A DNA stretch of 64,000 nt, taken from Haloactinopolyspora alba. GTDB lineage: Bacteria; Actinomycetota; Actinomycetes; Jiangellales; Jiangellaceae. The stretch lies in contig NZ_PYGE01000003.1 in assembly GCF_003014555.1 (NCBI RefSeq), positions 124,001-188,000 on the forward strand, written 5' to 3'. The position numbers and the translations under genes were made by a program. Numbering within the stretch: the first letter of the stretch is position 1; the number at the start of each line of letters is the position of its first letter. The notes below the pieces were generated by a model that saw nothing but the letters and a program-made list of their open reading frames with translations, was not told where the DNA came from and did no database searches. Positions 1-64,000 of the stretch are shown piece by piece.

Positions 1-565
1 TGGCGACAATGACCAGCAGCATCGACTGCCAGGGCGAAGTGAAGACGTTGAGGTTCTCCTCGATCAACCCCAGCTCGCGCAACGCCCCATTCAGGACACC
101 GTTGTTCGGGTTGAAGATCCAAAGCCAGAGAAAAGATACGACGACGCCAGGAAGGATCCAAGGGAAGAGCAAGATTCCGCGTAGGGCGCCCTGCCCTCTA
201 ATGCCCTGGTTGAGCAGTAACGCCAGACCGAACGCCACAAGGAAGGGCAGGACTGTCGCACCGGAAGCGAACACCAGTGTTCTCGAAAGAAGGCCGACGA
301 AGTCCTCCGACAGCACGTCCTGCACATTCTGCAGGCCCACGAACTCCGACCCGGGGCGCACCAGGGAGCGGTCGAACAGGCCCACCCACAAAGACGCGAC
401 CAGTGGATAAAGCAGCACCACCGCATACAGCAGGAGCGCAGGCGCTACGAGGGCGAGCGCAACCTGCGTCTGCGACAGACCGCGACGGCCGACTGCGTCC
501 GGTGGCGATCGACGGCTGTTCGCTGACGCGGAGCCCGCGGAGCGCTCCTTGAGCTTCATTGTCAT
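1..565 (-). CDS. Sugar ABC transporter permease (MalF/UgpA type), partial
   Basis: Inner-membrane permease subunit of a carbohydrate ABC importer; the gene runs off the left edge, so about 188 N-terminal codons are visible. The translation starts MTMKLKERSAG, has a hydrophobic segment (ALVAPALLLYAVVLLYPLV) near residues 30-50 typical of the first helix of MalF-like proteins, then the family-type stretches PGSEFVGLQN and LLFPWILPGVVVSFLWLWIFN. The ATG overlaps the stop of the upstream IclR gene as ATGA, so the two are translationally coupled. With the divergent acid-sugar enzymes this suggests uptake of a sugar acid or its oligomer (inference). The visible part shows no frameshift. Confidence 0.85.
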   Translation of the reverse strand, partial: MTMKLKERSAGSASANSRRSPPDAVGRRGLSQTQVALALVAPALLLYAVVLLYPLVASLWVGLFDRSLVRPGSEFVGLQNVQDVLSEDFVGLLSRTLVFASGATVLPFLVAFGLALLLNQGIRGQGALRGILLFPWILPGVVVSFLWLWIFNPNNGVLNGALRELGLIEENLNVFTSPWQSMLLVIVA

Positions 566-1371
566 GCCTGCCCTTCACCGCCGACGCCAACTACGTGATG
601 GGCGAGACTGACGTCGTATCCGAGAGCGATGCTGACCTCGTCGGCAGCTTCGATGGCTCGTCGACCGAGTTCGGTTTCCCTGTTGGGCAGGTCCACGGCC
701 GAAAGTGGGCCCGACACCGACAGTGCTGCCACTACGGCCCCCGTATGGTCGAAGATCGGTGCAGCCACACACGCTCGGCCGAGTGCCAACTCCTCCACTT
801 CGGTGGCATATCCCCGGCGACGCACCTCGGCGACGATCTCGTCGAGCTCGCCGTGGTCGCAGAACGTGTGTGACGTGAACGGCTTCGGTTCTGGCAGCAA
901 CGCTCGACGTTCTTCGCCATCGAGCGCGCTCAGCAAGCACTTGCCCAGGCCAGTGGCATGCAACGGGTTTCGTCGACCCATCAGGACGTACGACTTCGGC
1001 GCCTTCGCACCTTCGAAGTTGCACAAGTAGAACAACGCGTCGTCACTTCGCACCGCCACGTTGACACCGAGCCCGAGTGATGCTGCCAGGTTCTGAGCAA
1101 CCTGGCGGGCCGCGCGATGGACGGGATTCTGGTTGACGGCAACCCCCGCCAACGTGATCAGCGCCGGTCCCAGCCGGTAAAGGTTGCTCACAGGATCGCG
1201 CTCGACGTATTCGATCGACTCCAACGTCGCCAGCAGCCGTGAAGTGGTCGACTGCCCCAAGCCGACGCTGTTGGCCACGTCCGACACTCGCTGCGGCTTG
1301 CCGTCGAGGAATGCTCCCAGCACGGCGGCGGCCCGTTCGACGCTCTGGTTGGTGCCCTGTTCCACCGACAC
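562..1371 (-). CDS. IclR-family transcriptional regulator
   Basis: DNA-binding regulator with an N-terminal winged helix (about residues 5-65: SVERAAAVLGAFLDGKPQRVSD, then a recognition helix LGQSTTSRLLATLE) and a C-terminal IclR effector domain containing HATGLGKCLLSAL and CVAAPIFDHTGAVVAALSVSG. I place the start at a GTG (1371, VSVEQGTNQ) because AAGGAG lies 7 nt upstream; an in-frame ATG at 1443 would add 24 unconserved residues and has no such site. The product is about 269 aa, normal for the family. Its stop overlaps the ABC permease start, and it faces the enolase operon across about 90 bp, so it probably controls both directions in response to a sugar acid (inference). Confidence 0.9.
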   Translation of the reverse strand: MSVEQGTNQSVERAAAVLGAFLDGKPQRVSDVANSVGLGQSTTSRLLATLESIEYVERDPVSNLYRLGPALITLAGVAVNQNPVHRAARQVAQNLAASLGLGVNVAVRSDDALFYLCNFEGAKAPKSYVLMGRRNPLHATGLGKCLLSALDGEERRALLPEPKPFTSHTFCDHGELDEIVAEVRRRGYATEVEELALGRACVAAPIFDHTGAVVAALSVSGPLSAVDLPNRETELGRRAIEAADEVSIALGYDVSLAHHVVGVGGEGQA

Positions 1372-1409
1372 GGGCGATCTCCTTGAACTCTGGATCTCGT
1401 TTGCAGTAT

Positions 1410-1426
1410 GTGGGAGACTCTCGCAC
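1410..1426. promoter_or_regulatory. Candidate IclR operator (8-1-8 palindrome)
   Basis: GTGGGAGA-C-TCTCGCAC is an inverted repeat with 7 of 8 pairs matching, in the middle of the 90-bp divergent intergenic region between iclR and the enolase gene. Length and position suit an IclR-family operator controlling both transcripts. Function is inferred. Confidence 0.45.
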
Positions 1427-1461
1427 AAAGCGCGTGCTGTCAATCATCATGAGGATGCGAG

Positions 1462-2610
1462 ATGCTGATTCGAGACATTCGGACGTTCGTCGTGAAGATC
1501 AAGGCAGACGACGCCTACCTGGGGTCGGAAGACCTGCAGGACGGGTACTTCCTGCGCGAACCGTGGCGGAGCATCTACTCCGGTCGGTTCGAGACGCTGT
1601 TGGTTCGCGTGACTGCCGAGGACGGCACGGCGGGGTGGGGTGAGGGCCTCGCGCCGGTGGCACCCGAGGTCCCCGCCGCCATCGTGAATCTCCTCCTTGC
1701 ACCGGCGCTGCAGGGCATGGATGCCACCCGCCCACGCCCGGCATGGTCCAAGCTGCGGGATCTGATGCGTGAACGCGGCCACCTCGTCGGCCATCAGGCC
1801 GACGCCCTGGCCGCCGTCGACATCGCCCTGTGGGATCTCGCCGGCAAGTTGGCGGGATGCAGCGTCGCGGACCTGCTCGGCGGAGCCTTCCGTACCGACG
1901 TTCCCGCCTATGTTTCCGGTCTTCCCAAGCAGACCGACGACGAGAAGGCGAAGCTGGCCCGAGACTGGGCAGAGAAGGGGGCCACCACCGTCAAGCTGCA
2001 CCTCGGGCGTGGAATCGATGCTGACCTGGCGACGGTCGACGCGGTTCGGGCCGCAGCACCGTCCCTGCGAATCGCCGTCGACGCGCATTGGGTCTACCCC
2101 TTGCACGACGCCCTCCGGCTGTCGGAAGGTCTGGCCGAGCGTGACGGATGGTTCCTCGAGGCGCCGATGGCGCCGGAAGACGTCGCCGGGCACGCGGAGC
2201 TCGCGGCGCGTAGTCGGATTCCGATCGCTCACGGCGAGGCACTGCGGAATCGGTACGAATTCAACCAGTGGCTCGACGCCGGCGCGCTTCACATCGCCCA
2301 GCCGGACATCGGACGAACCGGTATGACCGAAGGGCTGATCATCGCCGAACTCGCCGCGGCACGGGGTGTTCCCGTCGCGCCGCACCACTCGACCGGCATG
2401 GGCGTCGCGCTTGCCGCCGGGCTGCACGTGGCGGCCGCCGCCGAGCACCTGGCAGCCTTCGAATACCAGCCCAAGTCGACAGAGGTGGGTTCGCGCATCG
2501 TGCGCGAACCGTTGTCGTGTCGGCCAGACGGTTTCGGGCTCCCGTCCGGTCCCGGTCTTGGCGCCGACGTCGACGAAGAGGCAGTCGTCCAGCTAGCGAA
2601 GGAGTCGTGA
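1462..2610 (+). CDS. Enolase-superfamily (mandelate racemase/MLE) acid-sugar dehydratase or cycloisomerase
   Basis: Cytoplasmic Mg-dependent enzyme, 382 aa. The capping domain (residues 1-125) is followed by the barrel with the superfamily set: KLH at 178-180, metal ligands D207 (VDAHW), E233 (FLEAP) and E259 (AHGEA), then QPDIGRTG near 280 and an HH pair at 308-309. A K-x-H acid/base pair on the second strand fits the mandelate-racemase group and resembles acid-sugar dehydratases and galactarolactone cycloisomerase; the exact substrate cannot be read. It is first in a tight operon (1-nt gap to the DapA-like gene). GAGG sits about 10 nt before the ATG. Confidence 0.88.
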   Translation: MLIRDIRTFVVKIKADDAYLGSEDLQDGYFLREPWRSIYSGRFETLLVRVTAEDGTAGWGEGLAPVAPEVPAAIVNLLLAPALQGMDATRPRPAWSKLRDLMRERGHLVGHQADALAAVDIALWDLAGKLAGCSVADLLGGAFRTDVPAYVSGLPKQTDDEKAKLARDWAEKGATTVKLHLGRGIDADLATVDAVRAAAPSLRIAVDAHWVYPLHDALRLSEGLAERDGWFLEAPMAPEDVAGHAELAARSRIPIAHGEALRNRYEFNQWLDAGALHIAQPDIGRTGMTEGLIIAELAAARGVPVAPHHSTGMGVALAAGLHVAAAAEHLAAFEYQPKSTEVGSRIVREPLSCRPDGFGLPSGPGLGADVDEEAVVQLAKES

Positions 2611-2611
2611 C

Positions 2612-3502
2612 GTGCCGCCCACCGTTCACGGGCTGGTTCCCATCCTGGCAACCCCCTTTCACGCCGACGGGTCGCTGGACGTCGCGAGCCTGCGTCGCCT
2701 CACCGAGTTCCAGCTGGAGAGCGGCGTGAACGGCGTCGCGGTGTTCGGCATGGCCAGTGAGGGCTTCGCACTGACGGCACGCGAGCGGGCGACGGTTCTC
2801 GACACCGTGACCGACGTGGTGGCCGGGACCGTTCCCGTCGTCGCCGGAGTCAACGGCACATCGACGGTCACCGCAGTCGAGCAAGCGCAGGAGGCCGCAT
2901 CGGGTGGAGCGGACACGCTGATGGTGCTGCCGCCTTTCATGGTCACTCCTGGCCCGGACCAGCTCATCGACTTCTATCGCGACGTCGCCGGCGCGACCGG
3001 CCTCGAGGTCATGGTGCAAGATGCTCCCGGCGCGACCGGCGTGAGCATGTCGCCGGCGCTGATCGTCGAACTCAGCAAGCTCGGCGGCGTCACCTCGGTC
3101 AAGGTCGAAGCGCCACCCACGGCACCGAAGGTGAGCGCTGTCGTCGACGCACTCGGCGACAACGACTTCGCCGTGCTCGGCGGCCAGAACGCGCAGTTCT
3201 GCCTGGACGAGCACTCAAGGGGTGCGGTCGGGACGATGCCCGCATGTGAGTTTCCGGACTTGCTGAAGCCGGTGCTCGACGCTCATCTGCGCGCGGACGT
3301 GCGCACTGCCAACACCGGATTCGCCCGGTTGCTGCCGCTCATCCTGTTCGGCCTGCAGTCCGGCATCGCATGGGCCGTGCACAAAGAGGTCATGCTGTGG
3401 CGTGGGCTGATCGCCGATGCGACGGTCCGTTCCCCGGCACGCTCGCTCGACACGGCTACCCGTGCGAGATTGCACGCGATCCTGGATGAGTTGGGGGTGT
3501 AG
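2612..3502 (+). CDS. DapA/NanA-family class I aldolase or dehydratase
   Basis: A TIM-barrel Schiff-base enzyme of 296 aa. The catalytic lysine is visible in SVKVEAPP (K164). The usual GTTGE loop is GMASEG (about residues 46-51), and the position normally held by the catalytic tyrosine of YNxP reads VQDAP (residues 135-139), so the canonical tyrosine is missing. That argues against true dihydrodipicolinate synthase and for a keto-deoxy sugar acid aldolase/dehydratase. It starts at GTG one base after the enolase stop, with AAGGAG upstream. Context suggests it handles the 2-keto-3-deoxy acid made by the preceding dehydratase (inference). Confidence 0.85.
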   Translation: MPPTVHGLVPILATPFHADGSLDVASLRRLTEFQLESGVNGVAVFGMASEGFALTARERATVLDTVTDVVAGTVPVVAGVNGTSTVTAVEQAQEAASGGADTLMVLPPFMVTPGPDQLIDFYRDVAGATGLEVMVQDAPGATGVSMSPALIVELSKLGGVTSVKVEAPPTAPKVSAVVDALGDNDFAVLGGQNAQFCLDEHSRGAVGTMPACEFPDLLKPVLDAHLRADVRTANTGFARLLPLILFGLQSGIAWAVHKEVMLWRGLIADATVRSPARSLDTATRARLHAILDELGV

Positions 3503-3505
3503 CCG

Positions 3506-4243
3506 ATGAACCCGCCAGGTGCGTTGTTGATCGGTGCTTCGTCGGACATCGGCCGCGCCATCGCCCGCGTCCTCGACCGTGGTGGCTACCAGGTGGTGGG
3601 GGTTTCCCTGGAGGACACCTCCGACCCGTCGTTCACCGAGCATCTCGCGGCGGACTGCGCGGTGCCCGACGTCGCTTCCGAAACCGTCTCCCGCACACAC
3701 CATGTGCTGGGCCGTCTCGACCTCGTCGTGCTCGCGGCCGCGGTCATGCCCGTCGCGGCCGCCGCGGAGACGACCGACGAGCAGTGGCGCGCCGGCATCG
3801 ACGCCACCCTGGGCAGCGCCTTCAACGTCAGCCGTGCGGCCTTGCCGCTGCTCCCCCGAGGCTCGTCGATCACCGCTGTGACCTCAATCAACGCGAACCT
3901 TGCCGCACCAGGGCTGCCTGTCTACGCCGCCGCCAAGTCCGGCGTCGAAGGGCTCGTGCGGCAACTCGCGTTGGAGTACGGGCCGGCCGGCGTGCGCGTC
4001 AACGCCGTCGCACCGGCCATGATCGGCAACGCAGACATCGAGAACGTCGCCGAGGGCTATCCGCTGCGCCGCGTCGGCACGCCGGCCGACGTCGCCGAAG
4101 CCGTGGCGTTCCTGGCTTCGGACCGGGCTGAGTTCATCACCGGCGTGACGCTGCCCGTCGACGGTGGGCTGTCCATCGCGTCACCCGCAGCCTGGCTTCG
4201 GCCCGATCTCCGAGCCCGCTGGCTCACGAACGGAGCATCGTGA
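3506..4243 (+). CDS. Short-chain dehydrogenase/reductase (SDR)
   Basis: NAD(P)-dependent oxidoreductase of 245 aa with a Rossmann start (LLIGASSDIGRAIA, glycine motif about residues 10-16), catalytic S127 (TAVTSIN) and Y140-x3-K144 (VYAAAK), and the C-terminal GVTLPVDGG typical of classical SDRs. It follows the DapA-like gene by 3 nt and is co-transcribed. In acid-sugar operons such SDRs oxidise or reduce the sugar acid or a keto intermediate; the substrate is not determinable here. Confidence 0.88.
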   Translation: MNPPGALLIGASSDIGRAIARVLDRGGYQVVGVSLEDTSDPSFTEHLAADCAVPDVASETVSRTHHVLGRLDLVVLAAAVMPVAAAAETTDEQWRAGIDATLGSAFNVSRAALPLLPRGSSITAVTSINANLAAPGLPVYAAAKSGVEGLVRQLALEYGPAGVRVNAVAPAMIGNADIENVAEGYPLRRVGTPADVAEAVAFLASDRAEFITGVTLPVDGGLSIASPAAWLRPDLRARWLTNGAS

Positions 4244-4290
4244 AGATCTACCGAGGCGCACATGTGACCACCCACTACGTGTGGTCGTGG
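4240..4290 (+). pseudogene. Possible remnant of a fourth operon gene
   Basis: A GTG overlaps the SDR stop as GTGA, the spacing expected for another operon member, and opens a frame reading MKIYRGAHVTTHYVWSW. After about 17 codons it runs into the antisense of the convergent ABC permease and loses any protein-like character. It may be the 5-prime end of a gene cut by recombination, or chance. I do not recognise the peptide. The same stretch contains GACCAC...GTGGTC, a weak hairpin that could end one of the converging operons. Confidence 0.25.
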
Positions 4291-6543
4291 CTACTCGACG
4301 GCGAGTGCCGCCTCAGCCGGTCGGCCGCGCGTCACACGCCATGCGGGCAAGAGCATCGCGCCGAGCGTGAGCAGGATCGTCAGAGTGGCCATCGAGGCGT
4401 AGATCCACGGCGATCCGGCCGGTAGCACGGTGTCGAGACGCTTGATGCTGACTGGCACGACAATGACGGCCGCGGCAGCGGTGCCCAGGATCACGCCGCT
4501 GACGGAGACGATCGCACCCTCCAGACCCGCCATCCGCATCACCTGGCCACGGGTCGAGCCTGCGAGGCGTTGCAGCCCGAACTCCCGTCTGCGCGCCATG
4601 ATGGTCGACGCGAGGGTATTGATCACCGTGATCGCCGCGTACCCGGCGATCATGAGTACCATGATGTAGATCGCGAGGGTCGCGGTCTGCTTCTCGTCGT
4701 CGTACTCCTCGAGCAGGACGTCGCGGCCGGCCACTGCCATTCCGTCCTCGGCAGCGGTGATCTCCTCGAGGTCTGCCACCAACTGCTCGGGGTCGGCGTT
4801 CCCTTCGAACCTGACCATGATGCGCGTGGCCGTTCCCGCCGTGGTGTGGGCGGCCAGGGTGTCGGCGGGGAGCAACAAGGTGGAGTAGTCCTCCGGGGCG
4901 GAGAACAGTGCGGCCACCTGCAACTCGCGCGCGGTGTTGTCCCCCATCCGCAGCGTGATCGTGTCGCCGACATCGACACCGAGTTCGTCGCCGTGCTCGT
5001 CCTCGATGGCGATCGTGTCCGCGCGGAGGTCGGAAAAACCACCCGCGGTGATGTCGACGGGTGTGGTGGCCTCCGCGCCTTCGGCGGTCACACCTTGGAG
5101 GGTCCAGCCTTCGTTCATCGGCGAGCTGTCCGCAGGCTGCTCGATGAAGCCGACACTGGAGACGTACTCCGAGGCACCGGCGATGCCGGGCATGTTGTTG
5201 AGCTGCTCGACCAGGTTTGGGTCGAAGTCGTCCTGAGTGGTCACCACCGCGTCGGCGACAAGGTTCTCGGCGAAGCTCTGCCGGTCGGCCTCGTCGTTCG
5301 TGGTCTGCAGATACAGCATCCCGGTCGAGACCGCGGTGAGGAGGATGACGGGACCCATCGCGGCTGCCATCCGGCCGCTGCGGCCGCGTGCGTTGAGCAC
5401 GGCGAGCTCGCCGGTCGCACCACCCACGGCGCGCACGGGCCACTGCACGATGAAGGTCGTGACCTTCGTCAGCACCGGCGCCAGCAGGGCGAACCCGATG
5501 GCGAGCAGGATCACCGCAGGTGCTCCGGTGGCGGGCGTGAGCGGTCCGCTCATCACGACGATGGTCATCAGGGTCAACGCGGTTCCGCCCGCGAGGACGA
5601 TCACCGCGAGGAGCAGCCGTCCTGCACCGATCATCTTGCCCTCGACGGAGACTTCCGCGAGCGCCTGGGTCGGCTTGATACGCGATGCTCTCCGTCCGGC
5701 GCCCTTGGCGCCGGCCACGGCCGCGAGGATCGCCACGACCATCGCGGCCACGCTCGGGATCCAGCCCTGGTGGAAGACCACACCGTCCGCGGCGATTCCT
5801 TGTTCGACCAGCCGATCGAACACGAACCCGCCCAGGAACTGGCCTGGGATGTACGCCAAACCGGTGGCGAGCAAGGACAGCAAGAGCGTCTCACGGAGGA
5901 TCAGCCGACGAAGCTGACGTGGCGTGGCTCCGACGGCCCGCAGCAACGCCAGGTCCCGCTGACGCTGAATGATCGAGAGCGCGAGCATGGACGCGACCCC
6001 GAAGATCGACACGAGGATCGCGAAGGCGGTGAAGACGCCTGCCAGGGCCATCACGGTGACACCGCTCTCCATGGCCTCGCGCAGTTCGGCCCGGCCTCGT
6101 TCGTCACCGACCAGAGTGATGGTTCTGCTGTCCAGTTCGGCGTCGATTCGCTCGCGGAGCTCACCGACGTCGACTCCCGGCTCGGCCTTCGCGCCGATCG
6201 CGTCGACCGTACCTGCAGGCGGGTCGCCCTCGAAGACGAAGGTCTCGATCTCTTGCACACCGGGCAGCGCCGCGATCGTGTCCGCCAGTCCGGCGTCGAC
6301 GCGGACCCGCTCGGGCAGGATCGGGGGCTCATCCGGGTCCCCGCCGGAATCGTGGTACTCCTGGTCACCCGCGATGACGATGTCGGCCGAGGCCGTCTGT
6401 TGCGGCGGAACGGCCGTGCGGATGCCGGTCTCGATCAGACCGCCAGTGGCCATCATGATGGCCGTCGCGGAGAACATGGCGATGAAGGCCGCCACGAAGA
6501 TGCCCGGGCGGAACCGCAGGGTGCGCAACGCAAGCTGCAACAT
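4291..6543 (-). CDS. FtsX/MacB-type ABC transporter permease (two FtsX domains)
   Basis: Membrane protein of 750 aa with an N-terminal helix (about 12-35), a first FtsX core at about 160-300 (SIFGVASMLALSIIQRQRDLALLRAVGATPRQLRRL), three more helices in the middle, a second extracellular loop domain (about 400-600) and a second FtsX core at about 620-740 (INTLASTIMARRREFGLQRL). This is the layout of actinobacterial peptide/drug efflux permeases. Its ATG overlaps the stop of the ATPase gene (ATGA). Neighbouring two-component remnants suggest stress- or antibiotic-responsive export (inference). Confidence 0.9.
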   Translation of the reverse strand: MLQLALRTLRFRPGIFVAAFIAMFSATAIMMATGGLIETGIRTAVPPQQTASADIVIAGDQEYHDSGGDPDEPPILPERVRVDAGLADTIAALPGVQEIETFVFEGDPPAGTVDAIGAKAEPGVDVGELRERIDAELDSRTITLVGDERGRAELREAMESGVTVMALAGVFTAFAILVSIFGVASMLALSIIQRQRDLALLRAVGATPRQLRRLILRETLLLSLLATGLAYIPGQFLGGFVFDRLVEQGIAADGVVFHQGWIPSVAAMVVAILAAVAGAKGAGRRASRIKPTQALAEVSVEGKMIGAGRLLLAVIVLAGGTALTLMTIVVMSGPLTPATGAPAVILLAIGFALLAPVLTKVTTFIVQWPVRAVGGATGELAVLNARGRSGRMAAAMGPVILLTAVSTGMLYLQTTNDEADRQSFAENLVADAVVTTQDDFDPNLVEQLNNMPGIAGASEYVSSVGFIEQPADSSPMNEGWTLQGVTAEGAEATTPVDITAGGFSDLRADTIAIEDEHGDELGVDVGDTITLRMGDNTARELQVAALFSAPEDYSTLLLPADTLAAHTTAGTATRIMVRFEGNADPEQLVADLEEITAAEDGMAVAGRDVLLEEYDDEKQTATLAIYIMVLMIAGYAAITVINTLASTIMARRREFGLQRLAGSTRGQVMRMAGLEGAIVSVSGVILGTAAAAVIVVPVSIKRLDTVLPAGSPWIYASMATLTILLTLGAMLLPAWRVTRGRPAEAALAVE

Positions 6544-7388
6544 CAGCGCTGCTCCCTTCGAGTCGGCTCCAGCCGCGGGAGGGGACCGTCGTCGACGAAG
6601 GCGCCCAGGTGGGTCATCCGCTCGGCCACAGACTCCGGCGTCGGCGAACTCAGTGCGCCGGCCAGACGTCCGTCCGCGAGGAAGAGCACGCGATCGGCAT
6701 ACGACGCTGCGACAGGATCGTGGGTCACCATCACGATCGTCTGCCCGGCCGTCTCCGAGGCGTGCCGCAGTAGTCCGAGGATGTCCCGCGCGGTCCTGGT
6801 GTCCAGCGCACCGGTCGGCTCGTCGGCGAAGACGACGGCCGGATCGCTGATCAACGCCCTGGCGATGGCGACCCGCTGCTGCTGCCCGCCGGACAGCTCC
6901 GAGGGGCGGTGGTGTTTGCGCTCGCCGAGACCAACCTGGTCCAGAATCTTGGATACGTGTCCTCTGGCTGGTTTGTCGCCGGCGAGCCGCAGCGGCAAGG
7001 TCACGTTCTGCCGCACGGTCAGGACCGGCAGCAAGTTGAAAGCCTGGAAGACGAAGCCGATCCGGTCCCGTCGCAGCTTCGTCAGCTCGGTCTCGTTCAT
7101 CTCGCTGAGCTCGTGGTCCTCGAGCAGGACCGAACCCGACGTCGGCTGATCGAGTCCGGCCGCGGCTTGCAGCAAGGTGCTCTTGCCGGAGCCTGAGGGC
7201 CCCATGACTGCCGTGAACGTTCCTCGGTCGAACTGGGTCGTGACGCCGTCCAACGCCACCACCTGGTTGTCGCGCTTGCCGTAAACCTTGCGGACGTCCG
7301 TCAGCCGCACGGCATCTGTGGTCTTTCCGGAGCTATTCAACGTCTCTTCCTGCCGCTTTGTCGTCCGGCCCGGTGCCGCACGATTCAT
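6543..7388 (-). CDS. ABC transporter ATP-binding protein (LolD/MacB type)
   Basis: Cytoplasmic ATPase that powers the FtsX-type permease it is coupled to. Walker A is GPSGSGKST, the Q-loop FVFQAFNLLPVLT, the signature LSGGQQQR, Walker B VVFADEPTGALD and the H-loop VTHDP. The longest reading gives 281 aa from ATG 7388, but a TTG at 7340 (LNSSGKTTDAV) preceded by AGGAAGAG is a credible alternative start giving about 265 aa; the first 16 residues are not conserved-looking. Promoter not identified. Confidence 0.9.
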   Translation of the reverse strand: MNRAAPGRTTKRQEETLNSSGKTTDAVRLTDVRKVYGKRDNQVVALDGVTTQFDRGTFTAVMGPSGSGKSTLLQAAAGLDQPTSGSVLLEDHELSEMNETELTKLRRDRIGFVFQAFNLLPVLTVRQNVTLPLRLAGDKPARGHVSKILDQVGLGERKHHRPSELSGGQQQRVAIARALISDPAVVFADEPTGALDTRTARDILGLLRHASETAGQTIVMVTHDPVAASYADRVLFLADGRLAGALSSPTPESVAERMTHLGAFVDDGPLPRLEPTRREQR

Positions 7389-7535
7389 TCACCAGCCTGT
7401 CTTCCCGCGCTGCGCTGCACATCGTCTGCCGACACCGTCTTCGCCCCAGTGCCGTCGGACCAGTCAGCACGGTTTCTGGTGCGGACGCACTACACGCATG
7501 TACGAACCCGCGTGCAGGGCGGCCGTCCCGTACGA

Positions 7536-7874
7536 GCGCTGACCAACGTGACCAAGCACGCCGCGACCAGCCACGCGCGGATGCGCCTGAACTGGAGCCG
7601 CGAATACTTGACCATCCAGGTCAGAGCTGACGGCGGCGATCCCCGAACGCCACCTGATCGCTCTCCGGGTTACGGTCTGATCGGAATGCGTGAGCGGGCC
7701 ACGGCCGTGGGTGGAACCCTGACGGCCGGTGCGCGCTCCGAAGGCGGCTTCCTCGTCGCGGCGCAACCCCCTTCGCGCCCCACGAGTGCAGCCAAGGAGA
7801 CTGACGAAGCAACCAACGGCGGGGATGACGACGGCCCACGGCACCATCGACGACGGCTGGCAGACCAGGACTGA
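7536..7874 (+). pseudogene. 5-prime-truncated NarL-type sensor histidine kinase
   Basis: The frame from about 7536 encodes only the C-terminal HATPase_c part of a NarL/DesK-type kinase: an N-box like ALTNVTKHAATSHARM, the G-box GYGLIGMRERA and the usual GG-x(7)-S/GG-like ending (VGGTLTAGARSEGGFLVAA). The dimerisation/phosphoacceptor domain and all sensor helices are missing; upstream codons (7449-7535) show no kinase similarity. The stop lies 15 nt before a response-regulator gene, so this is what remains of its partner. A deletion joining the kinase stump to the ABC operon region is the likely cause. Confidence 0.75.
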
Positions 7875-7889
7875 GGCCAAGGACAGGGT

Positions 7890-8579
7890 ATGACGCTCCG
7901 AGTACTGCTCGTTGATGATCAGGCGCTGTTACGCGGCGCCTTCCGCACTCTTCTTGACAGCTCAGACGACATCACCGTGGTCGGGGAGGCGGGCGACGGC
8001 GCACAAGCGGTAGCGCTGACCCGTGAACTGCGCCCGGACGTGATCGTCATGGACATCCAGATGCCCGGCATGGACGGCATCGCCGCCACCGCGGAGATCT
8101 GCGCCGATCCGGACCTCCGTGCCTGCCGCGTACTGATACTCACCACATACGAAACCGACGAGTACATCGCCCAAGCTCTACGCGCAGGGGCCAGCGGTTT
8201 CATCGGCAAGGGAATCAACACCCAGGACCTGCTGAAGGCCGTCCGCACGATCGCCGACGGCGATACCCTGCTGTCCCCCACCGCGACCCGCTCCCTGGTC
8301 GCCCGTTTCCTCGCCACACCAGCCCAGACCCAACCGCCCCGATCCGAGCAGCTTGCCGCGTTGACTCCGCGCGAGCGCGAGATGGTCACCCTCGTCGCGA
8401 CCGGCATGTCCAACCTGGAGATCGCGGACCGGATGTACCTCAGCCCCTTCACCGTCCGCGCCCACGTCCAGCGCGCCATGAACAAACTGCAGGCACGCGA
8501 CCGCGCGCAACTCGTCGTCGTCGCCTACCAGACCGGTCTGGCCCGCGCCGCGCCCAACGGCGGTACTGAACAGGCGTGA
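7890..8579 (+). CDS. LuxR/NarL-family response regulator
   Basis: DNA-binding response regulator of 229 aa. Receiver domain residues 1-120 has D10, phosphoacceptor D55 (VIVMDIQMPGMDG), T/S at LILTTY and the conserved K in FIGKG. A GerE-type helix-turn-helix occupies about 160-220 (LTPREREMVTLVATGMSNLEIADRMYLS). Its cognate kinase gene immediately upstream is truncated, so the regulator is orphaned unless another kinase acts on it. It could regulate the adjacent FtsX-type exporter (inference). Confidence 0.92.
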   Translation: MTLRVLLVDDQALLRGAFRTLLDSSDDITVVGEAGDGAQAVALTRELRPDVIVMDIQMPGMDGIAATAEICADPDLRACRVLILTTYETDEYIAQALRAGASGFIGKGINTQDLLKAVRTIADGDTLLSPTATRSLVARFLATPAQTQPPRSEQLAALTPREREMVTLVATGMSNLEIADRMYLSPFTVRAHVQRAMNKLQARDRAQLVVVAYQTGLARAAPNGGTEQA

Positions 8580-8621
8580 TGACGCCAAAGTGGAGGGTTT
8601 CTGCTGGGGATGGCCGGACAC

Positions 8622-8663
8622 AAAAAAGCGCCCCTCACCTGTGTTTCCGCAGGTGAGGGGCGC
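8622..8663 (-). terminator. Rho-independent terminator after the tRNA pair
   Basis: On the minus strand a perfect 14-bp stem (GCGCCCCTCACCTG with CAGGTGAGGGGCGC, 8-nt loop) is followed by a run of six T. It lies 8 nt beyond tRNA-Glu and should end the tRNA transcript. Confidence 0.9.
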
Positions 8664-8671
8664 CTCACTTG

Positions 8672-8744
8672 TAGCCCCGACGGGATTCGAACCCGCGCTA
8701 CCGCCTTGAGAGGGCGGCGTGCTAGGCCGCTACACAACGGGGCC
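8672..8744 (-). tRNA. trnE: tRNA-Glu (anticodon CTC)
   Basis: Cloverleaf visible on the minus strand: acceptor GGCCCCG pairing with CGGGGCT, D-arm TAGCGGCCTAGCA, anticodon stem GCCGCC/GGCGGT with loop CTCTCAA (anticodon CTC), T-arm GCGGG-TTCGAAT-CCCGT, discriminator A. No CCA is encoded. It is followed by a strong terminator and preceded by tRNA-Gln, the pair that normally follows gltX in actinobacteria. Confidence 0.95.
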
Positions 8745-8831
8745 GCTGCGACCGTGGTCGCGAGGTGAAACACTACCCGAGGCCGCCGCCGACTCAAAAC
8801 CGAGTGAGCCGGACGTCGATCACATCAGGCG

Positions 8832-8903
8832 CTGGGGTACCAGGACTCGAACCTAGACTAACTGAACCAGAATCAGCCGTGCTGCCGATTACACCATACC
8901 CCA
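8832..8903 (-). tRNA. trnQ: tRNA-Gln (anticodon CTG)
   Basis: Minus-strand cloverleaf with acceptor TGGGGTA/TACCCCA, anticodon loop TTCTGGT (anticodon CTG), T-loop TTCGAGT and discriminator G. It is 87 nt upstream of tRNA-Glu and probably shares its transcript. Confidence 0.95.
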
Positions 8904-9014
8904 CCGATACGGGCGGGCTCGCCGCTCGATCGCCCGGTAAGAGTACCGGGCGAGGCCCCCGCACTCCAAACCGGCAGCCCCGCCGGCGATCCGCCCGTGC
9001 CGCCGCCGCGCCCG

Positions 9015-9071
9015 CCGCTGATCATCGGCACTTACCGGCCACACAGGCGGCAAAGTGCCGATGATCAGCGG
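9015..9071. repeat. REP-like palindrome, copy 1
   Basis: A perfect 19-bp inverted repeat (CCGCTGATCATCGGCACTT with its complement) encloses a 19-nt loop that can itself partly pair. It lies 13 nt downstream of the stop of the GH172-type gene. A near-identical element is present at 12428-12476. There is no T-run, so it may act as a transcript-end stabiliser or be a dispersed palindromic repeat. Confidence 0.8.
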
Positions 9072-9084
9072 GACGGTCAGCGCG

Positions 9085-13535
<4,451 letters not shown>

Positions 13536-13569
13536 CTCGATCGGTTTCCTCTCCGTTGACGGACGACGA

Positions 13570-14631
13570 TCACTTCCGCGACCGGAACGTCTGCACGCCG
13601 GCGGCCGCGATGATGATCCCGCCCTTGATCAGCATCTGCACGTTGGTGTCGATGTTGTTGAGGGCGAGGATGTTGTTGAGGATGCCGAGGAGCAGCGCGC
13701 CGGCCAGCGTCCCCGACACGGTGCCGACCCCGCCCATCAGGCTGGTGCCCCCGATCACGACGGCGGCGATGGCGTCCAGCTCGTAGGTCATTCCGTCGTT
13801 CGGGCTGCCCTGGTTGAGCTGTCCGGCGTGGATGATTCCGGCCAGCGCCGCCAGCAGCCCCGAGATCGCGAAGACGGCGATCTTGACCCGCAGCACCGGA
13901 ATGCCCGACAACCGGGCCGCGCGCTCGTTGCCGCCGATGGCGTAGATGTGCCGGGCGAACACCGTCTTGCGGACGACGACGATCGCGATCGCCCCGACGG
14001 CGGCGAAGATCAGCGCCGGGATCGGCACCGTCCCGTTGAACGTCCGCGAGTTCAGCAGCGCGAACGTCTCCGGGGCCAGGCCGGGGCCCTCGCCGTAGGC
14101 CAGCGGGATGCCCTGCCCGCCCGACCAGATCCGGGCCAGTCCCCGCGCGATCTGCATCCCGGCCAGCGTGACGATGAACGCCTGGATGCCCAGCCGGGCC
14201 GACAGATAGCCCTGCGCGGCGCCGAACGTGAGCCCGATGGCCAGGATGGTCAGCACCGTGAGCGCCATGCCCATGTCGTTGACCATCATCAGGCTCGCGG
14301 TGCCGGTGGCCGCCAGCCCCAGGACGGCGCCCACGGACAGGTCGATGCCCGCGACCAGGATCACGAACGTCACGCCGACCGCCAGGATGCCGATCTCGGA
14401 CACCGCCCGCACGATGTTCAGCAGGTTGTCCGAGTCCAGGAAGACGATCCCGCCGTCACGGCGCGGCGAGAAGATCACGGCGGCGAGGAACACCAGAACC
14501 AGCGCGACGTAGCTCTGGAACGTGAAGAAGCGCTCCGGAATGATCAGGCGCCGGCGCCGCGAGCCCTCCGTCCCTTCCGGCTCCGCGGCCTCGGAAGCCT
14601 TCTCGCTGGTCGTGGTCCCTTCGGCGTTCAT
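13570..14631 (-). CDS. Ribose-type sugar ABC transporter permease
   Basis: Integral membrane subunit (353 aa, about 8-10 helices) of the RbsC family, containing FVILVAGIDLSVGAVLGL (about 95-112), a GIQAFIVTLAGMQIARGLARI segment and the family hallmark DAIAAVVIGGTSLMGGVGTVSGTLAGALLLG near 285-315. The ATG at 14631 overlaps the ATPase stop as ATGA and has GGAGGCGGG immediately upstream; the longer open frame reaching 15318 is the shadow of the ATPase gene. Works with the flanking ATPase and binding protein. Confidence 0.92.
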   Translation of the reverse strand: MNAEGTTTSEKASEAAEPEGTEGSRRRRLIIPERFFTFQSYVALVLVFLAAVIFSPRRDGGIVFLDSDNLLNIVRAVSEIGILAVGVTFVILVAGIDLSVGAVLGLAATGTASLMMVNDMGMALTVLTILAIGLTFGAAQGYLSARLGIQAFIVTLAGMQIARGLARIWSGGQGIPLAYGEGPGLAPETFALLNSRTFNGTVPIPALIFAAVGAIAIVVVRKTVFARHIYAIGGNERAARLSGIPVLRVKIAVFAISGLLAALAGIIHAGQLNQGSPNDGMTYELDAIAAVVIGGTSLMGGVGTVSGTLAGALLLGILNNILALNNIDTNVQMLIKGGIIIAAAGVQTFRSRK

Positions 14632-16205
14632 CCCGCCTCCACTGCACTTGTCGTGTCCTGCTCGAGGCTGGCCGCGGCGAGGAGGTCCTCCTGACTCGTC
14701 TGCGCGGCCTCGAACTCGCTGACGATGCGTCCACCGCGCAGCACCGCGATCCGGTCGCAGACGCCGAGCAGCTCCGGCATCTCCGACGAGGCCACGATCA
14801 CCGCCACCCCGTCGGCGGCCAGCCGCGCGAGCAGCCGGTAGATCTCGGACTTGGCGCCGATGTCGACGCCTCGGGTCGGCTCGTCGAGCAACAGCAGCCG
14901 GGGCTGCCGCAGCAGGTGCCGCGCGAAGACGACCTTCTGCTGGTTGCCGCCGGACAGCGTGCCGACGGCGACGTCCGGCGTGGCGGTCTTGATCTGCAGG
15001 TCGCGCACCGACGACGTCACCGCCTCGCGCTCGTTCCCGCGGCTGCGCCAGCCCAGCCGCGACAGCGCCGGCAACGCGCTCAGCACGATGTTCGCGCCGA
15101 CGGACTCCTTCATCACCAGGCCGCTGGCCCGCCGGTCCTCGGGGACGTAACCGATGCCGGCGGCGATGGCGGCGCGCGGGTCGCTCAGCCGCACCGGTTC
15201 GCCGTCCAGCTCGACCGTTCCGGTCATCCGCTGCCCGGCGACCCCGAACAACGCGTCCAGCAGCTCGGTCCGCCCGGCGCCGAGCAGCCCGGCCAGGCCC
15301 AGGACCTCCCCGGCGCACACCGTCAGCTCGACGCCCTGCGGCTCCGAGCGCCCGCCCTCGGTACTCGGCGTGACGGTGAGGTCGTGCACCCGTAACCGCG
15401 TCGTGGACCCCGGCGGCTCCCGGTCGGGGAACAACTGCTCGATCGGCTGGCCGACCATGAGCCGGATGACCTCACCCGGTGGTGTCCGCGCCACCTCGAA
15501 CGACCCGACGTCGCAGCCGTCGCGCATCACCGTGGCCCGGTCGGCGATGACGGCGATCTCGTCCATACGGTGCGAGATGAAGATGACGCCGACGCCGCGC
15601 GCCCGTAGCCGCGGCAGCATGGCGAACAGCCGCTCCACCTCGGTGTCCGACAGCGCCGACGTCGGCTCGTCCATGACCAGGATGCGCGCGTCGAGGCTGA
15701 GCGCCTTGGCGATGGCCACCATCTGCTGCTCGCCGACGCGCAGTGAGCTCAGGCTGCGTGTGGGCGCCAGATCCACGCCGATCTCGCGCAGCAGCGACGT
15801 GGCGTGCTCGCGCATCGCCGCGCGGTCGAGGACGCCCAGACGGGTCCGCGGCTCGCGCCCGAGGAAGAGGTTCTCCATGACGCTCGCCTGCGGGACCAGG
15901 TCGAGCTCCTGGTGGATCATGCCCACGCCCGCGTGCTGGGCGGCAGCCGGCGACGACAGGTCCACCGACACGCCGTCGATCTCGATGATCCCGTTGTCCG
16001 GCCGCACCACGCCGGAGAGCACGTTCATCAGCGTCGACTTGCCGGCGCCGTTCTCACCGAGCAGCGCGTGCACCTCGCCGGCGCCCACGGTAAGGTCCGC
16101 ACCCCGGAGCGCGCGGACACCACCGAAGTGCTTGACGATGCCGCTCATCCGCAGCAGCGGAGGCGCATCGCCGGCGCCGGTTTCAACAGCGTCAGGCGAG
16201 GTCAT
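14628..16205 (-). CDS. Sugar ABC transporter ATPase with two ABC domains (RbsA/MglA type)
   Basis: Double ATPase of about 525 aa. Domain 1 has Walker A GENGAGKST, signature LRVGEQQM and Walker B RILVMDEPTSALS. Domain 2 has a degenerate Walker A (GLLGAGRTELLDALFG), signature LSGGNQQKV and Walker B LLLLDEPTRGVDIG, the usual RbsA pattern. The start at ATG 16205 (MTSPDAVETG) has GGAAGG five nt upstream; extending to 16286 would cross the operator at 16234-16247. First gene of the transport operon, so LacI-type control should govern all three subunits. Confidence 0.92.
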   Translation of the reverse strand: MTSPDAVETGAGDAPPLLRMSGIVKHFGGVRALRGADLTVGAGEVHALLGENGAGKSTLMNVLSGVVRPDNGIIEIDGVSVDLSSPAAAQHAGVGMIHQELDLVPQASVMENLFLGREPRTRLGVLDRAAMREHATSLLREIGVDLAPTRSLSSLRVGEQQMVAIAKALSLDARILVMDEPTSALSDTEVERLFAMLPRLRARGVGVIFISHRMDEIAVIADRATVMRDGCDVGSFEVARTPPGEVIRLMVGQPIEQLFPDREPPGSTTRLRVHDLTVTPSTEGGRSEPQGVELTVCAGEVLGLAGLLGAGRTELLDALFGVAGQRMTGTVELDGEPVRLSDPRAAIAAGIGYVPEDRRASGLVMKESVGANIVLSALPALSRLGWRSRGNEREAVTSSVRDLQIKTATPDVAVGTLSGGNQQKVVFARHLLRQPRLLLLDEPTRGVDIGAKSEIYRLLARLAADGVAVIVASSEMPELLGVCDRIAVLRGGRIVSEFEAAQTSQEDLLAAASLEQDTTSAVEAG

Positions 16206-16233
16206 CGCAGCCTTCCCGGAGGTAGGTGTTCTC

Positions 16234-16247
16234 AGCAATCGATTTCT
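16234..16247. promoter_or_regulatory. LacI-type operator in front of the sugar ABC operon
   Basis: AGCAATCGATTTCT, the exact reverse complement of the site before the GH116 gene, 28 nt upstream of the ATPase start. The conserved flanks are TCAG/CTGA on one side and TCTC/GAGA on the other. Confidence 0.7.
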
Positions 16248-16352
16248 CGACGAGGCTAGGGGTGCCGGTTCTGTGGTGTCAAGCACATGAACGCGGTGAT
16301 ATCGGACCGTTGTCCGGCTCGCCGGCGACCGCCCGTCTCCCCCGCGCCGTGG

Positions 16353-17486
16353 TCAGCCGGGTGCCGGGATCCGGTGCCTCGGCCGCGGGTAGGCGGGCGC
16401 GAACGACGCGGGCCCGGAAACGGCCGCCGACGCCGCCCCCGTCGCCGTGTCCGCCGCCAGCACCGCGTCGGCCACCGCCGCGTCCAGCTCCTCCGGCGCG
16501 CAGGCCATCCGGACGTTGAGCCACCCGGTCGCCCGCGCCATCGCTCCGCCGTCGACGTCCAGCGACGGCTCGTCGCCGGCCGCCACGACGCTCAGTTTGG
16601 TGAACACGGTGTGCCGGCCCGCCGGCTGCACCAACACCTTGGCGTGGCCCACGTCCCAGCCGTTCCGCGCGGCCGTCGCCGACAGGTCCGACAGCACGGC
16701 CGCGCCCCACGACGCAGACGGCACCGCGTCCGCCGCTGCCGGCGTCAGCGTGACGGTGTGGTTCAACCAGGCGAGCCCGGCCTCGGCGGCGGCGTAACGG
16801 TCGTAGTCGATCGCCAGCTCCCGTTCCGGAGGCGCCGGGCCGGCCAGCGCGTCCGCCAACGCGGCGAGACCGTCACCGGACCGGGCCGAGTACGCCACGA
16901 CCCGCGAGTCGGGGCAACGCGCCCGCAGCTCGTGCCGGAGCCCGTCGCCCTGTCCCCGCGGCAGCGCGTCGATCTTGTTCACCGCGACGATGTCGGCGTC
17001 GGCCAGCTGACGGTCGAACAGGTAGGCGACGTCGTCGGCCGGGTCGCCCAGCGGCAGCGCCCGCCCGAGCGCGGCGTAGCGCACCGGATCGAGCACGGCC
17101 ACGACCGGGGCGACGTCCAGCCGGTCGGCGTACGCACGCCGCAGCGGGCGCACGACGGTCGCCGACAGGTCCGTGCAGCTGCCGACCGCCTCGGCCAGCA
17201 CCGTGTCGGCGCCGTGTTCGTCCACCGCCCGGGCGACGACACCGGTCAGGTCCTCGAACCGGCAGCAGAAGCACCCGCCGCTGACCTCACCGACCGACAC
17301 GCCGGCCGCGGCCGCGACCCTGGTGTCGACGAGGTCCCGCCCCTGATCGTTCGTGACCACCGCGACCCGGTGGCCGCGCCGCTCGTACAGCCGAGCCAGC
17401 GCGGCCAGCGTCGTCGTCTTACCCGCACCGAGGAAACCGCTCACGAGCACGAGCCGCGGGCGGGTGCCGGGCGCGCGCGAGGTCAC
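16353..17486 (-). CDS. CobW/COG0523 (G3E family) GTPase
   Basis: Cytoplasmic GTPase of 377 aa. Walker A is GFLGAGKTTT (17-26), the metal-binding C-x-C-C motif is GGCFCC (C72, C74, C75), the G3-like region is LAEAVGSCTDL and the specificity motif is NKID. COG0523 proteins serve as metal chaperones or insertases for cobalt, zinc or nitrile hydratase iron. Its GTG overlaps the stop of the GH116-type gene as GTGA, an unexpected coupling to an exported glycosidase. The C-terminal CobW_C domain is weakly conserved here and the tail is proline/arginine rich. Metal and client unknown. Confidence 0.85.
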   Translation of the reverse strand: MTSRAPGTRPRLVLVSGFLGAGKTTTLAALARLYERRGHRVAVVTNDQGRDLVDTRVAAAAGVSVGEVSGGCFCCRFEDLTGVVARAVDEHGADTVLAEAVGSCTDLSATVVRPLRRAYADRLDVAPVVAVLDPVRYAALGRALPLGDPADDVAYLFDRQLADADIVAVNKIDALPRGQGDGLRHELRARCPDSRVVAYSARSGDGLAALADALAGPAPPERELAIDYDRYAAAEAGLAWLNHTVTLTPAAADAVPSASWGAAVLSDLSATAARNGWDVGHAKVLVQPAGRHTVFTKLSVVAAGDEPSLDVDGGAMARATGWLNVRMACAPEELDAAVADAVLAADTATGAASAAVSGPASFAPAYPRPRHRIPAPG

Positions 17487-20400
17487 AGCACGCTCACCAC
17501 GAGCGTCTCGCCCGCGGTCAGCTCCACCGGCTGCGCCAGGCTCACCACGACGCGATCACCGTCCACCGACACGTCGGCGACGTCCACCCGGTCGCGGCGC
17601 CGGTCGACCACCTTCTCGACGATCACCGGCCGCTCGCCCGGGCGCGGCTCGACCTCGGTCGCGAACGAGCTCACCCGCAGCCGGCCGTAGCGCAGCTCGA
17701 CCTCGCCGACCTGGCGCGTTCCGGTGCGCTGCTGGCGATACGACCCCCAGCCCTCGGCGACGGTGAACGCGGCGGCGAAGTCGTCGGGCGACATCCGCGG
17801 CGCGAAGCCGAGGTGTCCGCGCGGCCCGTGGTACTCGTAGCCGGCCGCCGCCAGGTGTACCGCGTGGCTCATCATCGCCCGGGTGTAGTGGTCGGAGCAC
17901 TCGATCTCGTTGTACGGGTTGCGCTTCTGCGCCGAGTGCCGGTCGTGGATCGCGCGGACCACCGCCAGCGCCTCGTCCACGAGGCCCTCGGCCATCAGGT
18001 GCGCGGCGAGCTGGTACTCCTGGCCGGTCCAGACCTCGTTGAAGTAGGCCACGAAGCCGGCGTTGCCCTCTCCCGGCGCGGTGTCCGACCCGCCGAACGG
18101 CCAGGTGCACATCACCGTCCCGGCCTCGCCCTCGGTGCTGTACACCCGTCCGCCGTCGATACCGGACTCGTCCTTGTACGCCTGCGCGTCCGGCAGGAAA
18201 TTGTTCCGGAAGATGCTGCCCAGCGCCGTCCGCGCGTGCTGCTCGCCGAACACCCGCGGCAGGCCGAGCTGGTGGGCGTACGTCTGGCCGTACATCTGGT
18301 CGATGTGGCAGCCGCGGTTGGAGTTGGTGGCGTCGGGGTGCTCGGGGTCGACGTGCTGCTCGTAGTAGCCGTACTCGGCGTTCCACAGCTTGCCGTCCAG
18401 CTGCGCCGTCCCGTTGTCGGCCAGCCGCCGGCACGTCCGGGCGAAGGCGTCGTCGCCCGCGTCGGCGGCCATCTCGGCCGCCGCCCGCAGCGCGGCGACG
18501 TACAGCCCGCTGATCCACGGGATCTCGCCGTACCACGTGGCGTCCAGGGTGTTGTACTGCTCCTCCTCGAGCATGCCGTCCGGCTCGCCGTCGTGCCCGA
18601 TCAGGAACTGTGTCGCCTTCTTGACCTGCGGCCAGATCCGGCCGAGGAAGGCGCCGTCGGGCGACATCTGGTGTTCGCGGTAGGCCCGCAGGACGTTGCC
18701 GCACTGCCCGTCGTGCGCGACGTGCCGGGCGGCCTCGCCGCGGTAATCGACGGCACCGGTGTCCTCGTGGAAGGCGATGCCGAAGTCCATCCGCTCACGC
18801 GCGTCCCGCTCGAGCTCGGGGAACAACCGGCTCAGCGACTGCGCGTAGGTCCACACGTGCGTGCAGGTGCCGGCGCAGCAGTAGATGCCTTCCCAGCCGT
18901 AGAACCGGCCGTCCTGGAACCGGTAGCAGGTCCCGGTGGCCACGGTCGACGCGGGCACCAGCGTCCGTTCCAGGAACCAGTGCGGCAGCGTCGAGTCGTC
19001 GTACCAGGTGCGCGCGAACAGCGCGGTGGCGTCGGCGAGCTCGTCGCCGCGGCGAGCCAGGTCCGTCAGCACGGCGACGGCGTCGTCGTACACCTCGCTG
19101 TAGTGCCGGCGCAGCGCGGCGGCACCGTCGATGAAGCTGAACACGCTGCCGTCGATCTTCGGGAAATGCCAGCTCAGCGCATACCGCACGGTCCGGGTCT
19201 CCCCCGGAGCCAGCCGGAACGGCACCGTCACGGTGCCGGCCATGCGGTCGCTGCCGCCGTCCACCTCGGCCGGGCCGTCCCCGGAGTCGAACCACGCCTC
19301 CGGCGTCGACCAGTCGGCGATGGACGGACGGGCCCGCGCGCCGGTGTCGAACGCCGCGAGGCCGAACGTGCCCGCGTCCGGCAGCTCCTCCAGCGGCCGC
19401 TCGTTCGCGGGAACGTCGGACAGCCGGATCCGGTCGCAGTTCACGTGCGCCCAGCCGCCGGTGCCCTCGTCGACGAGCTCGATGGTCGCGGTCCGTCCGG
19501 CGTACGCGCTGACGTCGACCGAGCGCGACACCATGATCTCGGAGTTGCGGCCGGTGAGCCGGGCGACGACCTCGCCGTCCACCACCAGGTGCAGGCCGGC
19601 GTCCGGGCGGTTGCCCCCACCCACGTCCGCGACGAGGTAGCGGCGATCGAGGGTGAAGGGCTCGCTGGTCATCCGGCCGGTGTGGTCGTCGGCCGCAGGT
19701 CCGCCGTCGCGCCAGTTGTGCGAGGTGACGAACAGCCGTCCGCTGACGTTCAGGTCGCCCTCGCGCCGGAAGTACGCCGGCGCCTCCTGCTCGGTCACCG
19801 GCCCGGAGCCGAATGCGGTGCCCTCGACCGTCCAGCCGTCGTACCCGGCGGACTCCCAGTCCTCCAGGACGATGTCCGGACGCGGGGCGGCCCGGTCGGT
19901 GCTCACGATCCGGTCGACGTTGACGTGTCCCCAGTCGCCGGTCGCCGCGTCCACGATGCGCAGCACTGCCGTGGCGCCCTCGTGCGCGGAGACGTCCAGC
20001 CAGTGGGTTCGCAGCACCTCGTCGCCCGCCCCGGTCGCGCTCGCGACCACCGCGCCGTCGACGACGACCTGCACGCAGGTCTGCTCCGGACGAGCGCCGC
20101 CGCCGACCCGCACGGTGATGCTGCTGCGCTCGATGGTGAACGGCGCACTGGTCAGCGTGCCCTGGTGGGCGTCCGCCTCGGGGATGTCGGCGGCGTCGCG
20201 GAAGTGGTGCGAGGTGACGAACCGCCGGCCGCTGACGCCGATCGTGCCGCCGCGCAGCATGTAGCCCGGAAGCTGCTCGACCGCCACCGGGCCGGACCCG
20301 AACGCGCTGCCCTCGGCCGTCCACCCGTCGTAGGTCTCGCGCTCCCAGTCCTCGAGCACGATGTCCGGGCGCTCCGGCTCGGGTCCCTCGGCGATCGCGG

Positions 20401-21232
20401 CCGAGTGCCGCACCGCGCCGGCGCCGTCGACGTCGGCCGTGCCTGCGGTCAGCAGGATCGGCTGGGTGCGCCGGCTGTCCAGGCACACCGGGTTCTCGGT
20501 CATGCCGAGGATCTCGCCCTCGACACTCGACGCCGACCGGTTGCGCAGGGTGTACTCCAGGATCGTCACCGGCAGTGACGAGTCCTCGACCCGGGTGGGC
20601 ACGAACGGCGAGTAGGCGTCGAGCCCGACCTCGAGCGGGCAGTCCTCGTCGGCCAGGTCGACGTGTCCGATCGGGTACCGCCCGCGGAACCGGACGTCGC
20701 CGAAGCCGTCCGCGTCGAGGCGGCGGGTGCCCCGCGAACCGTCCGCCGTCCACCGCAGCGCGAACCCGGTGTCGAACGGCGAGACCACGTCCAGCGGATC
20801 GGCGTAGTGGACGCCGCGCCAGTCGGCGCCGCCGTAGCGGAAGCTGTCGGCGTTGAACACGTCCCACAGCCACAGACGGCCGTCCCCGGCCAGGTACACC
20901 TGCCCGGTGCACGCCCCGCCGACCGGCATTCCGATGCGGTTCAACGCGGCGCCGGTGTACTCCATCGGCTCACCACGCATCGCCAGGCCGTCCAGCCAGC
21001 GCCGGGACAGGTTCTTCTCCGCCGGCACCGCGATCGCATCACCGGGCCACAGCCCGGTCGCGGCCGCCGTCGCGGCGGCCGCCGCCGAGGTTCCGAGGGC
21101 GAGGAAGCCCCGCCGCGTCATCCCGCCCGGTTCCCCCGGGCCGGTCGAGCAACAACTGGTTCCGCCGCAGCACGCGTCGTCCAGCACGGGCAGGCCGTTT
21201 CCGTCGGCGTGGGGCAGTCGATCGTGGTTCAC
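17483..21232 (-). CDS. Tat-exported GH116-like (GBA2-type) glycosidase with two inserted modules
   Basis: About 1249 aa. A twin-arginine signal MTRRGFLALGTSAAAAA begins near residue 38. An N-terminal GBA2_N-like domain (RIGMPVGGACTGQVYLAGDGRLWLWDVFN) precedes a C-terminal alpha/alpha-barrel with YNTLDATWYGEIPW (about 890) and ECSDHYTRAMMSH (about 1110), the GH116 signature region. Between about 290 and 615 two tandem related modules are inserted, each opening with DIVLEDWE and containing DGWT-EG-AFGSGPV. The GTG start has GGAGG five nt upstream; an ATG at MTRRGFL is the alternative. Family members cleave beta-glucosides or beta-xylosides. Co-regulated with the sugar transporter via a LacI-type site. 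Confidence 0.82.
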   Translation of the reverse strand: MNHDRLPHADGNGLPVLDDACCGGTSCCSTGPGEPGGMTRRGFLALGTSAAAAATAAATGLWPGDAIAVPAEKNLSRRWLDGLAMRGEPMEYTGAALNRIGMPVGGACTGQVYLAGDGRLWLWDVFNADSFRYGGADWRGVHYADPLDVVSPFDTGFALRWTADGSRGTRRLDADGFGDVRFRGRYPIGHVDLADEDCPLEVGLDAYSPFVPTRVEDSSLPVTILEYTLRNRSASSVEGEILGMTENPVCLDSRRTQPILLTAGTADVDGAGAVRHSAAIAEGPEPERPDIVLEDWERETYDGWTAEGSAFGSGPVAVEQLPGYMLRGGTIGVSGRRFVTSHHFRDAADIPEADAHQGTLTSAPFTIERSSITVRVGGGARPEQTCVQVVVDGAVVASATGAGDEVLRTHWLDVSAHEGATAVLRIVDAATGDWGHVNVDRIVSTDRAAPRPDIVLEDWESAGYDGWTVEGTAFGSGPVTEQEAPAYFRREGDLNVSGRLFVTSHNWRDGGPAADDHTGRMTSEPFTLDRRYLVADVGGGNRPDAGLHLVVDGEVVARLTGRNSEIMVSRSVDVSAYAGRTATIELVDEGTGGWAHVNCDRIRLSDVPANERPLEELPDAGTFGLAAFDTGARARPSIADWSTPEAWFDSGDGPAEVDGGSDRMAGTVTVPFRLAPGETRTVRYALSWHFPKIDGSVFSFIDGAAALRRHYSEVYDDAVAVLTDLARRGDELADATALFARTWYDDSTLPHWFLERTLVPASTVATGTCYRFQDGRFYGWEGIYCCAGTCTHVWTYAQSLSRLFPELERDARERMDFGIAFHEDTGAVDYRGEAARHVAHDGQCGNVLRAYREHQMSPDGAFLGRIWPQVKKATQFLIGHDGEPDGMLEEEQYNTLDATWYGEIPWISGLYVAALRAAAEMAADAGDDAFARTCRRLADNGTAQLDGKLWNAEYGYYEQHVDPEHPDATNSNRGCHIDQMYGQTYAHQLGLPRVFGEQHARTALGSIFRNNFLPDAQAYKDESGIDGGRVYSTEGEAGTVMCTWPFGGSDTAPGEGNAGFVAYFNEVWTGQEYQLAAHLMAEGLVDEALAVVRAIHDRHSAQKRNPYNEIECSDHYTRAMMSHAVHLAAAGYEYHGPRGHLGFAPRMSPDDFAAAFTVAEGWGSYRQQRTGTRQVGEVELRYGRLRVSSFATEVEPRPGERPVIVEKVVDRRRDRVDVADVSVDGDRVVVSLAQPVELTAGETLVVSVL

Positions 21233-21259
21233 CGCGTCCTCCAGGAAAGTGCGGACGTG

Positions 21260-21273
21260 AGAAATCGATTGCT
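21260..21273. promoter_or_regulatory. LacI-type operator in front of the GH116/CobW operon
   Basis: AGAAATCGATTGCT, palindromic over AATCGATT and imperfectly over the 18-nt TGAGAAATCGATTGCTGA. It lies 28 nt upstream of the GTG start, the same distance as in the ABC operon. Confidence 0.7.
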
Positions 21274-21383
21274 GAGCGTAGACGCGCTGCCCTGGAAACG
21301 TCAACGGCTGGTTCCGGATCATGGAGCGCCGACGTCGCCGGCACCTCGCGAGCGCTCCGCGCCCCGGCCGTGCCCCGAGACCG

Positions 21384-24167
21384 TCAGGCCCGTACCCCCT
21401 GCAGCCTGGCACTGATGTCGTCGGCAGCCGCCCCGTCGATCTCCCGCGAGATCTCCAGCGCCGCCTGCCAGGCGCGGACGGACTCGGCGCCGTCGCCGTT
21501 CGCGACGTGGGTCTCCCCGAGCTCGACGAGCAGGTCGACCTCGCGTCGCCGGTCGCCCTGCTCGCGGACGAGCTCCAGACCACGGATGAAGCAACTCGCC
21601 GCGTGCAGGTGCTCGCCGCGGTATCCGAGTGCCCGGCCGACCACCCGCACACTCGCGGCCTCGCCGACGCGGTCTCCGATCTCCTTCTGGATGGCCAGCG
21701 CAGACCGGGCGTGCTCCAACGCGGCCTCGCCGTGGCCCAGCTCCGCGCACACCGTCCCTGCCGTGCACAGAGCACGCGCCTTGCCCCCCACGTCTCCCGC
21801 GTCCCGGCTACTGCGCAGCGCCCGGGCGAGGTGCTGCAGCGACTCGGTGAATCGCCGTTGACGGCACAGCACCGCGGCGATGTCGGTGTGCGCCCGCGCC
21901 TCCCGGGACGCGTCCGCCAGCCTGCCGAAGATGTCGAGAGCACTCGACAGATGCGAGTGAGCAGCGTCGAGACGGCCCTGAGCCACGCGGACCCGAGCCA
22001 TCCCGCTGCGGGCGACGGCCTGGCCGAGCAGATCCGCGTCACGGCAGGCGGCGCTCAAAGCCCCGGCCTGTGCGCATTCCCAGTCGTGCCAGCGCTCCCG
22101 GCGATCGACGAAGTCCAGGGCGGTCCACGCGAGTTGCCATGCCGGAACGCCGGTGTCGGCCGACGCCGCCAGCTCGATCAACGCGACCAGCACCTCGAAC
22201 TCACGCGCGAACCACGCCAGCGCATCGCGGCCACCGAACTCCTCCGGCGTGACACCTCGCCGCGGCGGGCCCAGCCGGATCGGGTACCGGTGCGGATGCA
22301 GCGCCGCCGCGGCGGCGTGCGCACTGTGCAGGTAGTGGTCGGCCAGGCGCGCCCTGGCCCTGCGCCGCTCGGGCTCGCCGTCGACCGCGTCGGACAGCTC
22401 GGTCGAATACGCCCTGAGCAGGCCGTGGACCGCGTATCGACCAGGATCGTCCTCACGGACCAGGTGCGCACGGACCAGATCGGACAACGACCTGTGCACG
22501 TCCGTGTCGGTGCCGAGCATGCTGACCGCGGCGTTCTGCGGGATGTCCGGTCCGACATGCAGACTGAGCAGGCGGAACGCGGTGGCGGCGTCCGGGCTGA
22601 GCGCCCGGTACGAGGTGGCGAACGCGGTACGGACGTCGACCGAGGCGGACGCGTCGCTGCACGCGTCCAGCAGCGCGCTCGGCTCACCCGGTTCGTCGGC
22701 CAGGGCTCGCAACGGAAAACACGGCCTGGCGGCCGCCCGCGCCGCCGTGATCGCCAGCGCGAGGGGCAGCCGGCGATACCGGTCGACGATCCGTTCCGCG
22801 GCGGCCGCCTCGACGGCCACGTTGGACGCCCCGAGACGTTGGGACAGCATCTCGTACGCCTCCTGCGCGCTGGGCAGCTCGAGGCTCACCGGCACGGCAC
22901 CGTCCCGGACGACGAGCCCTGACAACTGGTTGCGGCTGGTCACCACCGCCACGCAGCCGGGCGCGCCGGGCAGGAGCGGGCGCACCTGATCGGCATCCCT
23001 GGCGTCGTCGAGGACGACCAGCACGCGGCGGCCCGCGACACAGCTGCGGTACAGCCCGATGCGGGCCGGCAGCGTGTCCGGGATGCGCTCGGCCGGAACA
23101 CCGAGCGCCTGCAGGAGCCACCGCAGCACCTCGGACGGTGTCGCCGGCGCCCCGTCCGGGTCGAAACCGCGGAGGTTCACGTACAACTGGCCGTCGGGAA
23201 ACCTGCCGGCCACCCGGCGCCCCCATGCCACGGCCAGCGCCGTCTTGCCCACGCCGACCGTCCCGGTGATCACCGAGACCACCGACTCGCCCGGCGGCCC
23301 TTCGGCCGGCAGCATCGCGTCGAGCTCTTTCAGATAGTCCGTGCGTCCGGTGAAGCCGGTCACCGCGGCCGGCAGCTGCTGCGGCACCGGCAGCTGCGGG
23401 CTCCGCACGCTGCTCGACGTGTTCGTGAGCTCGTCGCTCAGGATCGCCCGCTGCAGCTCGCGGAGGGCGGGACTCGGATCGAGCCCGAGCTCCTCCCGCA
23501 GGTACGCGCTGGTCCGGTCGTAGGCGTCGAGAGCGTCGGCCTTGCGTCCTGCCTGGTGCAACGCGCGCATCAGCAGCTCGGCCAGACGCTCGTGACCGGG
23601 GTAGTCACGTACCGCCTGCGCCAGCCCAGGCACGACGTTCACACAGCCGATGTCCATCTCGTCGGCGGCGAGCTGCTCGATGGCGCTGAGCCGTTGCTCC
23701 TCCAACTCGCCGAAGAGCCGCTTCCGCAACCAGTCGTCCGCCGCGTTCTCCGCCGCACGGCCCCGCCACAGTTCCAGAGCACCGCGCAACAGCCCGACCC
23801 GCTCGCACGGCTGATCCAGCGTCATCGCGTGCTCCACCGACATCCGGAACCGATGCACGTCGACGGCCTCCCGGTCCGCCTCGATGCGGTAGCCGCCGTT
23901 CGCGTGGACGAGCTTGACGTCGCTCTCGCCGCAGCCGGGCGCGAGCGACGATCGCACTCGTGAGACGTGGCTGCGCAGATTCTGCCGGGCACCCACCGGC
24001 GGTACGCCGTCCCACAACAGCTCGATCAGGCGGTCCCCCGGGACCACGCGGTTCAGCTCGAGCAAGAGCACGGCCAGCAGGCAACGCTCGCGACGCCGGG
24101 GCAGCGTCACGGTGAGATCTCGCACACCGATCTCGACCGGCCCGAGGATGCGAAAATGCATGGTCAC
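21384..24167 (-). CDS. AfsR-type SARP regulator with NB-ARC and TPR domains
   Basis: Large pathway regulator of 927 aa. Winged-helix DNA-binding domain residues 1-95 (RILGPVEIGVRD ... RQNLRSHVSRVRSSL), bacterial transcriptional activation domain about 100-245 (DVHRFR ... LREELGLDPSPALRELQRAIL), an NTPase module with Walker A ITGTVGVGKTALAV and Walker B VLVVLDDARD, then TPR-like repeats from about 650 to the end. Family members (AfsR, DnrI relatives) activate antibiotic genes. Start is GTG (24167) or the ATG two codons later; GGGGAG lies upstream. It borders the polyketide cluster and is the best candidate for its activator, though it could also be a global regulator. Confidence 0.93.
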   Translation of the reverse strand: MTMHFRILGPVEIGVRDLTVTLPRRRERCLLAVLLLELNRVVPGDRLIELLWDGVPPVGARQNLRSHVSRVRSSLAPGCGESDVKLVHANGGYRIEADREAVDVHRFRMSVEHAMTLDQPCERVGLLRGALELWRGRAAENAADDWLRKRLFGELEEQRLSAIEQLAADEMDIGCVNVVPGLAQAVRDYPGHERLAELLMRALHQAGRKADALDAYDRTSAYLREELGLDPSPALRELQRAILSDELTNTSSSVRSPQLPVPQQLPAAVTGFTGRTDYLKELDAMLPAEGPPGESVVSVITGTVGVGKTALAVAWGRRVAGRFPDGQLYVNLRGFDPDGAPATPSEVLRWLLQALGVPAERIPDTLPARIGLYRSCVAGRRVLVVLDDARDADQVRPLLPGAPGCVAVVTSRNQLSGLVVRDGAVPVSLELPSAQEAYEMLSQRLGASNVAVEAAAAERIVDRYRRLPLALAITAARAAARPCFPLRALADEPGEPSALLDACSDASASVDVRTAFATSYRALSPDAATAFRLLSLHVGPDIPQNAAVSMLGTDTDVHRSLSDLVRAHLVREDDPGRYAVHGLLRAYSTELSDAVDGEPERRRARARLADHYLHSAHAAAAALHPHRYPIRLGPPRRGVTPEEFGGRDALAWFAREFEVLVALIELAASADTGVPAWQLAWTALDFVDRRERWHDWECAQAGALSAACRDADLLGQAVARSGMARVRVAQGRLDAAHSHLSSALDIFGRLADASREARAHTDIAAVLCRQRRFTESLQHLARALRSSRDAGDVGGKARALCTAGTVCAELGHGEAALEHARSALAIQKEIGDRVGEAASVRVVGRALGYRGEHLHAASCFIRGLELVREQGDRRREVDLLVELGETHVANGDGAESVRAWQAALEISREIDGAAADDISARLQGVRA

Positions 24168-24860
24168 AGGACCACTCCCCTCGCGATCGAACTTCGCATC
24201 TCTCGTCGCTCGCTGGCCGCCGAGAGATTATCAGACATTTCAGGCATGACAGCGCCTTAGCCTCTTCAGCCGCACGCCGTTGACAATCCGTTCTTCCTCT
24301 CATATGTTTCTCTGTTTCAGATCGTTTTCGACCGTTCCATTGCGGTGAGACGGACCGCGCCCTCCGGCGCACCGTCTGCGACCCGCAGCGACGCGAGTTC
24401 CGCTCCGCCGCGCGATCTGCTGCACATGCAGCGGCCCCGTCACCATGGCGTCCGGGCACGTCACGGACGCTACGGCCGGCACCGGCGACGGCCACCGCCG
24501 CATTGCCCGCCGACGGCCGCTCGACTCCCGGAACATGCAGGACACGGCAAGACTTGCCGGGCACCGGCGCCGCGCGACCGGGGCGACGGAGCGGCGTCAA
24601 CAGTCTGTCAATCATTCCGTAACGGCCCCCTGCTACCGTCCGTAAACAGATCGGAACGACACGAGCCGGCTCTAATGCCCTCGCCACAAAGAGGGCAACA
24701 GCCCCGCAGCCCGCGAAAGGGCCGGCTCGCACACCGCGTTTCGGCGCGGCAATCTCCAGGGCACACTGTGGCGGGCCGTGGGCGACCGGGCACGAAAGGA
24801 AATGACCGGAGGCGAGCACCAGGAACGGATCCGCTACGGAGTTAGTGCGATGGAGGGGTC
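24168..24860. promoter_or_regulatory. 693-bp divergent regulatory region between the SARP and OvmZ-like genes
   Basis: No convincing gene. Bases 24225-24340 are clearly more AT-rich than the surroundings. A near-consensus plus-strand promoter is at 24280-24308. For the leftward SARP gene, GATAAT (minus strand of 24227-24232) is a possible -10 without a clear -35. A frame from 24345 to 24845 exists but its arginine/proline/histidine-rich product looks like chance coding in high-GC DNA. The remaining 500 bp could be a long leader of the OvmZ-like gene. Confidence 0.5.
24280..24308 (+). promoter_or_regulatory. Strong sigma-70-like promoter, TTGACA-N17-TATGTT
   Basis: TTGACA (24280-24285), exactly 17 nt, then TATGTT (24303-24308), followed by T-rich sequence. 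It points toward the OvmZ-like gene, whose start is about 550 nt away, so a long leader or a small RNA is implied. Confidence 0.55.
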
Positions 24861-25709
24861 ATGAATTGCGAGTCGTCCTGCGGAAACAGCACATCGGCAC
24901 TATGTGCGACGTGTTTCGATCAGTTCCGGAAAGACCTCCGGTCGATTCCGACGTTGTACGACCAGTGCGAGGGTGTGCTGACCCGCCAGAACCCGGCCGT
25001 CTCGCAGGAACGACTCCGCCGGGGGACGCCCGAGCCCACCCGCGGACTCGACCATTCCGCCCTGATGGCGCGGCAGAACATCGTCTCGATCCTCGCGTCG
25101 TGGTCCGGTCTGGTCGTCGACGAACGGAAACTGGCCACCAGGCCCGACCGCACCGTGACCGACATGGCGGCGTTCCTCGAGTCCCAGCTCCCCTGGCTGT
25201 CGGAACATCCGGCGGCCAGGGACGCGGCGACCGAGATCCACGACGTCGCCGAGGCCGCCGCCGCCGAAGTGGATCCGCATTCGACGGCTCGGTTCACCAT
25301 CGACCGTTGCGGGCAGTCCGGCTGCGATGGGACGGCCCGGGTGACACACGGCCCGGGCGCGCCCGAGTATGCGATCCGCTGTACGTTCAGTCGCGATCAG
25401 TTGCCGCTGTCGCGGATCACACACGTCGCCCCCAAGGACGTCCGCGCGCCCCGATGTCCTGCCCTCGTCGGCCTGCTCCGAACGTCGGGCGGAGGCGAGC
25501 ACGACCGGCTGCTCACGACGGAGCTCGCGGCCATGCTGGCCGGCGTCCCGCGAGCGACCATCCGCAAGTGGGCCAGCCGCGGGAAGCTCACCCGTCACGG
25601 CAGTGCTGCCGAGGCCCGGTACGACCTGCGCGAGGTTCTCGCACTCGCCGGCCGGTCCGGGCCGGCGCCGGCCCGGACCGAGCCGTCGGCTCACGACGGA
25701 GAGGCGTGA
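24861..25709 (+). CDS. OvmZ-like zinc-ribbon plus HTH putative regulator
   Basis: Protein of 282 aa of a kind found in actinomycete aromatic-polyketide clusters (OvmZ of the oviedomycin cluster is the name I associate with it, from memory). N-terminal Cys-rich segment with C-x2-C pairs (CESSC, CATC), a helical middle region (SALMARQNIVSILASWSGLVVDER), a second Cys pair (RCGQSGCDG) and a C-terminal MerR-like helix-turn-helix at about 215-265 (LTTELAAMLAGVPRATIRKWASRGKLTRHG). The architecture suggests DNA binding, but biochemical function is not established. It lies divergent to the SARP gene and convergent with the AccC-like gene. Confidence 0.7.
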   Translation: MNCESSCGNSTSALCATCFDQFRKDLRSIPTLYDQCEGVLTRQNPAVSQERLRRGTPEPTRGLDHSALMARQNIVSILASWSGLVVDERKLATRPDRTVTDMAAFLESQLPWLSEHPAARDAATEIHDVAEAAAAEVDPHSTARFTIDRCGQSGCDGTARVTHGPGAPEYAIRCTFSRDQLPLSRITHVAPKDVRAPRCPALVGLLRTSGGGEHDRLLTTELAAMLAGVPRATIRKWASRGKLTRHGSAAEARYDLREVLALAGRSGPAPARTEPSAHDGEA

Positions 25710-25722
25710 GCCGCGGCCGGTG

Positions 25723-25758
25723 GTGCCGGCGCCCGGGGTGTCACTCAGGCGCCGGCAC
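25723..25758. terminator. Hairpin between converging OvmZ-like and AccC-like genes
   Basis: A perfect 11-bp inverted repeat (GTGCCGGCGCC / GGCGCCGGCAC, 14-nt loop) starts 13 nt after the OvmZ-like stop; its right arm overlaps the last codons of the carboxylase gene. No T-run on either side. Probable transcription end for the plus-strand gene. Confidence 0.5.
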
Positions 25759-27123
25759 TTCCGGCTCGTCCGGGGTGGGTTCACACCACCACGACTCGAC
25801 CAACGACGTGGAGTGCGTCGCGTCCCGGAAGTCCGGATGGTCGATGACGGCGGCGAGGAACTCGCGGGTGGTGCGGACGTTCGGCCCGGACAGCCGGAAC
25901 TCGGAGAGCGCACGCTCCATCCGTGCGCAGGCGCCGTCCCGGTCGGGAGCCCAGACGACCAGCTTGGCCAGGAGCGAGTCGTACTCGGCCGGCACCTGGT
26001 ATCCCGGCCGGACGTAGCTGTCGACGCGGACGAACGGCCCCGCTGCCGGAACGAACTCCTCGATCCGGCCGGGCGCCGGCGCGAAGTCCCGGTCCGGGTC
26101 CTCGGCGTTGATGCGGCACTCGATCGCGACCCCACGCGGGTCCACGTCCTCCTGCGTCACGGACAGCGGCTCCCCGGCGGCGACGCGTAGCTGTTCCTGG
26201 ACGATGTCGATCCCGGTGATCAGCTCGGTCACCGGATGCTCCACCTGGATGCGGCAGTTGACCTCCAGGAAGTAGTAGCTGCCGTCCGGGTGCACCACGA
26301 ATTCGAAGGTGCACGCGCCCCGGTACCCGGCGAGCACCGCGCCACGCCGCGCCGCCTCGCCCATCTCGTCGAGCACCGCTGTCGGCAACCCCGGCGCGGG
26401 CGCCTCCTCGACCAGCTTCTGGTGCCGACGCTGCAGGCTGCAGTCCCGCGTCCCCAGGTGCACGGCGCCGCCGTGACCGTCACACAGCACCTGGATCTCC
26501 ACATGCCGAGCCGTCTCGAGGTACTTCTCGACGTAGACGCGCGGGTCGCCGAACAGCGTCCCGGCCGTCGCCCTCGTCGCCCGGAACGCGTCCTCGAAGC
26601 CGCCCGGTCCGTCGATCACCCGCATGCCCAGCCCGCCCCCGCCGGCCGAGGCCTTCACGATGACCGGGAACCCGATCCGCTCGGCGACCTCGAGCGCCGC
26701 GGAAGGTCCCACGGTACCGGGGCTGCCCGGCAACAACGGCACTTCTGCCTCGCTCATCAGGGCACGCGCCTCGACCTTGCTGCCCAGTCGCTCGATCGTG
26801 GCGGCCGAGGGACCGACGAAGACGACGCCCGCGCGCTCGCACGCGTCGGCGAAGTCGGGGTTCTCGGACAGGAAGCCGTACCCCGGGTGGACTGCTTCGG
26901 CACCGGTCTGCAGGGCGGCCTGGATGATCGCCGCGGCGTTCAGATAGCTCTTCGCCGGCGTGGAAGGGCCGATCTGCACGGACTCGTCCGCGAGCCGGAC
27001 GGCTTCCGTGTCGCGGTCACGACCGGAGTGCGCCACGACCGAGGCGATGCCCGCGTCACGGCAGGCACGGACGACGCGCAGCGCGATCTCGCCACGGTTG
27101 GCGACCATGACCTTCCTGAACAC
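25741..27123 (-). CDS. accC: Acetyl-CoA carboxylase biotin carboxylase subunit
   Basis: ATP-dependent carboxylation of biotin on the carrier protein, first half-reaction of malonyl-CoA formation. 460 aa, close to bacterial AccC. Visible: the N-terminal KVMVANRGEIALRVVRACR, HPGYGFLSEN, the glycine-rich ATP loop ASAGGGGLGMRVI, metal/biotin residues in FEFVVHPDGSYYFLEVNCRIQVEHPVTE, and GVAIECRINAEDP. It follows the carrier gene by 10 nt. A second AccC inside a polyketide cluster (as JadJ in the jadomycin cluster) points to dedicated malonyl-CoA supply. No odd residues seen in the active site. Confidence 0.93.
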   Translation of the reverse strand: MFRKVMVANRGEIALRVVRACRDAGIASVVAHSGRDRDTEAVRLADESVQIGPSTPAKSYLNAAAIIQAALQTGAEAVHPGYGFLSENPDFADACERAGVVFVGPSAATIERLGSKVEARALMSEAEVPLLPGSPGTVGPSAALEVAERIGFPVIVKASAGGGGLGMRVIDGPGGFEDAFRATRATAGTLFGDPRVYVEKYLETARHVEIQVLCDGHGGAVHLGTRDCSLQRRHQKLVEEAPAPGLPTAVLDEMGEAARRGAVLAGYRGACTFEFVVHPDGSYYFLEVNCRIQVEHPVTELITGIDIVQEQLRVAAGEPLSVTQEDVDPRGVAIECRINAEDPDRDFAPAPGRIEEFVPAAGPFVRVDSYVRPGYQVPAEYDSLLAKLVVWAPDRDGACARMERALSEFRLSGPNVRTTREFLAAVIDHPDFRDATHSTSLVESWWCEPTPDEPEVPAPE

Positions 27124-27133
27124 GATGGCTCCC

Positions 27134-27739
27134 TCATTCGTCGGTCGGTCCGTCGCTCACGTGCTCCAGGGCGAACAGCGGCTGCCCGTGCTCGACGGCG
27201 TGGCAGTTCTCGGCCAGGACGTCGGCGATCCGGCCGGGCCGGTCCGCCTCGACCGGGATCATCAGCTTCATGACCTCGACGATGCCGACCTGCTGACCCG
27301 CCGATACCGTGGCTCCCGGCGTGGCGAACGGCTCCGCCCCGGGCTCCGGCGCGCGATAGAAGGTCCCGATGCTGGGCGAACGGATGTAGTGCGGCCGCGG
27401 TTGCGTCCCGGCACCGTCGCCGGTCGTCGCGCCGGGCCCGGCATCCGCGGCCGTCTGGGCGTCCAGGTTCTCCGGAGCCGACACGTCGTCGGTGCGTACG
27501 CGTGGGTCGCCGGAGCGCCGGGCCGGCGCGGCGGGCGTGTGCGCCCGTGCACCGTGGACCCCGTCCCAGTCCAGTTCGATCGTCACTTCGTCCGTACGGA
27601 CGCGCATCCGGTCCGGCCGGGCCGGCACCTCCTCGAGCAGCGACACCATCGCCCGCCGGACCTTCTCCACGATCTCGGCGACGTCGCCGCCGGCTCGCCC
27701 TGCGGCCGCGGAGACGTGCCGTTCACGACGCCATTTCAT
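27134..27739 (-). CDS. accB: Biotin carboxyl carrier protein of acetyl-CoA carboxylase
   Basis: 201 aa. The N-terminal third is helical and variable; a Pro/Ala/Thr/Gly-rich linker (about 65-110) leads to the biotinyl domain with IRSPSIGTFYRAPEPGAEPF and the biotin site EVMKLMIPVEAD (lysine about 158; the second Met of the usual AMKM is replaced by Leu). ATG 27739 lies inside the end of the carboxyltransferase gene (17-nt overlap), implying coupling; an alternative in-frame start was not found. Carries carboxybiotin between AccC and the AccDA fusion protein. Confidence 0.9.
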   Translation of the reverse strand: MKWRRERHVSAAAGRAGGDVAEIVEKVRRAMVSLLEEVPARPDRMRVRTDEVTIELDWDGVHGARAHTPAAPARRSGDPRVRTDDVSAPENLDAQTAADAGPGATTGDGAGTQPRPHYIRSPSIGTFYRAPEPGAEPFATPGATVSAGQQVGIVEVMKLMIPVEADRPGRIADVLAENCHAVEHGQPLFALEHVSDGPTDE

Positions 27740-29477
27740 CGCCCGACCCGACCTTCCGTGGTGTGCGTAGTGCAGTGGTGGACGGCTCGAGCGCGTCGAG
27801 ACGGCTGAACCGCTCGAACCGTCGTCTCCGTTCGTCGACCAACTCGGCCGCGTCCCGGGTGGCCAGCGACGACAGGCTGGCGACCAGGGCGGAACGCAGC
27901 CGCGTGCCGGCCACGGCGGGGTCGCCGCTCACACCGCCGGCCGGTTCCGGTACGACACCGTCCACGACGCCGAGCCGCAACAGATCTCGTGAGGCCAGCC
28001 GCAGCGCCGCGGCAGCCGCCGGACCCATCGCCGAGTCCTTCCACAGAATCGAGGCGCACCCTTCCGGGCTGATCACCGAATAGAACGCGTGCTGCCAGAT
28101 GATCACCCGGTTGGCCGCGGCGATGCCCAGCGCGCCGCCGCTGCCGCCCTCGCCGGTCACCACGGTCACGATCGGGACGGGCAGCGACATCATCACCCGC
28201 AGGCTCTCCGCGATCGTGCCCGCCTGCCCCTGCTCCTCGGCCTGCTCGCCCGGGTAGGCGCCCGGCGTGTCGACCAGGGTGACGATCGGCAGGCCCAGCT
28301 TGGCCGCCAGCCGCATGACCCGGACGCTCTTGCGATGCCCCGCCGGATACGACATCCCGAAGTTGTGCTCTGAAAGCTCGGCCAGCGTGTGCCCCTTCTG
28401 CTGCCCGACGATCACGACACGACACCCGGCGATGCTGGCCAGGCCCGTGATCATCGCCGGACAGTCACCGGAGACGCGGTCGCCGTGCAACTGCTGGAAG
28501 TCGTCGAGGACCAACCCGGTGTAGTCCAGCATCGTCGGGCGGTCGAGGTTGCGCGCCTCCCGCACCTGTCGCGACGGCTCCTCGACCGGCAGCATCTCCG
28601 CGTCGTCGACCGTGCGGTCCGGCTCCACGTGAGCATCCCGGTCGACCGGTTCGAGCGGCACTCGGGCCGAACCGAGCCGCAGCAGCGTCGCCAGCCGCGG
28701 GCGCAGCTGTGTCCGCGAGACGACCATGTCGACGTGCCCGCGTTCGAGCAGGAACTCCACGGTCTGGAACCCGCTGGGCAGCTCGCGGCCGATGGTCTGC
28801 TCGATCACCCGTCGTCCGGCGAAGCCCAGCCGCGCCCCCCGCTCGCCGACGATCACGTCGGACAGCGTGGCGAACGACGCGGCGACGCCGCCGTACGTCG
28901 GGTCCGTGACCACCGAGACCGTCAACAGCCCCGCCTCGTCCAGCCGGGCCCACGCCGCACTCGTCCTGGCCATCTGCATCAACGAGACCGCGCCCTCCTG
29001 CATGCGCGCGCCGCCGGAGGCGGTGACCACCACCAGCGGGACGCGCCGCGTCAGGGCGGCCTCGGCCGCGTGGACCAGCCTGTCCCCCGCGACGACGCCC
29101 AGGCTCCCGCCCAGGAACCGGAAGTCCATGACGGCGAGCACGACCGGCATGCCGTCGATCGACGCCGCGGCGCTCAGCACCGCGCCGTCGAGCCCGGTGT
29201 CGCTGCGCGCACGCGCCAGCCGCTGCCCGTACGGCATCGTGTCGACGAATCCGAGGACGTCGGTGGCGACGTCGTCCGGCGCCGGGCGGTCGAGCGGCTC
29301 GACACTGCCGGGGTCGGCCAGCTGTTCCAACCGGGTCCAACCGTCGACCCTGCTGTGATGCTCACACTCCGGGCAGACGTGGTGGTTCCTGGTCCACCGG
29401 GGCCCGTAGACGGCGGCCCGGCAGTTCTCGCAGAGTACCCAGTCCGGCGTGTTCGCTGCTGTCGTGGTGTGGTGCAT
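27723..29477 (-). CDS. accDA: Fused acetyl-CoA carboxylase carboxyltransferase (beta-alpha, AccDA)
   Basis: Single 584-aa chain joining both carboxyltransferase halves. Residues 1-40 hold the AccD zinc ribbon (C16-x2-C19, C35-x2-C38), 75-285 the beta crotonase fold (SGGARMQEGAVSLMQMARTSAA) and about 310-550 the alpha half (LDDFQQLHGDR, GMSYPAGHRKSVRVMRLAAK, DTPGAYPGEQAEEQGQ, GEGGSGGALGIA). It transfers CO2 from biotin to acetyl-CoA. The start ATG 29477 is chosen because the zinc ribbon begins directly after it; the longer frame to 30086 is a shadow of the next genes. Co-directional with accB and accC. Confidence 0.92.
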   Translation of the reverse strand: MHHTTTAANTPDWVLCENCRAAVYGPRWTRNHHVCPECEHHSRVDGWTRLEQLADPGSVEPLDRPAPDDVATDVLGFVDTMPYGQRLARARSDTGLDGAVLSAAASIDGMPVVLAVMDFRFLGGSLGVVAGDRLVHAAEAALTRRVPLVVVTASGGARMQEGAVSLMQMARTSAAWARLDEAGLLTVSVVTDPTYGGVAASFATLSDVIVGERGARLGFAGRRVIEQTIGRELPSGFQTVEFLLERGHVDMVVSRTQLRPRLATLLRLGSARVPLEPVDRDAHVEPDRTVDDAEMLPVEEPSRQVREARNLDRPTMLDYTGLVLDDFQQLHGDRVSGDCPAMITGLASIAGCRVVIVGQQKGHTLAELSEHNFGMSYPAGHRKSVRVMRLAAKLGLPIVTLVDTPGAYPGEQAEEQGQAGTIAESLRVMMSLPVPIVTVVTGEGGSGGALGIAAANRVIIWQHAFYSVISPEGCASILWKDSAMGPAAAAALRLASRDLLRLGVVDGVVPEPAGGVSGDPAVAGTRLRSALVASLSSLATRDAAELVDERRRRFERFSRLDALEPSTTALRTPRKVGSGDEMAS

Positions 29478-29578
29478 CAGCGCCAGCCCTTCCTGGTCGG
29501 ACGGCGGTCCCGGCGCCGGGCTTGCTCGTCCCGGCGCCGGGACCGTCGGGCCTGATCGGACGTGTCGAAGCCGACCAC

Positions 29579-29947
29579 TCAGTCGACGCAGATCCCGCTC
29601 ACGGCGACCTTCTCGAAGACGTGCGGGTAGATCACGGTGCCGTCGGGCCAGCCGTCGTGTTTCGCCTGGAACTCGGGGTCGGAGAACGCCTTGAGCAGGG
29701 CCTCCGTGGACTCCCAGACAGCGATGTTGGCCATGAGGGTGCCGCTGCCGGTGGCCCGGTGCAGCTGCGACGAGATGTAGCCCGGCTGGCGCTTCATGAA
29801 CTCCGCGTCCTCGCGCCACTTCTCCATCGCCTGCTCCATGCCCTCGTCGGGGACGCTGAACATGTTCACCAGAACGACCGGGCCGGTCTCGTGCTGCAGC
29901 TGGTTCTCGAACGGAACGGACGGGTCCAGACTCTTGAGCTCGATCAT
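29579..29947 (-). CDS. Antibiotic biosynthesis monooxygenase (ABM) family protein, paralogue 1
   Basis: Small 122-aa protein with the dimeric alpha/beta ABM fold: VVLVNMFSVPDEGMEQAMEKW as the first strand/helix, then FMKRQPGYISSQLHRA and IAVWESTEALLKAFSDPEF. The 40397-40762 gene encodes a clear paralogue. ABM proteins include cofactor-free anthrone oxygenases (ActVA-orf6 type) and JadG-like ring-cleavage partners, but also catalytically inert members, so the reaction is uncertain. Placed between the carboxylase genes and a dienelactone-hydrolase-like gene on the same strand. Confidence 0.85.
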   Translation of the reverse strand: MIELKSLDPSVPFENQLQHETGPVVLVNMFSVPDEGMEQAMEKWREDAEFMKRQPGYISSQLHRATGSGTLMANIAVWESTEALLKAFSDPEFQAKHDGWPDGTVIYPHVFEKVAVSGICVD

Positions 29948-29994
29948 GTTCGTCTCCGCCTTTCGTCGACGTGGATCGGATCTGATCGTTGACG

Positions 29995-30834
29995 TCAGTC
30001 GCGTGCTTCGTGCTCCGTACGGTCTCCGCCGGCGGTGAGCCGCTCGCGGAGGAATCCGACGACGCGGTCGCGGGCGGCCATCGCACTGTGGCCGGGTCGT
30101 TCCCGCAGCTCGCCGGTGAGCACCGAGTGAGCGTTCCGGGAGAAGCCGTCGTCGTTCCCCGGCGCCGAGTCGAGCTCGATCACCTCGAACGCGTCACCGA
30201 GGCGGTCGCGCAGTGCCGCGAACCGGTCCCGGTGGCAGCCACGGTCCTCGCTGAACCGCAGCCCGAGCACGCACAACCTCGACCGCGCGGCACGCCGTGC
30301 CACGGTCTCCAGCTCCGCCGCGGCCACACCGGGGTCGCGGCGGCGTTCCTTGCCGATGGGGAACGGCACGGCCGGCTGGCTGATCACCGGCGCGATCACC
30401 GCCGAGTCCACGGCGGCGGCCAGGGCGAACCCGCCGGTGAAACACATCCCGATGATGCCGACGCCCGGTCCGGGCGTGCGCGCGTCCAGGTCACGGGCCA
30501 GCGCCCGCAGGTAGTTCGCGATCGGCCGCCGCGTGTTCGTCGCGAACGCGTGGAACTCGGTCGCGACACACAGCCGCGCCACGACCTTGGCCGCCCGCCC
30601 CGGCGACGCCGGCTCGCCAGGCTCGCCGAACAGGGACGGCATCGCGACCGTGAATCCCTGGCTCACCAGGTGCTCGCCGAGCGCGACGACCTGTGGCGTG
30701 ATGCCGGGAATCTCGGGCAGGAGTACGACTCCCGGTCCGGTTCCCTTCTCGTAGACGTCGTGGGTGACACCCGCGTCGGTGAACGGTGCGGGCGACCATC
30801 CGGTGAGCTGTGCCTCGGGCGCGGCGTCGGTCAT
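29995..30834 (-). CDS. Dienelactone hydrolase-family protein
   Basis: Alpha/beta-hydrolase of 279 aa. The nucleophile elbow is G-M-C-F-T-G-G (Cys nucleophile, as in dienelactone hydrolases) about two fifths along, preceded by GVVLLPEIPGITPQVVALGEHLVSQGF; the C-terminal part contains the histidine region GFSRNAHSVL. Start ATG 30834 is set by AAGGAGG four nt upstream. In aromatic-polyketide clusters such proteins can open or close lactones or help cyclise, but this is an inference from location. Confidence 0.85.
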   Translation of the reverse strand: MTDAAPEAQLTGWSPAPFTDAGVTHDVYEKGTGPGVVLLPEIPGITPQVVALGEHLVSQGFTVAMPSLFGEPGEPASPGRAAKVVARLCVATEFHAFATNTRRPIANYLRALARDLDARTPGPGVGIIGMCFTGGFALAAAVDSAVIAPVISQPAVPFPIGKERRRDPGVAAAELETVARRAARSRLCVLGLRFSEDRGCHRDRFAALRDRLGDAFEVIELDSAPGNDDGFSRNAHSVLTGELRERPGHSAMAARDRVVGFLRERLTAGGDRTEHEARD

Positions 30835-31095
30835 GGTCCTCCTTCGGTCGCGGCTCGGCGGTCGATCCGGTGCCGCGCTCGCCCGGCAGGACGAGGCGAG
30901 GCACACGGATGAGGGGGTCCCGTCGAAACGGGATGTCTGCACAGGGGGTGCGTACCGGCGCGCACTCGCCGGTGGGTGCCTCCTGGCGAAGGGGTGCGCA
31001 GGCGCGACAGGCGCGCTACGCGGTGACTGCGGCGCCGGGCCGCGGCGGCACCGGGCCGTCGTCGCGGCAGCGGCACACGATGCGTCCGCCGCGGG

Positions 31096-31491
31096 TCAGG
31101 CCCGGGGGGTGTCCTCGGCGACCTTCAGTGCGAGGTAGTCGACCGCGTTGAGCCGGTTCAGGATCGCGCGGACAGCGGCGGGCACGGCGGGCTCCTCGGC
31201 GGTGGCGTAGAGCTCCGGTGCGGTCAGCCGGACTCGTCGCCGGCTGGTGCGCAGCTCACAGCCGCCGGCGGCGACGACGTTCTTGACCCAGTCGGAGTCG
31301 GTGCCGTACGGCAACGACAGCACGTACTGCTCGTCCCGCCGGAACACTTTGACCGGGGTGCGGTACTCCTGTCCCGACACCCGGCCACGATGGCACAGCT
31401 GACCGAAGCCGGGCAGCCGCCAGATGACGCCGCCGACGATGCGGTTGGCGAACACGCGGTTGAACCGGGCCAGTCGTCTGCGAAGCGACAT
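31096..31491 (-). CDS. Deazaflavin (F420)-dependent nitroreductase-family protein, small
   Basis: 131-aa protein of the DDN/PNPOx-like family: NRIVGGVIWRLPGFGQLCHRGRVSGQEYRTPV, LSLPYGTDSDWVKNVVAAGGCELRTSRRR, ending TAPELYATAEEP. Members bind F420 and reduce or desaturate small aromatic or terpenoid substrates. ATG 31491 has AGAGGAG six nt upstream; the open frame extends further but without protein-like features. It is divergent from an ECF41 sigma factor gene across 240 bp. Confidence 0.85.
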   Translation of the reverse strand: MSLRRRLARFNRVFANRIVGGVIWRLPGFGQLCHRGRVSGQEYRTPVKVFRRDEQYVLSLPYGTDSDWVKNVVAAGGCELRTSRRRVRLTAPELYATAEEPAVPAAVRAILNRLNAVDYLALKVAEDTPRA

Positions 31492-31731
31492 ACTCGACTC
31501 CTCTTGTTCCTCGGTCCGGCGACGACACTGCCACCGCATTCGCGTGCGGGCCCGGCAGGGTGTCGGCAGGTTCACGGAACCGTCGACGCAGACGGCACGC
31601 TTCCATGCCGCGCCGCGCAGCGGAACGGCTCGCACCGGCCCCGCACCGAATGAGATGTAGATCACATTTTCTGACTGTCACGCTGCGGGTGCTGTCAGCA
31701 CACACATAGTTGAGAGCGCGAGGAGGTCACC

Positions 31732-32712
31732 ATGTCCGACAGCCCGGCAGACCACCCGACTCGACAGGCCGCCCCAGCCGACCACGCGCCGCGGACCGAA
31801 GACGTGCCCCGCACCGCCGACGCCGCCACCCGGACGTTCGTCGAGCACCGGCGGCTGCTGTTCTCCGTCGTGTACAACATGCTCGGCAGCGTCAGCGACG
31901 CCGAGGAGGTGCTCCAGGAAGCCTGGCTGGCCTGGAGCCGGCACAACGACCGCCTGAGCAACCGCGAGATCGAGAACCCGCGGGCCTACCTGGTGCGGGT
32001 CGCGGTGAACCAGGCACTGGCGCAGAAGGCGGTCATCAGCCGCCGGCGCGAGACCTACGTCGGCCCGTGGCTGCCCGAGCCACTGGTGTCCGAGTCGGCC
32101 GCGGACACCGACGTCGCCGACGAGGTCCTGCGCGCCGAGTCGGTCTCCATGGCGCTGCTCGTCGTCCTCGAGACGCTGTCCCCGGTGGAACGGGCGGTCT
32201 TCGTCCTGCACGAGGCGTTCGGCTACGCGCACACCGAGATCGCCGACATCCTCGACCGCACCCCCGACTCCGTACGCCAGATCGCACATCGCGCCCGCGA
32301 GCACGTGCACGCCCGCCGTCCCCGTTACCAGACCGAGCCGGCCACGCAGGAGAAGGTGACCGAACGGTTCATCGCCGCGGCGCTCGGTGGCGACCTCGTC
32401 AAGCTGATGGACATCCTGGCGCCCGACGTGACGCTGTGGGCCGACGGCGGCGGCAAGGCTCTCGCGGCCGCGAAGCCACTGCACGGTCGCGACAAGGTGG
32501 CGCGGATGATGGCCGGGTTCGCCAGCCGGCCCGCGGGCCTCGACATGCGCTTCCGACGGGTGAACGACGACCTGTCGGTGTTGCTGTTCACCGGGGACAC
32601 GCTGTGGGCGGTGCTCATCCTCGACCTCACCGCCGAGGGCGACCAGGTGCGCGAGATCTACAGCATCACCAACCCCGACAAGTTGCGCCACATCGCCGCG
32701 GACGCCGACTAG
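31732..32712 (+). CDS. ECF41-type RNA polymerase sigma factor with SnoaL-like C-terminal domain
   Basis: 326 aa. Sigma2 region at about 38-105 (VVYNMLGSVSDAEEVLQEAWLAWSR), sigma4 at about 150-205 (LSPVERAVFVLHEAFGYAHTEIADILDRTPDSVRQIAHRAR), then a C-terminal SnoaL-like domain (about 215-320) with DVTLWADGGGK and a terminal NPDKL motif. In ECF41 factors this extension replaces an anti-sigma factor and modulates activity. RBS GAGGAGG precedes the ATG. Usual targets are a few neighbouring oxidoreductase-type genes; here the divergent F420-type reductase is the obvious candidate. A TGTCAC about 55 nt upstream could be part of its own promoter, but no matching -10 was found. Confidence 0.92.
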   Translation: MSDSPADHPTRQAAPADHAPRTEDVPRTADAATRTFVEHRRLLFSVVYNMLGSVSDAEEVLQEAWLAWSRHNDRLSNREIENPRAYLVRVAVNQALAQKAVISRRRETYVGPWLPEPLVSESAADTDVADEVLRAESVSMALLVVLETLSPVERAVFVLHEAFGYAHTEIADILDRTPDSVRQIAHRAREHVHARRPRYQTEPATQEKVTERFIAAALGGDLVKLMDILAPDVTLWADGGGKALAAAKPLHGRDKVARMMAGFASRPAGLDMRFRRVNDDLSVLLFTGDTLWAVLILDLTAEGDQVREIYSITNPDKLRHIAADAD

Positions 32713-32716
32713 ACCC

Positions 32717-33295
32717 CTACCCGTCCCAGATCGGCGTGCTGACCAGCGGCTCGTCGGCCAGCGCGCCCAGCGAACCACGGAAGAAGATCAGCGGGTCCTG
32801 GTTACGCCGCAGCACACCGAGCTCCACGACCCTTGCCAGGAAGATGACGTGGTCGCCCCCCTCCAGCTCGTCGACCAACTGACAGCTGAGGAACGCCAGC
32901 GCCTGGCTGAGCACCGGCACGCCGGTCAGCGACGGGCGGGTCGCTTCGGCCTGCACGGCGGCGGAGGCCCTGCCGGCGAAGGCGCGGGCGAGCCGCTCCT
33001 GTGGGCCGGCGAGGAAGTTCACCACGTACGCCCCGGTGTCGTGGATGACCGGGCGCAGCCGGGAGTCGCGGTGCAGGCAGAACAGCACCATGGGCGGGTC
33101 CAGCGACACCGAGGTGAACGAGTTCACCGTCGTGCCGTCGGCGGTGTCCTCCCGGCCGCTGGTGATCACGGTCACGCCGGTGACGAACATGCCGCACACC
33201 TCGCGAAGGATCGACGAATCCACCGTCTGCTCCTGATGCAGCGCCATGTCGCCGTCAGCGGACCCGCCGGTGTCGTGCAGTCCCGACCTGTCCAT
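32717..33295 (-). CDS. Flavin reductase (HpaC/ActVB-like) family protein
   Basis: 192 aa, flavin-reductase-like split-barrel: LREVCGMFVTGVTVITS, TVNSFTSVSLDPPMVLFCL and HVIFLARVVELGV are the family landmarks. Such enzymes provide reduced FMN/FAD to two-component monooxygenases or flavin-dependent halogenases; the halogenase-family gene at 44408-46111 is a possible client (inference). It ends 4 nt from the convergent sigma-factor stop and starts 3 nt after the GNAT stop. Start ATG 33295 is assumed; an internal ATG (MALHQEQTVD, 16 codons in) fits the family N-terminus equally well. Confidence 0.85.
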   Translation of the reverse strand: MDRSGLHDTGGSADGDMALHQEQTVDSSILREVCGMFVTGVTVITSGREDTADGTTVNSFTSVSLDPPMVLFCLHRDSRLRPVIHDTGAYVVNFLAGPQERLARAFAGRASAAVQAEATRPSLTGVPVLSQALAFLSCQLVDELEGGDHVIFLARVVELGVLRRNQDPLIFFRGSLGALADEPLVSTPIWDG

Positions 33296-33298
33296 CGG

Positions 33299-33838
33299 TC
33301 ACACACCCCTCGGTGATCTCTTGCGCACGGCCGTCGTCACTCGTGACGTTCCCTGACCGCCGGAGCCGGCCGCGACGTGCAGATTCATCGGGACCGGCCA
33401 GTCGTCGTGACGTTCGAAGCCGAGACCGCGGTGCAGCGGCTCCGCCTGCTTCGACGAGAAGATGCTGATGCGCTCGCACCCGCGCCTGACGAGCTCGTCG
33501 ATGACGGCCGTCCAGCAGGCCATGAACAGACCCTGATGGCGGTGGTCCGGGTCGGTTCCGCCGGTGATGCCGTATCCGTAGATCGACGCGGGTGCCTTCG
33601 GCCCGGGAAACCGCCGCCGGACCTCGCCGGTCGCGAACGCCACGACGCCGGCGCCGTCGGCCTCGGCGACGTGGGCCACGAAGGCCGGGTCGTTGGTGAG
33701 CCGGTCGAGTGTGGCGTCCTCGCAGGCCTGGACCCAAGGCCCCGGCGGGTGCGGCCCGTCGATGGAGTCGTGCATGATCACCATGAGCTCGGTCAGCCGC
33801 GGCGCGTCCGCGGGCGTGGCCAGACGTGTCGTGGGCAC
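33299..33838 (-). CDS. GNAT-family N-acetyltransferase
   Basis: 179 aa. The GNAT core is visible as FVAHVAEADGAGVVAFATGE, an acetyl-CoA-loop-like DHRHQGLFMACWTAVIDELVRRGC (Q/R-x-x-G-x variant) and ISIFSSKQAEPLHRGLGF. GTG start with GGAGGACAGCC upstream. The last 25 residues are basic and not part of the fold. In the cluster it may acetylate an intermediate or serve self-protection, for instance by acylating the amino sugar; nothing in the sequence settles this. Confidence 0.8.
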   Translation of the reverse strand: MPTTRLATPADAPRLTELMVIMHDSIDGPHPPGPWVQACEDATLDRLTNDPAFVAHVAEADGAGVVAFATGEVRRRFPGPKAPASIYGYGITGGTDPDHRHQGLFMACWTAVIDELVRRGCERISIFSSKQAEPLHRGLGFERHDDWPVPMNLHVAAGSGGQGTSRVTTAVRKRSPRGV

Positions 33839-33886
33839 GGCTGTCCTCCTTCGTCGTCGGCGGCCCGGCCGTCCGGCCGGCCGGTG

Positions 33887-35068
33887 TCAGGCGGCGGACG
33901 GCTGCGCTCCGGATGCGGCCAGGCCGGCCAGTTGCGCGACCACGTCGTGCGGGGAGGGCATGGCCTCCATCGTCGACACGATCCCGGCGCAGGCGTCGCG
34001 GTACGAGGGCTCGTGGATGACGTCGTGCAGTGCCTCGCGGACCAGTTCCGGCGTGGCCTCCGAACGGGTCACGGCGACGCCGGCGCCGCCGCTGGTCATG
34101 ACATGCGCGTTCATCGGCGAGTCGCCGACGCTTCGGGGCAGCGCGACCTGCGGGACGCCGGCGCAGAACGCGGAGAACATCGAGCTCATGCCCGAGTGGT
34201 GCACGATCGCGTCGCAGCTGGCCAGCAGGGTGTCCAGGGGCACGAAATCCACCACCCGGACCGATTCGGGCACGTCGCCGAGGATCGCCGAGACGTCGAC
34301 GCCACCGGTGGCGATGATCACCTCGGTGTCCTCGTCCGCCGCGCCGCGCACGACCGCGTCGAGCACCTCGGGCCAGCCGTGGTCGGCCGACGTCGTTCCC
34401 ATCGTCACGGCGACTCGGTGCCGGCGCTGTTTGCGCAGCACCCACGGCTGGACCTCTCCGGAGCCGTTGTAGGTACACGGCTGCATCGACAGCACGGGGA
34501 ACGGCACCTCGCCCGGCGAGACCGGGCTGAACTGGTCGAGCGACTCCGGGATCAGGCTGACCTCCGCGTCACAGTGCTCCGGGAACTGGGTGACGCCGTG
34601 GCGCCGGGCGACCTCCGGAGGCTCGTCGGCCATCCACGGGACCGCCGGATAGCGAAGCCCGATGCCGTGCATGACCCCCAGGGCACCGGCGGCGCGAGCC
34701 GCCACCAGCCCCCACGGCATCCAGGCGGGCGTCACCACCACGTCGGCCTTCCAACCCCGGGCGGCGTCCACCAGCCCCGGCAGCATCATCTGCCCGATCG
34801 TGGACAGCATGCCCACGAATGCGCCGACCGCCTTTTCCGGCGGCAGGTTGTGGTTGGACTCGTCGGCCATGAAGCTGCGGTGCGGCTCACCCACGTCCTG
34901 TCCCGGTGCGGGGTCCAGCACCGACAGCCCGGCGCCGGCGGCTGTCCTGCGGGTGACCTCACCACCGGCGAAGACGACCTGGTGCCCGGCAAGCCGCGCC
35001 GCCTGGGCGAGCGGGACCATCGGAGTCGTGTGCGAGAACGTCGGCGACGTCGTGAAAAGAATGCGCAT
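33887..35068 (-). CDS. Glycosyltransferase, GT1 family (antibiotic type)
   Basis: 393-aa GT-B enzyme that should attach the TDP-deoxysugar to the aglycone. N-terminal MRILFTTSPTFSHTTPMVPLAQAARLAGHQVVFAG matches the acceptor domain of DesVII/UrdGT2-like enzymes, with the C-terminal nucleotide-binding signature DAIVHHSGMSSMFSAFCAGVPQVALP and the D/N region MNAHVMTSGGAGVAV. Start ATG 35068 with AGAAGGGG upstream. No DesVIII/DnrQ-type auxiliary partner gene is seen in the window. It is the only glycosyltransferase here. Confidence 0.92.
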   Translation of the reverse strand: MRILFTTSPTFSHTTPMVPLAQAARLAGHQVVFAGGEVTRRTAAGAGLSVLDPAPGQDVGEPHRSFMADESNHNLPPEKAVGAFVGMLSTIGQMMLPGLVDAARGWKADVVVTPAWMPWGLVAARAAGALGVMHGIGLRYPAVPWMADEPPEVARRHGVTQFPEHCDAEVSLIPESLDQFSPVSPGEVPFPVLSMQPCTYNGSGEVQPWVLRKQRRHRVAVTMGTTSADHGWPEVLDAVVRGAADEDTEVIIATGGVDVSAILGDVPESVRVVDFVPLDTLLASCDAIVHHSGMSSMFSAFCAGVPQVALPRSVGDSPMNAHVMTSGGAGVAVTRSEATPELVREALHDVIHEPSYRDACAGIVSTMEAMPSPHDVVAQLAGLAASGAQPSAA

Positions 35069-35132
35069 GTTTCCCCTTCTCTCGGTGGATTCCCGCTGCG
35101 TACGTCCGGCCGCGGGCGGCGACGGCGCCCGT

Positions 35133-36020
35133 TCAGGCTGCCGTCGCCGGTCCGTGCCGGTCGGCGATGTGGCACACGTAGGAGCCGTAGGCGCTGCCCG
35201 ACAGCTGCTCACCGAGCCGGCGGCACTGTGCCGGGCTGATGAAGCCGCAGTTCAGCGCCACCTCCTCGATGCAGGCAATCCGTTCGCCCTGGCGCTGTTC
35301 CAGCAACTGCACGTACTGCCCGGCGTGCAGCAGCGACTCTTGCGTGCCCATGTCCAGCCAGGCGAAGCCGCGCCCGAGCTCGGTCAGCCGCGCCCGGCCC
35401 TGCTCCAGGTACGCCCGGTTGACGTCGGTGATCTCCAGTTCCCCGCGCGCGGACGGGACCATGTTCTTGGCGATGCCGACGACGTCGCTGTCGTACATGT
35501 ACAGCCCGGTCACCGCGAGATTCGAACGCGGCCGGTCCGGTTTCTCCTCCAGCGACACCAGCCGTCCGTCCGGGCCGGTCTCGCCCACCGCGTAGCTGCG
35601 AGGGTCGCTGACCCAGTATCCGAACAGCGCACACCCGTCGAGCTCACGCGCGCTGTCGCCGAGGACCTTGGTGAACCGCGGGCCGTGGAAGATGTTGTCA
35701 CCGAGCACGAGCGCGACCTGATCGTCACCGATGAAGTCGGCTCCGATGATCAACGCCTCCGCGATGCCGTTGGGCTCGTCCTGCTCGGCGTACTCGATGT
35801 GGATGCCGAGATGCGAGCCGTCCCCCAGCAGCTCTCGGAACAGGCCCGCGTGGTGCGCGCGGTGCACGATCAGCACGTCGCGCACCCCGGCGAGCATCAG
35901 CACGGACAGCGGGTAGTAGATCATCGGCTTGTCGTAGACCGGCAGGATGTGCTTGGACAGCGTCGACGTCAACGGCCGCAGCCGCGTCGCACTGCCGCCG
36001 GCGAGCACGATGCCCTTCAT
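35133..36020 (-). CDS. rmlA: Glucose-1-phosphate thymidylyltransferase
   Basis: 295 aa, first step of TDP-deoxysugar synthesis (glucose-1-P + dTTP to TDP-glucose). Signature MKGIVLAGGSATRLRPLTS (usual GGSGTRL, here S-A-T), KPMIYYPLSVLMLAG, EQDEPNGIAEALIIGADFIG, LVLGDNIFHG, SLEEKPDRPRSNLAVTGLYMYD and GFAWLDMGT. The ATG overlaps the stop of the epimerase gene as ATGA, so the longer frame upstream is a shadow. It lies in a six-gene deoxysugar block. Confidence 0.95.
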   Translation of the reverse strand: MKGIVLAGGSATRLRPLTSTLSKHILPVYDKPMIYYPLSVLMLAGVRDVLIVHRAHHAGLFRELLGDGSHLGIHIEYAEQDEPNGIAEALIIGADFIGDDQVALVLGDNIFHGPRFTKVLGDSARELDGCALFGYWVSDPRSYAVGETGPDGRLVSLEEKPDRPRSNLAVTGLYMYDSDVVGIAKNMVPSARGELEITDVNRAYLEQGRARLTELGRGFAWLDMGTQESLLHAGQYVQLLEQRQGERIACIEEVALNCGFISPAQCRRLGEQLSGSAYGSYVCHIADRHGPATAA

Positions 36021-36616
36021 CGCCCGTCCCCCCGCTCGATGGCCAGGCACTGCGAGTACTCCGGGAGCACGCCGCGCTCGGCGGCCTCGGTCAGCGTCAT
36101 GGCGACGCGGTCGCGTTCGGAGAAGATCGGGGTGACGTCGGCCGGGATGGGCAGGTCCAGCTCGGGATCGACGACCGAGACGGCCAGCTCGTTCGAGGGC
36201 ACGTACTCCGAGGTGATCATGTACGACATCACGGTGTCGTCCTCGAGCGCGACGAACGCGTGCCCGAGACCGACGGGGAAATACATCGTGCGGAAGTCGA
36301 CCTGGTCCATCAGGACGGTGTCCCACTGCCCGAACGTGGGCGAGCCGATGCGGATGTCCACCACGATGTCCAGCGCCCGGCCCCGGGCGCAGTACACGTA
36401 CTTGGCACAGCCGGGCGGCGTCGCCGTGAAGTGCACGCCGCGGACCACCCCGCGGCGGGACTGGCTGTGGTTCGTCTGAACGACGGGCAGGGACACGCCG
36501 GTGGCCTCGGTGAACGCGGTGCCCTGGAACGGTGAGACGAACAGGCCGCGTCCGTCGGCGAAGACATCGGGGGTGAATTCCAGGGCGCCCTGCACCGCAA
36601 GTGTGCGTACCTTCAT
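36017..36616 (-). CDS. rmlC: TDP-4-keto-6-deoxyglucose 3,5- (or 5-) epimerase
   Basis: 199-aa cupin enzyme. Catalytic residues sit at canonical positions: H62 in RGVHF and Y132 in MSYMIT, with the loop YFPVGLGHAFVALEDDTVM between. The start region has FVSPFQGTAFTEATG where RmlC has F-x-E-x(7)-F. Secondary-metabolite members (DnmU, NovW) catalyse 5- or 3-epimerisation to give L- or modified D-sugars; which one applies cannot be told. Translationally coupled to rmlA. Confidence 0.93.
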   Translation of the reverse strand: MKVRTLAVQGALEFTPDVFADGRGLFVSPFQGTAFTEATGVSLPVVQTNHSQSRRGVVRGVHFTATPPGCAKYVYCARGRALDIVVDIRIGSPTFGQWDTVLMDQVDFRTMYFPVGLGHAFVALEDDTVMSYMITSEYVPSNELAVSVVDPELDLPIPADVTPIFSERDRVAMTLTEAAERGVLPEYSQCLAIERGDGR

Positions 36617-36655
36617 GTCCGTCTCCCTCCTCGGCGGTGCGTGACGCGCGGCGTC

Positions 36656-37765
36656 TCACACCGTCGCCAGTACGTCACGCAGCGCGGCGATCACCTTGTC
36701 CTGCAGGCCGGTCGGCAACGAGGGGTACATCGGCAGCGAGAAGATCTCGCCGGCGAGCCGTTCGGTGACCGGGAGCGACCCCTCCGCGTAGCCCAGCCGC
36801 TCGAACCCGGTCATGGTGTGCACCGGCCACGGATAGCTGATGTTCAGGTGGATGTCGTAGTCGCGGAGGCGCTCGATGATCTCGTCCCGGCGCGGGTGGC
36901 GCACCACGTAGACGTAATAGACGTGCTCGTTCCCGTGGTTCGGCCGCGGCAGCACGAGGTCGGTGTCGCCCAGGCCCTCGGCGTAGCGCCGGGCGACCTC
37001 GCGGCGCCCCGAGACGTAGCGGTCGAGCCTGGTGAGCTTGCGCCGCAGGATCTCGGCCTGAACCTCGTCCAGCCGGCAGTTGTGTGCGGGCGTCTGGACG
37101 GTGTAGTAGGCGCCGTCCATGCCGTAGAACCGCAGCCGGCGCAGCCGGTCAGCCACCTCGACCCGCGGGGCCACCACCGCGCCGCCGTCGCCGTATGCGC
37201 CCAGCACCTTGGTGGGATAGAAGGAGAACGCCGCGGCGTCGCCGACCGTCCCCGCCAGCCTGCCGTGCTGGCGTGCGCCGTGCGCCTGGGCGCAGTCCTC
37301 GACCAGCTGCAGCCCGTGCCGGTCGCACAGTCGCCGCAACGGTGCCAGGTCGACGCACTGCCCGTACAGGTGCACCGGAAGTACGCATCGGGTCCGTGCG
37401 GTGACTGCCGCCTCGACCTGATCGACGTCGATGAGGAAGTCGCCGGCGCGGACATCGACGAAGACCGGTGTGGCTCCCACGGCATCGATGGCGACGACCG
37501 TGGGAGCCGCCGTGTTGGACACCGTGATGACCTCGTCGCCGGGCCCGACGTTCAGCGCCTGCAACGCGAGCTTGATCGCGTTCGTGCCGTTGTCGACGCT
37601 GACGCAGTGGTCCATACCGTGATATGCGGCGAACTCCTCCTCGAACCCTCGCACGCTCCCGGCCAGGACCAGCCGTCCGGACCGGAAGACCGTGTCGACG
37701 GCGTCCAGGATGTCGTCGCGCTCGTTCTCGTACTCGGGCAGGTAATCCCAGACATGGGTGGGCAC
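36656..37765 (-). CDS. DegT/DnrJ/EryC1 sugar aminotransferase
   Basis: PLP-dependent aminotransferase of 369 aa. The PLP lysine is K186 in [18 protein letters not shown], the ring-stacking/acid motif is [10 protein letters not shown] (about 155-164), and PVHLYGQ and [10 protein letters not shown] are family-conserved. Closest in pattern to 3-aminotransferases such as DnmJ. GTG start with GGGAGTAACC upstream. With the 2,3-dehydratase it should make a 3-amino-2,3,6-trideoxy sugar (inference). Confidence 0.93.
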
Positions 37766-37774
37766 GGTTACTCC

Positions 37775-38800
37775 CTACTGTCGCCGTGTGGTCTCGTCGT
37801 CGTGCCACGTCAGGTCGGTCACGAGCCGGTCGATTCCCTCGCGCAGCGAAATCCGCGGGCGCCACCCGGTCACGGCACGGAACCGCGTCGAGTCGATGGT
37901 GACGCTGCGGAAGTCGGTCTCGGGTGCGTGCTCGGGCGGCGGTACGGACACGACCGGCACCGCACCGGTCCCGGCCCGGTCGGCGACCACTTGCGCGATC
38001 AGTTCGAACACCCGCCCCAGCGGGTCACCTCGTCCGGCACCGATCAGCCAGTGCCGGCCCGCCAGCCCGTCGGCGTGGTCCAGCGCGGCCTCGAAGGCGC
38101 ACGCGATGTCGGAGACGTCCACCAGATCACGCCGGACGGTCCCGTCGTGCCACATCGTGAGCGGCTCGCCCGCCAGCGCGCGCCGCACCATCGCGGTGAC
38201 GACCCCACGGTCGGCGCCACCGGGAGAGGTGCCGAAGACGGTGGGCAGCCGCAGGCTGACGCCGCGGACCCAGCCGGCCTCGGTCGCCTGCACGAGCGCC
38301 TGCTCGGCGGCGACCTTCTGCCGGTCGTAGACGGTCGCCGGATGGTCGTGCTCGGAGCCGTCCAGCGGTTCTCGCGGTGGCACCCCGACCTGCGACGCGG
38401 CACCGGCGTACACCAGCACCGGCGGTGCCTCGTGGCCGCTGTCCGCGCGCAGGACCTCGGTGAGCTCGCGCATGACGCCGACGTTGACGCGCTCCGCGCC
38501 GTCGCTGTCGGCGGCCCGCCAGCCGCCCTCACTGAGCAGCAGATGCACCACGGCGTCGGAGCCCTTCACGGCGGCGGCCATCGCCTCCCGGTCGGTCAGA
38601 TCGGCGGTGACCACCTCGATCCCGGCTGCCGCCGCGGCCGGCGGGACGGCGGCGGCCCGCGCCACGGCGCGCAACCGCACGTCGCGCCGGGCCAGCCGGG
38701 CCAGCACCGCGGAGCCGACGAATCCGGTCGCGCCCAGGACGGTGATCTGCGGACGGGCGTCCTCTCCCGGCCGACGTGGCGTCGCGCTCGTGGCGGTCAT
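37775..38800 (-). CDS. NAD(P)-dependent TDP-hexose 4-ketoreductase
   Basis: Extended-SDR/epimerase-fold protein of about 341 aa: ITVLGATGFVGSAVLARL (glycine motif), LVYAGAAS, Y-x3-K as VYDRQK, SLRLPTVFG and RDLVDVSDIACAFEAAL. It resembles UrdR/OleU/DnmV-type 4-ketoreductases that finish deoxysugar synthesis. I choose ATG 38800 (MTATSATPRRPG); a GTG three codons upstream is only a base or two from the GGAG. Located between the aminotransferase and the 2,3-dehydratase genes. Confidence 0.87.
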   Translation of the reverse strand: MTATSATPRRPGEDARPQITVLGATGFVGSAVLARLARRDVRLRAVARAAAVPPAAAAAGIEVVTADLTDREAMAAAVKGSDAVVHLLLSEGGWRAADSDGAERVNVGVMRELTEVLRADSGHEAPPVLVYAGAASQVGVPPREPLDGSEHDHPATVYDRQKVAAEQALVQATEAGWVRGVSLRLPTVFGTSPGGADRGVVTAMVRRALAGEPLTMWHDGTVRRDLVDVSDIACAFEAALDHADGLAGRHWLIGAGRGDPLGRVFELIAQVVADRAGTGAVPVVSVPPPEHAPETDFRSVTIDSTRFRAVTGWRPRISLREGIDRLVTDLTWHDDETTRRQ

Positions 38801-38827
38801 CGTGATCACGTCTCCAGTTCTGGCTGT

Positions 38828-40234
38828 TCAGCCGTCGGCCGGGTCGAGGAGCAGGCCGTACAGGCACACGAGCAGGCTGCGTGCCTGGACGTTGAGGTAG
38901 TGCGAATGCCGCAGCAGGTCGACGAGCTGGCCGACGGAGACCCACCGGTAGTCCGGGTGGTTGTGCACCGCGTCGGTCTCGACGATCAGGTGCCGGTTGC
39001 TGATGCCGTAGAAGCGCCCGCCCTCGTCGGAGAGCATCGTGTCGAACAGGACGCGCTCCGGACGTGCGTTCAGGACTTCGTCCAGGAACGGCGGGTGCGC
39101 CGCCGGCGGCAGGTGCGCATAGTTACCCGGGATGCACTGCACGGTGGGCGCGATCTCGGCGACGTCCACCAGGCCCGGCTCGACACGCATGCGCACCAGG
39201 GCGTGCAGCACGCCGTCGATGCGCCGCACCAGCCAGCCGAGAACGCCGTCCTCGCCTGCCGTCAGCATCGGCTGGGTCCAACGCGCCACCTCGCGCCCGG
39301 CCGATTCGACCCCGACGCCGATCACGTCGAAGAACCGTCGTGTCTCGTGCCGGATCGTGCCGTCGGCGCGTTGCCAGCCGTGCAGCGACGCCATCGACAC
39401 CGGTGTGGCGGACACGTCGGTGCGCGTGCGCACGTCGGTGACCCACGCCTGCAGCTCGCGGTCCGGATGCACGCTCGACGCCGCCCGGTCGCACGATCGC
39501 AGCAACGTCCGCGTCCAGGCCTCGGCACGTCCGCCGTTCCGGCGCCGCAGCGCCGCGGCGGCGAACGGGAGCAACGACAGAACGGTGCGGGTGTCCATGT
39601 TCACCAGGTCGTCGCGGCGCAGGAGACGCAGCACCTGCGGGACGGTCAGCCAGCGGAAGCCGTCCCGGTCGGGCACGTCGTCGGCGGTCGCCACGATCAT
39701 GTTGCGGTTGCGTTTGCGCAGGAAAGACGCGCCCTGCTCGGACTGGCGCACGTCGGCGAGCACACGATGCGCGGGGGCATCGCGGAAGTACTCCAACAAC
39801 GGCACGGCGCCGCCGCCGTGGGCGCCGGTGTAGTTGCTCCGGGTGGCCTGCACGGTCGGCGACAGTTGCAGCCCGCCCCGGTTGCCGGGTTCGGCCTTGA
39901 GCTGCAGCAGGCAGTGCACGACCCCGTCGAACTCCTTGACCAGCACGCCGAGTATGCCGATCTCCGGCTGGTTGATGATGGGCTGGCACCATTCGGGGAC
40001 CGGGCCGTCGGAGACGGTGAACCGTAGCCCCTCGATGGAGAAGAACTTTCCGCTGCGGTGCCGTATCCAGCCGGTGTCCGGGTCGGTGTACCAGCTGTCG
40101 AGGCTCTCCAGCGGCATCGGTTGCACGCGGGTGTAGATGTGTTCCCTGGCTGTCTCGACGTAGCGGTCGAACTCGGCGAGTTCCGGGTCGACGGGGGCCA
40201 GGACGGACTCTGCGACACTCGAGGACGTCGTCAT
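38828..40234 (-). CDS. TDP-4-keto-6-deoxyglucose 2,3-dehydratase
   Basis: 468 aa with the two internally repeated halves typical of this family (EryBVI, TylCVI, DnmT): GWIRHRSGKFFSIEGLRF ... GILGVLVKEFDGVVHCLLQLKAEPGN ... LSPTVQATRSNY in the first half and IRHETRRFFDVIGVGVE ... GVLGWLVRRIDGVLHALVRMRVEPG ... IAPTVQCIPGNY in the second. It removes the C-2 hydroxyl, so the sugar is 2-deoxy. First gene of the deoxysugar block, with AGGTGAG before the ATG. Confidence 0.95.
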   Translation of the reverse strand: MTTSSSVAESVLAPVDPELAEFDRYVETAREHIYTRVQPMPLESLDSWYTDPDTGWIRHRSGKFFSIEGLRFTVSDGPVPEWCQPIINQPEIGILGVLVKEFDGVVHCLLQLKAEPGNRGGLQLSPTVQATRSNYTGAHGGGAVPLLEYFRDAPAHRVLADVRQSEQGASFLRKRNRNMIVATADDVPDRDGFRWLTVPQVLRLLRRDDLVNMDTRTVLSLLPFAAAALRRRNGGRAEAWTRTLLRSCDRAASSVHPDRELQAWVTDVRTRTDVSATPVSMASLHGWQRADGTIRHETRRFFDVIGVGVESAGREVARWTQPMLTAGEDGVLGWLVRRIDGVLHALVRMRVEPGLVDVAEIAPTVQCIPGNYAHLPPAAHPPFLDEVLNARPERVLFDTMLSDEGGRFYGISNRHLIVETDAVHNHPDYRWVSVGQLVDLLRHSHYLNVQARSLLVCLYGLLLDPADG

Positions 40235-40396
40235 CTTGTCTCACCTGAGATCTCGTGAAGCCCGCGGGAGCACGAGAGTTCCAGCAGGGCTACGGACTGG
40301 GGGCGACCACCGCGCGACGCCCGTGGCCGGTGGCCCCGGCCGCTCGCGCACGAGGGCGCGCGGCCGGGGCACCGGCTGCGACCGGCCCGGTCGTGG

Positions 40397-40762
40397 CTAG
40401 GCCGTGCACACGCCTTCGACGGCGACCTTCTGGTAGACGTGCGGGTACGCGACCACGCCGTCGGGGTACTTGGCGCTCTTCTGCTGGAACTCCGGGTCGG
40501 AGAACGCCTTGAACAGCGCCTCGGTCGACTCCCACACCGCGACGTTGATCATCATCTGGCTGTCCGCGGTCCCCTGGTACAGCTGGGTCGAGATGAATCC
40601 CGGCTGGGCTTTCATGAACGACGCGTCGTCGCGCCAGTTCCGCAGGAACTCCTCGCGGACCTCGCGCGGAACCGTGATCGTGTTGACCAGCGTGATGGAG
40701 CCGGTCTCCTGCTGGAGCTGGCTCATGAGCGGCGTCGATGCGTCCATTTCGTCGATTCGCAT
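40397..40762 (-). CDS. Antibiotic biosynthesis monooxygenase (ABM) family protein, paralogue 2
   Basis: 121 aa, paralogous along its length to the 29579-29947 product: shared SITLVNTITVP, FMKAQPGFISTQLYQ, VAVWESTEALFKAFSDPEFQ and the ending YPHVYQKVAVEGVC. Same likely fold and the same uncertainty about reaction (anthrone-type oxygenation, ring cleavage or a cyclase-like role). It sits between the 2,3-dehydratase and a small unknown gene. Confidence 0.85.
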   Translation of the reverse strand: MRIDEMDASTPLMSQLQQETGSITLVNTITVPREVREEFLRNWRDDASFMKAQPGFISTQLYQGTADSQMMINVAVWESTEALFKAFSDPEFQQKSAKYPDGVVAYPHVYQKVAVEGVCTA

Positions 40763-40804
40763 GGCGTGCTTCCTCTCGTCTGGTTCGTGTCGTGATCCGT
40801 TCGG

Positions 40805-41032
40805 TCAGCCCGGGTCCGGAAGACTCGTCCGTGGCGGTTTCAGCCATCGCGCGCCGACCACCGTCAGCGCGGTCAGCTGCGCGATCAGGTCGGCGTGATC
40901 CAGCAGGTCGGACGAGTCCTTGGCCCTTCGGGCCGTACTGGCCACGCCGGCGACCGCGATCGCCACGCGGGCGAGCACGACCGCCGACCGCCGTCCGCGA
41001 GCCGGCGCGGGCCCGGTGTCGTTGTCAGTCAT
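40805..41032 (-). CDS. Small hypothetical protein, possible membrane segment
   Basis: 75 aa, not recognised. GGAGG lies 7 nt before the ATG and the gene fits neatly in the gap between the MFS stop (41051) and the ABM gene, which supports it being real. The middle stretch AVVLARVAIAVAGVAS could be one short membrane helix; the rest is polar. It might be an accessory of the transporter, but nothing proves it. Confidence 0.5.
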   Translation of the reverse strand: MTDNDTGPAPARGRRSAVVLARVAIAVAGVASTARRAKDSSDLLDHADLIAQLTALTVVGARWLKPPRTSLPDPG

Positions 41033-41050
41033 CTCGGTGCCTCCACCGGG

Positions 41051-42691
41051 TCAGTGGTGCAGGGGTTCCTCGGTCTGCCCGGGCTCGTCGTCGGTCTCCG
41101 GAAGGCCGTACGGGTTGACCGCCGGGCCGGTGTGCACCTTGAGCGCGAAGCACGCGAGCACACCGACCAGCAGGGCGGCGACGCACACCAGCAGCGTCGG
41201 CGTCAGCGCATCGACGTAGCCCTCGCGGAACACCGCGCCGGCCAGTGCCTGCAGATTCTGCGCCGCTTCGTCGGGCATGCCCTCGGGCACCGGACTGTTG
41301 CTCACCGCACTGACACCGACGTTCAGGCCCTCGGTGCTGGCGTCCGCGAAGCCGGCGACGAACCCCTCCCGATACTCCTCCGGCAGCTGCTCCGCCCGTT
41401 CCCGCGCCTGCTCGGTCAGCGCGGTCGCCAACCGGGACTGCAGGACCGCACCGATCACCGCGCCGGCCAGCACCGTTCCGACGTGGCGCATGGCGTTGTT
41501 GACACCGGATGCGGCGCCGTTCAACCGTTTCGGGACGTTTCGCATCAACTCGGAGGCCATCGGGGTGAAGCTGCAGCCGGATCCGAGCCCGATCACGAAC
41601 AGCGGGAGGACGAACGTGGTCCAGCCGGAGTCGGTGCGCACCGCCGCCGCGATCCACGCCAGACCGGCGCCGAAGGTGGCCAGCCCGCCGATCAGGACGT
41701 ACTTGCCGCCGAAACGTTCGGACAGCACGCCCGCCGGCACGGCCATGATCAGCCCGCCGAGGGCCATCGGCAGCAGGACGACTCCGGTCTTCATCGCGCT
41801 GAACCCGAGCACCGACTGCAGGTAGATCGTCATCGGCAGGAAGAGGCCGAGCGCACCGAACGACACGACGATGGCGACGAAGTTCACCACCGTGAATCCG
41901 CGGTCCCTGAACAGCGACAACGGGACCAGCGGATCCTTGTCCCGCATCGTGCTCTGGTGCCACAGGAAGATGCCGAGCAGCACGGCGCTGGCGGCCAGCA
42001 TGCCCCAGATCACCGCGTTCCACTGGTACCGCTCACCCTGGATCAGCGCGAAGGCGAGGCAGAACAGCGCCGCCGACGCGACCGCCACCCCGGTGGGGTC
42101 GAGCCCCTGGCCGGTCTGGCGTGGTGACTCCGGGATCACCACCAGCGCCAGCGCCACGGTGATCACCCCGATCGGAATGTTGACGAAGAACACCCACCGC
42201 CAGTCCAGCGCGCTGACCAGGAAGCCGCCGACCACCGGTCCGGCGATCGCCGACAGGCCGGCCACCGCACCCCAGATGCCGAGTGCGACGCCGCGCTTGG
42301 AGGCCGGGAAGACGTCGGCGATGATCGACAACGTCTGCGGGGTCAAAAGCGCCGCACCGACGCCCTGAACAGCGCGGAATGCGATGAGCTGACCGGGGTC
42401 CTGGGCGAACCCGGCGGCGAGGCTGGCGAGAGTGAACACCACCACCCCCGCCACGAACACGTTCTTCTTGCCGCGCAGATCGCCCAGGCGTCCGGCGGTG
42501 ATGAGGAGTACGGCCAGGCACAGCGCGTACGCGTTGAAGACCCAGAGGATCTGGTCCAGCGAGGCGCCGAGGTCGGCGGTCATCGCCGGAACCGCGATGT
42601 TGACGATCGTCAGGTCCAGCAGCGCCATGAAGTATCCGAGGCACAGGACGCCGATGGTCGCCCACGGGTTACCGCGCCAGTTGCTCAACAC
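41051..42691 (-). CDS. MFS drug efflux transporter, DHA2/14-helix (EmrB/QacA type)
   Basis: 546 aa. Motif A-like GRLGDLRGKKNVF, motif C-like GLSAIAGPVVGGFLVSALDWRWVFFVNIPIG and DLTIVNIAVPAMTADLGASLDQILWVFNAYAL are diagnostic of 14-helix proton-driven drug exporters. An extracellular loop of about 90 residues (ATALTEQARERAEQLPEE onward) precedes the last helix. GTG 42691 has AGGAGG upstream; TTG at the next codon is equally placed. Probable exporter of, and resistance to, the cluster product (inference from context). Confidence 0.93.
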   Translation of the reverse strand: MLSNWRGNPWATIGVLCLGYFMALLDLTIVNIAVPAMTADLGASLDQILWVFNAYALCLAVLLITAGRLGDLRGKKNVFVAGVVVFTLASLAAGFAQDPGQLIAFRAVQGVGAALLTPQTLSIIADVFPASKRGVALGIWGAVAGLSAIAGPVVGGFLVSALDWRWVFFVNIPIGVITVALALVVIPESPRQTGQGLDPTGVAVASAALFCLAFALIQGERYQWNAVIWGMLAASAVLLGIFLWHQSTMRDKDPLVPLSLFRDRGFTVVNFVAIVVSFGALGLFLPMTIYLQSVLGFSAMKTGVVLLPMALGGLIMAVPAGVLSERFGGKYVLIGGLATFGAGLAWIAAAVRTDSGWTTFVLPLFVIGLGSGCSFTPMASELMRNVPKRLNGAASGVNNAMRHVGTVLAGAVIGAVLQSRLATALTEQARERAEQLPEEYREGFVAGFADASTEGLNVGVSAVSNSPVPEGMPDEAAQNLQALAGAVFREGYVDALTPTLLVCVAALLVGVLACFALKVHTGPAVNPYGLPETDDEPGQTEEPLHH

Positions 42692-42864
42692 AAGTCCTCC
42701 TGTCCCGTGAGCCTCGGCGGGCACACGCTCTTTCGTCGGCCCGGCTCGGTGCTGTGCCGCCGGCCACGGGCGGGCGGGAACCGTGGCGCGCCGGCCGCGC
42801 CGCGCAGGCGGCGCGGATTCGACCATGGGAGTGCTGCCGCCCGGCGGAGCGTGACGCCCGCAGG

Positions 42865-42880
42865 CGTGACTCACGTCACA
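42865..42880. promoter_or_regulatory. Candidate CRP/GlxR-type site upstream of the MFS gene
   Basis: cGTGActcacgTCACa matches the GTGA-N6-TCAC consensus of actinobacterial Crp/GlxR regulators and can also be read as GTGAC-TCAC-GTCAC. It lies in the 198-bp gap between the SDR stop and the MFS start, about 175 nt from the latter. Confidence 0.4.
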
Positions 42881-42889
42881 TCGATCGCG

Positions 42890-43645
42890 TCACAAGAGCA
42901 TGCCTCCGGAGGTGTCCAGGTACTGGCCCGTCACCCAGCCGCCGTCGGGCGACACCAGGAAGGCCACCGCCGAGGCGACGTCCTCCGGCTGCCCGAGCCG
43001 GCCGAGCGCGACGAGCGACGCCGCGAACTGCCGTGCCTCCTCGTTGAACAGCTTCGCCTTGGTCGGCTCGGTCTCGACCAGGCCCGGCGCGACCGTGTTG
43101 ACGGTGATGCCGCGCTGCCCGAGCTGCTTGGCCAGCGCGGACGTCAGGATCTCCAGGCCGCTCTTGGCCATCGCGTACGTCACGTACTCCGGCTGCGCCG
43201 ACGCGTGCGACGTCAGCGTGGACGAGATGTTGACGATGCGCCCGCCGTCGCGCATCCGCCCGAGCGCGTGCTGGGTGACGAAGAACGGGGCCTTGACGTT
43301 CGTGGCGAACACGTCGTCGAACCCGTCCGGCGTCGTGGCCGCGATGCCGAACTCGCCCGGTTCGAGCCCGACGTTGTTGACCAGGATGTCCAGCGTGTCG
43401 GCATGCCCGTCGAACGCGTCCCACAGGGTCTGCGCGTCGTTCGGGACCCCGAGCTCGGCCTGGATCGCGAACGCGCTGCCGCCGGCCGCCTCGACGGCGC
43501 TGACGGTGTCCTTCGCGGCCGCTTCGTCCCTCCGGTAGTGCACCGCGACCCGGGCCCCCTCGCGGCCGAGGCGTTCGGCGACGGCGCGGCCGATACCGCG
43601 GCTGGACCCGGTGACGAGTGCGGTCTTGCCCACGAGCGTGCTCAT
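42890..43645 (-). CDS. SDR reductase, polyketide tailoring
   Basis: 251-aa classical SDR: TGSSRGIGRAVAERLG, NNVGLEPGEFG, catalytic S in NISSTLTS and Y-x3-K in YVTYAMAKSG, ending GWVTGQYLDTSGGMLL. Proteins of this kind act as second ketoreductases in angucycline pathways (LanV/UrdMred-like), which is a plausible role but not proven. The ATG overlaps the F420-type reductase stop (ATGA). Confidence 0.87.
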   Translation of the reverse strand: MSTLVGKTALVTGSSRGIGRAVAERLGREGARVAVHYRRDEAAAKDTVSAVEAAGGSAFAIQAELGVPNDAQTLWDAFDGHADTLDILVNNVGLEPGEFGIAATTPDGFDDVFATNVKAPFFVTQHALGRMRDGGRIVNISSTLTSHASAQPEYVTYAMAKSGLEILTSALAKQLGQRGITVNTVAPGLVETEPTKAKLFNEEARQFAASLVALGRLGQPEDVASAVAFLVSPDGGWVTGQYLDTSGGMLL

Positions 43646-44331
43646 GTCCGGTTCACCTTCCTCGACTTCTGCGCCTCGGCCTCGGCCACGACCTCGGACA
43701 GGGTCGGCCGCTCCGGCCGCCGGGCATTCTCGGCGTCGGCGATGTCGTTGGGCGTGAGGACCACGATCGGCGGCGGCCGGTCGGCCCGTTTGAAGAACTC
43801 GCCGATGAACGGGTACGCCGTGGTGAACTGCTCCCAATACCGGTCGTGGTCCGCGCCGGTGGCGGTCGCGGCCGTGACGTCGATGACCTCTTTGCCGATG
43901 TGGATCGACGCCTGCGGGTTCGCCTGGATGTTCCGGTACCAGGCGGGGTCGACCGCCTTGGGCCCGCCGGGGATGTCGAAGTGCCCGGGAACCGCGACCA
44001 CGATGAACCGGCCGCGGTCGAACAGATAGCCCAGCGGTACCGTCCGTTCCTTCCCGGTCTTGCGGCCGACGGTCGTGATCAGCAACGCCTCGAGATCCCC
44101 GAACCGGCCGAGGATCCTGCCCTGCGAGCGCCGGTAGGCGAAGACGTTCAGCTTGATGCCGAGCTTGTTGATCGTCTTGCTCAGCTTCGACGGTGGTTTC
44201 GAGTAGAAGTAGACGTTGACTCGGACGAACGCCCGCATGAACCGGCCCGCGTTCAGCTCGGGCCGGGTCGTGGCCCACGAGCTCAGCGCCTGCGTGTCGG
44301 GCTCGCCCATCTGTGTTGTCGACTCGTTCAT
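43642..44331 (-). CDS. Deazaflavin (F420)-dependent nitroreductase-family protein
   Basis: 229 aa. DDN-family landmarks: LEALLITTVGRKTGKERTVPLGYLFDRGRFIVVAVPG, DPAWYRNIQANPQASIHIGKEVIDVTA and DRYWEQFTTAYPFIGEFFKR. N-terminal 60 residues are helical and probably membrane- or substrate-associated. ATG 44331 with AAGGGCAGTG upstream. Such enzymes reduce C=C bonds of quinoid or tetracycline-like intermediates with F420H2, suiting a tailoring reductase. Coupled to the following SDR. Confidence 0.87.
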   Translation of the reverse strand: MNESTTQMGEPDTQALSSWATTRPELNAGRFMRAFVRVNVYFYSKPPSKLSKTINKLGIKLNVFAYRRSQGRILGRFGDLEALLITTVGRKTGKERTVPLGYLFDRGRFIVVAVPGHFDIPGGPKAVDPAWYRNIQANPQASIHIGKEVIDVTAATATGADHDRYWEQFTTAYPFIGEFFKRADRPPPIVVLTPNDIADAENARRPERPTLSEVVAEAEAQKSRKVNRT

Positions 44332-44407
44332 CACTGCCCTTGCCTTTCCGAGGAGGACGACATGTCGGGGCGGCGCGGGGCCCGCGCCGCGGTTGACGCC
44401 GGGCGCG

Positions 44408-46111
44408 TCACAACACCTTCTTGCCCTTGAGCCCGGACCTGACGACGCCGCCCACCAGCGCCCGGCCGAGCTCACGCATCTCCGGCGGCGCCTTCCGGCT
44501 GGACCAGTACATGAACTTCGCCATCATCGGCGCCGTCGGCAGGGCGAACCGGGTGTCTTCCGGGTCCTTCCAGCCGAACACCGGGTTGACCAGGTCGCTG
44601 TCGTTCAACAGCTGGAAGATGATGTCCGCGGCCGCGTCGCCGTCGAGCTCACCGACCTCGTACTTCTCACAGGTCTCGGCGGTAATCTCGAGGATCCGCT
44701 TGACCTCGTCGCTCTCCGGCCACCACAGGCCGGGATACGCGGTGTTCTCGAGGTCCTCGAAGTGCTGTGCGTCGTCGTCGAGCGCGTAGTTCAGCCGTGC
44801 CCTCGTCAGCCGCATCACGCCCGGCGTCAGGAACGCGGCCCACATCCGGAACACCGCGTTCCACAGTCGGAAGTGGTTGAACGCGATGAACGAGCTGTTC
44901 ACCAGCTCGTCGTTGTAGTGCAGCAGACCGCGTTCGAGCGTCTCGACGTACTCGAACCGCTCCACCGAGAAGTCGTCCTCCTCGAGCGCCGGGAGCAACC
45001 TGCTGATCAGCGCGTAGACGACCTCGAACGTGTTGGACAGTCCGCGGGAGAACAGCGGGTCGATGAACCCCGCAGCGTGCGACATGAGACACCAGCGGTA
45101 GCCGATCGACTGCGACGACGAGTACTGCAGCCGGTCGGTCGAGACCCACTCCCGTACCGGGTGCGCGCCCTCGAACTGGCGCTTCACCGCGGGGTACTGG
45201 TTCAGGTAATGATGGAACTCCTGCTCCGGTGTCATGTCCGTGGGCTTCGGGTACATCCGGTCGTCGAACGTCAACCCCACGCTGCACACCGGGTTCTTGG
45301 ACCCCTTGACGTTGTCGAACGGGATGATCCAGAACCACCCGCGATCGATCAGGTGGTGCAGCGTCCCGCCGTGCCACGGCGCCGGCGGGCGCAGACTGCG
45401 CGGGTGGTGGCACACGTCGTCGAACGGCTTGATGCCCACGTAATGCGTGAACAGCGACCGCGAGTGGTGCTTGAACCGCGCCGGCTGCTCACGCAGCCCG
45501 AACTTCTCCGCGAGCGGTGACCGGAACCCGCTGGCGTCGATCATGTACCGCGCCCGGAAGATCTCACCGCTCTGCCCGGTCACGGTGACGCCGTCGTCGT
45601 CGAAGTCCAGGTCGGTCGCGCGCCAGTTCTGCCGGGTGATGCACCCGTAGCTGGCGGCGACGTGGAAGTAGTACTGGTCGGTCTCCTGCCGATACAGGTG
45701 GCTGGCCTCCGTCAGCAGCTTCGGGATGACGAACATCGTCGCCTCGCGCGGATCGGGCTCCTGCCCCGGAACCTCGCGGATGAACCCGAAGCTCTGCTTG
45801 CGGCCGTGGTGCGGGCCGATGTGCTTCGACGTCGCCTTGACGTCGAACAGGTGCTCCAGCTCCGGCACGTCGAACCGTGCCCGCAGGATCTGCAGCCACT
45901 CGATCAGCTGCGGTGTCATCGACTCGCCCACCGCGAACCGTGGATGCTGGCCGCCGTCGACCAGCGCGACCTTGACGCCCTGACTGGCGAGGCACAGCGC
46001 GCTCACCGAGCCCGCCAACCCGGATCCCAGGATCAGCACGTCGCATTCGCGTACGGCTCCGGATTCCTCCGAGCCACCAACCGTTCGGACCTTGCTGTCC
46101 ATTGCCGACAA
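44408..46111 (-). CDS. Flavin-dependent halogenase-family protein
   Basis: 567 aa, tryptophan-halogenase superfamily. FAD-binding GSGLAGSVSALCL near residue 30, the family loop HPRFAVGESMTPQLIEW, the halogenase W-x-W-x-I-P motif as GWFWIIPFDN (about 262) and the SHAAGFIDPLFSRGL region. The motif supports halogenase chemistry but many members are unproven or act as hydroxylases. It may use FADH2 from the flavin reductase encoded at 32717-33295. If active, the product would be chlorinated or brominated. Flanked by the F420-type reductase and the FAD hydroxylase genes. Confidence 0.82.
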   Translation of the reverse strand: MSAMDSKVRTVGGSEESGAVRECDVLILGSGLAGSVSALCLASQGVKVALVDGGQHPRFAVGESMTPQLIEWLQILRARFDVPELEHLFDVKATSKHIGPHHGRKQSFGFIREVPGQEPDPREATMFVIPKLLTEASHLYRQETDQYYFHVAASYGCITRQNWRATDLDFDDDGVTVTGQSGEIFRARYMIDASGFRSPLAEKFGLREQPARFKHHSRSLFTHYVGIKPFDDVCHHPRSLRPPAPWHGGTLHHLIDRGWFWIIPFDNVKGSKNPVCSVGLTFDDRMYPKPTDMTPEQEFHHYLNQYPAVKRQFEGAHPVREWVSTDRLQYSSSQSIGYRWCLMSHAAGFIDPLFSRGLSNTFEVVYALISRLLPALEEDDFSVERFEYVETLERGLLHYNDELVNSSFIAFNHFRLWNAVFRMWAAFLTPGVMRLTRARLNYALDDDAQHFEDLENTAYPGLWWPESDEVKRILEITAETCEKYEVGELDGDAAADIIFQLLNDSDLVNPVFGWKDPEDTRFALPTAPMMAKFMYWSSRKAPPEMRELGRALVGGVVRSGLKGKKVL

Positions 46112-46131
46112 CCCCTTTCAACAGCGACTGC

Positions 46132-47643
46132 TTATCGATGTCTCTCCGGCGCACCGGCATGCTCACCGTCGGCCTGCCGTCCCGGTGCCGCGTCCGAGCC
46201 GAACCAACGCCGAAGCGCCGGGCCCGGATCGCCGTCGCGGCCCGCTGCCCAGGCGACGTGTCCGTCCGGGCGGACGAGGACCGTCCGCGTGCCCGGCGGC
46301 AGTGCGGTGCCCTCGCCGCGCGCCGACACCAGCGCCACCCGCCCGGGCACCTCCCCGAGCGCTCCGGCCAGCTCCGTGTGGCGGGCCGGATCGCCGGACA
46401 GGTCGAGCAGCACGCCGTGCCCGTCGTGCAGCGACACGGTCGTGCTCGAGCGGCCCGCGCCGGAGTCCAGGTCGACGTGCGGCATGCGGGCGCCGACGAG
46501 CGCGTGCTCGGCCGTGCCGTACCGGACGTCCAGCCCGCCGATCCGTTCCGCGAGCCGAGCGGCGACCGCGGGCAGCTCGAGCAGCTGCGCGACGACGTCG
46601 CGGACCGCGTCGACGCCGTGGTCACCGAGCAACAGCGACGCCTGGGCCTCGATACTGTCCAGCGTCCGCCGGCCCTCCGGGTGCCGCTCGTCGTGATAGC
46701 TGTCCAGCAGCGTCGGCGGCGCCCGGCCGGTCACCTGCGCGGCCAGCTTCCAGCCGAGGTTGACCGCATCCTGGATGCCCAGGTTGATCGCCTGACCGCC
46801 GACGGGCAGCTGCCGGTGCGCCGCGTCGCCGGCCAGCAGCACCCGTCCGTTCCGGTACTGCGTGACCAGCCGGCTCTCGTCGTCGAGTGCGCTCAGCCAC
46901 AGTGGAGTGCCACCTCCGACGTCCTCCCCGGTGACGCGCTTCCACGCCGCCACCAGCTCGGCGAAATCGGGGGCGCTCGCACGCGTCACGGGCCGCCGAC
47001 CGAACTCGTGGACCATCAGCCGGGTCACGCCGTCCCGCGTCGCCGCGACCGCCAATCCGCGGTCGAGCCGTTCGAACCGGCGGTCCGGAACGTCAACCCC
47101 GGAAACGTCGCAGCGCAGCAGCTCACGGGTGGGTGGGGACCCCGGGAACTCGAACGGCGCGAGCACGCGGACCGCGCTGTCGTCGCCGTCGCACCCGACG
47201 ACGTAGCCGGCGCTCAGCCGGACCGTCCCGTCCGGCGTGCCGGCCGTCACCAGCACGCCGGACCCGCTCTCGTCGATGTCGCGGACGTCGTGCTCGCGCC
47301 GGATCCGCGCGCCCAGTCCGCTCGCCCAGTCCGCGAGGAGACGCTCGGTGCGCGCCTGCGGGACCTTCCACTGCCCCGGATGACGGGTCGGCTGCCCGCC
47401 GAGGTCCAATGCCAGCCCGCCGAAGTGGCCACGGGGTTCACCGGGCACCGGCCCCAGGACCTCCAGCAGGCCGCGCTGGTCGAACAGTTCCATCGTGCGC
47501 GCGTGCAGGGTCGACGCACGCGACTCGGTCGTCGGCGCGGCCAGGCGTTCGAGCACGGTGACCCGCGCGCCGCCGAGACGCAGCTCACCGGCGAGCATCA
47601 GCCCGACCGGACCGGCACCGACGACGATGACGTCGGTGTCCAT
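46132..47643 (-). CDS. FAD-dependent aromatic hydroxylase (class A, PgaE/UrdE type)
   Basis: 503 aa, p-hydroxybenzoate-hydroxylase fold: DVIVVGAGPVGLMLAGEL at the start, the DG motif VVGCDGDDSAVR (about 158), RVLLAGDAAHRQLPVGGQAINLGIQDAVNLGWKLAA and a degenerate thioredoxin-like C-terminal domain (about 380-490). Such enzymes oxygenate angucyclinone or anthracyclinone carbons using NADPH. It starts 1 nt after the aromatase stop. The very end (GRQADGEHAGAPERHR) is unstructured. Confidence 0.92.
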   Translation of the reverse strand: MDTDVIVVGAGPVGLMLAGELRLGGARVTVLERLAAPTTESRASTLHARTMELFDQRGLLEVLGPVPGEPRGHFGGLALDLGGQPTRHPGQWKVPQARTERLLADWASGLGARIRREHDVRDIDESGSGVLVTAGTPDGTVRLSAGYVVGCDGDDSAVRVLAPFEFPGSPPTRELLRCDVSGVDVPDRRFERLDRGLAVAATRDGVTRLMVHEFGRRPVTRASAPDFAELVAAWKRVTGEDVGGGTPLWLSALDDESRLVTQYRNGRVLLAGDAAHRQLPVGGQAINLGIQDAVNLGWKLAAQVTGRAPPTLLDSYHDERHPEGRRTLDSIEAQASLLLGDHGVDAVRDVVAQLLELPAVAARLAERIGGLDVRYGTAEHALVGARMPHVDLDSGAGRSSTTVSLHDGHGVLLDLSGDPARHTELAGALGEVPGRVALVSARGEGTALPPGTRTVLVRPDGHVAWAAGRDGDPGPALRRWFGSDAAPGRQADGEHAGAPERHR

Positions 47644-47644
47644 C

Positions 47645-48592
47645 TCAGCACCGGCTCTCGGCGTACTCCTTGGCGTACCCGAGCGTGGTGCGGCTGTTCG
47701 TGCCCAGGGCGTTGCGCACGAACTCCCTGGCCTCGGCCACGCCGCGGCCGGCCCCCAGCACCTCCGGGATGTTCGCCTCGTTGAGCACGACGGTGTGCTG
47801 TGACGTCGCGAGCACGCCGGTGTCCGCCTCCTCGAACCGCCAGTAGCCCGTGTGCAGCGACATCAGCGCCGGCAGCGTGGTCTGCTTGTAGACGATCCGA
47901 TCGTTCGGGAAACACACGCGGACGGACTCGGTGCGATGCGTGGCGCCGTCCTTGGTCCGGGTGTCCATCGACAAGCTCTGCACCCCCGGCGTCTCCTCCG
48001 CCATCGAGACCCACGCCACGTGCGGGAGCCGGTCGGCCCAGGCGTCGGCCTCGTTGACGAAGTCGTACACGTCACCGGCCGCGCCGTGGACGTGCACGGA
48101 GTCCTCGAACGACAGCGTCAGCCCGTTGTCCGCGTCCACGGCCAGCTCGACGTTCGCCTTCAGCGCCGCCAGCTCGGCCTGGCTGTTGCCGTCGACCGCC
48201 CGGTCGATCCACGCGAGGTGGTCCGGATCGTCGTCGACGGCTCGGTAGTCGTGCAACAGCCGCACCCGCGATTCCCGTTCGGACAACGCCTCGATCAGCC
48301 AGGACCCGCCCATGGACGCGACCGGCGGCGCCGACACTTCCTGGCGGAAGTCGATGCGCCGCCGCGACGGATCGAGGGCGCGCCGCGAGATCCAGCTCTT
48401 GGCTTCCCCGTTCGCGGTGGCGAAGATCCGGATCCGTTCGTCGGCTCCCGAACGCTGGACGCAGTCGACGTGCACGGTCGGCGGGAAGATCCGCGGCCAG
48501 TTCTCCACGTCGGCGATCAATCGGTAGATCTCACCGGCCGGTGCGGCCACGGTGACATCGTGTTCCACCTCTCGGCGGCCGTGTGGCGACAT
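47645..48592 (-). CDS. Bifunctional polyketide aromatase/cyclase (two SRPBCC domains)
   Basis: 315 aa with two START/Bet v1-like halves: REVEHDVTVAAPAGEIYRLIADVENWPRIFPPTVHV (1-150) and EDSVHVHGAAGDVYDFVNEADAWADRLPHVAWV (160-315). Di-domain ARO/CYC proteins close and aromatise the first ring of C-9-reduced octa- and decaketides, consistent with the ketoreductase gene just upstream. Same strand and spacing as the core synthase genes. Confidence 0.94.
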   Translation of the reverse strand: MSPHGRREVEHDVTVAAPAGEIYRLIADVENWPRIFPPTVHVDCVQRSGADERIRIFATANGEAKSWISRRALDPSRRRIDFRQEVSAPPVASMGGSWLIEALSERESRVRLLHDYRAVDDDPDHLAWIDRAVDGNSQAELAALKANVELAVDADNGLTLSFEDSVHVHGAAGDVYDFVNEADAWADRLPHVAWVSMAEETPGVQSLSMDTRTKDGATHRTESVRVCFPNDRIVYKQTTLPALMSLHTGYWRFEEADTGVLATSQHTVVLNEANIPEVLGAGRGVAEAREFVRNALGTNSRTTLGYAKEYAESRC

Positions 48593-48626
48593 GTCGCGCC
48601 TCCTTCCACGAGGCTCCGGAGTAGCG

Positions 48627-49412
48627 TCAGAAGTTGCCCAGACCGCCGCAGACGTTGATCGCCTGTGACGTGACCGGAGCGGCGGTGTCCGTGGTCAGAT
48701 AACCGACGAGACCGGCGACCTCGTCGGGCGTGGAGTACCGTCCGAGCGGGATCTTCGCCTGGAACCGGGTCAGCACCTCTTCCTCGGAGATGTCCCACGC
48801 CCGCGCGTAGCCCTGCCGGACCCGCTGCGCCATCGGCGTCTCGACGTAACCCGGGCACACGGCGTTGACGGTGATCCCCGTCGACGCCAGTTCGTTGCCC
48901 AGCGCCTTGGTGAAACCGACGACGCCGTGTTTGGAGGCCGAGTAGGGCGCGCCCAGGACGACACCCTGCTTGCCCGCGGTCGAGGCGATGTTGATGATCC
49001 GGCCGCTGCCACGGCGTCGCATCCCGCCCGCGTTGAGCACCTCGCGGGTCACCCGGAAGACGCTGTTCAGGTTGGTGTCGACGACGTCGAACCACAGGTC
49101 GTCGGCGATGTCGGCAGTGACACCCCCGCCGCTACGGCCGGCGTTGTTCACCAGCACGTCCACCGGGCCGTACCGGGCGACGGCCGCAGGGACCCACGCC
49201 CGGACGGCGTCGAGATCGGTCACGTCGCAGGCGGTGCCGGCGACGTCGTGCCCCTCGTCGACCAGCTGCTTGACGGTGCTGTCCACGTCGGACTCGGTGC
49301 GGGCGCAGATGAAGACCCGGTGGCCCCGACCGGCCAGCGTCCGCGTGACGGCGAGCCCGACGCCGCTGGTAGCTCCGGTGACGAGTGCGACGGGTCGAGT
49401 ACTGGCTGTCAT
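48627..49412 (-). CDS. Polyketide C-9 ketoreductase (ActIII type)
   Basis: 261 aa, the same length as ActIII. TGATSGVGLAV glycine motif, NNAGRSGGG (ActIII has NNAGRPGGG, so the proline of the PGG motif is serine), S in NIASTAGKQG and Y-x3-K in APYSASKHGVVGFTKALGNEL, ending VTSQAINVCGGLGNF. Reduces the C-9 keto group of the nascent poly-beta-keto chain with NADPH. Start ATG 49412 has GAGGAGG upstream. Confidence 0.95.
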   Translation of the reverse strand: MTASTRPVALVTGATSGVGLAVTRTLAGRGHRVFICARTESDVDSTVKQLVDEGHDVAGTACDVTDLDAVRAWVPAAVARYGPVDVLVNNAGRSGGGVTADIADDLWFDVVDTNLNSVFRVTREVLNAGGMRRRGSGRIINIASTAGKQGVVLGAPYSASKHGVVGFTKALGNELASTGITVNAVCPGYVETPMAQRVRQGYARAWDISEEEVLTRFQAKIPLGRYSTPDEVAGLVGYLTTDTAAPVTSQAINVCGGLGNF

Positions 49413-49462
49413 GCCTCCTCCTCGTGTGGTCCGGGGGTGCCCGCCGGCGCCGGATCCGGCGC

Positions 49463-49720
49463 TCACGCGGCGAGCCTGTCGTTCACCGCCGCCAGCAGCT
49501 GCCGTGGCGTGTCGACGTCGTTGATCGTCGCGTCGTCCAGCTCGACCCCGGTAGCCCGCTCGAGCCGGGCTCCGGCTTCCAGCAGCGCGAGCGAGTCGTA
49601 GCCGAGCTCACCGAAGTCGGTGTCGAGGATCTCGCCGTCGAGGTCGACCCCGTCGGACTCCCCGGCCACCTCCCGCAGGACCTCCTTGAGGCTGTCGATG
49701 GTGACTTCACGCATCGTCAT
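49463..49720 (-). CDS. Acyl carrier protein, likely also made from an internal start
   Basis: 85 aa from ATG 49720: [21 protein letters not shown], phosphopantetheine site [19 protein letters not shown] with S43, then [24 protein letters not shown] lies 7 nt upstream, as strong as other sites in the cluster. It tethers the growing chain on phosphopantetheine. This frame is the 3-prime portion of the KS-beta/ACP fusion reading frame. No phosphopantetheinyl transferase gene is in the window. Confidence 0.8.
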   Translation of the reverse strand: MTMREVTIDSLKEVLREVAGESDGVDLDGEILDTDFGELGYDSLALLEAGARLERATGVELDDATINDVDTPRQLLAAVNDRLAA

Positions 49721-50968
49721 CGCGAATCCCTCCGTCACGTTCGGCGCGGCACGGTTCGCCGGCCGGCGCACCACCACCGCGGAGTTGAAACCGTCGTATC
49801 CCCGTGCCAGCACCAGCGCCGCATCCACGGCGGCGCTCCTGGGCCGTTCGAGCACCAGGTCGAGGCGGTGCGCCGTGGCCGGCTCGACGTTGGTCGTCGG
49901 CGGGATCAGCCGGTCACGGATCGACAGCAGCGCGGCGGCGACGTCCACCGACGCCGCCCCGGACAGCATCCGTCCGGTCATCGTCTTCGGCGCCGTGACC
50001 GGGACCGCCTCCGGCCCGAACACCGCGGAGATCGCCGTCGCCTCGACGCGGTCCAGGTCGGGGACGGCCGCAGCGTCGGCGAAGACGACGTCGATGTCGC
50101 CCGGCGCCATGCCGGCGTCGTGCAGCGCCTGCTCGATCGCCCGCCGCAAACCTGGCTCCCGCCCGCTTCCCGGGCCGGGGTCGAAGGTCGCGGCATAGCC
50201 GGCGATCTCTCCGTAAACCGTGGCCGAGCGCGCCCGGGCCGCCTCGGCGTCCTCGACGACGAGCAGCGCACCGCCTTCGCCGGGTACGTGCCCGCGAGCA
50301 CCGGCGTCGAACGGCCGGTAGGCCCGGTCCGGATCGTCGCTGGTCGTCATCCGTCCGGCCGCCATCTGCGCCACCCAGCCCCAGGAGCAGATCGACGCGT
50401 CGACGCCGCCGGCGACCGTGACCGGACATCCCTTGCGCACGAGCCGGCGCGCCTGGCCGAGCGCGTCGAGCCCTCCGGCTTGGTCGGCCACGAGCACGCC
50501 GCTGGGCCCGCGGGTGCCGTGCCGGATCGAGATCTGCCCGGTGTTCACCGCGTAGAACCAGGCGAAGGACTGGTACGCGCTGACGAACTTCCCGCCTTTG
50601 CTCCACAGGTTCCGCAGCTGACCCTCGCCGAACTCGAAGCCGCCGGAGGAGCTGGCGGTGACCACCCCCACGTCGTACTCCGGCCAGTCCTGCGGCGTGA
50701 TCCCGGCGTCGTCCAGGGCCCAGTCCGCGGCCACGAGCGCCATCCGGGTCATGTGGTCCGTCTGCGGCAGCAGCCGGCTGGGCAGGTGCTCCTCGGCGAC
50801 GAAGCCCGGCACCTGGCCGGCCAGCCGCGCCGGATACGTGCTGGCGTCGAACCGTTCGATGTGGCGGATGCCGTTGACCCCGCGACGGGTGCGCGCCCAG
50901 TACTCGGCCGTGCCGAGGCCGGTCGGCGCCACCACGCCCATCCCGGTGACGACGGCTGACGCGTTCAC
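49463..50968 (-). CDS. Chain-length factor (KS-beta) fused in frame to acyl carrier protein
   Basis: One open frame of 501 codons. Residues 1-416 are a KS-beta: [15 protein letters not shown]163 replacing the KS-alpha cysteine ([14 protein letters not shown]), [23 protein letters not shown], and an end at [19 protein letters not shown]. No stop follows; the frame runs through VTEGFA into [13 protein letters not shown] of the ACP (417-501). GTG 50968 overlaps the KS-alpha stop (GTGA). In standard clusters KS-beta and ACP are separate. The GGAGGGATTCGCGATG junction keeps a ribosome site for the ACP, so both a fusion and a free ACP may be made. A lost stop codon or a sequencing error would give the same picture. 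Confidence 0.85.
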
Positions 50969-52221
50969 GCCGCCCTCCCGAGCACCATCGCGCTCTGGAA
51001 TCCGCCGAATCCGCTGCCGACGGAGAGCACCGCGTCGGTCGGCCACTGCCGTGACTCCAGCGGGACGTAGTCCAGGTCGCATTCCGGGTCCGGTTCGTGC
51101 AGGTTCGCGGTCGGCGGGACGACGTTGTTCTCGATCGCCAGCGCCGACGCCGCGATCTCGATCGACCCGATCGCGCCGAGCGAGTGCCCCACCATCGACT
51201 TGATGGAGCTCACCGGAGTCCGGTACGCGTACTGCCCGAGGCTGCGCTTGAACGCCGCCGTCTCGTGCCGGTCGTTCTGCTTCGTCCCGGACCCGTGCGC
51301 GTTGACGTAGTCGATCCGTTCCGGATCGAGCCTGGCCTCGGCCAGCGCGGCGTCGATCGCCGCGGCCATCTCGCGCCCGTCCGCGCGCAGCCCGGTCATG
51401 TGGTAGGCGTTGCACCGCGTGGCGAACCCGGCGATCTCGGCGTACGGGTGCGCGCCGCGCGACCTGGCCCGTTCGTACTCCTCGAGCACGAACATCGCCG
51501 CCCCCTCCCCCAGCACGAACCCGTTGCGCGTGCCGTCGAACGGGCGGGACGCGTGCTGCGGATCGTCGTTGCGCGGCGTGGTCGCCTTGATCGCGTCGAA
51601 GCAGGCCACGGTGATCGGCGAGATCGGGGCGTCGGCACCGCCGGCGATCATCAGGTCGGCGCCGCCTTCGCGGATCACGTCCGTCGCGTGCCCGACGGCA
51701 TCCAGACCGGACGTGCAGCCGGTGGAGACCACGGCCGCCGGCCCTTCGGCGCCCACCGCGTGCGCGACCTCCTTCGCGAACGAGCTCGGCACGAAGTAGT
51801 CGTAGAGGTGCGGGACCACGTAGGCGTGGTCGACCACGTCCAGCCGGCCGCCGTCACTGACGACGCGGTACTCCCGGTCCAGTCCCATGGTCGCGCCGAC
51901 CGCGCTGCCGACCGTGATACCGAGCCGGTGCGGGTCGGTGGCCGCCGGGTCGACGCCGCTGTCGATCACCGCTTGTCCTGCGGTCACCACCGCGAACTGT
52001 GCGGCTCGGTCCATGCGACGGGATTCCTGCGGGCTCAGCCCGTGCATCTCCGGGTCGAAATCGACTTCGGCCGCCACGTGGGAGCGGAACGGGCCGGGGT
52101 CGAAGAAGCTGATCGTTCTGGTCGCCGTGCGCCCGTCACTGAGCAGCGCCCAGAACTCCTTGGTGTTCACGCCCCCCGGGGCGACTACTCCGATGCCGGT
52201 GATCACGACTCGCCGTTCCAT
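50965..52221 (-). CDS. Beta-ketoacyl synthase KS-alpha of type II polyketide synthase
   Basis: 418 aa, condenses malonyl-ACP units. Active-site C169 in [12 protein letters not shown], histidines in [12 protein letters not shown] (about 309) and [12 protein letters not shown] (about 346), [24 protein letters not shown] in between. The ATG at 52221 is fixed by AAGGAG seven nt upstream and [17 protein letters not shown]. Last base pairs overlap the KS-beta GTG. Together with KS-beta, ketoreductase, aromatase and TcmI-type cyclase it defines a reduced aromatic polyketide, probably octa- or decaketide; chain length cannot be assigned from sequence alone. Confidence 0.96.
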
Positions 52222-52249
52222 GTGGATTCTCCTTCGGAAGAGAGGTCCC

Positions 52250-52579
52250 TCACGAAGCTCTGGACCAGTGGTAGAAGGGCGTGGCCATGGCATCGGCCGG
52301 CGATCGCCACGTCTGCGGGTCGTACGCCGCGACGTGTGGTTCCAGGTCGCGGCTGATCTTCACGAACAGCGGATGCGTCTTCGCGTCCTCGATCGCAGCG
52401 CCGCCGTTCTCCGAGTCGAAGTCCTGCAGATGGAAGTACAGTCCGTGAAAACGGAAGAGCTGCCGGCGCCGCGTGCCCATGAGCTGCGGCATCTCGGTGC
52501 GATCGAACTCCTCGAACAGTCCGGCGATCTCGTCGCCGGAGCCTTCCCGCATCCGCGCCACGATCAGGGTGCTGTGCAT
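52250..52579 (-). CDS. TcmI-family polyketide cyclase
   Basis: 109 aa, ferredoxin-like dimer family: [53 protein letters not shown] and the ending [10 protein letters not shown] are characteristic. Members (TcmI, JadI, UrdF) close later rings in tetracenomycin and angucycline pathways. First gene of the core synthase operon, 28 nt before KS-alpha, so its promoter should be in the upstream 535-bp gap. Confidence 0.94.
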
Positions 52580-53114
52580 GTGAACCTCCTGCCTGTCGAG
52601 CGCCAGGGCCCGTGCGGGCGCGCACGTCGGCCGCGCCCGGATTCCGGGACGCGTCCTGTGACTTGCGGATTCACCACCGGCAACGGCGTAGTCGTTTCGA
52701 CGTCGTCACGCCTTCGCGGTGATTCGCCGATTGAGATGATCGGTTCAGAGATCGGTCCAGGTGACCGGCGCGCGGCGCCGGCGGCACCGCAGCAGAGAAA
52801 ACAGCCCGGGGACTCACACGGGGCAGGCGGCCCCGGGAGAACAACGTCGCCGGTGAATCCGGCCCGGCATTCGGCGACACCATCACGACATCGCGCCCGA
52901 AATCGGGCATAAGTGTTTCGCCGCAATAAAGCGTGACAGTCGGCGATCAGGGTGTCAAGAGCGCGCGAATGCCTGCGGCGTCCACCCAGCACGGCCCTTG
53001 GCGATCACGCCGGCCGTTCGCGCAGGTCGCCGGCGTGAGCCGAAGGCCCGGACGGACGCCGGTCCGGTGGCGCCTTACGTCGTCGGCCGCGCCCGCCGGT
53101 TCGCGCGATCGCTG
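52580..53114. promoter_or_regulatory. 535-bp region with the probable promoter of the polyketide operon
   Basis: No gene is supported. On the minus strand TTGACA (52953-52958) is followed about 22 nt later by CTTTATTG in a locally AT-rich patch, an overlong spacing that would suit an activator-dependent promoter for the cyclase/KS operon. Leader to the cyclase start would be about 340 nt. A 10-bp hairpin at 53005-53038 lies at the gltX side. Confidence 0.4.
53005..53038 (-). terminator. Candidate hairpin terminator after gltX
   Basis: TCACGCCGGC and GCCGGCGTGA form a perfect 10-bp stem with a 14-nt loop, 77 nt beyond the gltX stop. No T-run; placement between gltX and the cluster suggests transcript separation. 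Confidence 0.4.
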
Positions 53115-54650
53115 TCAGGCAGCAGGCACGTGCGGCAACGCGGCCTCGATCCGAGCGATCGTGCGCTCGCGGCCCAGCAGCTCCAGCGACTCGAACAGCG
53201 GCGGAGACACCCGGCGGCCGGTCACCGCCACCCGCACCGGGCCGAACGCGTGCTTCGGCTTGATACCGAGCCCATCCACCAGCGCCGCGCGCAACGCCGC
53301 CTCGATGGCCTCGGTCTGCCAGGCGTCGACGCCGGCGAGCGCCGACCGGGCCGCCTCGAGCACCGGGCGCGCGTCCGGCTTGAGCACCTTGGTGACCGAG
53401 TCCTCGTCCAGCTCCACCGTGTCGCCGGCGAACAGGAACCCGAGCATCCCGACGGACTCGTCCAGCACCGTCATCCGCTCCTGCACCAGCGGTGTCGCCG
53501 CCTTCAGCAACTCCAGGTCCGCGTCCGGCGCCGGGTCGGCCAGCACGCCGGCGCTCTGCAGGTGCGGGACCATCCGCTCGGCGAGGTCGTCGACGGACAG
53601 CCGCCGCAGCCACGCGCCGTTGATGGCCTCGGCCTTGTGCAGGTCGAAGCGGGCCGCGTTGGAGTTGACCCGGGTGACGTCGAACGCCTCGGCCATCTCG
53701 GCCATCGAGAAGACCTCGCGGTCCTCACCGATGGACCAGCCCAGAAGTGCCAGGTAGTTCAGCAGGCCCTCGGGCAGGAACCCGCGGTCGCGGTAGAGCT
53801 GCAACGACGACTGCGGGTCACGCTTGGACAGCTTGCGGTTGCCGTCGCCGGTCACCAGCGGCAGATGCCCGTAGCGCGGCAACGGGCCCGAGGCGACGCC
53901 GATGTCGCGCAGCGCCTCGTGCAACACCAGCTGCCGCGGAGTCGACGACAGCAGGTCCTCGCCGCGCAGCACGTGCGTGATGCCCATCAGCGCGTCGTCG
54001 ACCGGGTTCACCAGCGGGTAGAGCGGGTGCCCGTTGGCGCGGACCAGCACGTAGTCGAACAGGTTGTTCTCGTCGACGCTGATCTCGCCGCGGACGAGGT
54101 CGGTGAACGTGATCGGACGGTCGGGCATGCGCATCCGCAGCACCGGCTGCCGACCCTCCGCCCGGTAGGCCTCGACCTGCTCGTCGGTCAGCGTGCGGCA
54201 CCGGCCGTCGTAGCCGCTCGGCTTGCCCGCCGCCCGCGCGGCCTCGCGCCGCTCGTCGAGCTCCTCGGGCGTGCAGTAGCAATGGTAGGCGCGCCCTGCT
54301 TCCAGCAGCCGCTGCGCCGTGTCGGCGTAGTGCTGGTGTCGCAGCGACTGGCGGTACGGCGTGTGCGGCCCGCCGACGTCGGGTCCCTCGTCCCAGGTCA
54401 GCCCCAGCCAGCGCATGGCATCGAGCATCGCCTCGTAGGACTCCTCGGTGTCGCGGCTGACGTCGGTGTCCTCGATGCGGAACACGAACGAGCCGCCGAA
54501 GTGCCGCGCGAACGCCCAGTTGTACAGCGCCGCCCTGACCACGCCGACGTGCGGGTTCCCGGTCGGCGAGGGCGAGTAGCGGACACGGACGTCCGCGGGG
54601 GCGACGTCGCCGAGCACGAGGTCGTCCGACGCGCCGGAGCCGTCAGTCAC
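53115..54650 (-). CDS. gltX: Glutamyl-tRNA synthetase
   Basis: 511 aa class I synthetase charging tRNA-Glu (and, in actinobacteria that use the amidotransferase route, tRNA-Gln). HIGH-like motif [12 protein letters not shown] (25-36), [23 protein letters not shown] and KMSKS-like [10 protein letters not shown]; the C-terminal anticodon-binding domain is complete. Housekeeping gene marking the right border of the accessory region. In other actinobacteria tRNA-Gln and tRNA-Glu follow directly; here they are 44 kb away. Confidence 0.97.
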
Positions 54651-54755
54651 TTCAGATCACCTTGAGTCTCGAAAGGTCCTCGAACGAACAGGCGGGCGGA
54701 CCCGCACCGCGCACAGTACCGGTACCGGCCCGCGTGACACACGTCGGCAAGTTGC

Positions 54756-54770
54756 ACATGATTCTCATGT
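54756..54770. promoter_or_regulatory. Palindrome upstream of the AztD-like gene, possible Zur site
   Basis: ACATGA-TTC-TCATGT is a perfect 6-3-6 inverted repeat 18 nt before the AztD-like start. Its 15-bp length and ATGA/TCAT content recall Fur/Zur boxes, and AztD is a zinc protein. Regulator identity is inferred. Confidence 0.4.
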
Positions 54771-54788
54771 TCTGTTAGAACGTCCATC

Positions 54789-56054
54789 ATGACCCGTCCG
54801 CAGCTGCCCACACGTCCCCGAAACCGCCTCACTGCCGCGTTGACCGCCGCACTCGCCCTGACCGTCGCCGCATGCGGCACCGGCGCCGACGGTTCCGGAT
54901 CCGACGCCGGCTCCGGTTCGCGGACCGCCGCCGGCGAGCAGGACGGCCCGCCGGACTCCAGCCGCCGCGAGGTCGACGCGCCGCGTCCCCGCCTCGTCGT
55001 CGCCCACCAGAACGGAGCCGCCGTCATCGACCCGGCCGACGGCCGCCGGCTCGCGGCGTTCGACACCACGAGCGCGCCACGCCTGACAACGCTCGGCGAC
55101 GGCCGGCACGTCGCGCTCGTGCAGGCCGACGCCGGTCGCACCGACTTCCTCGACGCCGGCGCATGGTCGTCGGCCCACGGAGACCACTTCCACCACTACG
55201 TGGCCGACCCCGCGCTGCGCACCTCCGCCGTCGACGGACCGCGCCCCGTGCACGTGGTGTCGAACGCCGGGCGTACGGCCGTGTTCCACGACGGCTCCGG
55301 CACGGCGCAGGTCTTCGGCAACGATGGCCTGCTCATCGACAGTCTCGACGCCTCCACGGTCGACAGCGGCGGAGCACACCACGGTGTGGTCGTTCCGCTC
55401 GACGACGGCGCGCTGGTGTCGGTACCCGGCCCCGCGGAGCTGCCGAACGGCATGGCGCTCGTCGACGCCGGCGGCGACGTCCAGGCACGGTTCGAGGACT
55501 GCCCCGGCCTGCACGGCGAGACCGTCGTCGACGACACGGCGGTCTTCGGCTGCGAGAACGGCCTCATGCTGGTGACCGGCGACACGTCGAGCACCATCGC
55601 CAACCCCGACGGCTCCGGCGAGCGGGTGGGCGGTTTTGCCGCAGGAAGCGCGGATCCGCTGATCGGCGACTACGCCGACGACTCGTTCGCCGTCGTCGAC
55701 GTCGACGCGGGGACGTTCGAGGTCGTCGACGCCGGGGCCACGTACGGCCCGTACGCCGCCGGACCGCACGGCCGGATCGTCGCCCTGGGCACCGACGGCT
55801 CGCTACGGATCATCGACCCGGCCGGCGGCTCCGCGGTCGCGACGATCCCGGTGCTGGACCCGTTCGAGCTGCCGGAAGGACACGGCGGGCTGGCGCCGTC
55901 ACTGGCCGTCGCCGGGCACACCGCCTACGTCGCCGACCCGGCCACATCCACGATCGTCCCCGTCGACCTGCAGGCGCGGTCGGCCGGCGAGCCGATCGCC
56001 CTGGAGGCGACGCCGACCGATCTCGTCGCCGTCGGCACCGCACCGACGCACTGA
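54789..56054 (+). CDS. AztD-like zinc metallochaperone lipoprotein
   Basis: 421 aa. Signal sequence with lipobox LTVAAC (C29), a low-complexity linker to about 65, then a beta-propeller-like series of strands. The His cluster HGDHFHHY (H130, H133, H135, H136) matches the zinc-binding region I associate with AztD proteins, periplasmic chaperones handing zinc to the AztABC importer. No aztA, aztB or aztC gene is nearby, so it is an orphan copy here. It is divergent to gltX and convergent with the FAH-family gene, interrupting the usual gltX-FAH neighbourhood. Confidence 0.75.
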   Translation: MTRPQLPTRPRNRLTAALTAALALTVAACGTGADGSGSDAGSGSRTAAGEQDGPPDSSRREVDAPRPRLVVAHQNGAAVIDPADGRRLAAFDTTSAPRLTTLGDGRHVALVQADAGRTDFLDAGAWSSAHGDHFHHYVADPALRTSAVDGPRPVHVVSNAGRTAVFHDGSGTAQVFGNDGLLIDSLDASTVDSGGAHHGVVVPLDDGALVSVPGPAELPNGMALVDAGGDVQARFEDCPGLHGETVVDDTAVFGCENGLMLVTGDTSSTIANPDGSGERVGGFAAGSADPLIGDYADDSFAVVDVDAGTFEVVDAGATYGPYAAGPHGRIVALGTDGSLRIIDPAGGSAVATIPVLDPFELPEGHGGLAPSLAVAGHTAYVADPATSTIVPVDLQARSAGEPIALEATPTDLVAVGTAPTH

Positions 56055-56102
56055 CCGTCACCGCTCGCCGGCGACCCCACTCACGTCGATGACGAGAACG
56101 TG

Positions 56103-56885
56103 TCAGTCGGCGGGGACCACGGGGTTCGACAGGACACCGATGTTCTCGACGGTCACGGTGACGTGGTCGCCGGCCCTGATCTCGCCGACCCCGGCCGGCG
56201 TCCCGGTCAGGATGACGTCGCCCGGCAGCAGCGTGAACGCCTCGCTGGCGTAGGACACCAGCGTCGCGACGTCGAAGGCCAGCTGCGACGTCCGTCCGTC
56301 CTGCCGCTCGTCGTCGTTCACGCGGCAGCGCACGGCCAGGTCGGCCGGGTCGAGGTCGGTCTCGATCCACGGGCCCAGCGGGCAGAACGAGTCGAAGCCC
56401 TTGGCCCGTGTCCACTGCGCGTCACTGCGCTGCAGGTCGCGCGCGGTGACGTCGTTCGCGGCGGTGTAGCCGAAGATCACCTCGGGAACCTGTTCCTTCG
56501 GCACCGACTTGGCGATCCGGCCGATGACGACGGCCAGCTCGGCCTCGTGGTGAACCTCGTGCGACTGCTCGGGCAGCACGATCGGCTCGTCCGGCCCGAC
56601 GACGGACGTGTTCGGCTTGAGGAACAGCAGCGGCTCGTCCGGCATCGGATGGTCCAGCTCGCTGGCGTGGTCGGCGTAGTTGCGCCCGACGCCGACGACC
56701 TTGCTGCGCGGAATGACCGGCGCGAGCAGCCGGGCGTCCTCGAGCGCGACCTTCTCGCCGGTCAGCTGGACGGCACGGTAGAGCGGATCGCCCTGCAGCA
56801 CCGCGATGACCGTCTCGCCGTTCTCGTCCTGCCCGACCGCGCCGAAGCGCGGCTCGTCCCCCGTCGTGAATCTCGCGATACGCAC
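56103..56885 (-). CDS. Fumarylacetoacetate hydrolase-family protein
   Basis: 260 aa. Core features KVVGVGRNYADHASEL, LFLKPNTSVVGPDEPIVLP, the metal ligands in HHEAELAVVIG, GYTAANDVTARDLQ and DVILTGTPAGVGEI. Family members hydrolyse, decarboxylate or isomerise 2-keto/acylpyruvate compounds; the reaction of this chromosomal copy is not assigned. A gene of this family next to gltX is a conserved actinobacterial arrangement (for example in mycobacteria). Confidence 0.92.
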   Translation of the reverse strand: MRIARFTTGDEPRFGAVGQDENGETVIAVLQGDPLYRAVQLTGEKVALEDARLLAPVIPRSKVVGVGRNYADHASELDHPMPDEPLLFLKPNTSVVGPDEPIVLPEQSHEVHHEAELAVVIGRIAKSVPKEQVPEVIFGYTAANDVTARDLQRSDAQWTRAKGFDSFCPLGPWIETDLDPADLAVRCRVNDDERQDGRTSQLAFDVATLVSYASEAFTLLPGDVILTGTPAGVGEIRAGDHVTVTVENIGVLSNPVVPAD

Positions 56886-57009
56886 GACGGTGAGCGTAAC
56901 GGACGCCGCTCAGGGCGTGGGGACCGACAGCGCGAGAATACCGGTCACATAGGTGGCGGGGCACACTGTCGCGCTCCCCTCGAAGCTGCGTCCGGATCGG
57001 AGAACTCGC

Positions 57010-57834
57010 ATGACTGTACGCCGGCTCACGGATATGACCTGGCACGAAGTACGCGAGGCCGCGCACGGCGCGGTCGCCGTCGTGCCCGTCGGGTCGCAGG
57101 AGCAGCACGGCTCGCACCTTCCGCTGGGCACCGACCGGATGCTCGCCGACGCCGTGGTCGACGAGGCGGTGCGGCGCCTCGACGGGGCCGCCGTGGATCT
57201 GGTGCGGCTGCCGACCGTGGCCTACGGGTTCAGCCCGCACCACGCGTTCGCCGCGGCCGTCACCCTGTCGGCGCAGACCCTGGTCGCCGTGCTCGGCGAG
57301 ATCATCGACAGTCTGGTCGCCACCGGGTTCCGGCGCATGCTGATCGTCAACGGTCACGGCGGCAACGACGAGATCGTGCGGCTCGCCGTCAAACAGGCCG
57401 CACTGCGCGCCGACATCGCCGCCGCGGCGTGCAACTACTGGAGCCTGAGCGGAGATGGTGGGGACGACGTCCCGGCCGGCGCGGACTCGTCGGCCGCGCA
57501 GAGCGCTCCGGCCGACGAGTCCGAGCGGATCCCGGGGCACGCCGGCTGGTTCGAGACCTCACTGATGCTGGCGGCGCACCCGGAACTGGTCCACCCACCC
57601 GCGTGGGAGGACACCCCGGCCGCTCCCCCGTTGTTCGACCAGCCACCCGCTCCGGGCCTGGTGGTCGAACGCCACGGCGAATGGAGCCGGGTCGGGGGTG
57701 TCACCGACGACGCGCGGGCCGCGTCGGCCGCCGCCGGGCGGCAGTTGCTGGCGCGTCAGGCACAACGCCTGGCCACGGCGATCACCGAGTTCGACCGCGC
57801 CACGGAGCACTCGCACGGCCGTGCCTCCGGATGA
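57010..57834 (+). CDS. Creatininase-family protein (MftE-like)
   Basis: 274 aa. Metal-binding motifs VPVGSQEQHGSHLPLGTDRMLAD and IVNGHGGNDEIVRLAV are intact, with GHAGWFETSLMLAAHPELV in the C-terminal half. Characterised members are creatinine amidohydrolase and MftE, the peptidase of mycofactocin maturation; no other mycofactocin gene is near, so the substrate is open. ATG 57010 is preferred for its GGAGAACTCGC; the frame is open back to 56953. Confidence 0.85.
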   Translation: MTVRRLTDMTWHEVREAAHGAVAVVPVGSQEQHGSHLPLGTDRMLADAVVDEAVRRLDGAAVDLVRLPTVAYGFSPHHAFAAAVTLSAQTLVAVLGEIIDSLVATGFRRMLIVNGHGGNDEIVRLAVKQAALRADIAAAACNYWSLSGDGGDDVPAGADSSAAQSAPADESERIPGHAGWFETSLMLAAHPELVHPPAWEDTPAAPPLFDQPPAPGLVVERHGEWSRVGGVTDDARAASAAAGRQLLARQAQRLATAITEFDRATEHSHGRASG

Positions 57835-57846
57835 TCCGAAGCCGAG

Positions 57847-58248
57847 CCGGTCACGCGGCGTGGCATTTCGCCACCAACGGAACGGATCCGGACGTATCGG
57901 ATAGCTCGCGATCGCGCTGGCGAACCTCGCCGCCAGCTGCGCCCGATCGTGACAGGCCAGCCGCCAGTCGTAGCGGACGACGCCCAGTCCGGCCTCGCGC
58001 AGTCGCCACTCCCGCTCTCGCTGCTCGGCGACGACGCGTCCGGCGTCGGGTCGATTGTCGTACTTCAGAGCCCCGTCTCCTTCGAACACCAGCCAGTGGT
58101 CCGGCAGGAGATGATCGACGCGATAGCGGGACCCGCCTGCCTCCACCCAGACGTTCGACAACGGCACCGGCAATTCGTACTCGAGGAACGTCAGCCGCCC
58201 GAGTGTCTCGAGCGGGCTCTCGGCGTAGGGGTCCGCATGCGTGACCAC
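57847..58248 (-). pseudogene. Truncated protein with DUF559/Vsr-like endonuclease domain
   Basis: The minus frame from about 58248 reads as the C-terminal half of the actinobacterial proteins carrying a restriction-endonuclease-like domain: ADPYAESPLETLGRLTFLE, YRVDHLLPDHWLVFEGDGALKYD and VVRYDWRLACHDRAQLAARFASAI. The usual N-terminal half is missing because the neighbouring gene starts 18 nt upstream, and the frame has lost its natural stop, running on antisense to the creatininase gene. I read it as a decayed remnant; the coordinates are approximate. Confidence 0.6.
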
Positions 58249-58265
58249 CCAGGCCGCGTTCGACG

Positions 58266-59174
58266 ATGCCTACCCTGGGATGCGTGCACCTGACCGAACA
58301 CGAGTGGCGAGCGCGCACCGCGGCGCACGAGGCGCGGGTGGACGCGCTGGTCGGTCCGCACCTGGAGCGACGCCGCGCCGGTCGATCGCATCCGGTGCAG
58401 GACTTCCTGTTCACCTACTACTCGTTCCGCCCGGCCCACCTGCGGCGCTGGCATCCCGGCGCCGGCGTCGTACTGGCCGGCGACCCGCCGCACGCCGGGT
58501 GGCGCGGCTACACGACGACCACCGACGGCGTCGCCGTCGGTCCGGACGAGGTGAGGCGCCGCGCCGAAACCGTCGCGTGGGTCCGCGACCTGCTCGCCGC
58601 CACCGCGTCGCGCCCGGCGTTCACCGGCTGCTTCGGCCTGCACGAGTGGGCGATGGTGTATCGCACCAGCCAGCAGGAGGTGCGGCACGACTCGTGGCCG
58701 CTGCGGCTCGGGCACGACGGCACCGACGCGGTCGTGGAGTCGCAACAGATCCGCTGCTCGCACTACGACGCGTACCGGTTCTTCACCCCCGCGGCCCGGC
58801 CGCGGAACAGCCTCACGCCCACCCGCGAACGGCAGCGACGGTTCGAACAGCCCGGCTGCCTGCACACGAACATGGACCTGTACAAGTGGGCGTACAAGCT
58901 CGTGCCCCTGGTCCCGAGCGAGCTGCTCGCAGACGCGTTCGAGCTGGCGCGCGACATCCGCGAACTGGACATGCGCGCGTCGCCGTACGACCTCTCCGAG
59001 CTGGGCTACACCCCGGTGCGCATCGAGACGCGGGAGGGCAAGGCCGAGTACGTCGCGGCGCAACGCGCGTTCGCCGACCGTGCCGCCGGGCTGCGGTCCC
59101 GGTTGCTGCAGGAGATCGGTGGATTGGCGGACCCGCCGGACACTCCGGACCGCCGGACACTGCGGAGACCTTGA
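58266..59174 (+). CDS. Conserved actinobacterial protein, often annotated 3-methyladenine DNA glycosylase
   Basis: 302 aa. The stretch HEARVDALVGPHLERRRAG and HPVQDFLFTYYSFRPAHLRRWHPG are strongly conserved in this actinobacterial family as I know it, as are FGLHEWAMVYR and LHTNMDLYKWAYKLVPLVPSELL. No helix-hairpin-helix or other DNA-glycosylase motif is visible, so the common name should be treated as unproven. Start is ATG 58266 or GTG 58284 (VHLTEHEWRAR). It ends directly against the convergent lipoprotein gene. Confidence 0.75.
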   Translation: MPTLGCVHLTEHEWRARTAAHEARVDALVGPHLERRRAGRSHPVQDFLFTYYSFRPAHLRRWHPGAGVVLAGDPPHAGWRGYTTTTDGVAVGPDEVRRRAETVAWVRDLLAATASRPAFTGCFGLHEWAMVYRTSQQEVRHDSWPLRLGHDGTDAVVESQQIRCSHYDAYRFFTPAARPRNSLTPTRERQRRFEQPGCLHTNMDLYKWAYKLVPLVPSELLADAFELARDIRELDMRASPYDLSELGYTPVRIETREGKAEYVAAQRAFADRAAGLRSRLLQEIGGLADPPDTPDRRTLRRP

Positions 59175-60182
59175 TCACGACTCCAGCCCCAGGTGGACGT
59201 GGTCACGATGCACCTGGTCGGTGAAGTGGACGCCGCCGGCGCCGTCCGGGTCGACCGGGCCGCCGATCTCGTCGCAGCCGGCGTCCCGTGCGGCCGCCAG
59301 GAAACCCAGCAGCGCCGGGTCGTCGGCCGGCATCCCCACGATCGGGACCCCGTCGACGGCCCAGACGTCCACGGCACGGCCACGCGTGTGGTTGCTGGTC
59401 CGGGTGGTGCCGAAGACGTTCGCCGGGTGTCCGGAACGGAGGACGCTCACCGACAGCCGCCGGTCCGCCGACAGCTCGAGCAGGACGTCCACGACGGCCG
59501 GGTCGACCCGGCCCGCGGCCAGGTCGGCGACGGCGGCGTCCGGCAGCTCGACCCGCGGGTGCGCAACGAGCCGGGCCGCACGTCCGGCGGGCGCGGCATC
59601 GCTGCCCGTGGCCGGGCGCACCTCGGTGACCGCCCAACCGCCGGCGCGCCGGCGCAGCCGCACGTCGGCGGTCACGCTCCGTCCGGCCAGCCCGTCGCCG
59701 ACACGCCAGTGCTGCTCGGCCACCACGATCACGCTCGCGGCATCACCGGCCAGGCCGCCGTACTGCGGGTAGACAATCCGGGTCACCGCGGGCGCCGCCG
59801 GCGGGACGAGCTCACCCGCGGCTGCGGCGAGGGCCGGGTCGGCACCCGCCGCACGCAGCCGGGCCGCCGGCGTGCTGTCGCCGGAGACGGAGCCGAGCGC
59901 CTCGACCACCCGGGCCGCCGCCGTCTTGGCGCCCGGCTCGACCTCCCCCGCCGCCGGTGTCCACGGCCGGACTTCCGGCAGCGCCGGCGGCGTCGGACGC
60001 CCGGACGTGGGTGCGGTCGACGGCAGGGCTCGCGCACTTCGCGCGGACGTGGGCGTGTCGCCGGTGACCGGGGTGGACGGCGTCGAACCGCGGCGCTGCC
60101 CCTCGGCCACGCACGCGCCGCTCAGCAGCCCCGCCCCCGCGACGAGCAGCTCACGCCGCCCGAAACGCGGCGCGGTACTCAC
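59175..60182 (-). CDS. Lipoprotein with M15-like peptidase (LAS-type) C-terminal domain
   Basis: 335 aa. Twin-Arg-like start (GRRELLVAGAGLLSGAC) with lipobox cysteine C24, a Pro/Ser/Thr-rich linker to about 65, a middle domain of unknown type and a C-terminal LAS metallopeptidase pattern: SNHTRGRAVDVWAVDG (H-x(4)-R/A-V-D) and VHRDHVHLG (D-H-x-H). Such enzymes cut D-Ala-D-Ala or other peptidoglycan links outside the membrane. GTG overlaps the GNAT stop (GTGA). Confidence 0.75.
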   Translation of the reverse strand: MSTAPRFGRRELLVAGAGLLSGACVAEGQRRGSTPSTPVTGDTPTSARSARALPSTAPTSGRPTPPALPEVRPWTPAAGEVEPGAKTAAARVVEALGSVSGDSTPAARLRAAGADPALAAAAGELVPPAAPAVTRIVYPQYGGLAGDAASVIVVAEQHWRVGDGLAGRSVTADVRLRRRAGGWAVTEVRPATGSDAAPAGRAARLVAHPRVELPDAAVADLAAGRVDPAVVDVLLELSADRRLSVSVLRSGHPANVFGTTRTSNHTRGRAVDVWAVDGVPIVGMPADDPALLGFLAAARDAGCDEIGGPVDPDGAGGVHFTDQVHRDHVHLGLES

Positions 60183-60862
60183 TGCGACGCCGCCGCGAAC
60201 GGATCGATCCGGTAGGTCAGCACGTCGTCACCGTCCCGGTCGACATGGCTACCGACACGATGCCAGCCGGTGCGCTCGTAGAACCCGGCCGCTCCCGCCG
60301 AGCCCGCCTTGGTGACCAGCTCCGCCCGTCGCACACCGGCATCGGCCACGATCTCGAGGTAGGCGCGCACCAGCGCCGACGCCACGCCGTGCCCGCGCGC
60401 CCCTGGCGCGACCACGACCGCTTCCAGGACCGCGACCGGCGCGAACGGCGCCTCGGGCAGTCGCCCCGGGGCGGCCACCCGGGCGGAGGCGCGCCGGCCG
60501 AGCAGCCTCCGCGCGTACCGGGGACCCCGACTCCGCACGAACCACAGCGCCAGCGCGGGTCTGCGTGCCAGGGCGCGGACGCCGGCGGCGATCAGCTCCC
60601 GCCGGTGGTGCTCGATGATCCACGAGACGTTGGCGTGCCGGTCGGCCGTGCCCACGAGGAACCCCACCGGCACGCCGTCGTGCATCGCCACCAGCACGAC
60701 GCCGTGCGGTGAGCGCAGATGAGCACGGTGCCAGCGCCGCACGAATCGCACACCGAGGAGCGGGAACAGCCCGTGCGGGAGCTCGGCGGCGTGCAGCGCA
60801 CCGGTGTGGTCGAGGTGCTCGTCCCGTGCGGTCACCACGTCGGCCACGAATGCGGTGCCCAT
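60179..60862 (-). CDS. GNAT-family N-acetyltransferase
   Basis: 227 aa. Acetyl-CoA loop AVLEAVVVAPGARGHGVASALVRAYLEIVADAGVRRAELVTKAGSAGAAGFYERTGWH is diagnostic; the N-terminal part has LFPLLGVRFVRRWHRAHLRSPHGVVLVAMHDGVPVGFLVG. ATG 60862 has GGAGGGG upstream; the frame is open further but without similarity. Coupled to the peptidase-like lipoprotein; substrate unknown. Confidence 0.87.
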   Translation of the reverse strand: MGTAFVADVVTARDEHLDHTGALHAAELPHGLFPLLGVRFVRRWHRAHLRSPHGVVLVAMHDGVPVGFLVGTADRHANVSWIIEHHRRELIAAGVRALARRPALALWFVRSRGPRYARRLLGRRASARVAAPGRLPEAPFAPVAVLEAVVVAPGARGHGVASALVRAYLEIVADAGVRRAELVTKAGSAGAAGFYERTGWHRVGSHVDRDGDDVLTYRIDPFAAASQ

Positions 60863-61004
60863 CGTCCACCCCTCCAGATGTCGGTCCTGATGGGTCGACG
60901 GAGCTCGGCGCCGTTCGGTTGGCAACGCCGGACCGAGCACCGGCCGCACTCCTGGTCCGGAGGCCGTTCGGCGCCGTCCCCGGCACCCATGGTTCGCTGC
61001 GAAT

Positions 61005-61021
61005 CTCAGAACAACCTCAGA
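61005..61021 (+). promoter_or_regulatory. CTCAGA direct repeats upstream of the OmpR-type regulator
   Basis: CTCAGA at 61005-61010 and again at 61016-61021, 11 bp apart (one helical turn), 25 nt before the regulator ATG. This is the form of an OmpR/PhoB-type direct-repeat site and suggests autoregulation. Confidence 0.5.
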
Positions 61022-61045
61022 GCGCACGTGCGACGATCGAGCACG

Positions 61046-61714
61046 ATGAGCACGGAGCGCGCCCAGTTGTTGCTGGTGGAGGACGACACCAAGCTGTCCG
61101 GGCTGCTCACGCGGCTGTTCACCGACGAGGGATACGACGTCGACCTCGCCGGTGACGGTCACACCGGCCTGCACCGCGGCCTGACCACGCGGTATGCGGT
61201 CATGGTCATCGACCGCGGCCTGCCGGCGATCGAAGGGGTCGACCTGGTGCGGCGGCTACGCTCACGTGGGGTGTCGACACCCGTGCTCGTGCTGACCGCG
61301 CACGGCACCACCGAGGATCGCGTCGAAGGGCTCGACGCCGGAGCCGAGGACTACGTCGTCAAACCGTTCGAGATCGACGAACTGCTGGCCCGGCTGCGTG
61401 CGCTGCTGCGCCGGCACCCCGACACCTCCACCCGGCTCGATCTCGGCCATCGCCAGCTCGACCTCGGCACTCGCCGGGTCGTGGGCGGTGCCGGCCCGCC
61501 CGTCGACCTGTCCGGGCGCGAATGCGAGCTCCTGCAGCTGTTCGCCGCCCACCCCACGTACGTCTACTCCCGCGACGAGCTGCGCCGCCGGGTGTTCCTG
61601 GAAGCCGACAGCCTCGGCGCGGTGGACACGTACGTCTACTACCTGCGACGCAAGCTCGGCCGTAACGTCATCCGGACGATCCGCGGGCTCGGTTACCGGA
61701 TGGGATCGACGTGA
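61046..61714 (+). CDS. OmpR/PhoB-family response regulator
   Basis: 222 aa. Receiver with acidic pair VEDD (11-14), D56 (VMVIDRGLP), LTAHG and K in YVVKPFE; winged-helix output domain 125-222 (LSGRECELLQLFAAHPTYVYSRDELRRRVFL ... VDTYVYYLRRKLG). The ATG at 61046 fits; the frame is open far upstream without similarity. Its last codons overlap the kinase start as GTGA. Confidence 0.94.
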   Translation: MSTERAQLLLVEDDTKLSGLLTRLFTDEGYDVDLAGDGHTGLHRGLTTRYAVMVIDRGLPAIEGVDLVRRLRSRGVSTPVLVLTAHGTTEDRVEGLDAGAEDYVVKPFEIDELLARLRALLRRHPDTSTRLDLGHRQLDLGTRRVVGGAGPPVDLSGRECELLQLFAAHPTYVYSRDELRRRVFLEADSLGAVDTYVYYLRRKLGRNVIRTIRGLGYRMGST

Positions 61715-62937
61715 CGGCTCGGCCCGGGGAACGACCGGCGGATCCGTCCGTCGCCGACCGAGCGCTGCTGCGTCGCGCGTCGGCGGTCGTGGCGATCCAG
61801 ACCGGTGTCGCGGCTGCCGTGGTGGTCGCCGCCGTCATCGCCTTGGTCTACACCCTCAGCCTCCAGGAACGGCGCGAGGCGACCGAGCACAAGCTCCGCG
61901 ACAAGGTGGCCACCGAGCTGAGCGCGACCGGGAGCGACACCCGGCCGGGCGTGATCATCGACGGCCGGCCCGACGGTTGCACCGACGACGCTGCGAGCGC
62001 GGAGCTGGCGCCCGCGGAGCTGCCGCAGGGGGTCTCCGACGTCGAGCTGTGCGGCGCGCCGTTCCTCGCCTACGCCGTCGACTCGGACGGGCGCCGGGCC
62101 GTCGCCGCCATCAACATCGCCGGCCAGAAGGAGGAAACGACGCGGCTGGCGCGGCTGTCGGTGCTGGTCGGCCTGGTCGGCGTGATCGCTGCCGCCGGTC
62201 TGGGCTGGGTCGTGTCCCGGCGCGCGGTCCGCCCGCTCGGCGACGCCCTGGCCTCGCAGCGCCGGTTCGTCGCCGACGCCAGCCACGAGCTGCGTACTCC
62301 GGTGGCCATACTGCACACCCGTGCCCAGCTGCTGCAGCGGCAGGAGAGCACGGGCCCCGGACAACGCCACGAGATCGACCAGCTGGTCGACGACGCGCGG
62401 GTGCTCGCCGACGTCGTCAACGACATGCTGCTCTCCGCCGAGATGCAGCACCGCCGCGACCACCACCAGCCGGTGGATCTGGCCCGCGTGGCCACCGAGG
62501 TCACCCGGTCGTTCGCCGCCAATGCGGACGACGCGGGAGTCGATCTCGTCGTCGATGCGGACCCGGCGAGCAGCTACGAGGTCGCCGGCGTGCCCAGCGC
62601 GCTGCGCCGTGCCGTCGCCGCGCTCGTCGACAATGCCATGGACCACGTCACCGCCGGATGCACGGTGAGCTTGCGTCTCACCGCCGCTGACGGGCGGGTC
62701 CGGGTCAGCGTGGTCGACGACGGCGAAGGCCTCGACTCCGAACTGGCGAGTGAGCTGACGCGACGCTTCCGTCGCGGCTCGAACGGGTCCACCGAACGGC
62801 ACCGTCTCGGTCTCGGGCTGGCGCTGGTCGACGAGGTCGTACGGGCCCATGACGGCGTCCTGACCGTGGACGGGCGGCTCGGAGAGGGCGCGACGGTCAC
62901 GCTCACGTTCCCGGCCCGGCCCGGAAGCGGCACGTAG
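61711..62937 (+). CDS. Two-component sensor histidine kinase
   Basis: 408 aa. Two membrane helices (about 27-49 and 148-168) flank a short extracellular domain containing two cysteines (C90, C114) that could form a disulfide. H192 in DASHELRTPV is the phosphoacceptor, then the N-box VDNAMDHV, G1 DDGEGL, and G2 HRLGLGLALVDEVV. There is no obvious HAMP domain. Partner of the overlapping OmpR-type regulator; signal unknown. Confidence 0.93.
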   Translation: MTARPGERPADPSVADRALLRRASAVVAIQTGVAAAVVVAAVIALVYTLSLQERREATEHKLRDKVATELSATGSDTRPGVIIDGRPDGCTDDAASAELAPAELPQGVSDVELCGAPFLAYAVDSDGRRAVAAINIAGQKEETTRLARLSVLVGLVGVIAAAGLGWVVSRRAVRPLGDALASQRRFVADASHELRTPVAILHTRAQLLQRQESTGPGQRHEIDQLVDDARVLADVVNDMLLSAEMQHRRDHHQPVDLARVATEVTRSFAANADDAGVDLVVDADPASSYEVAGVPSALRRAVAALVDNAMDHVTAGCTVSLRLTAADGRVRVSVVDDGEGLDSELASELTRRFRRGSNGSTERHRLGLGLALVDEVVRAHDGVLTVDGRLGEGATVTLTFPARPGSGT

Positions 62938-63090
62938 CCGGCGCCGCGCTTCACATTGGGAACTCGGCGGACGGCTGTAGAGTTGGGGGGGCAAAGTGTT
63001 TCGTCCCGGACGAGACGACCAGGGTCTCCGAATGGTTCTGGTGCACGACGACCCCGACCTCAGGGCCGGAGACAGGCCAGGACGATCTCG

Positions 63091-64000
63091 ATGAACCCTG
63101 CCACCACGCAGACCGCCGGCACGGCGGCCGGAGCGTCCGCTGCCGACGCGAACGGTGCGACGAGCCCGCGAGAACGCCACGTCAGCGCCTACGCCGAACT
63201 CACCCGCCTGGTCCAGTCCGCCGGGCTGCTCCGCCGCCGGTACGGCTACTACTGGGCGATCATCGGCGCCAGTGTCGCCGCGTTCGCGGGTATCTGGGTC
63301 GGTTTCGCGATGCTCGGCAACTCCTGGTACCAGCTGTTGCTCGCCGCCGGCCTGGCCGTCGTGCTCGCCCAGTTCGGCTTCCTGGGGCACGAGGGCGCAC
63401 ACCGGCAGATCTTCGCGTCGCACCGGTGGAACGAATGGGCCGGCCGGGTGATCTCCGGACTGTTCACCGGCCTGAGCTACGGCTGGTGGATGCGCAAGCA
63501 CAACCGGCACCACGCCAACCCGAACAAGTCCGGCGCAGACCCGGACGTCGCTCCGGGGGTGCTGGCCTTCACACCCGAAGCGGTCGAACAGCGCAGCGGC
63601 CTGTCCGCCAAGTTCGCCCGTAAGCAGGGTTACCTGTTCTTCCCGCTGCTGCTGCTGGAAGGGCTGGCGCTGCACGTCGCGAGCATCCAGACGATCGTCC
63701 GTCGCGAGAAGCTGAAGCACCGCTGGGTCGAGGCGCTGTTCGTGGCGACACGGCTCGGCGGCTACATCGCGGCGCTGCTGATCGTGCTGCCTCCGGGCAA
63801 GGCGGCGGCGTTCTTCGGCGTCCAGATGGGCCTGTTCGGGCTGCTGCTGGGCGGCGTGTTCGCGCCGAACCACAAGGGCATGCCGATCGTCCCGGCGAAC
63901 ATGAAGATCGACTTCCTGCAGCGGCAGGTGCTCATGTCCCGCAACATCACCGGCGGCCGGGGCACCGACCTGGCCATGGGCGGGCTGAACCTCCAGATCG
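63091..64000 (+). CDS. Fatty acid desaturase, partial
   Basis: Membrane di-iron desaturase cut by the right edge; 303 codons visible. Two of three histidine boxes are present: GHEGAH (99-104) and HNRHH (137-141), between helices about 55-95 and 175-245. The ATG (MNPATTQTAGTAAG) is preceded by AGGACGATCTCG. Members introduce double bonds in acyl-lipids or acyl-CoA using ferredoxin-type electron donors. The 150-bp gap upstream contains TTGGGGGGGC but no clear promoter. Confidence 0.92.
   Translation, partial: MNPATTQTAGTAAGASAADANGATSPRERHVSAYAELTRLVQSAGLLRRRYGYYWAIIGASVAAFAGIWVGFAMLGNSWYQLLLAAGLAVVLAQFGFLGHEGAHRQIFASHRWNEWAGRVISGLFTGLSYGWWMRKHNRHHANPNKSGADPDVAPGVLAFTPEAVEQRSGLSAKFARKQGYLFFPLLLLEGLALHVASIQTIVRREKLKHRWVEALFVATRLGGYIAALLIVLPPGKAAAFFGVQMGLFGLLLGGVFAPNHKGMPIVPANMKIDFLQRQVLMSRNITGGRGTDLAMGGLNLQI

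Follow-up and report, generated by a model that had tools for sequence, protein, structure and literature searches.

Gene content of the locus

In the window (the whole 64-kb stretch of DNA that was analysed), the minus-strand ORF from 50968 (GTG) to 49463 (stop) has 501 codons and zero internal stops. Its 501-aa product holds two complete domains, a chain-length factor (CLF, or KS-beta) and an acyl carrier protein (ACP), and the single uninterrupted KS-beta-ACP frame described in the first-pass annotation is therefore real at the level of the assembled sequence. The features of this frame and of the adjoining polyketide synthase (PKS) genes are the following:

44408–46111 (−): flavin halogenase-like protein (Trp_halogenase)
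46132–47643 (−): FAD aromatic-ring hydroxylase
47645–48592 (−): two-domain aromatase/cyclase (SRPBCC, two stretches)
48627–49466 (−): ketoreductase (KR, SDR), likely start MTAST at 49412
49463–49720 (−): ACP, MTMREV...DRLAA, 85 aa plus stop, residues 417–501, ATG at 49720–49718
49721–49756 (−): linker, 12 codons without a stop (frame reading; disorder prediction)
49728–49733 (−): GGAGGG ribosome-binding site, part of the linker sequence, its end 7 nt upstream of the ACP ATG
49757–50968 (−): CLF / KS-beta domain, residues 1–404 (GTG start, VADQAGG, structure match)
50965–52293 (−): KS-alpha, STGCTSG with the active-site Cys, likely start MERRVVITG at 52221
52250–52579 (−): TcmI-type polyketide cyclase (PF04673)

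The GTG start of the CLF overlaps the stop codon of KS-alpha (GTGA). CLF residues 4–404 match the actinorhodin CLF (1tqy_B, E 1e-151), which is the best solved match, and the motif VADQAGG carries Gln where a KS has the active-site Cys. The CLF proper spans about 404 residues rather than the 416 previously assigned to KS-beta. After the CLF RRP there are 13 codons in all; the earlier figure of about 13 linker codons plus VTEGFA counted that stretch twice. The GGAGGG was seen where it had been described, at 49733–49728. ACP residues 430–495 match the PP-binding domain (PF00550, E 1.8e-9), and the phosphopantetheine site is intact (GYDSL, with a DSL-type serine). In the structure model of the 501-aa protein (mean pLDDT 84), two folded regions are joined by ~22 poorly ordered residues, which separate the end of the last CLF strand (residue 401) from the start of ACP helix I (residue 424); the linker is predicted to be disordered (pLDDT <50 at residues 410–417). 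The domain search found no acyltransferase (AT) domain in the 501-aa protein.

Upstream of the CLF-ACP frame lie KS-alpha and the TcmI-type cyclase, while downstream lie the KR, the aromatase/cyclase, the hydroxylase and the halogenase-like flavoprotein. Farther out, the window encodes an MFS exporter, an ABM monooxygenase, dTDP-sugar enzymes, a glycosyltransferase and carboxylase subunits. This gene content points to a glycosylated, antibiotic-like aromatic polyketide as the product of the cluster. Coherently with a type II PKS, a separate KS-alpha with its Cys (STGCTSG) adjoins a Cys-less CLF (VADQAGG), and both a KR and an aromatase/cyclase are encoded nearby. The arrangement of iterative type I PKSs, with catalytic KS, AT and ACP on one polypeptide, is absent, the partner of the ACP being a CLF. 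The ACP has its own ATG and a strong ribosome-binding site, yet it also lies in the CLF frame. No recognised type II PKS ACP was found elsewhere in the genome, where PP-binding matches are three in total.

Some other genes lie around the cluster. A glutamyl-tRNA synthetase gene (53115–54650, −) borders the PKS genes; it was considered as a self-resistance copy and this role was rejected, since the genome has no second gltX, which makes this one a housekeeping gene. A single ORF at 27723–30086 (−) contains both acetyl-CoA carboxylase carboxyltransferase halves, AccD-like and then AccA-like, and a biotin carboxylase-like ORF (25741–27123) lies near it; together, these ORFs probably provide a dedicated malonyl-CoA supply for the cluster. 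An ECF sigma factor with a C-terminal SnoaL_2 domain (31732–32712, +) is also found near the cluster and is a candidate regulator.

Frequency and origins of CLF-ACP fusions

The first scan, with one genome per species, yielded 58 loci, and none of the 58 had a CLF-ACP fusion. The wider search covered the class, the order, the family, a Streptomyces-like genus (g24), three further families (f17, f18 and f19) and the relatives of two fusions, for 1,968 genome searches with repeats, i.e., about 1,300 distinct actinomycete genomes. It listed roughly 500 CLF matches (hand count). About 120 of the matches listed (again counted by hand) continue into an ACP in the same frame, and all but four of these have at least one stop inside. 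Fusions are thus found at about 4 of roughly 500 listed CLF loci (about 1%), each as a singleton; weaker fused loci beyond the matches listed could be missed. The possibility that the window fusion is unique was rejected, as the genome search, which follows up the proposal of the first-pass annotation to look for KS-beta fused C-terminally to ACP, gave three others among the matches listed, in genomes unrelated to the window genome and to each other:

L092:9960–11477: L092 fusion, genome G560
L093:9774–11312: L093 fusion, genome G739
L110:7675–9168: L110 fusion, genome G1076

The linkers of L092 (...RAAASFTSATKGPPP-M) and L110 (...RAQDGASSREEKGELV-M) are open from CLF to ACP, and L093 has an open CLF-to-ACP frame with its own linker. 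The ACP active-site motif is intact in all four fusions, and each has retained the ACP start codon together with a ribosome-binding site.

For each of the four fusions, the nearest sampled relatives are unfused. In the same-genus genome G001 (76% CLF identity), the CLF ends with ...HTEGKP and is followed by TGATG, in which the CLF stop overlaps the ACP ATG and the ACP lies in frame +2. The same TGATG overlap occurs in L024 and L033, while other near loci have short stop/start overlaps (L065 and L070) or spacers between CLF and ACP (L012, L014 and L064). The nearest sampled ortholog of L092 (L107, 86% identity) carries a TGA 19 nt upstream of the ACP ATG, and in that of L093 (L108, 74–76% identity) a TGA lies about 108 nt upstream of the ATG. 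A conserved fused clade was rejected: none of the rows listed for the relatives of G560 and G739 contains a second fused ortholog. Likewise, none was found among the matches listed for the family of G1076 (343 genomes). Among plasmid-borne relatives (87 records), the annotated rows listed that include an ACP show separate CLF and ACP genes.

On the CLF tree (88 sequences), the distribution of the four fusions requires four independent changes; well-supported branches force this number, and the 5% and 95% limits of the bootstrap are both 4. Shared ancestry of the four fusions was rejected on this basis.

A fused frame could also arise from a sequencing or assembly indel; in that case the CLF would have its normal stop, and a single base error within the tail of roughly 40 nt would have merged the two frames. 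The other phases of the window carry TGAs just upstream of the GGAGGG, overlapping the ATG and 11 nt inside the ACP; both phases being so provided, one wrong base could yield an apparent fusion. Furthermore, the closest relatives are unfused and the assembly is a 49-contig draft. However, the same architecture recurs in three unrelated assemblies, one of which has only five contigs, and L092 has no stop near the junction in either other phase, so that a single indel would not restore the usual layout there. The adjoining KS-alpha, KR, aromatase and both flavoenzymes are also uninterrupted frames with domain matches. Taken together, we consider an indel rather unlikely. A stop codon between the two domains in close relatives had been named beforehand as a sign against a genuine fusion: the stop is indeed present in close relatives, but it marks the fusion as a recent event and by itself does not show an error.

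Little change is needed to reach the fused state. Among 76 unfused CLF/ACP neighbours examined, the ACP is in the CLF frame in 24, and in 22 (about 29%) it is in frame with exactly one stop between, so that losing one stop codon would fuse the pair. For this reason, the absence of a stop is in itself not improbable in high-GC DNA. At about 1% of listed CLF loci and always as singletons, the fusion appears to be easy to reach and not retained. Its rarity, despite the single-stop distance in many loci, points to a change that is neutral or worse and that as a rule does not persist.

These figures bear on whether the fusion is kept by selection for functional tethering, with the fused ACP used in cis on the KS-alpha/CLF dimer; the proposed benefit would be a higher local carrier concentration or a fixed chain length. 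The intact active-site motif of the four ACPs, the four independent origins and the flexible linker (about 22 residues from the CLF strand end to ACP helix I in the model) are coherent with this explanation. On the other hand, the fusions are all isolated cases among unfused near relatives, and no clade keeps them; a fused state in about 4 of roughly 500 listed loci, although many lie a single mutation from it, suggests no advantage; and the free-ACP start is retained rather than lost. Tethering under selection seems to us quite improbable, and it is very doubtful that a division of labour, with the tethered ACP serving elongation in cis and a free pool serving tailoring, arose repeatedly by stop-codon loss. 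The description of the locus as a distinctive architecture half-way to a type I enzyme is not supported for the same reason, as no clade keeps the fusion: all the fusions are singletons, and their nearest sampled relatives have separate genes. A selected half-type-I machine is possible, but nothing in these results favours it.

The rarity of fusions and the absence of fused clades could instead reflect a mildly harmful or decaying state, in which a PKS impaired by the fusion would be followed by loss of the cluster. Both domains of the fusion are intact, though, as are the PKS genes next to it, and we regard decay as highly improbable.

ACP start signal and proposed expression of the fused frame

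The strength of the ACP start signal was measured as the duplex energy between the 19 nt before the ACP start and the 16S tail. The window ACP start (−12.3 kcal/mol) is stronger than those of 95% of unfused loci (median −9.5). The value of L110 (−10.7) is typical, whereas L092 (−7.6) and L093 (−7.8) are weaker and fall in the lowest fifth. Because the ribosome-binding site of the window is strong, free ACP is very likely still made beside the fusion in this organism, as judged from sequence. The proposal that ribosomes could make both products is thus well supported at this level, the frame being open and the start signal kept.

With the open frame, intact domains, a kept start signal, independent recurrence and unfused near relatives observed, we interpret the locus as an ordinary type II PKS cluster for a glycosylated aromatic product whose CLF stop codon was probably lost in a recent event specific to this lineage, giving both a fusion and free ACP. 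Most likely, the ancestral state was a tight or overlapping arrangement of CLF stop and ACP start, as in the nearest relatives, and a small change near the ribosome-binding site would have brought CLF and ACP into the same frame. Ribosomes translating the CLF would then run on to give a 53-kDa CLF-ACP, while initiation at the retained GGAGGG-ATG would give free ACP. The KS-alpha/CLF heterodimer would work as usual, with free ACP shuttling between enzymes; the ACP tail on the CLF would be tolerated and may serve as a minor extra carrier. The translation of both products, the tolerance of the tail and the assignment of the chemistry to one product or the other are predictions. Against stop-codon loss as the explanation stands the fact that, in the window, each of the two other phases meets a TGA only a few codons from the ACP start, so that a single base error could produce the apparent fusion. 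Having arisen separately in at least three other sequenced species and being absent from close relatives, the fusion appears to be a variant that is rare and tolerated rather than a novel type of enzyme.

Comparison with known synthases

No published natural CLF-ACP fusion was found in the open literature searched. The statement of the first-pass annotation that no well-described example is known stands for this literature, but not for genomes, given the three additional fusions. In a review (PMC12664062), the components of type II systems are presented as individual mono- or didomain proteins without covalent links, and PMC7949117 sets type I ACPs, which are built into a modular architecture, against type II ACPs.

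Should the cell make both products, the locus would offer a natural test of whether a type II PKS can tolerate an ACP anchored to the elongation dimer, or benefit from it. This bears on the route from dissociated synthases to multidomain ones, and the four fusions offer ready-made linkers to engineers tethering ACPs.

Compared to the canonical type II minimal PKS of the actinorhodin type, the window has the same gene order (KS-alpha, CLF, ACP, KR, aromatase/cyclase) and likewise a CLF matching 1tqy_B, the KS-alpha Cys and the DSL-type serine of the ACP, but it has no stop codon between CLF and ACP. With the TGATG loci (G001, L024 and L033) it shares a CLF frame that runs through the ACP ribosome-binding site and a tight coupling of the two genes; those loci keep the stop overlapping the ACP start, whereas the window has lost it. 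L092, L093 and L110 have in common with the window the uninterrupted CLF-linker-ACP frame and the kept ribosome-binding site and ATG, while their linkers, positions on the CLF tree and origins differ from those of the window. Finally, as in iterative type I PKSs, a KS-type domain and an ACP are found on one chain, but in the window the fused domain is a CLF and not a catalytic KS, AT is absent, and the free ACP start is kept.
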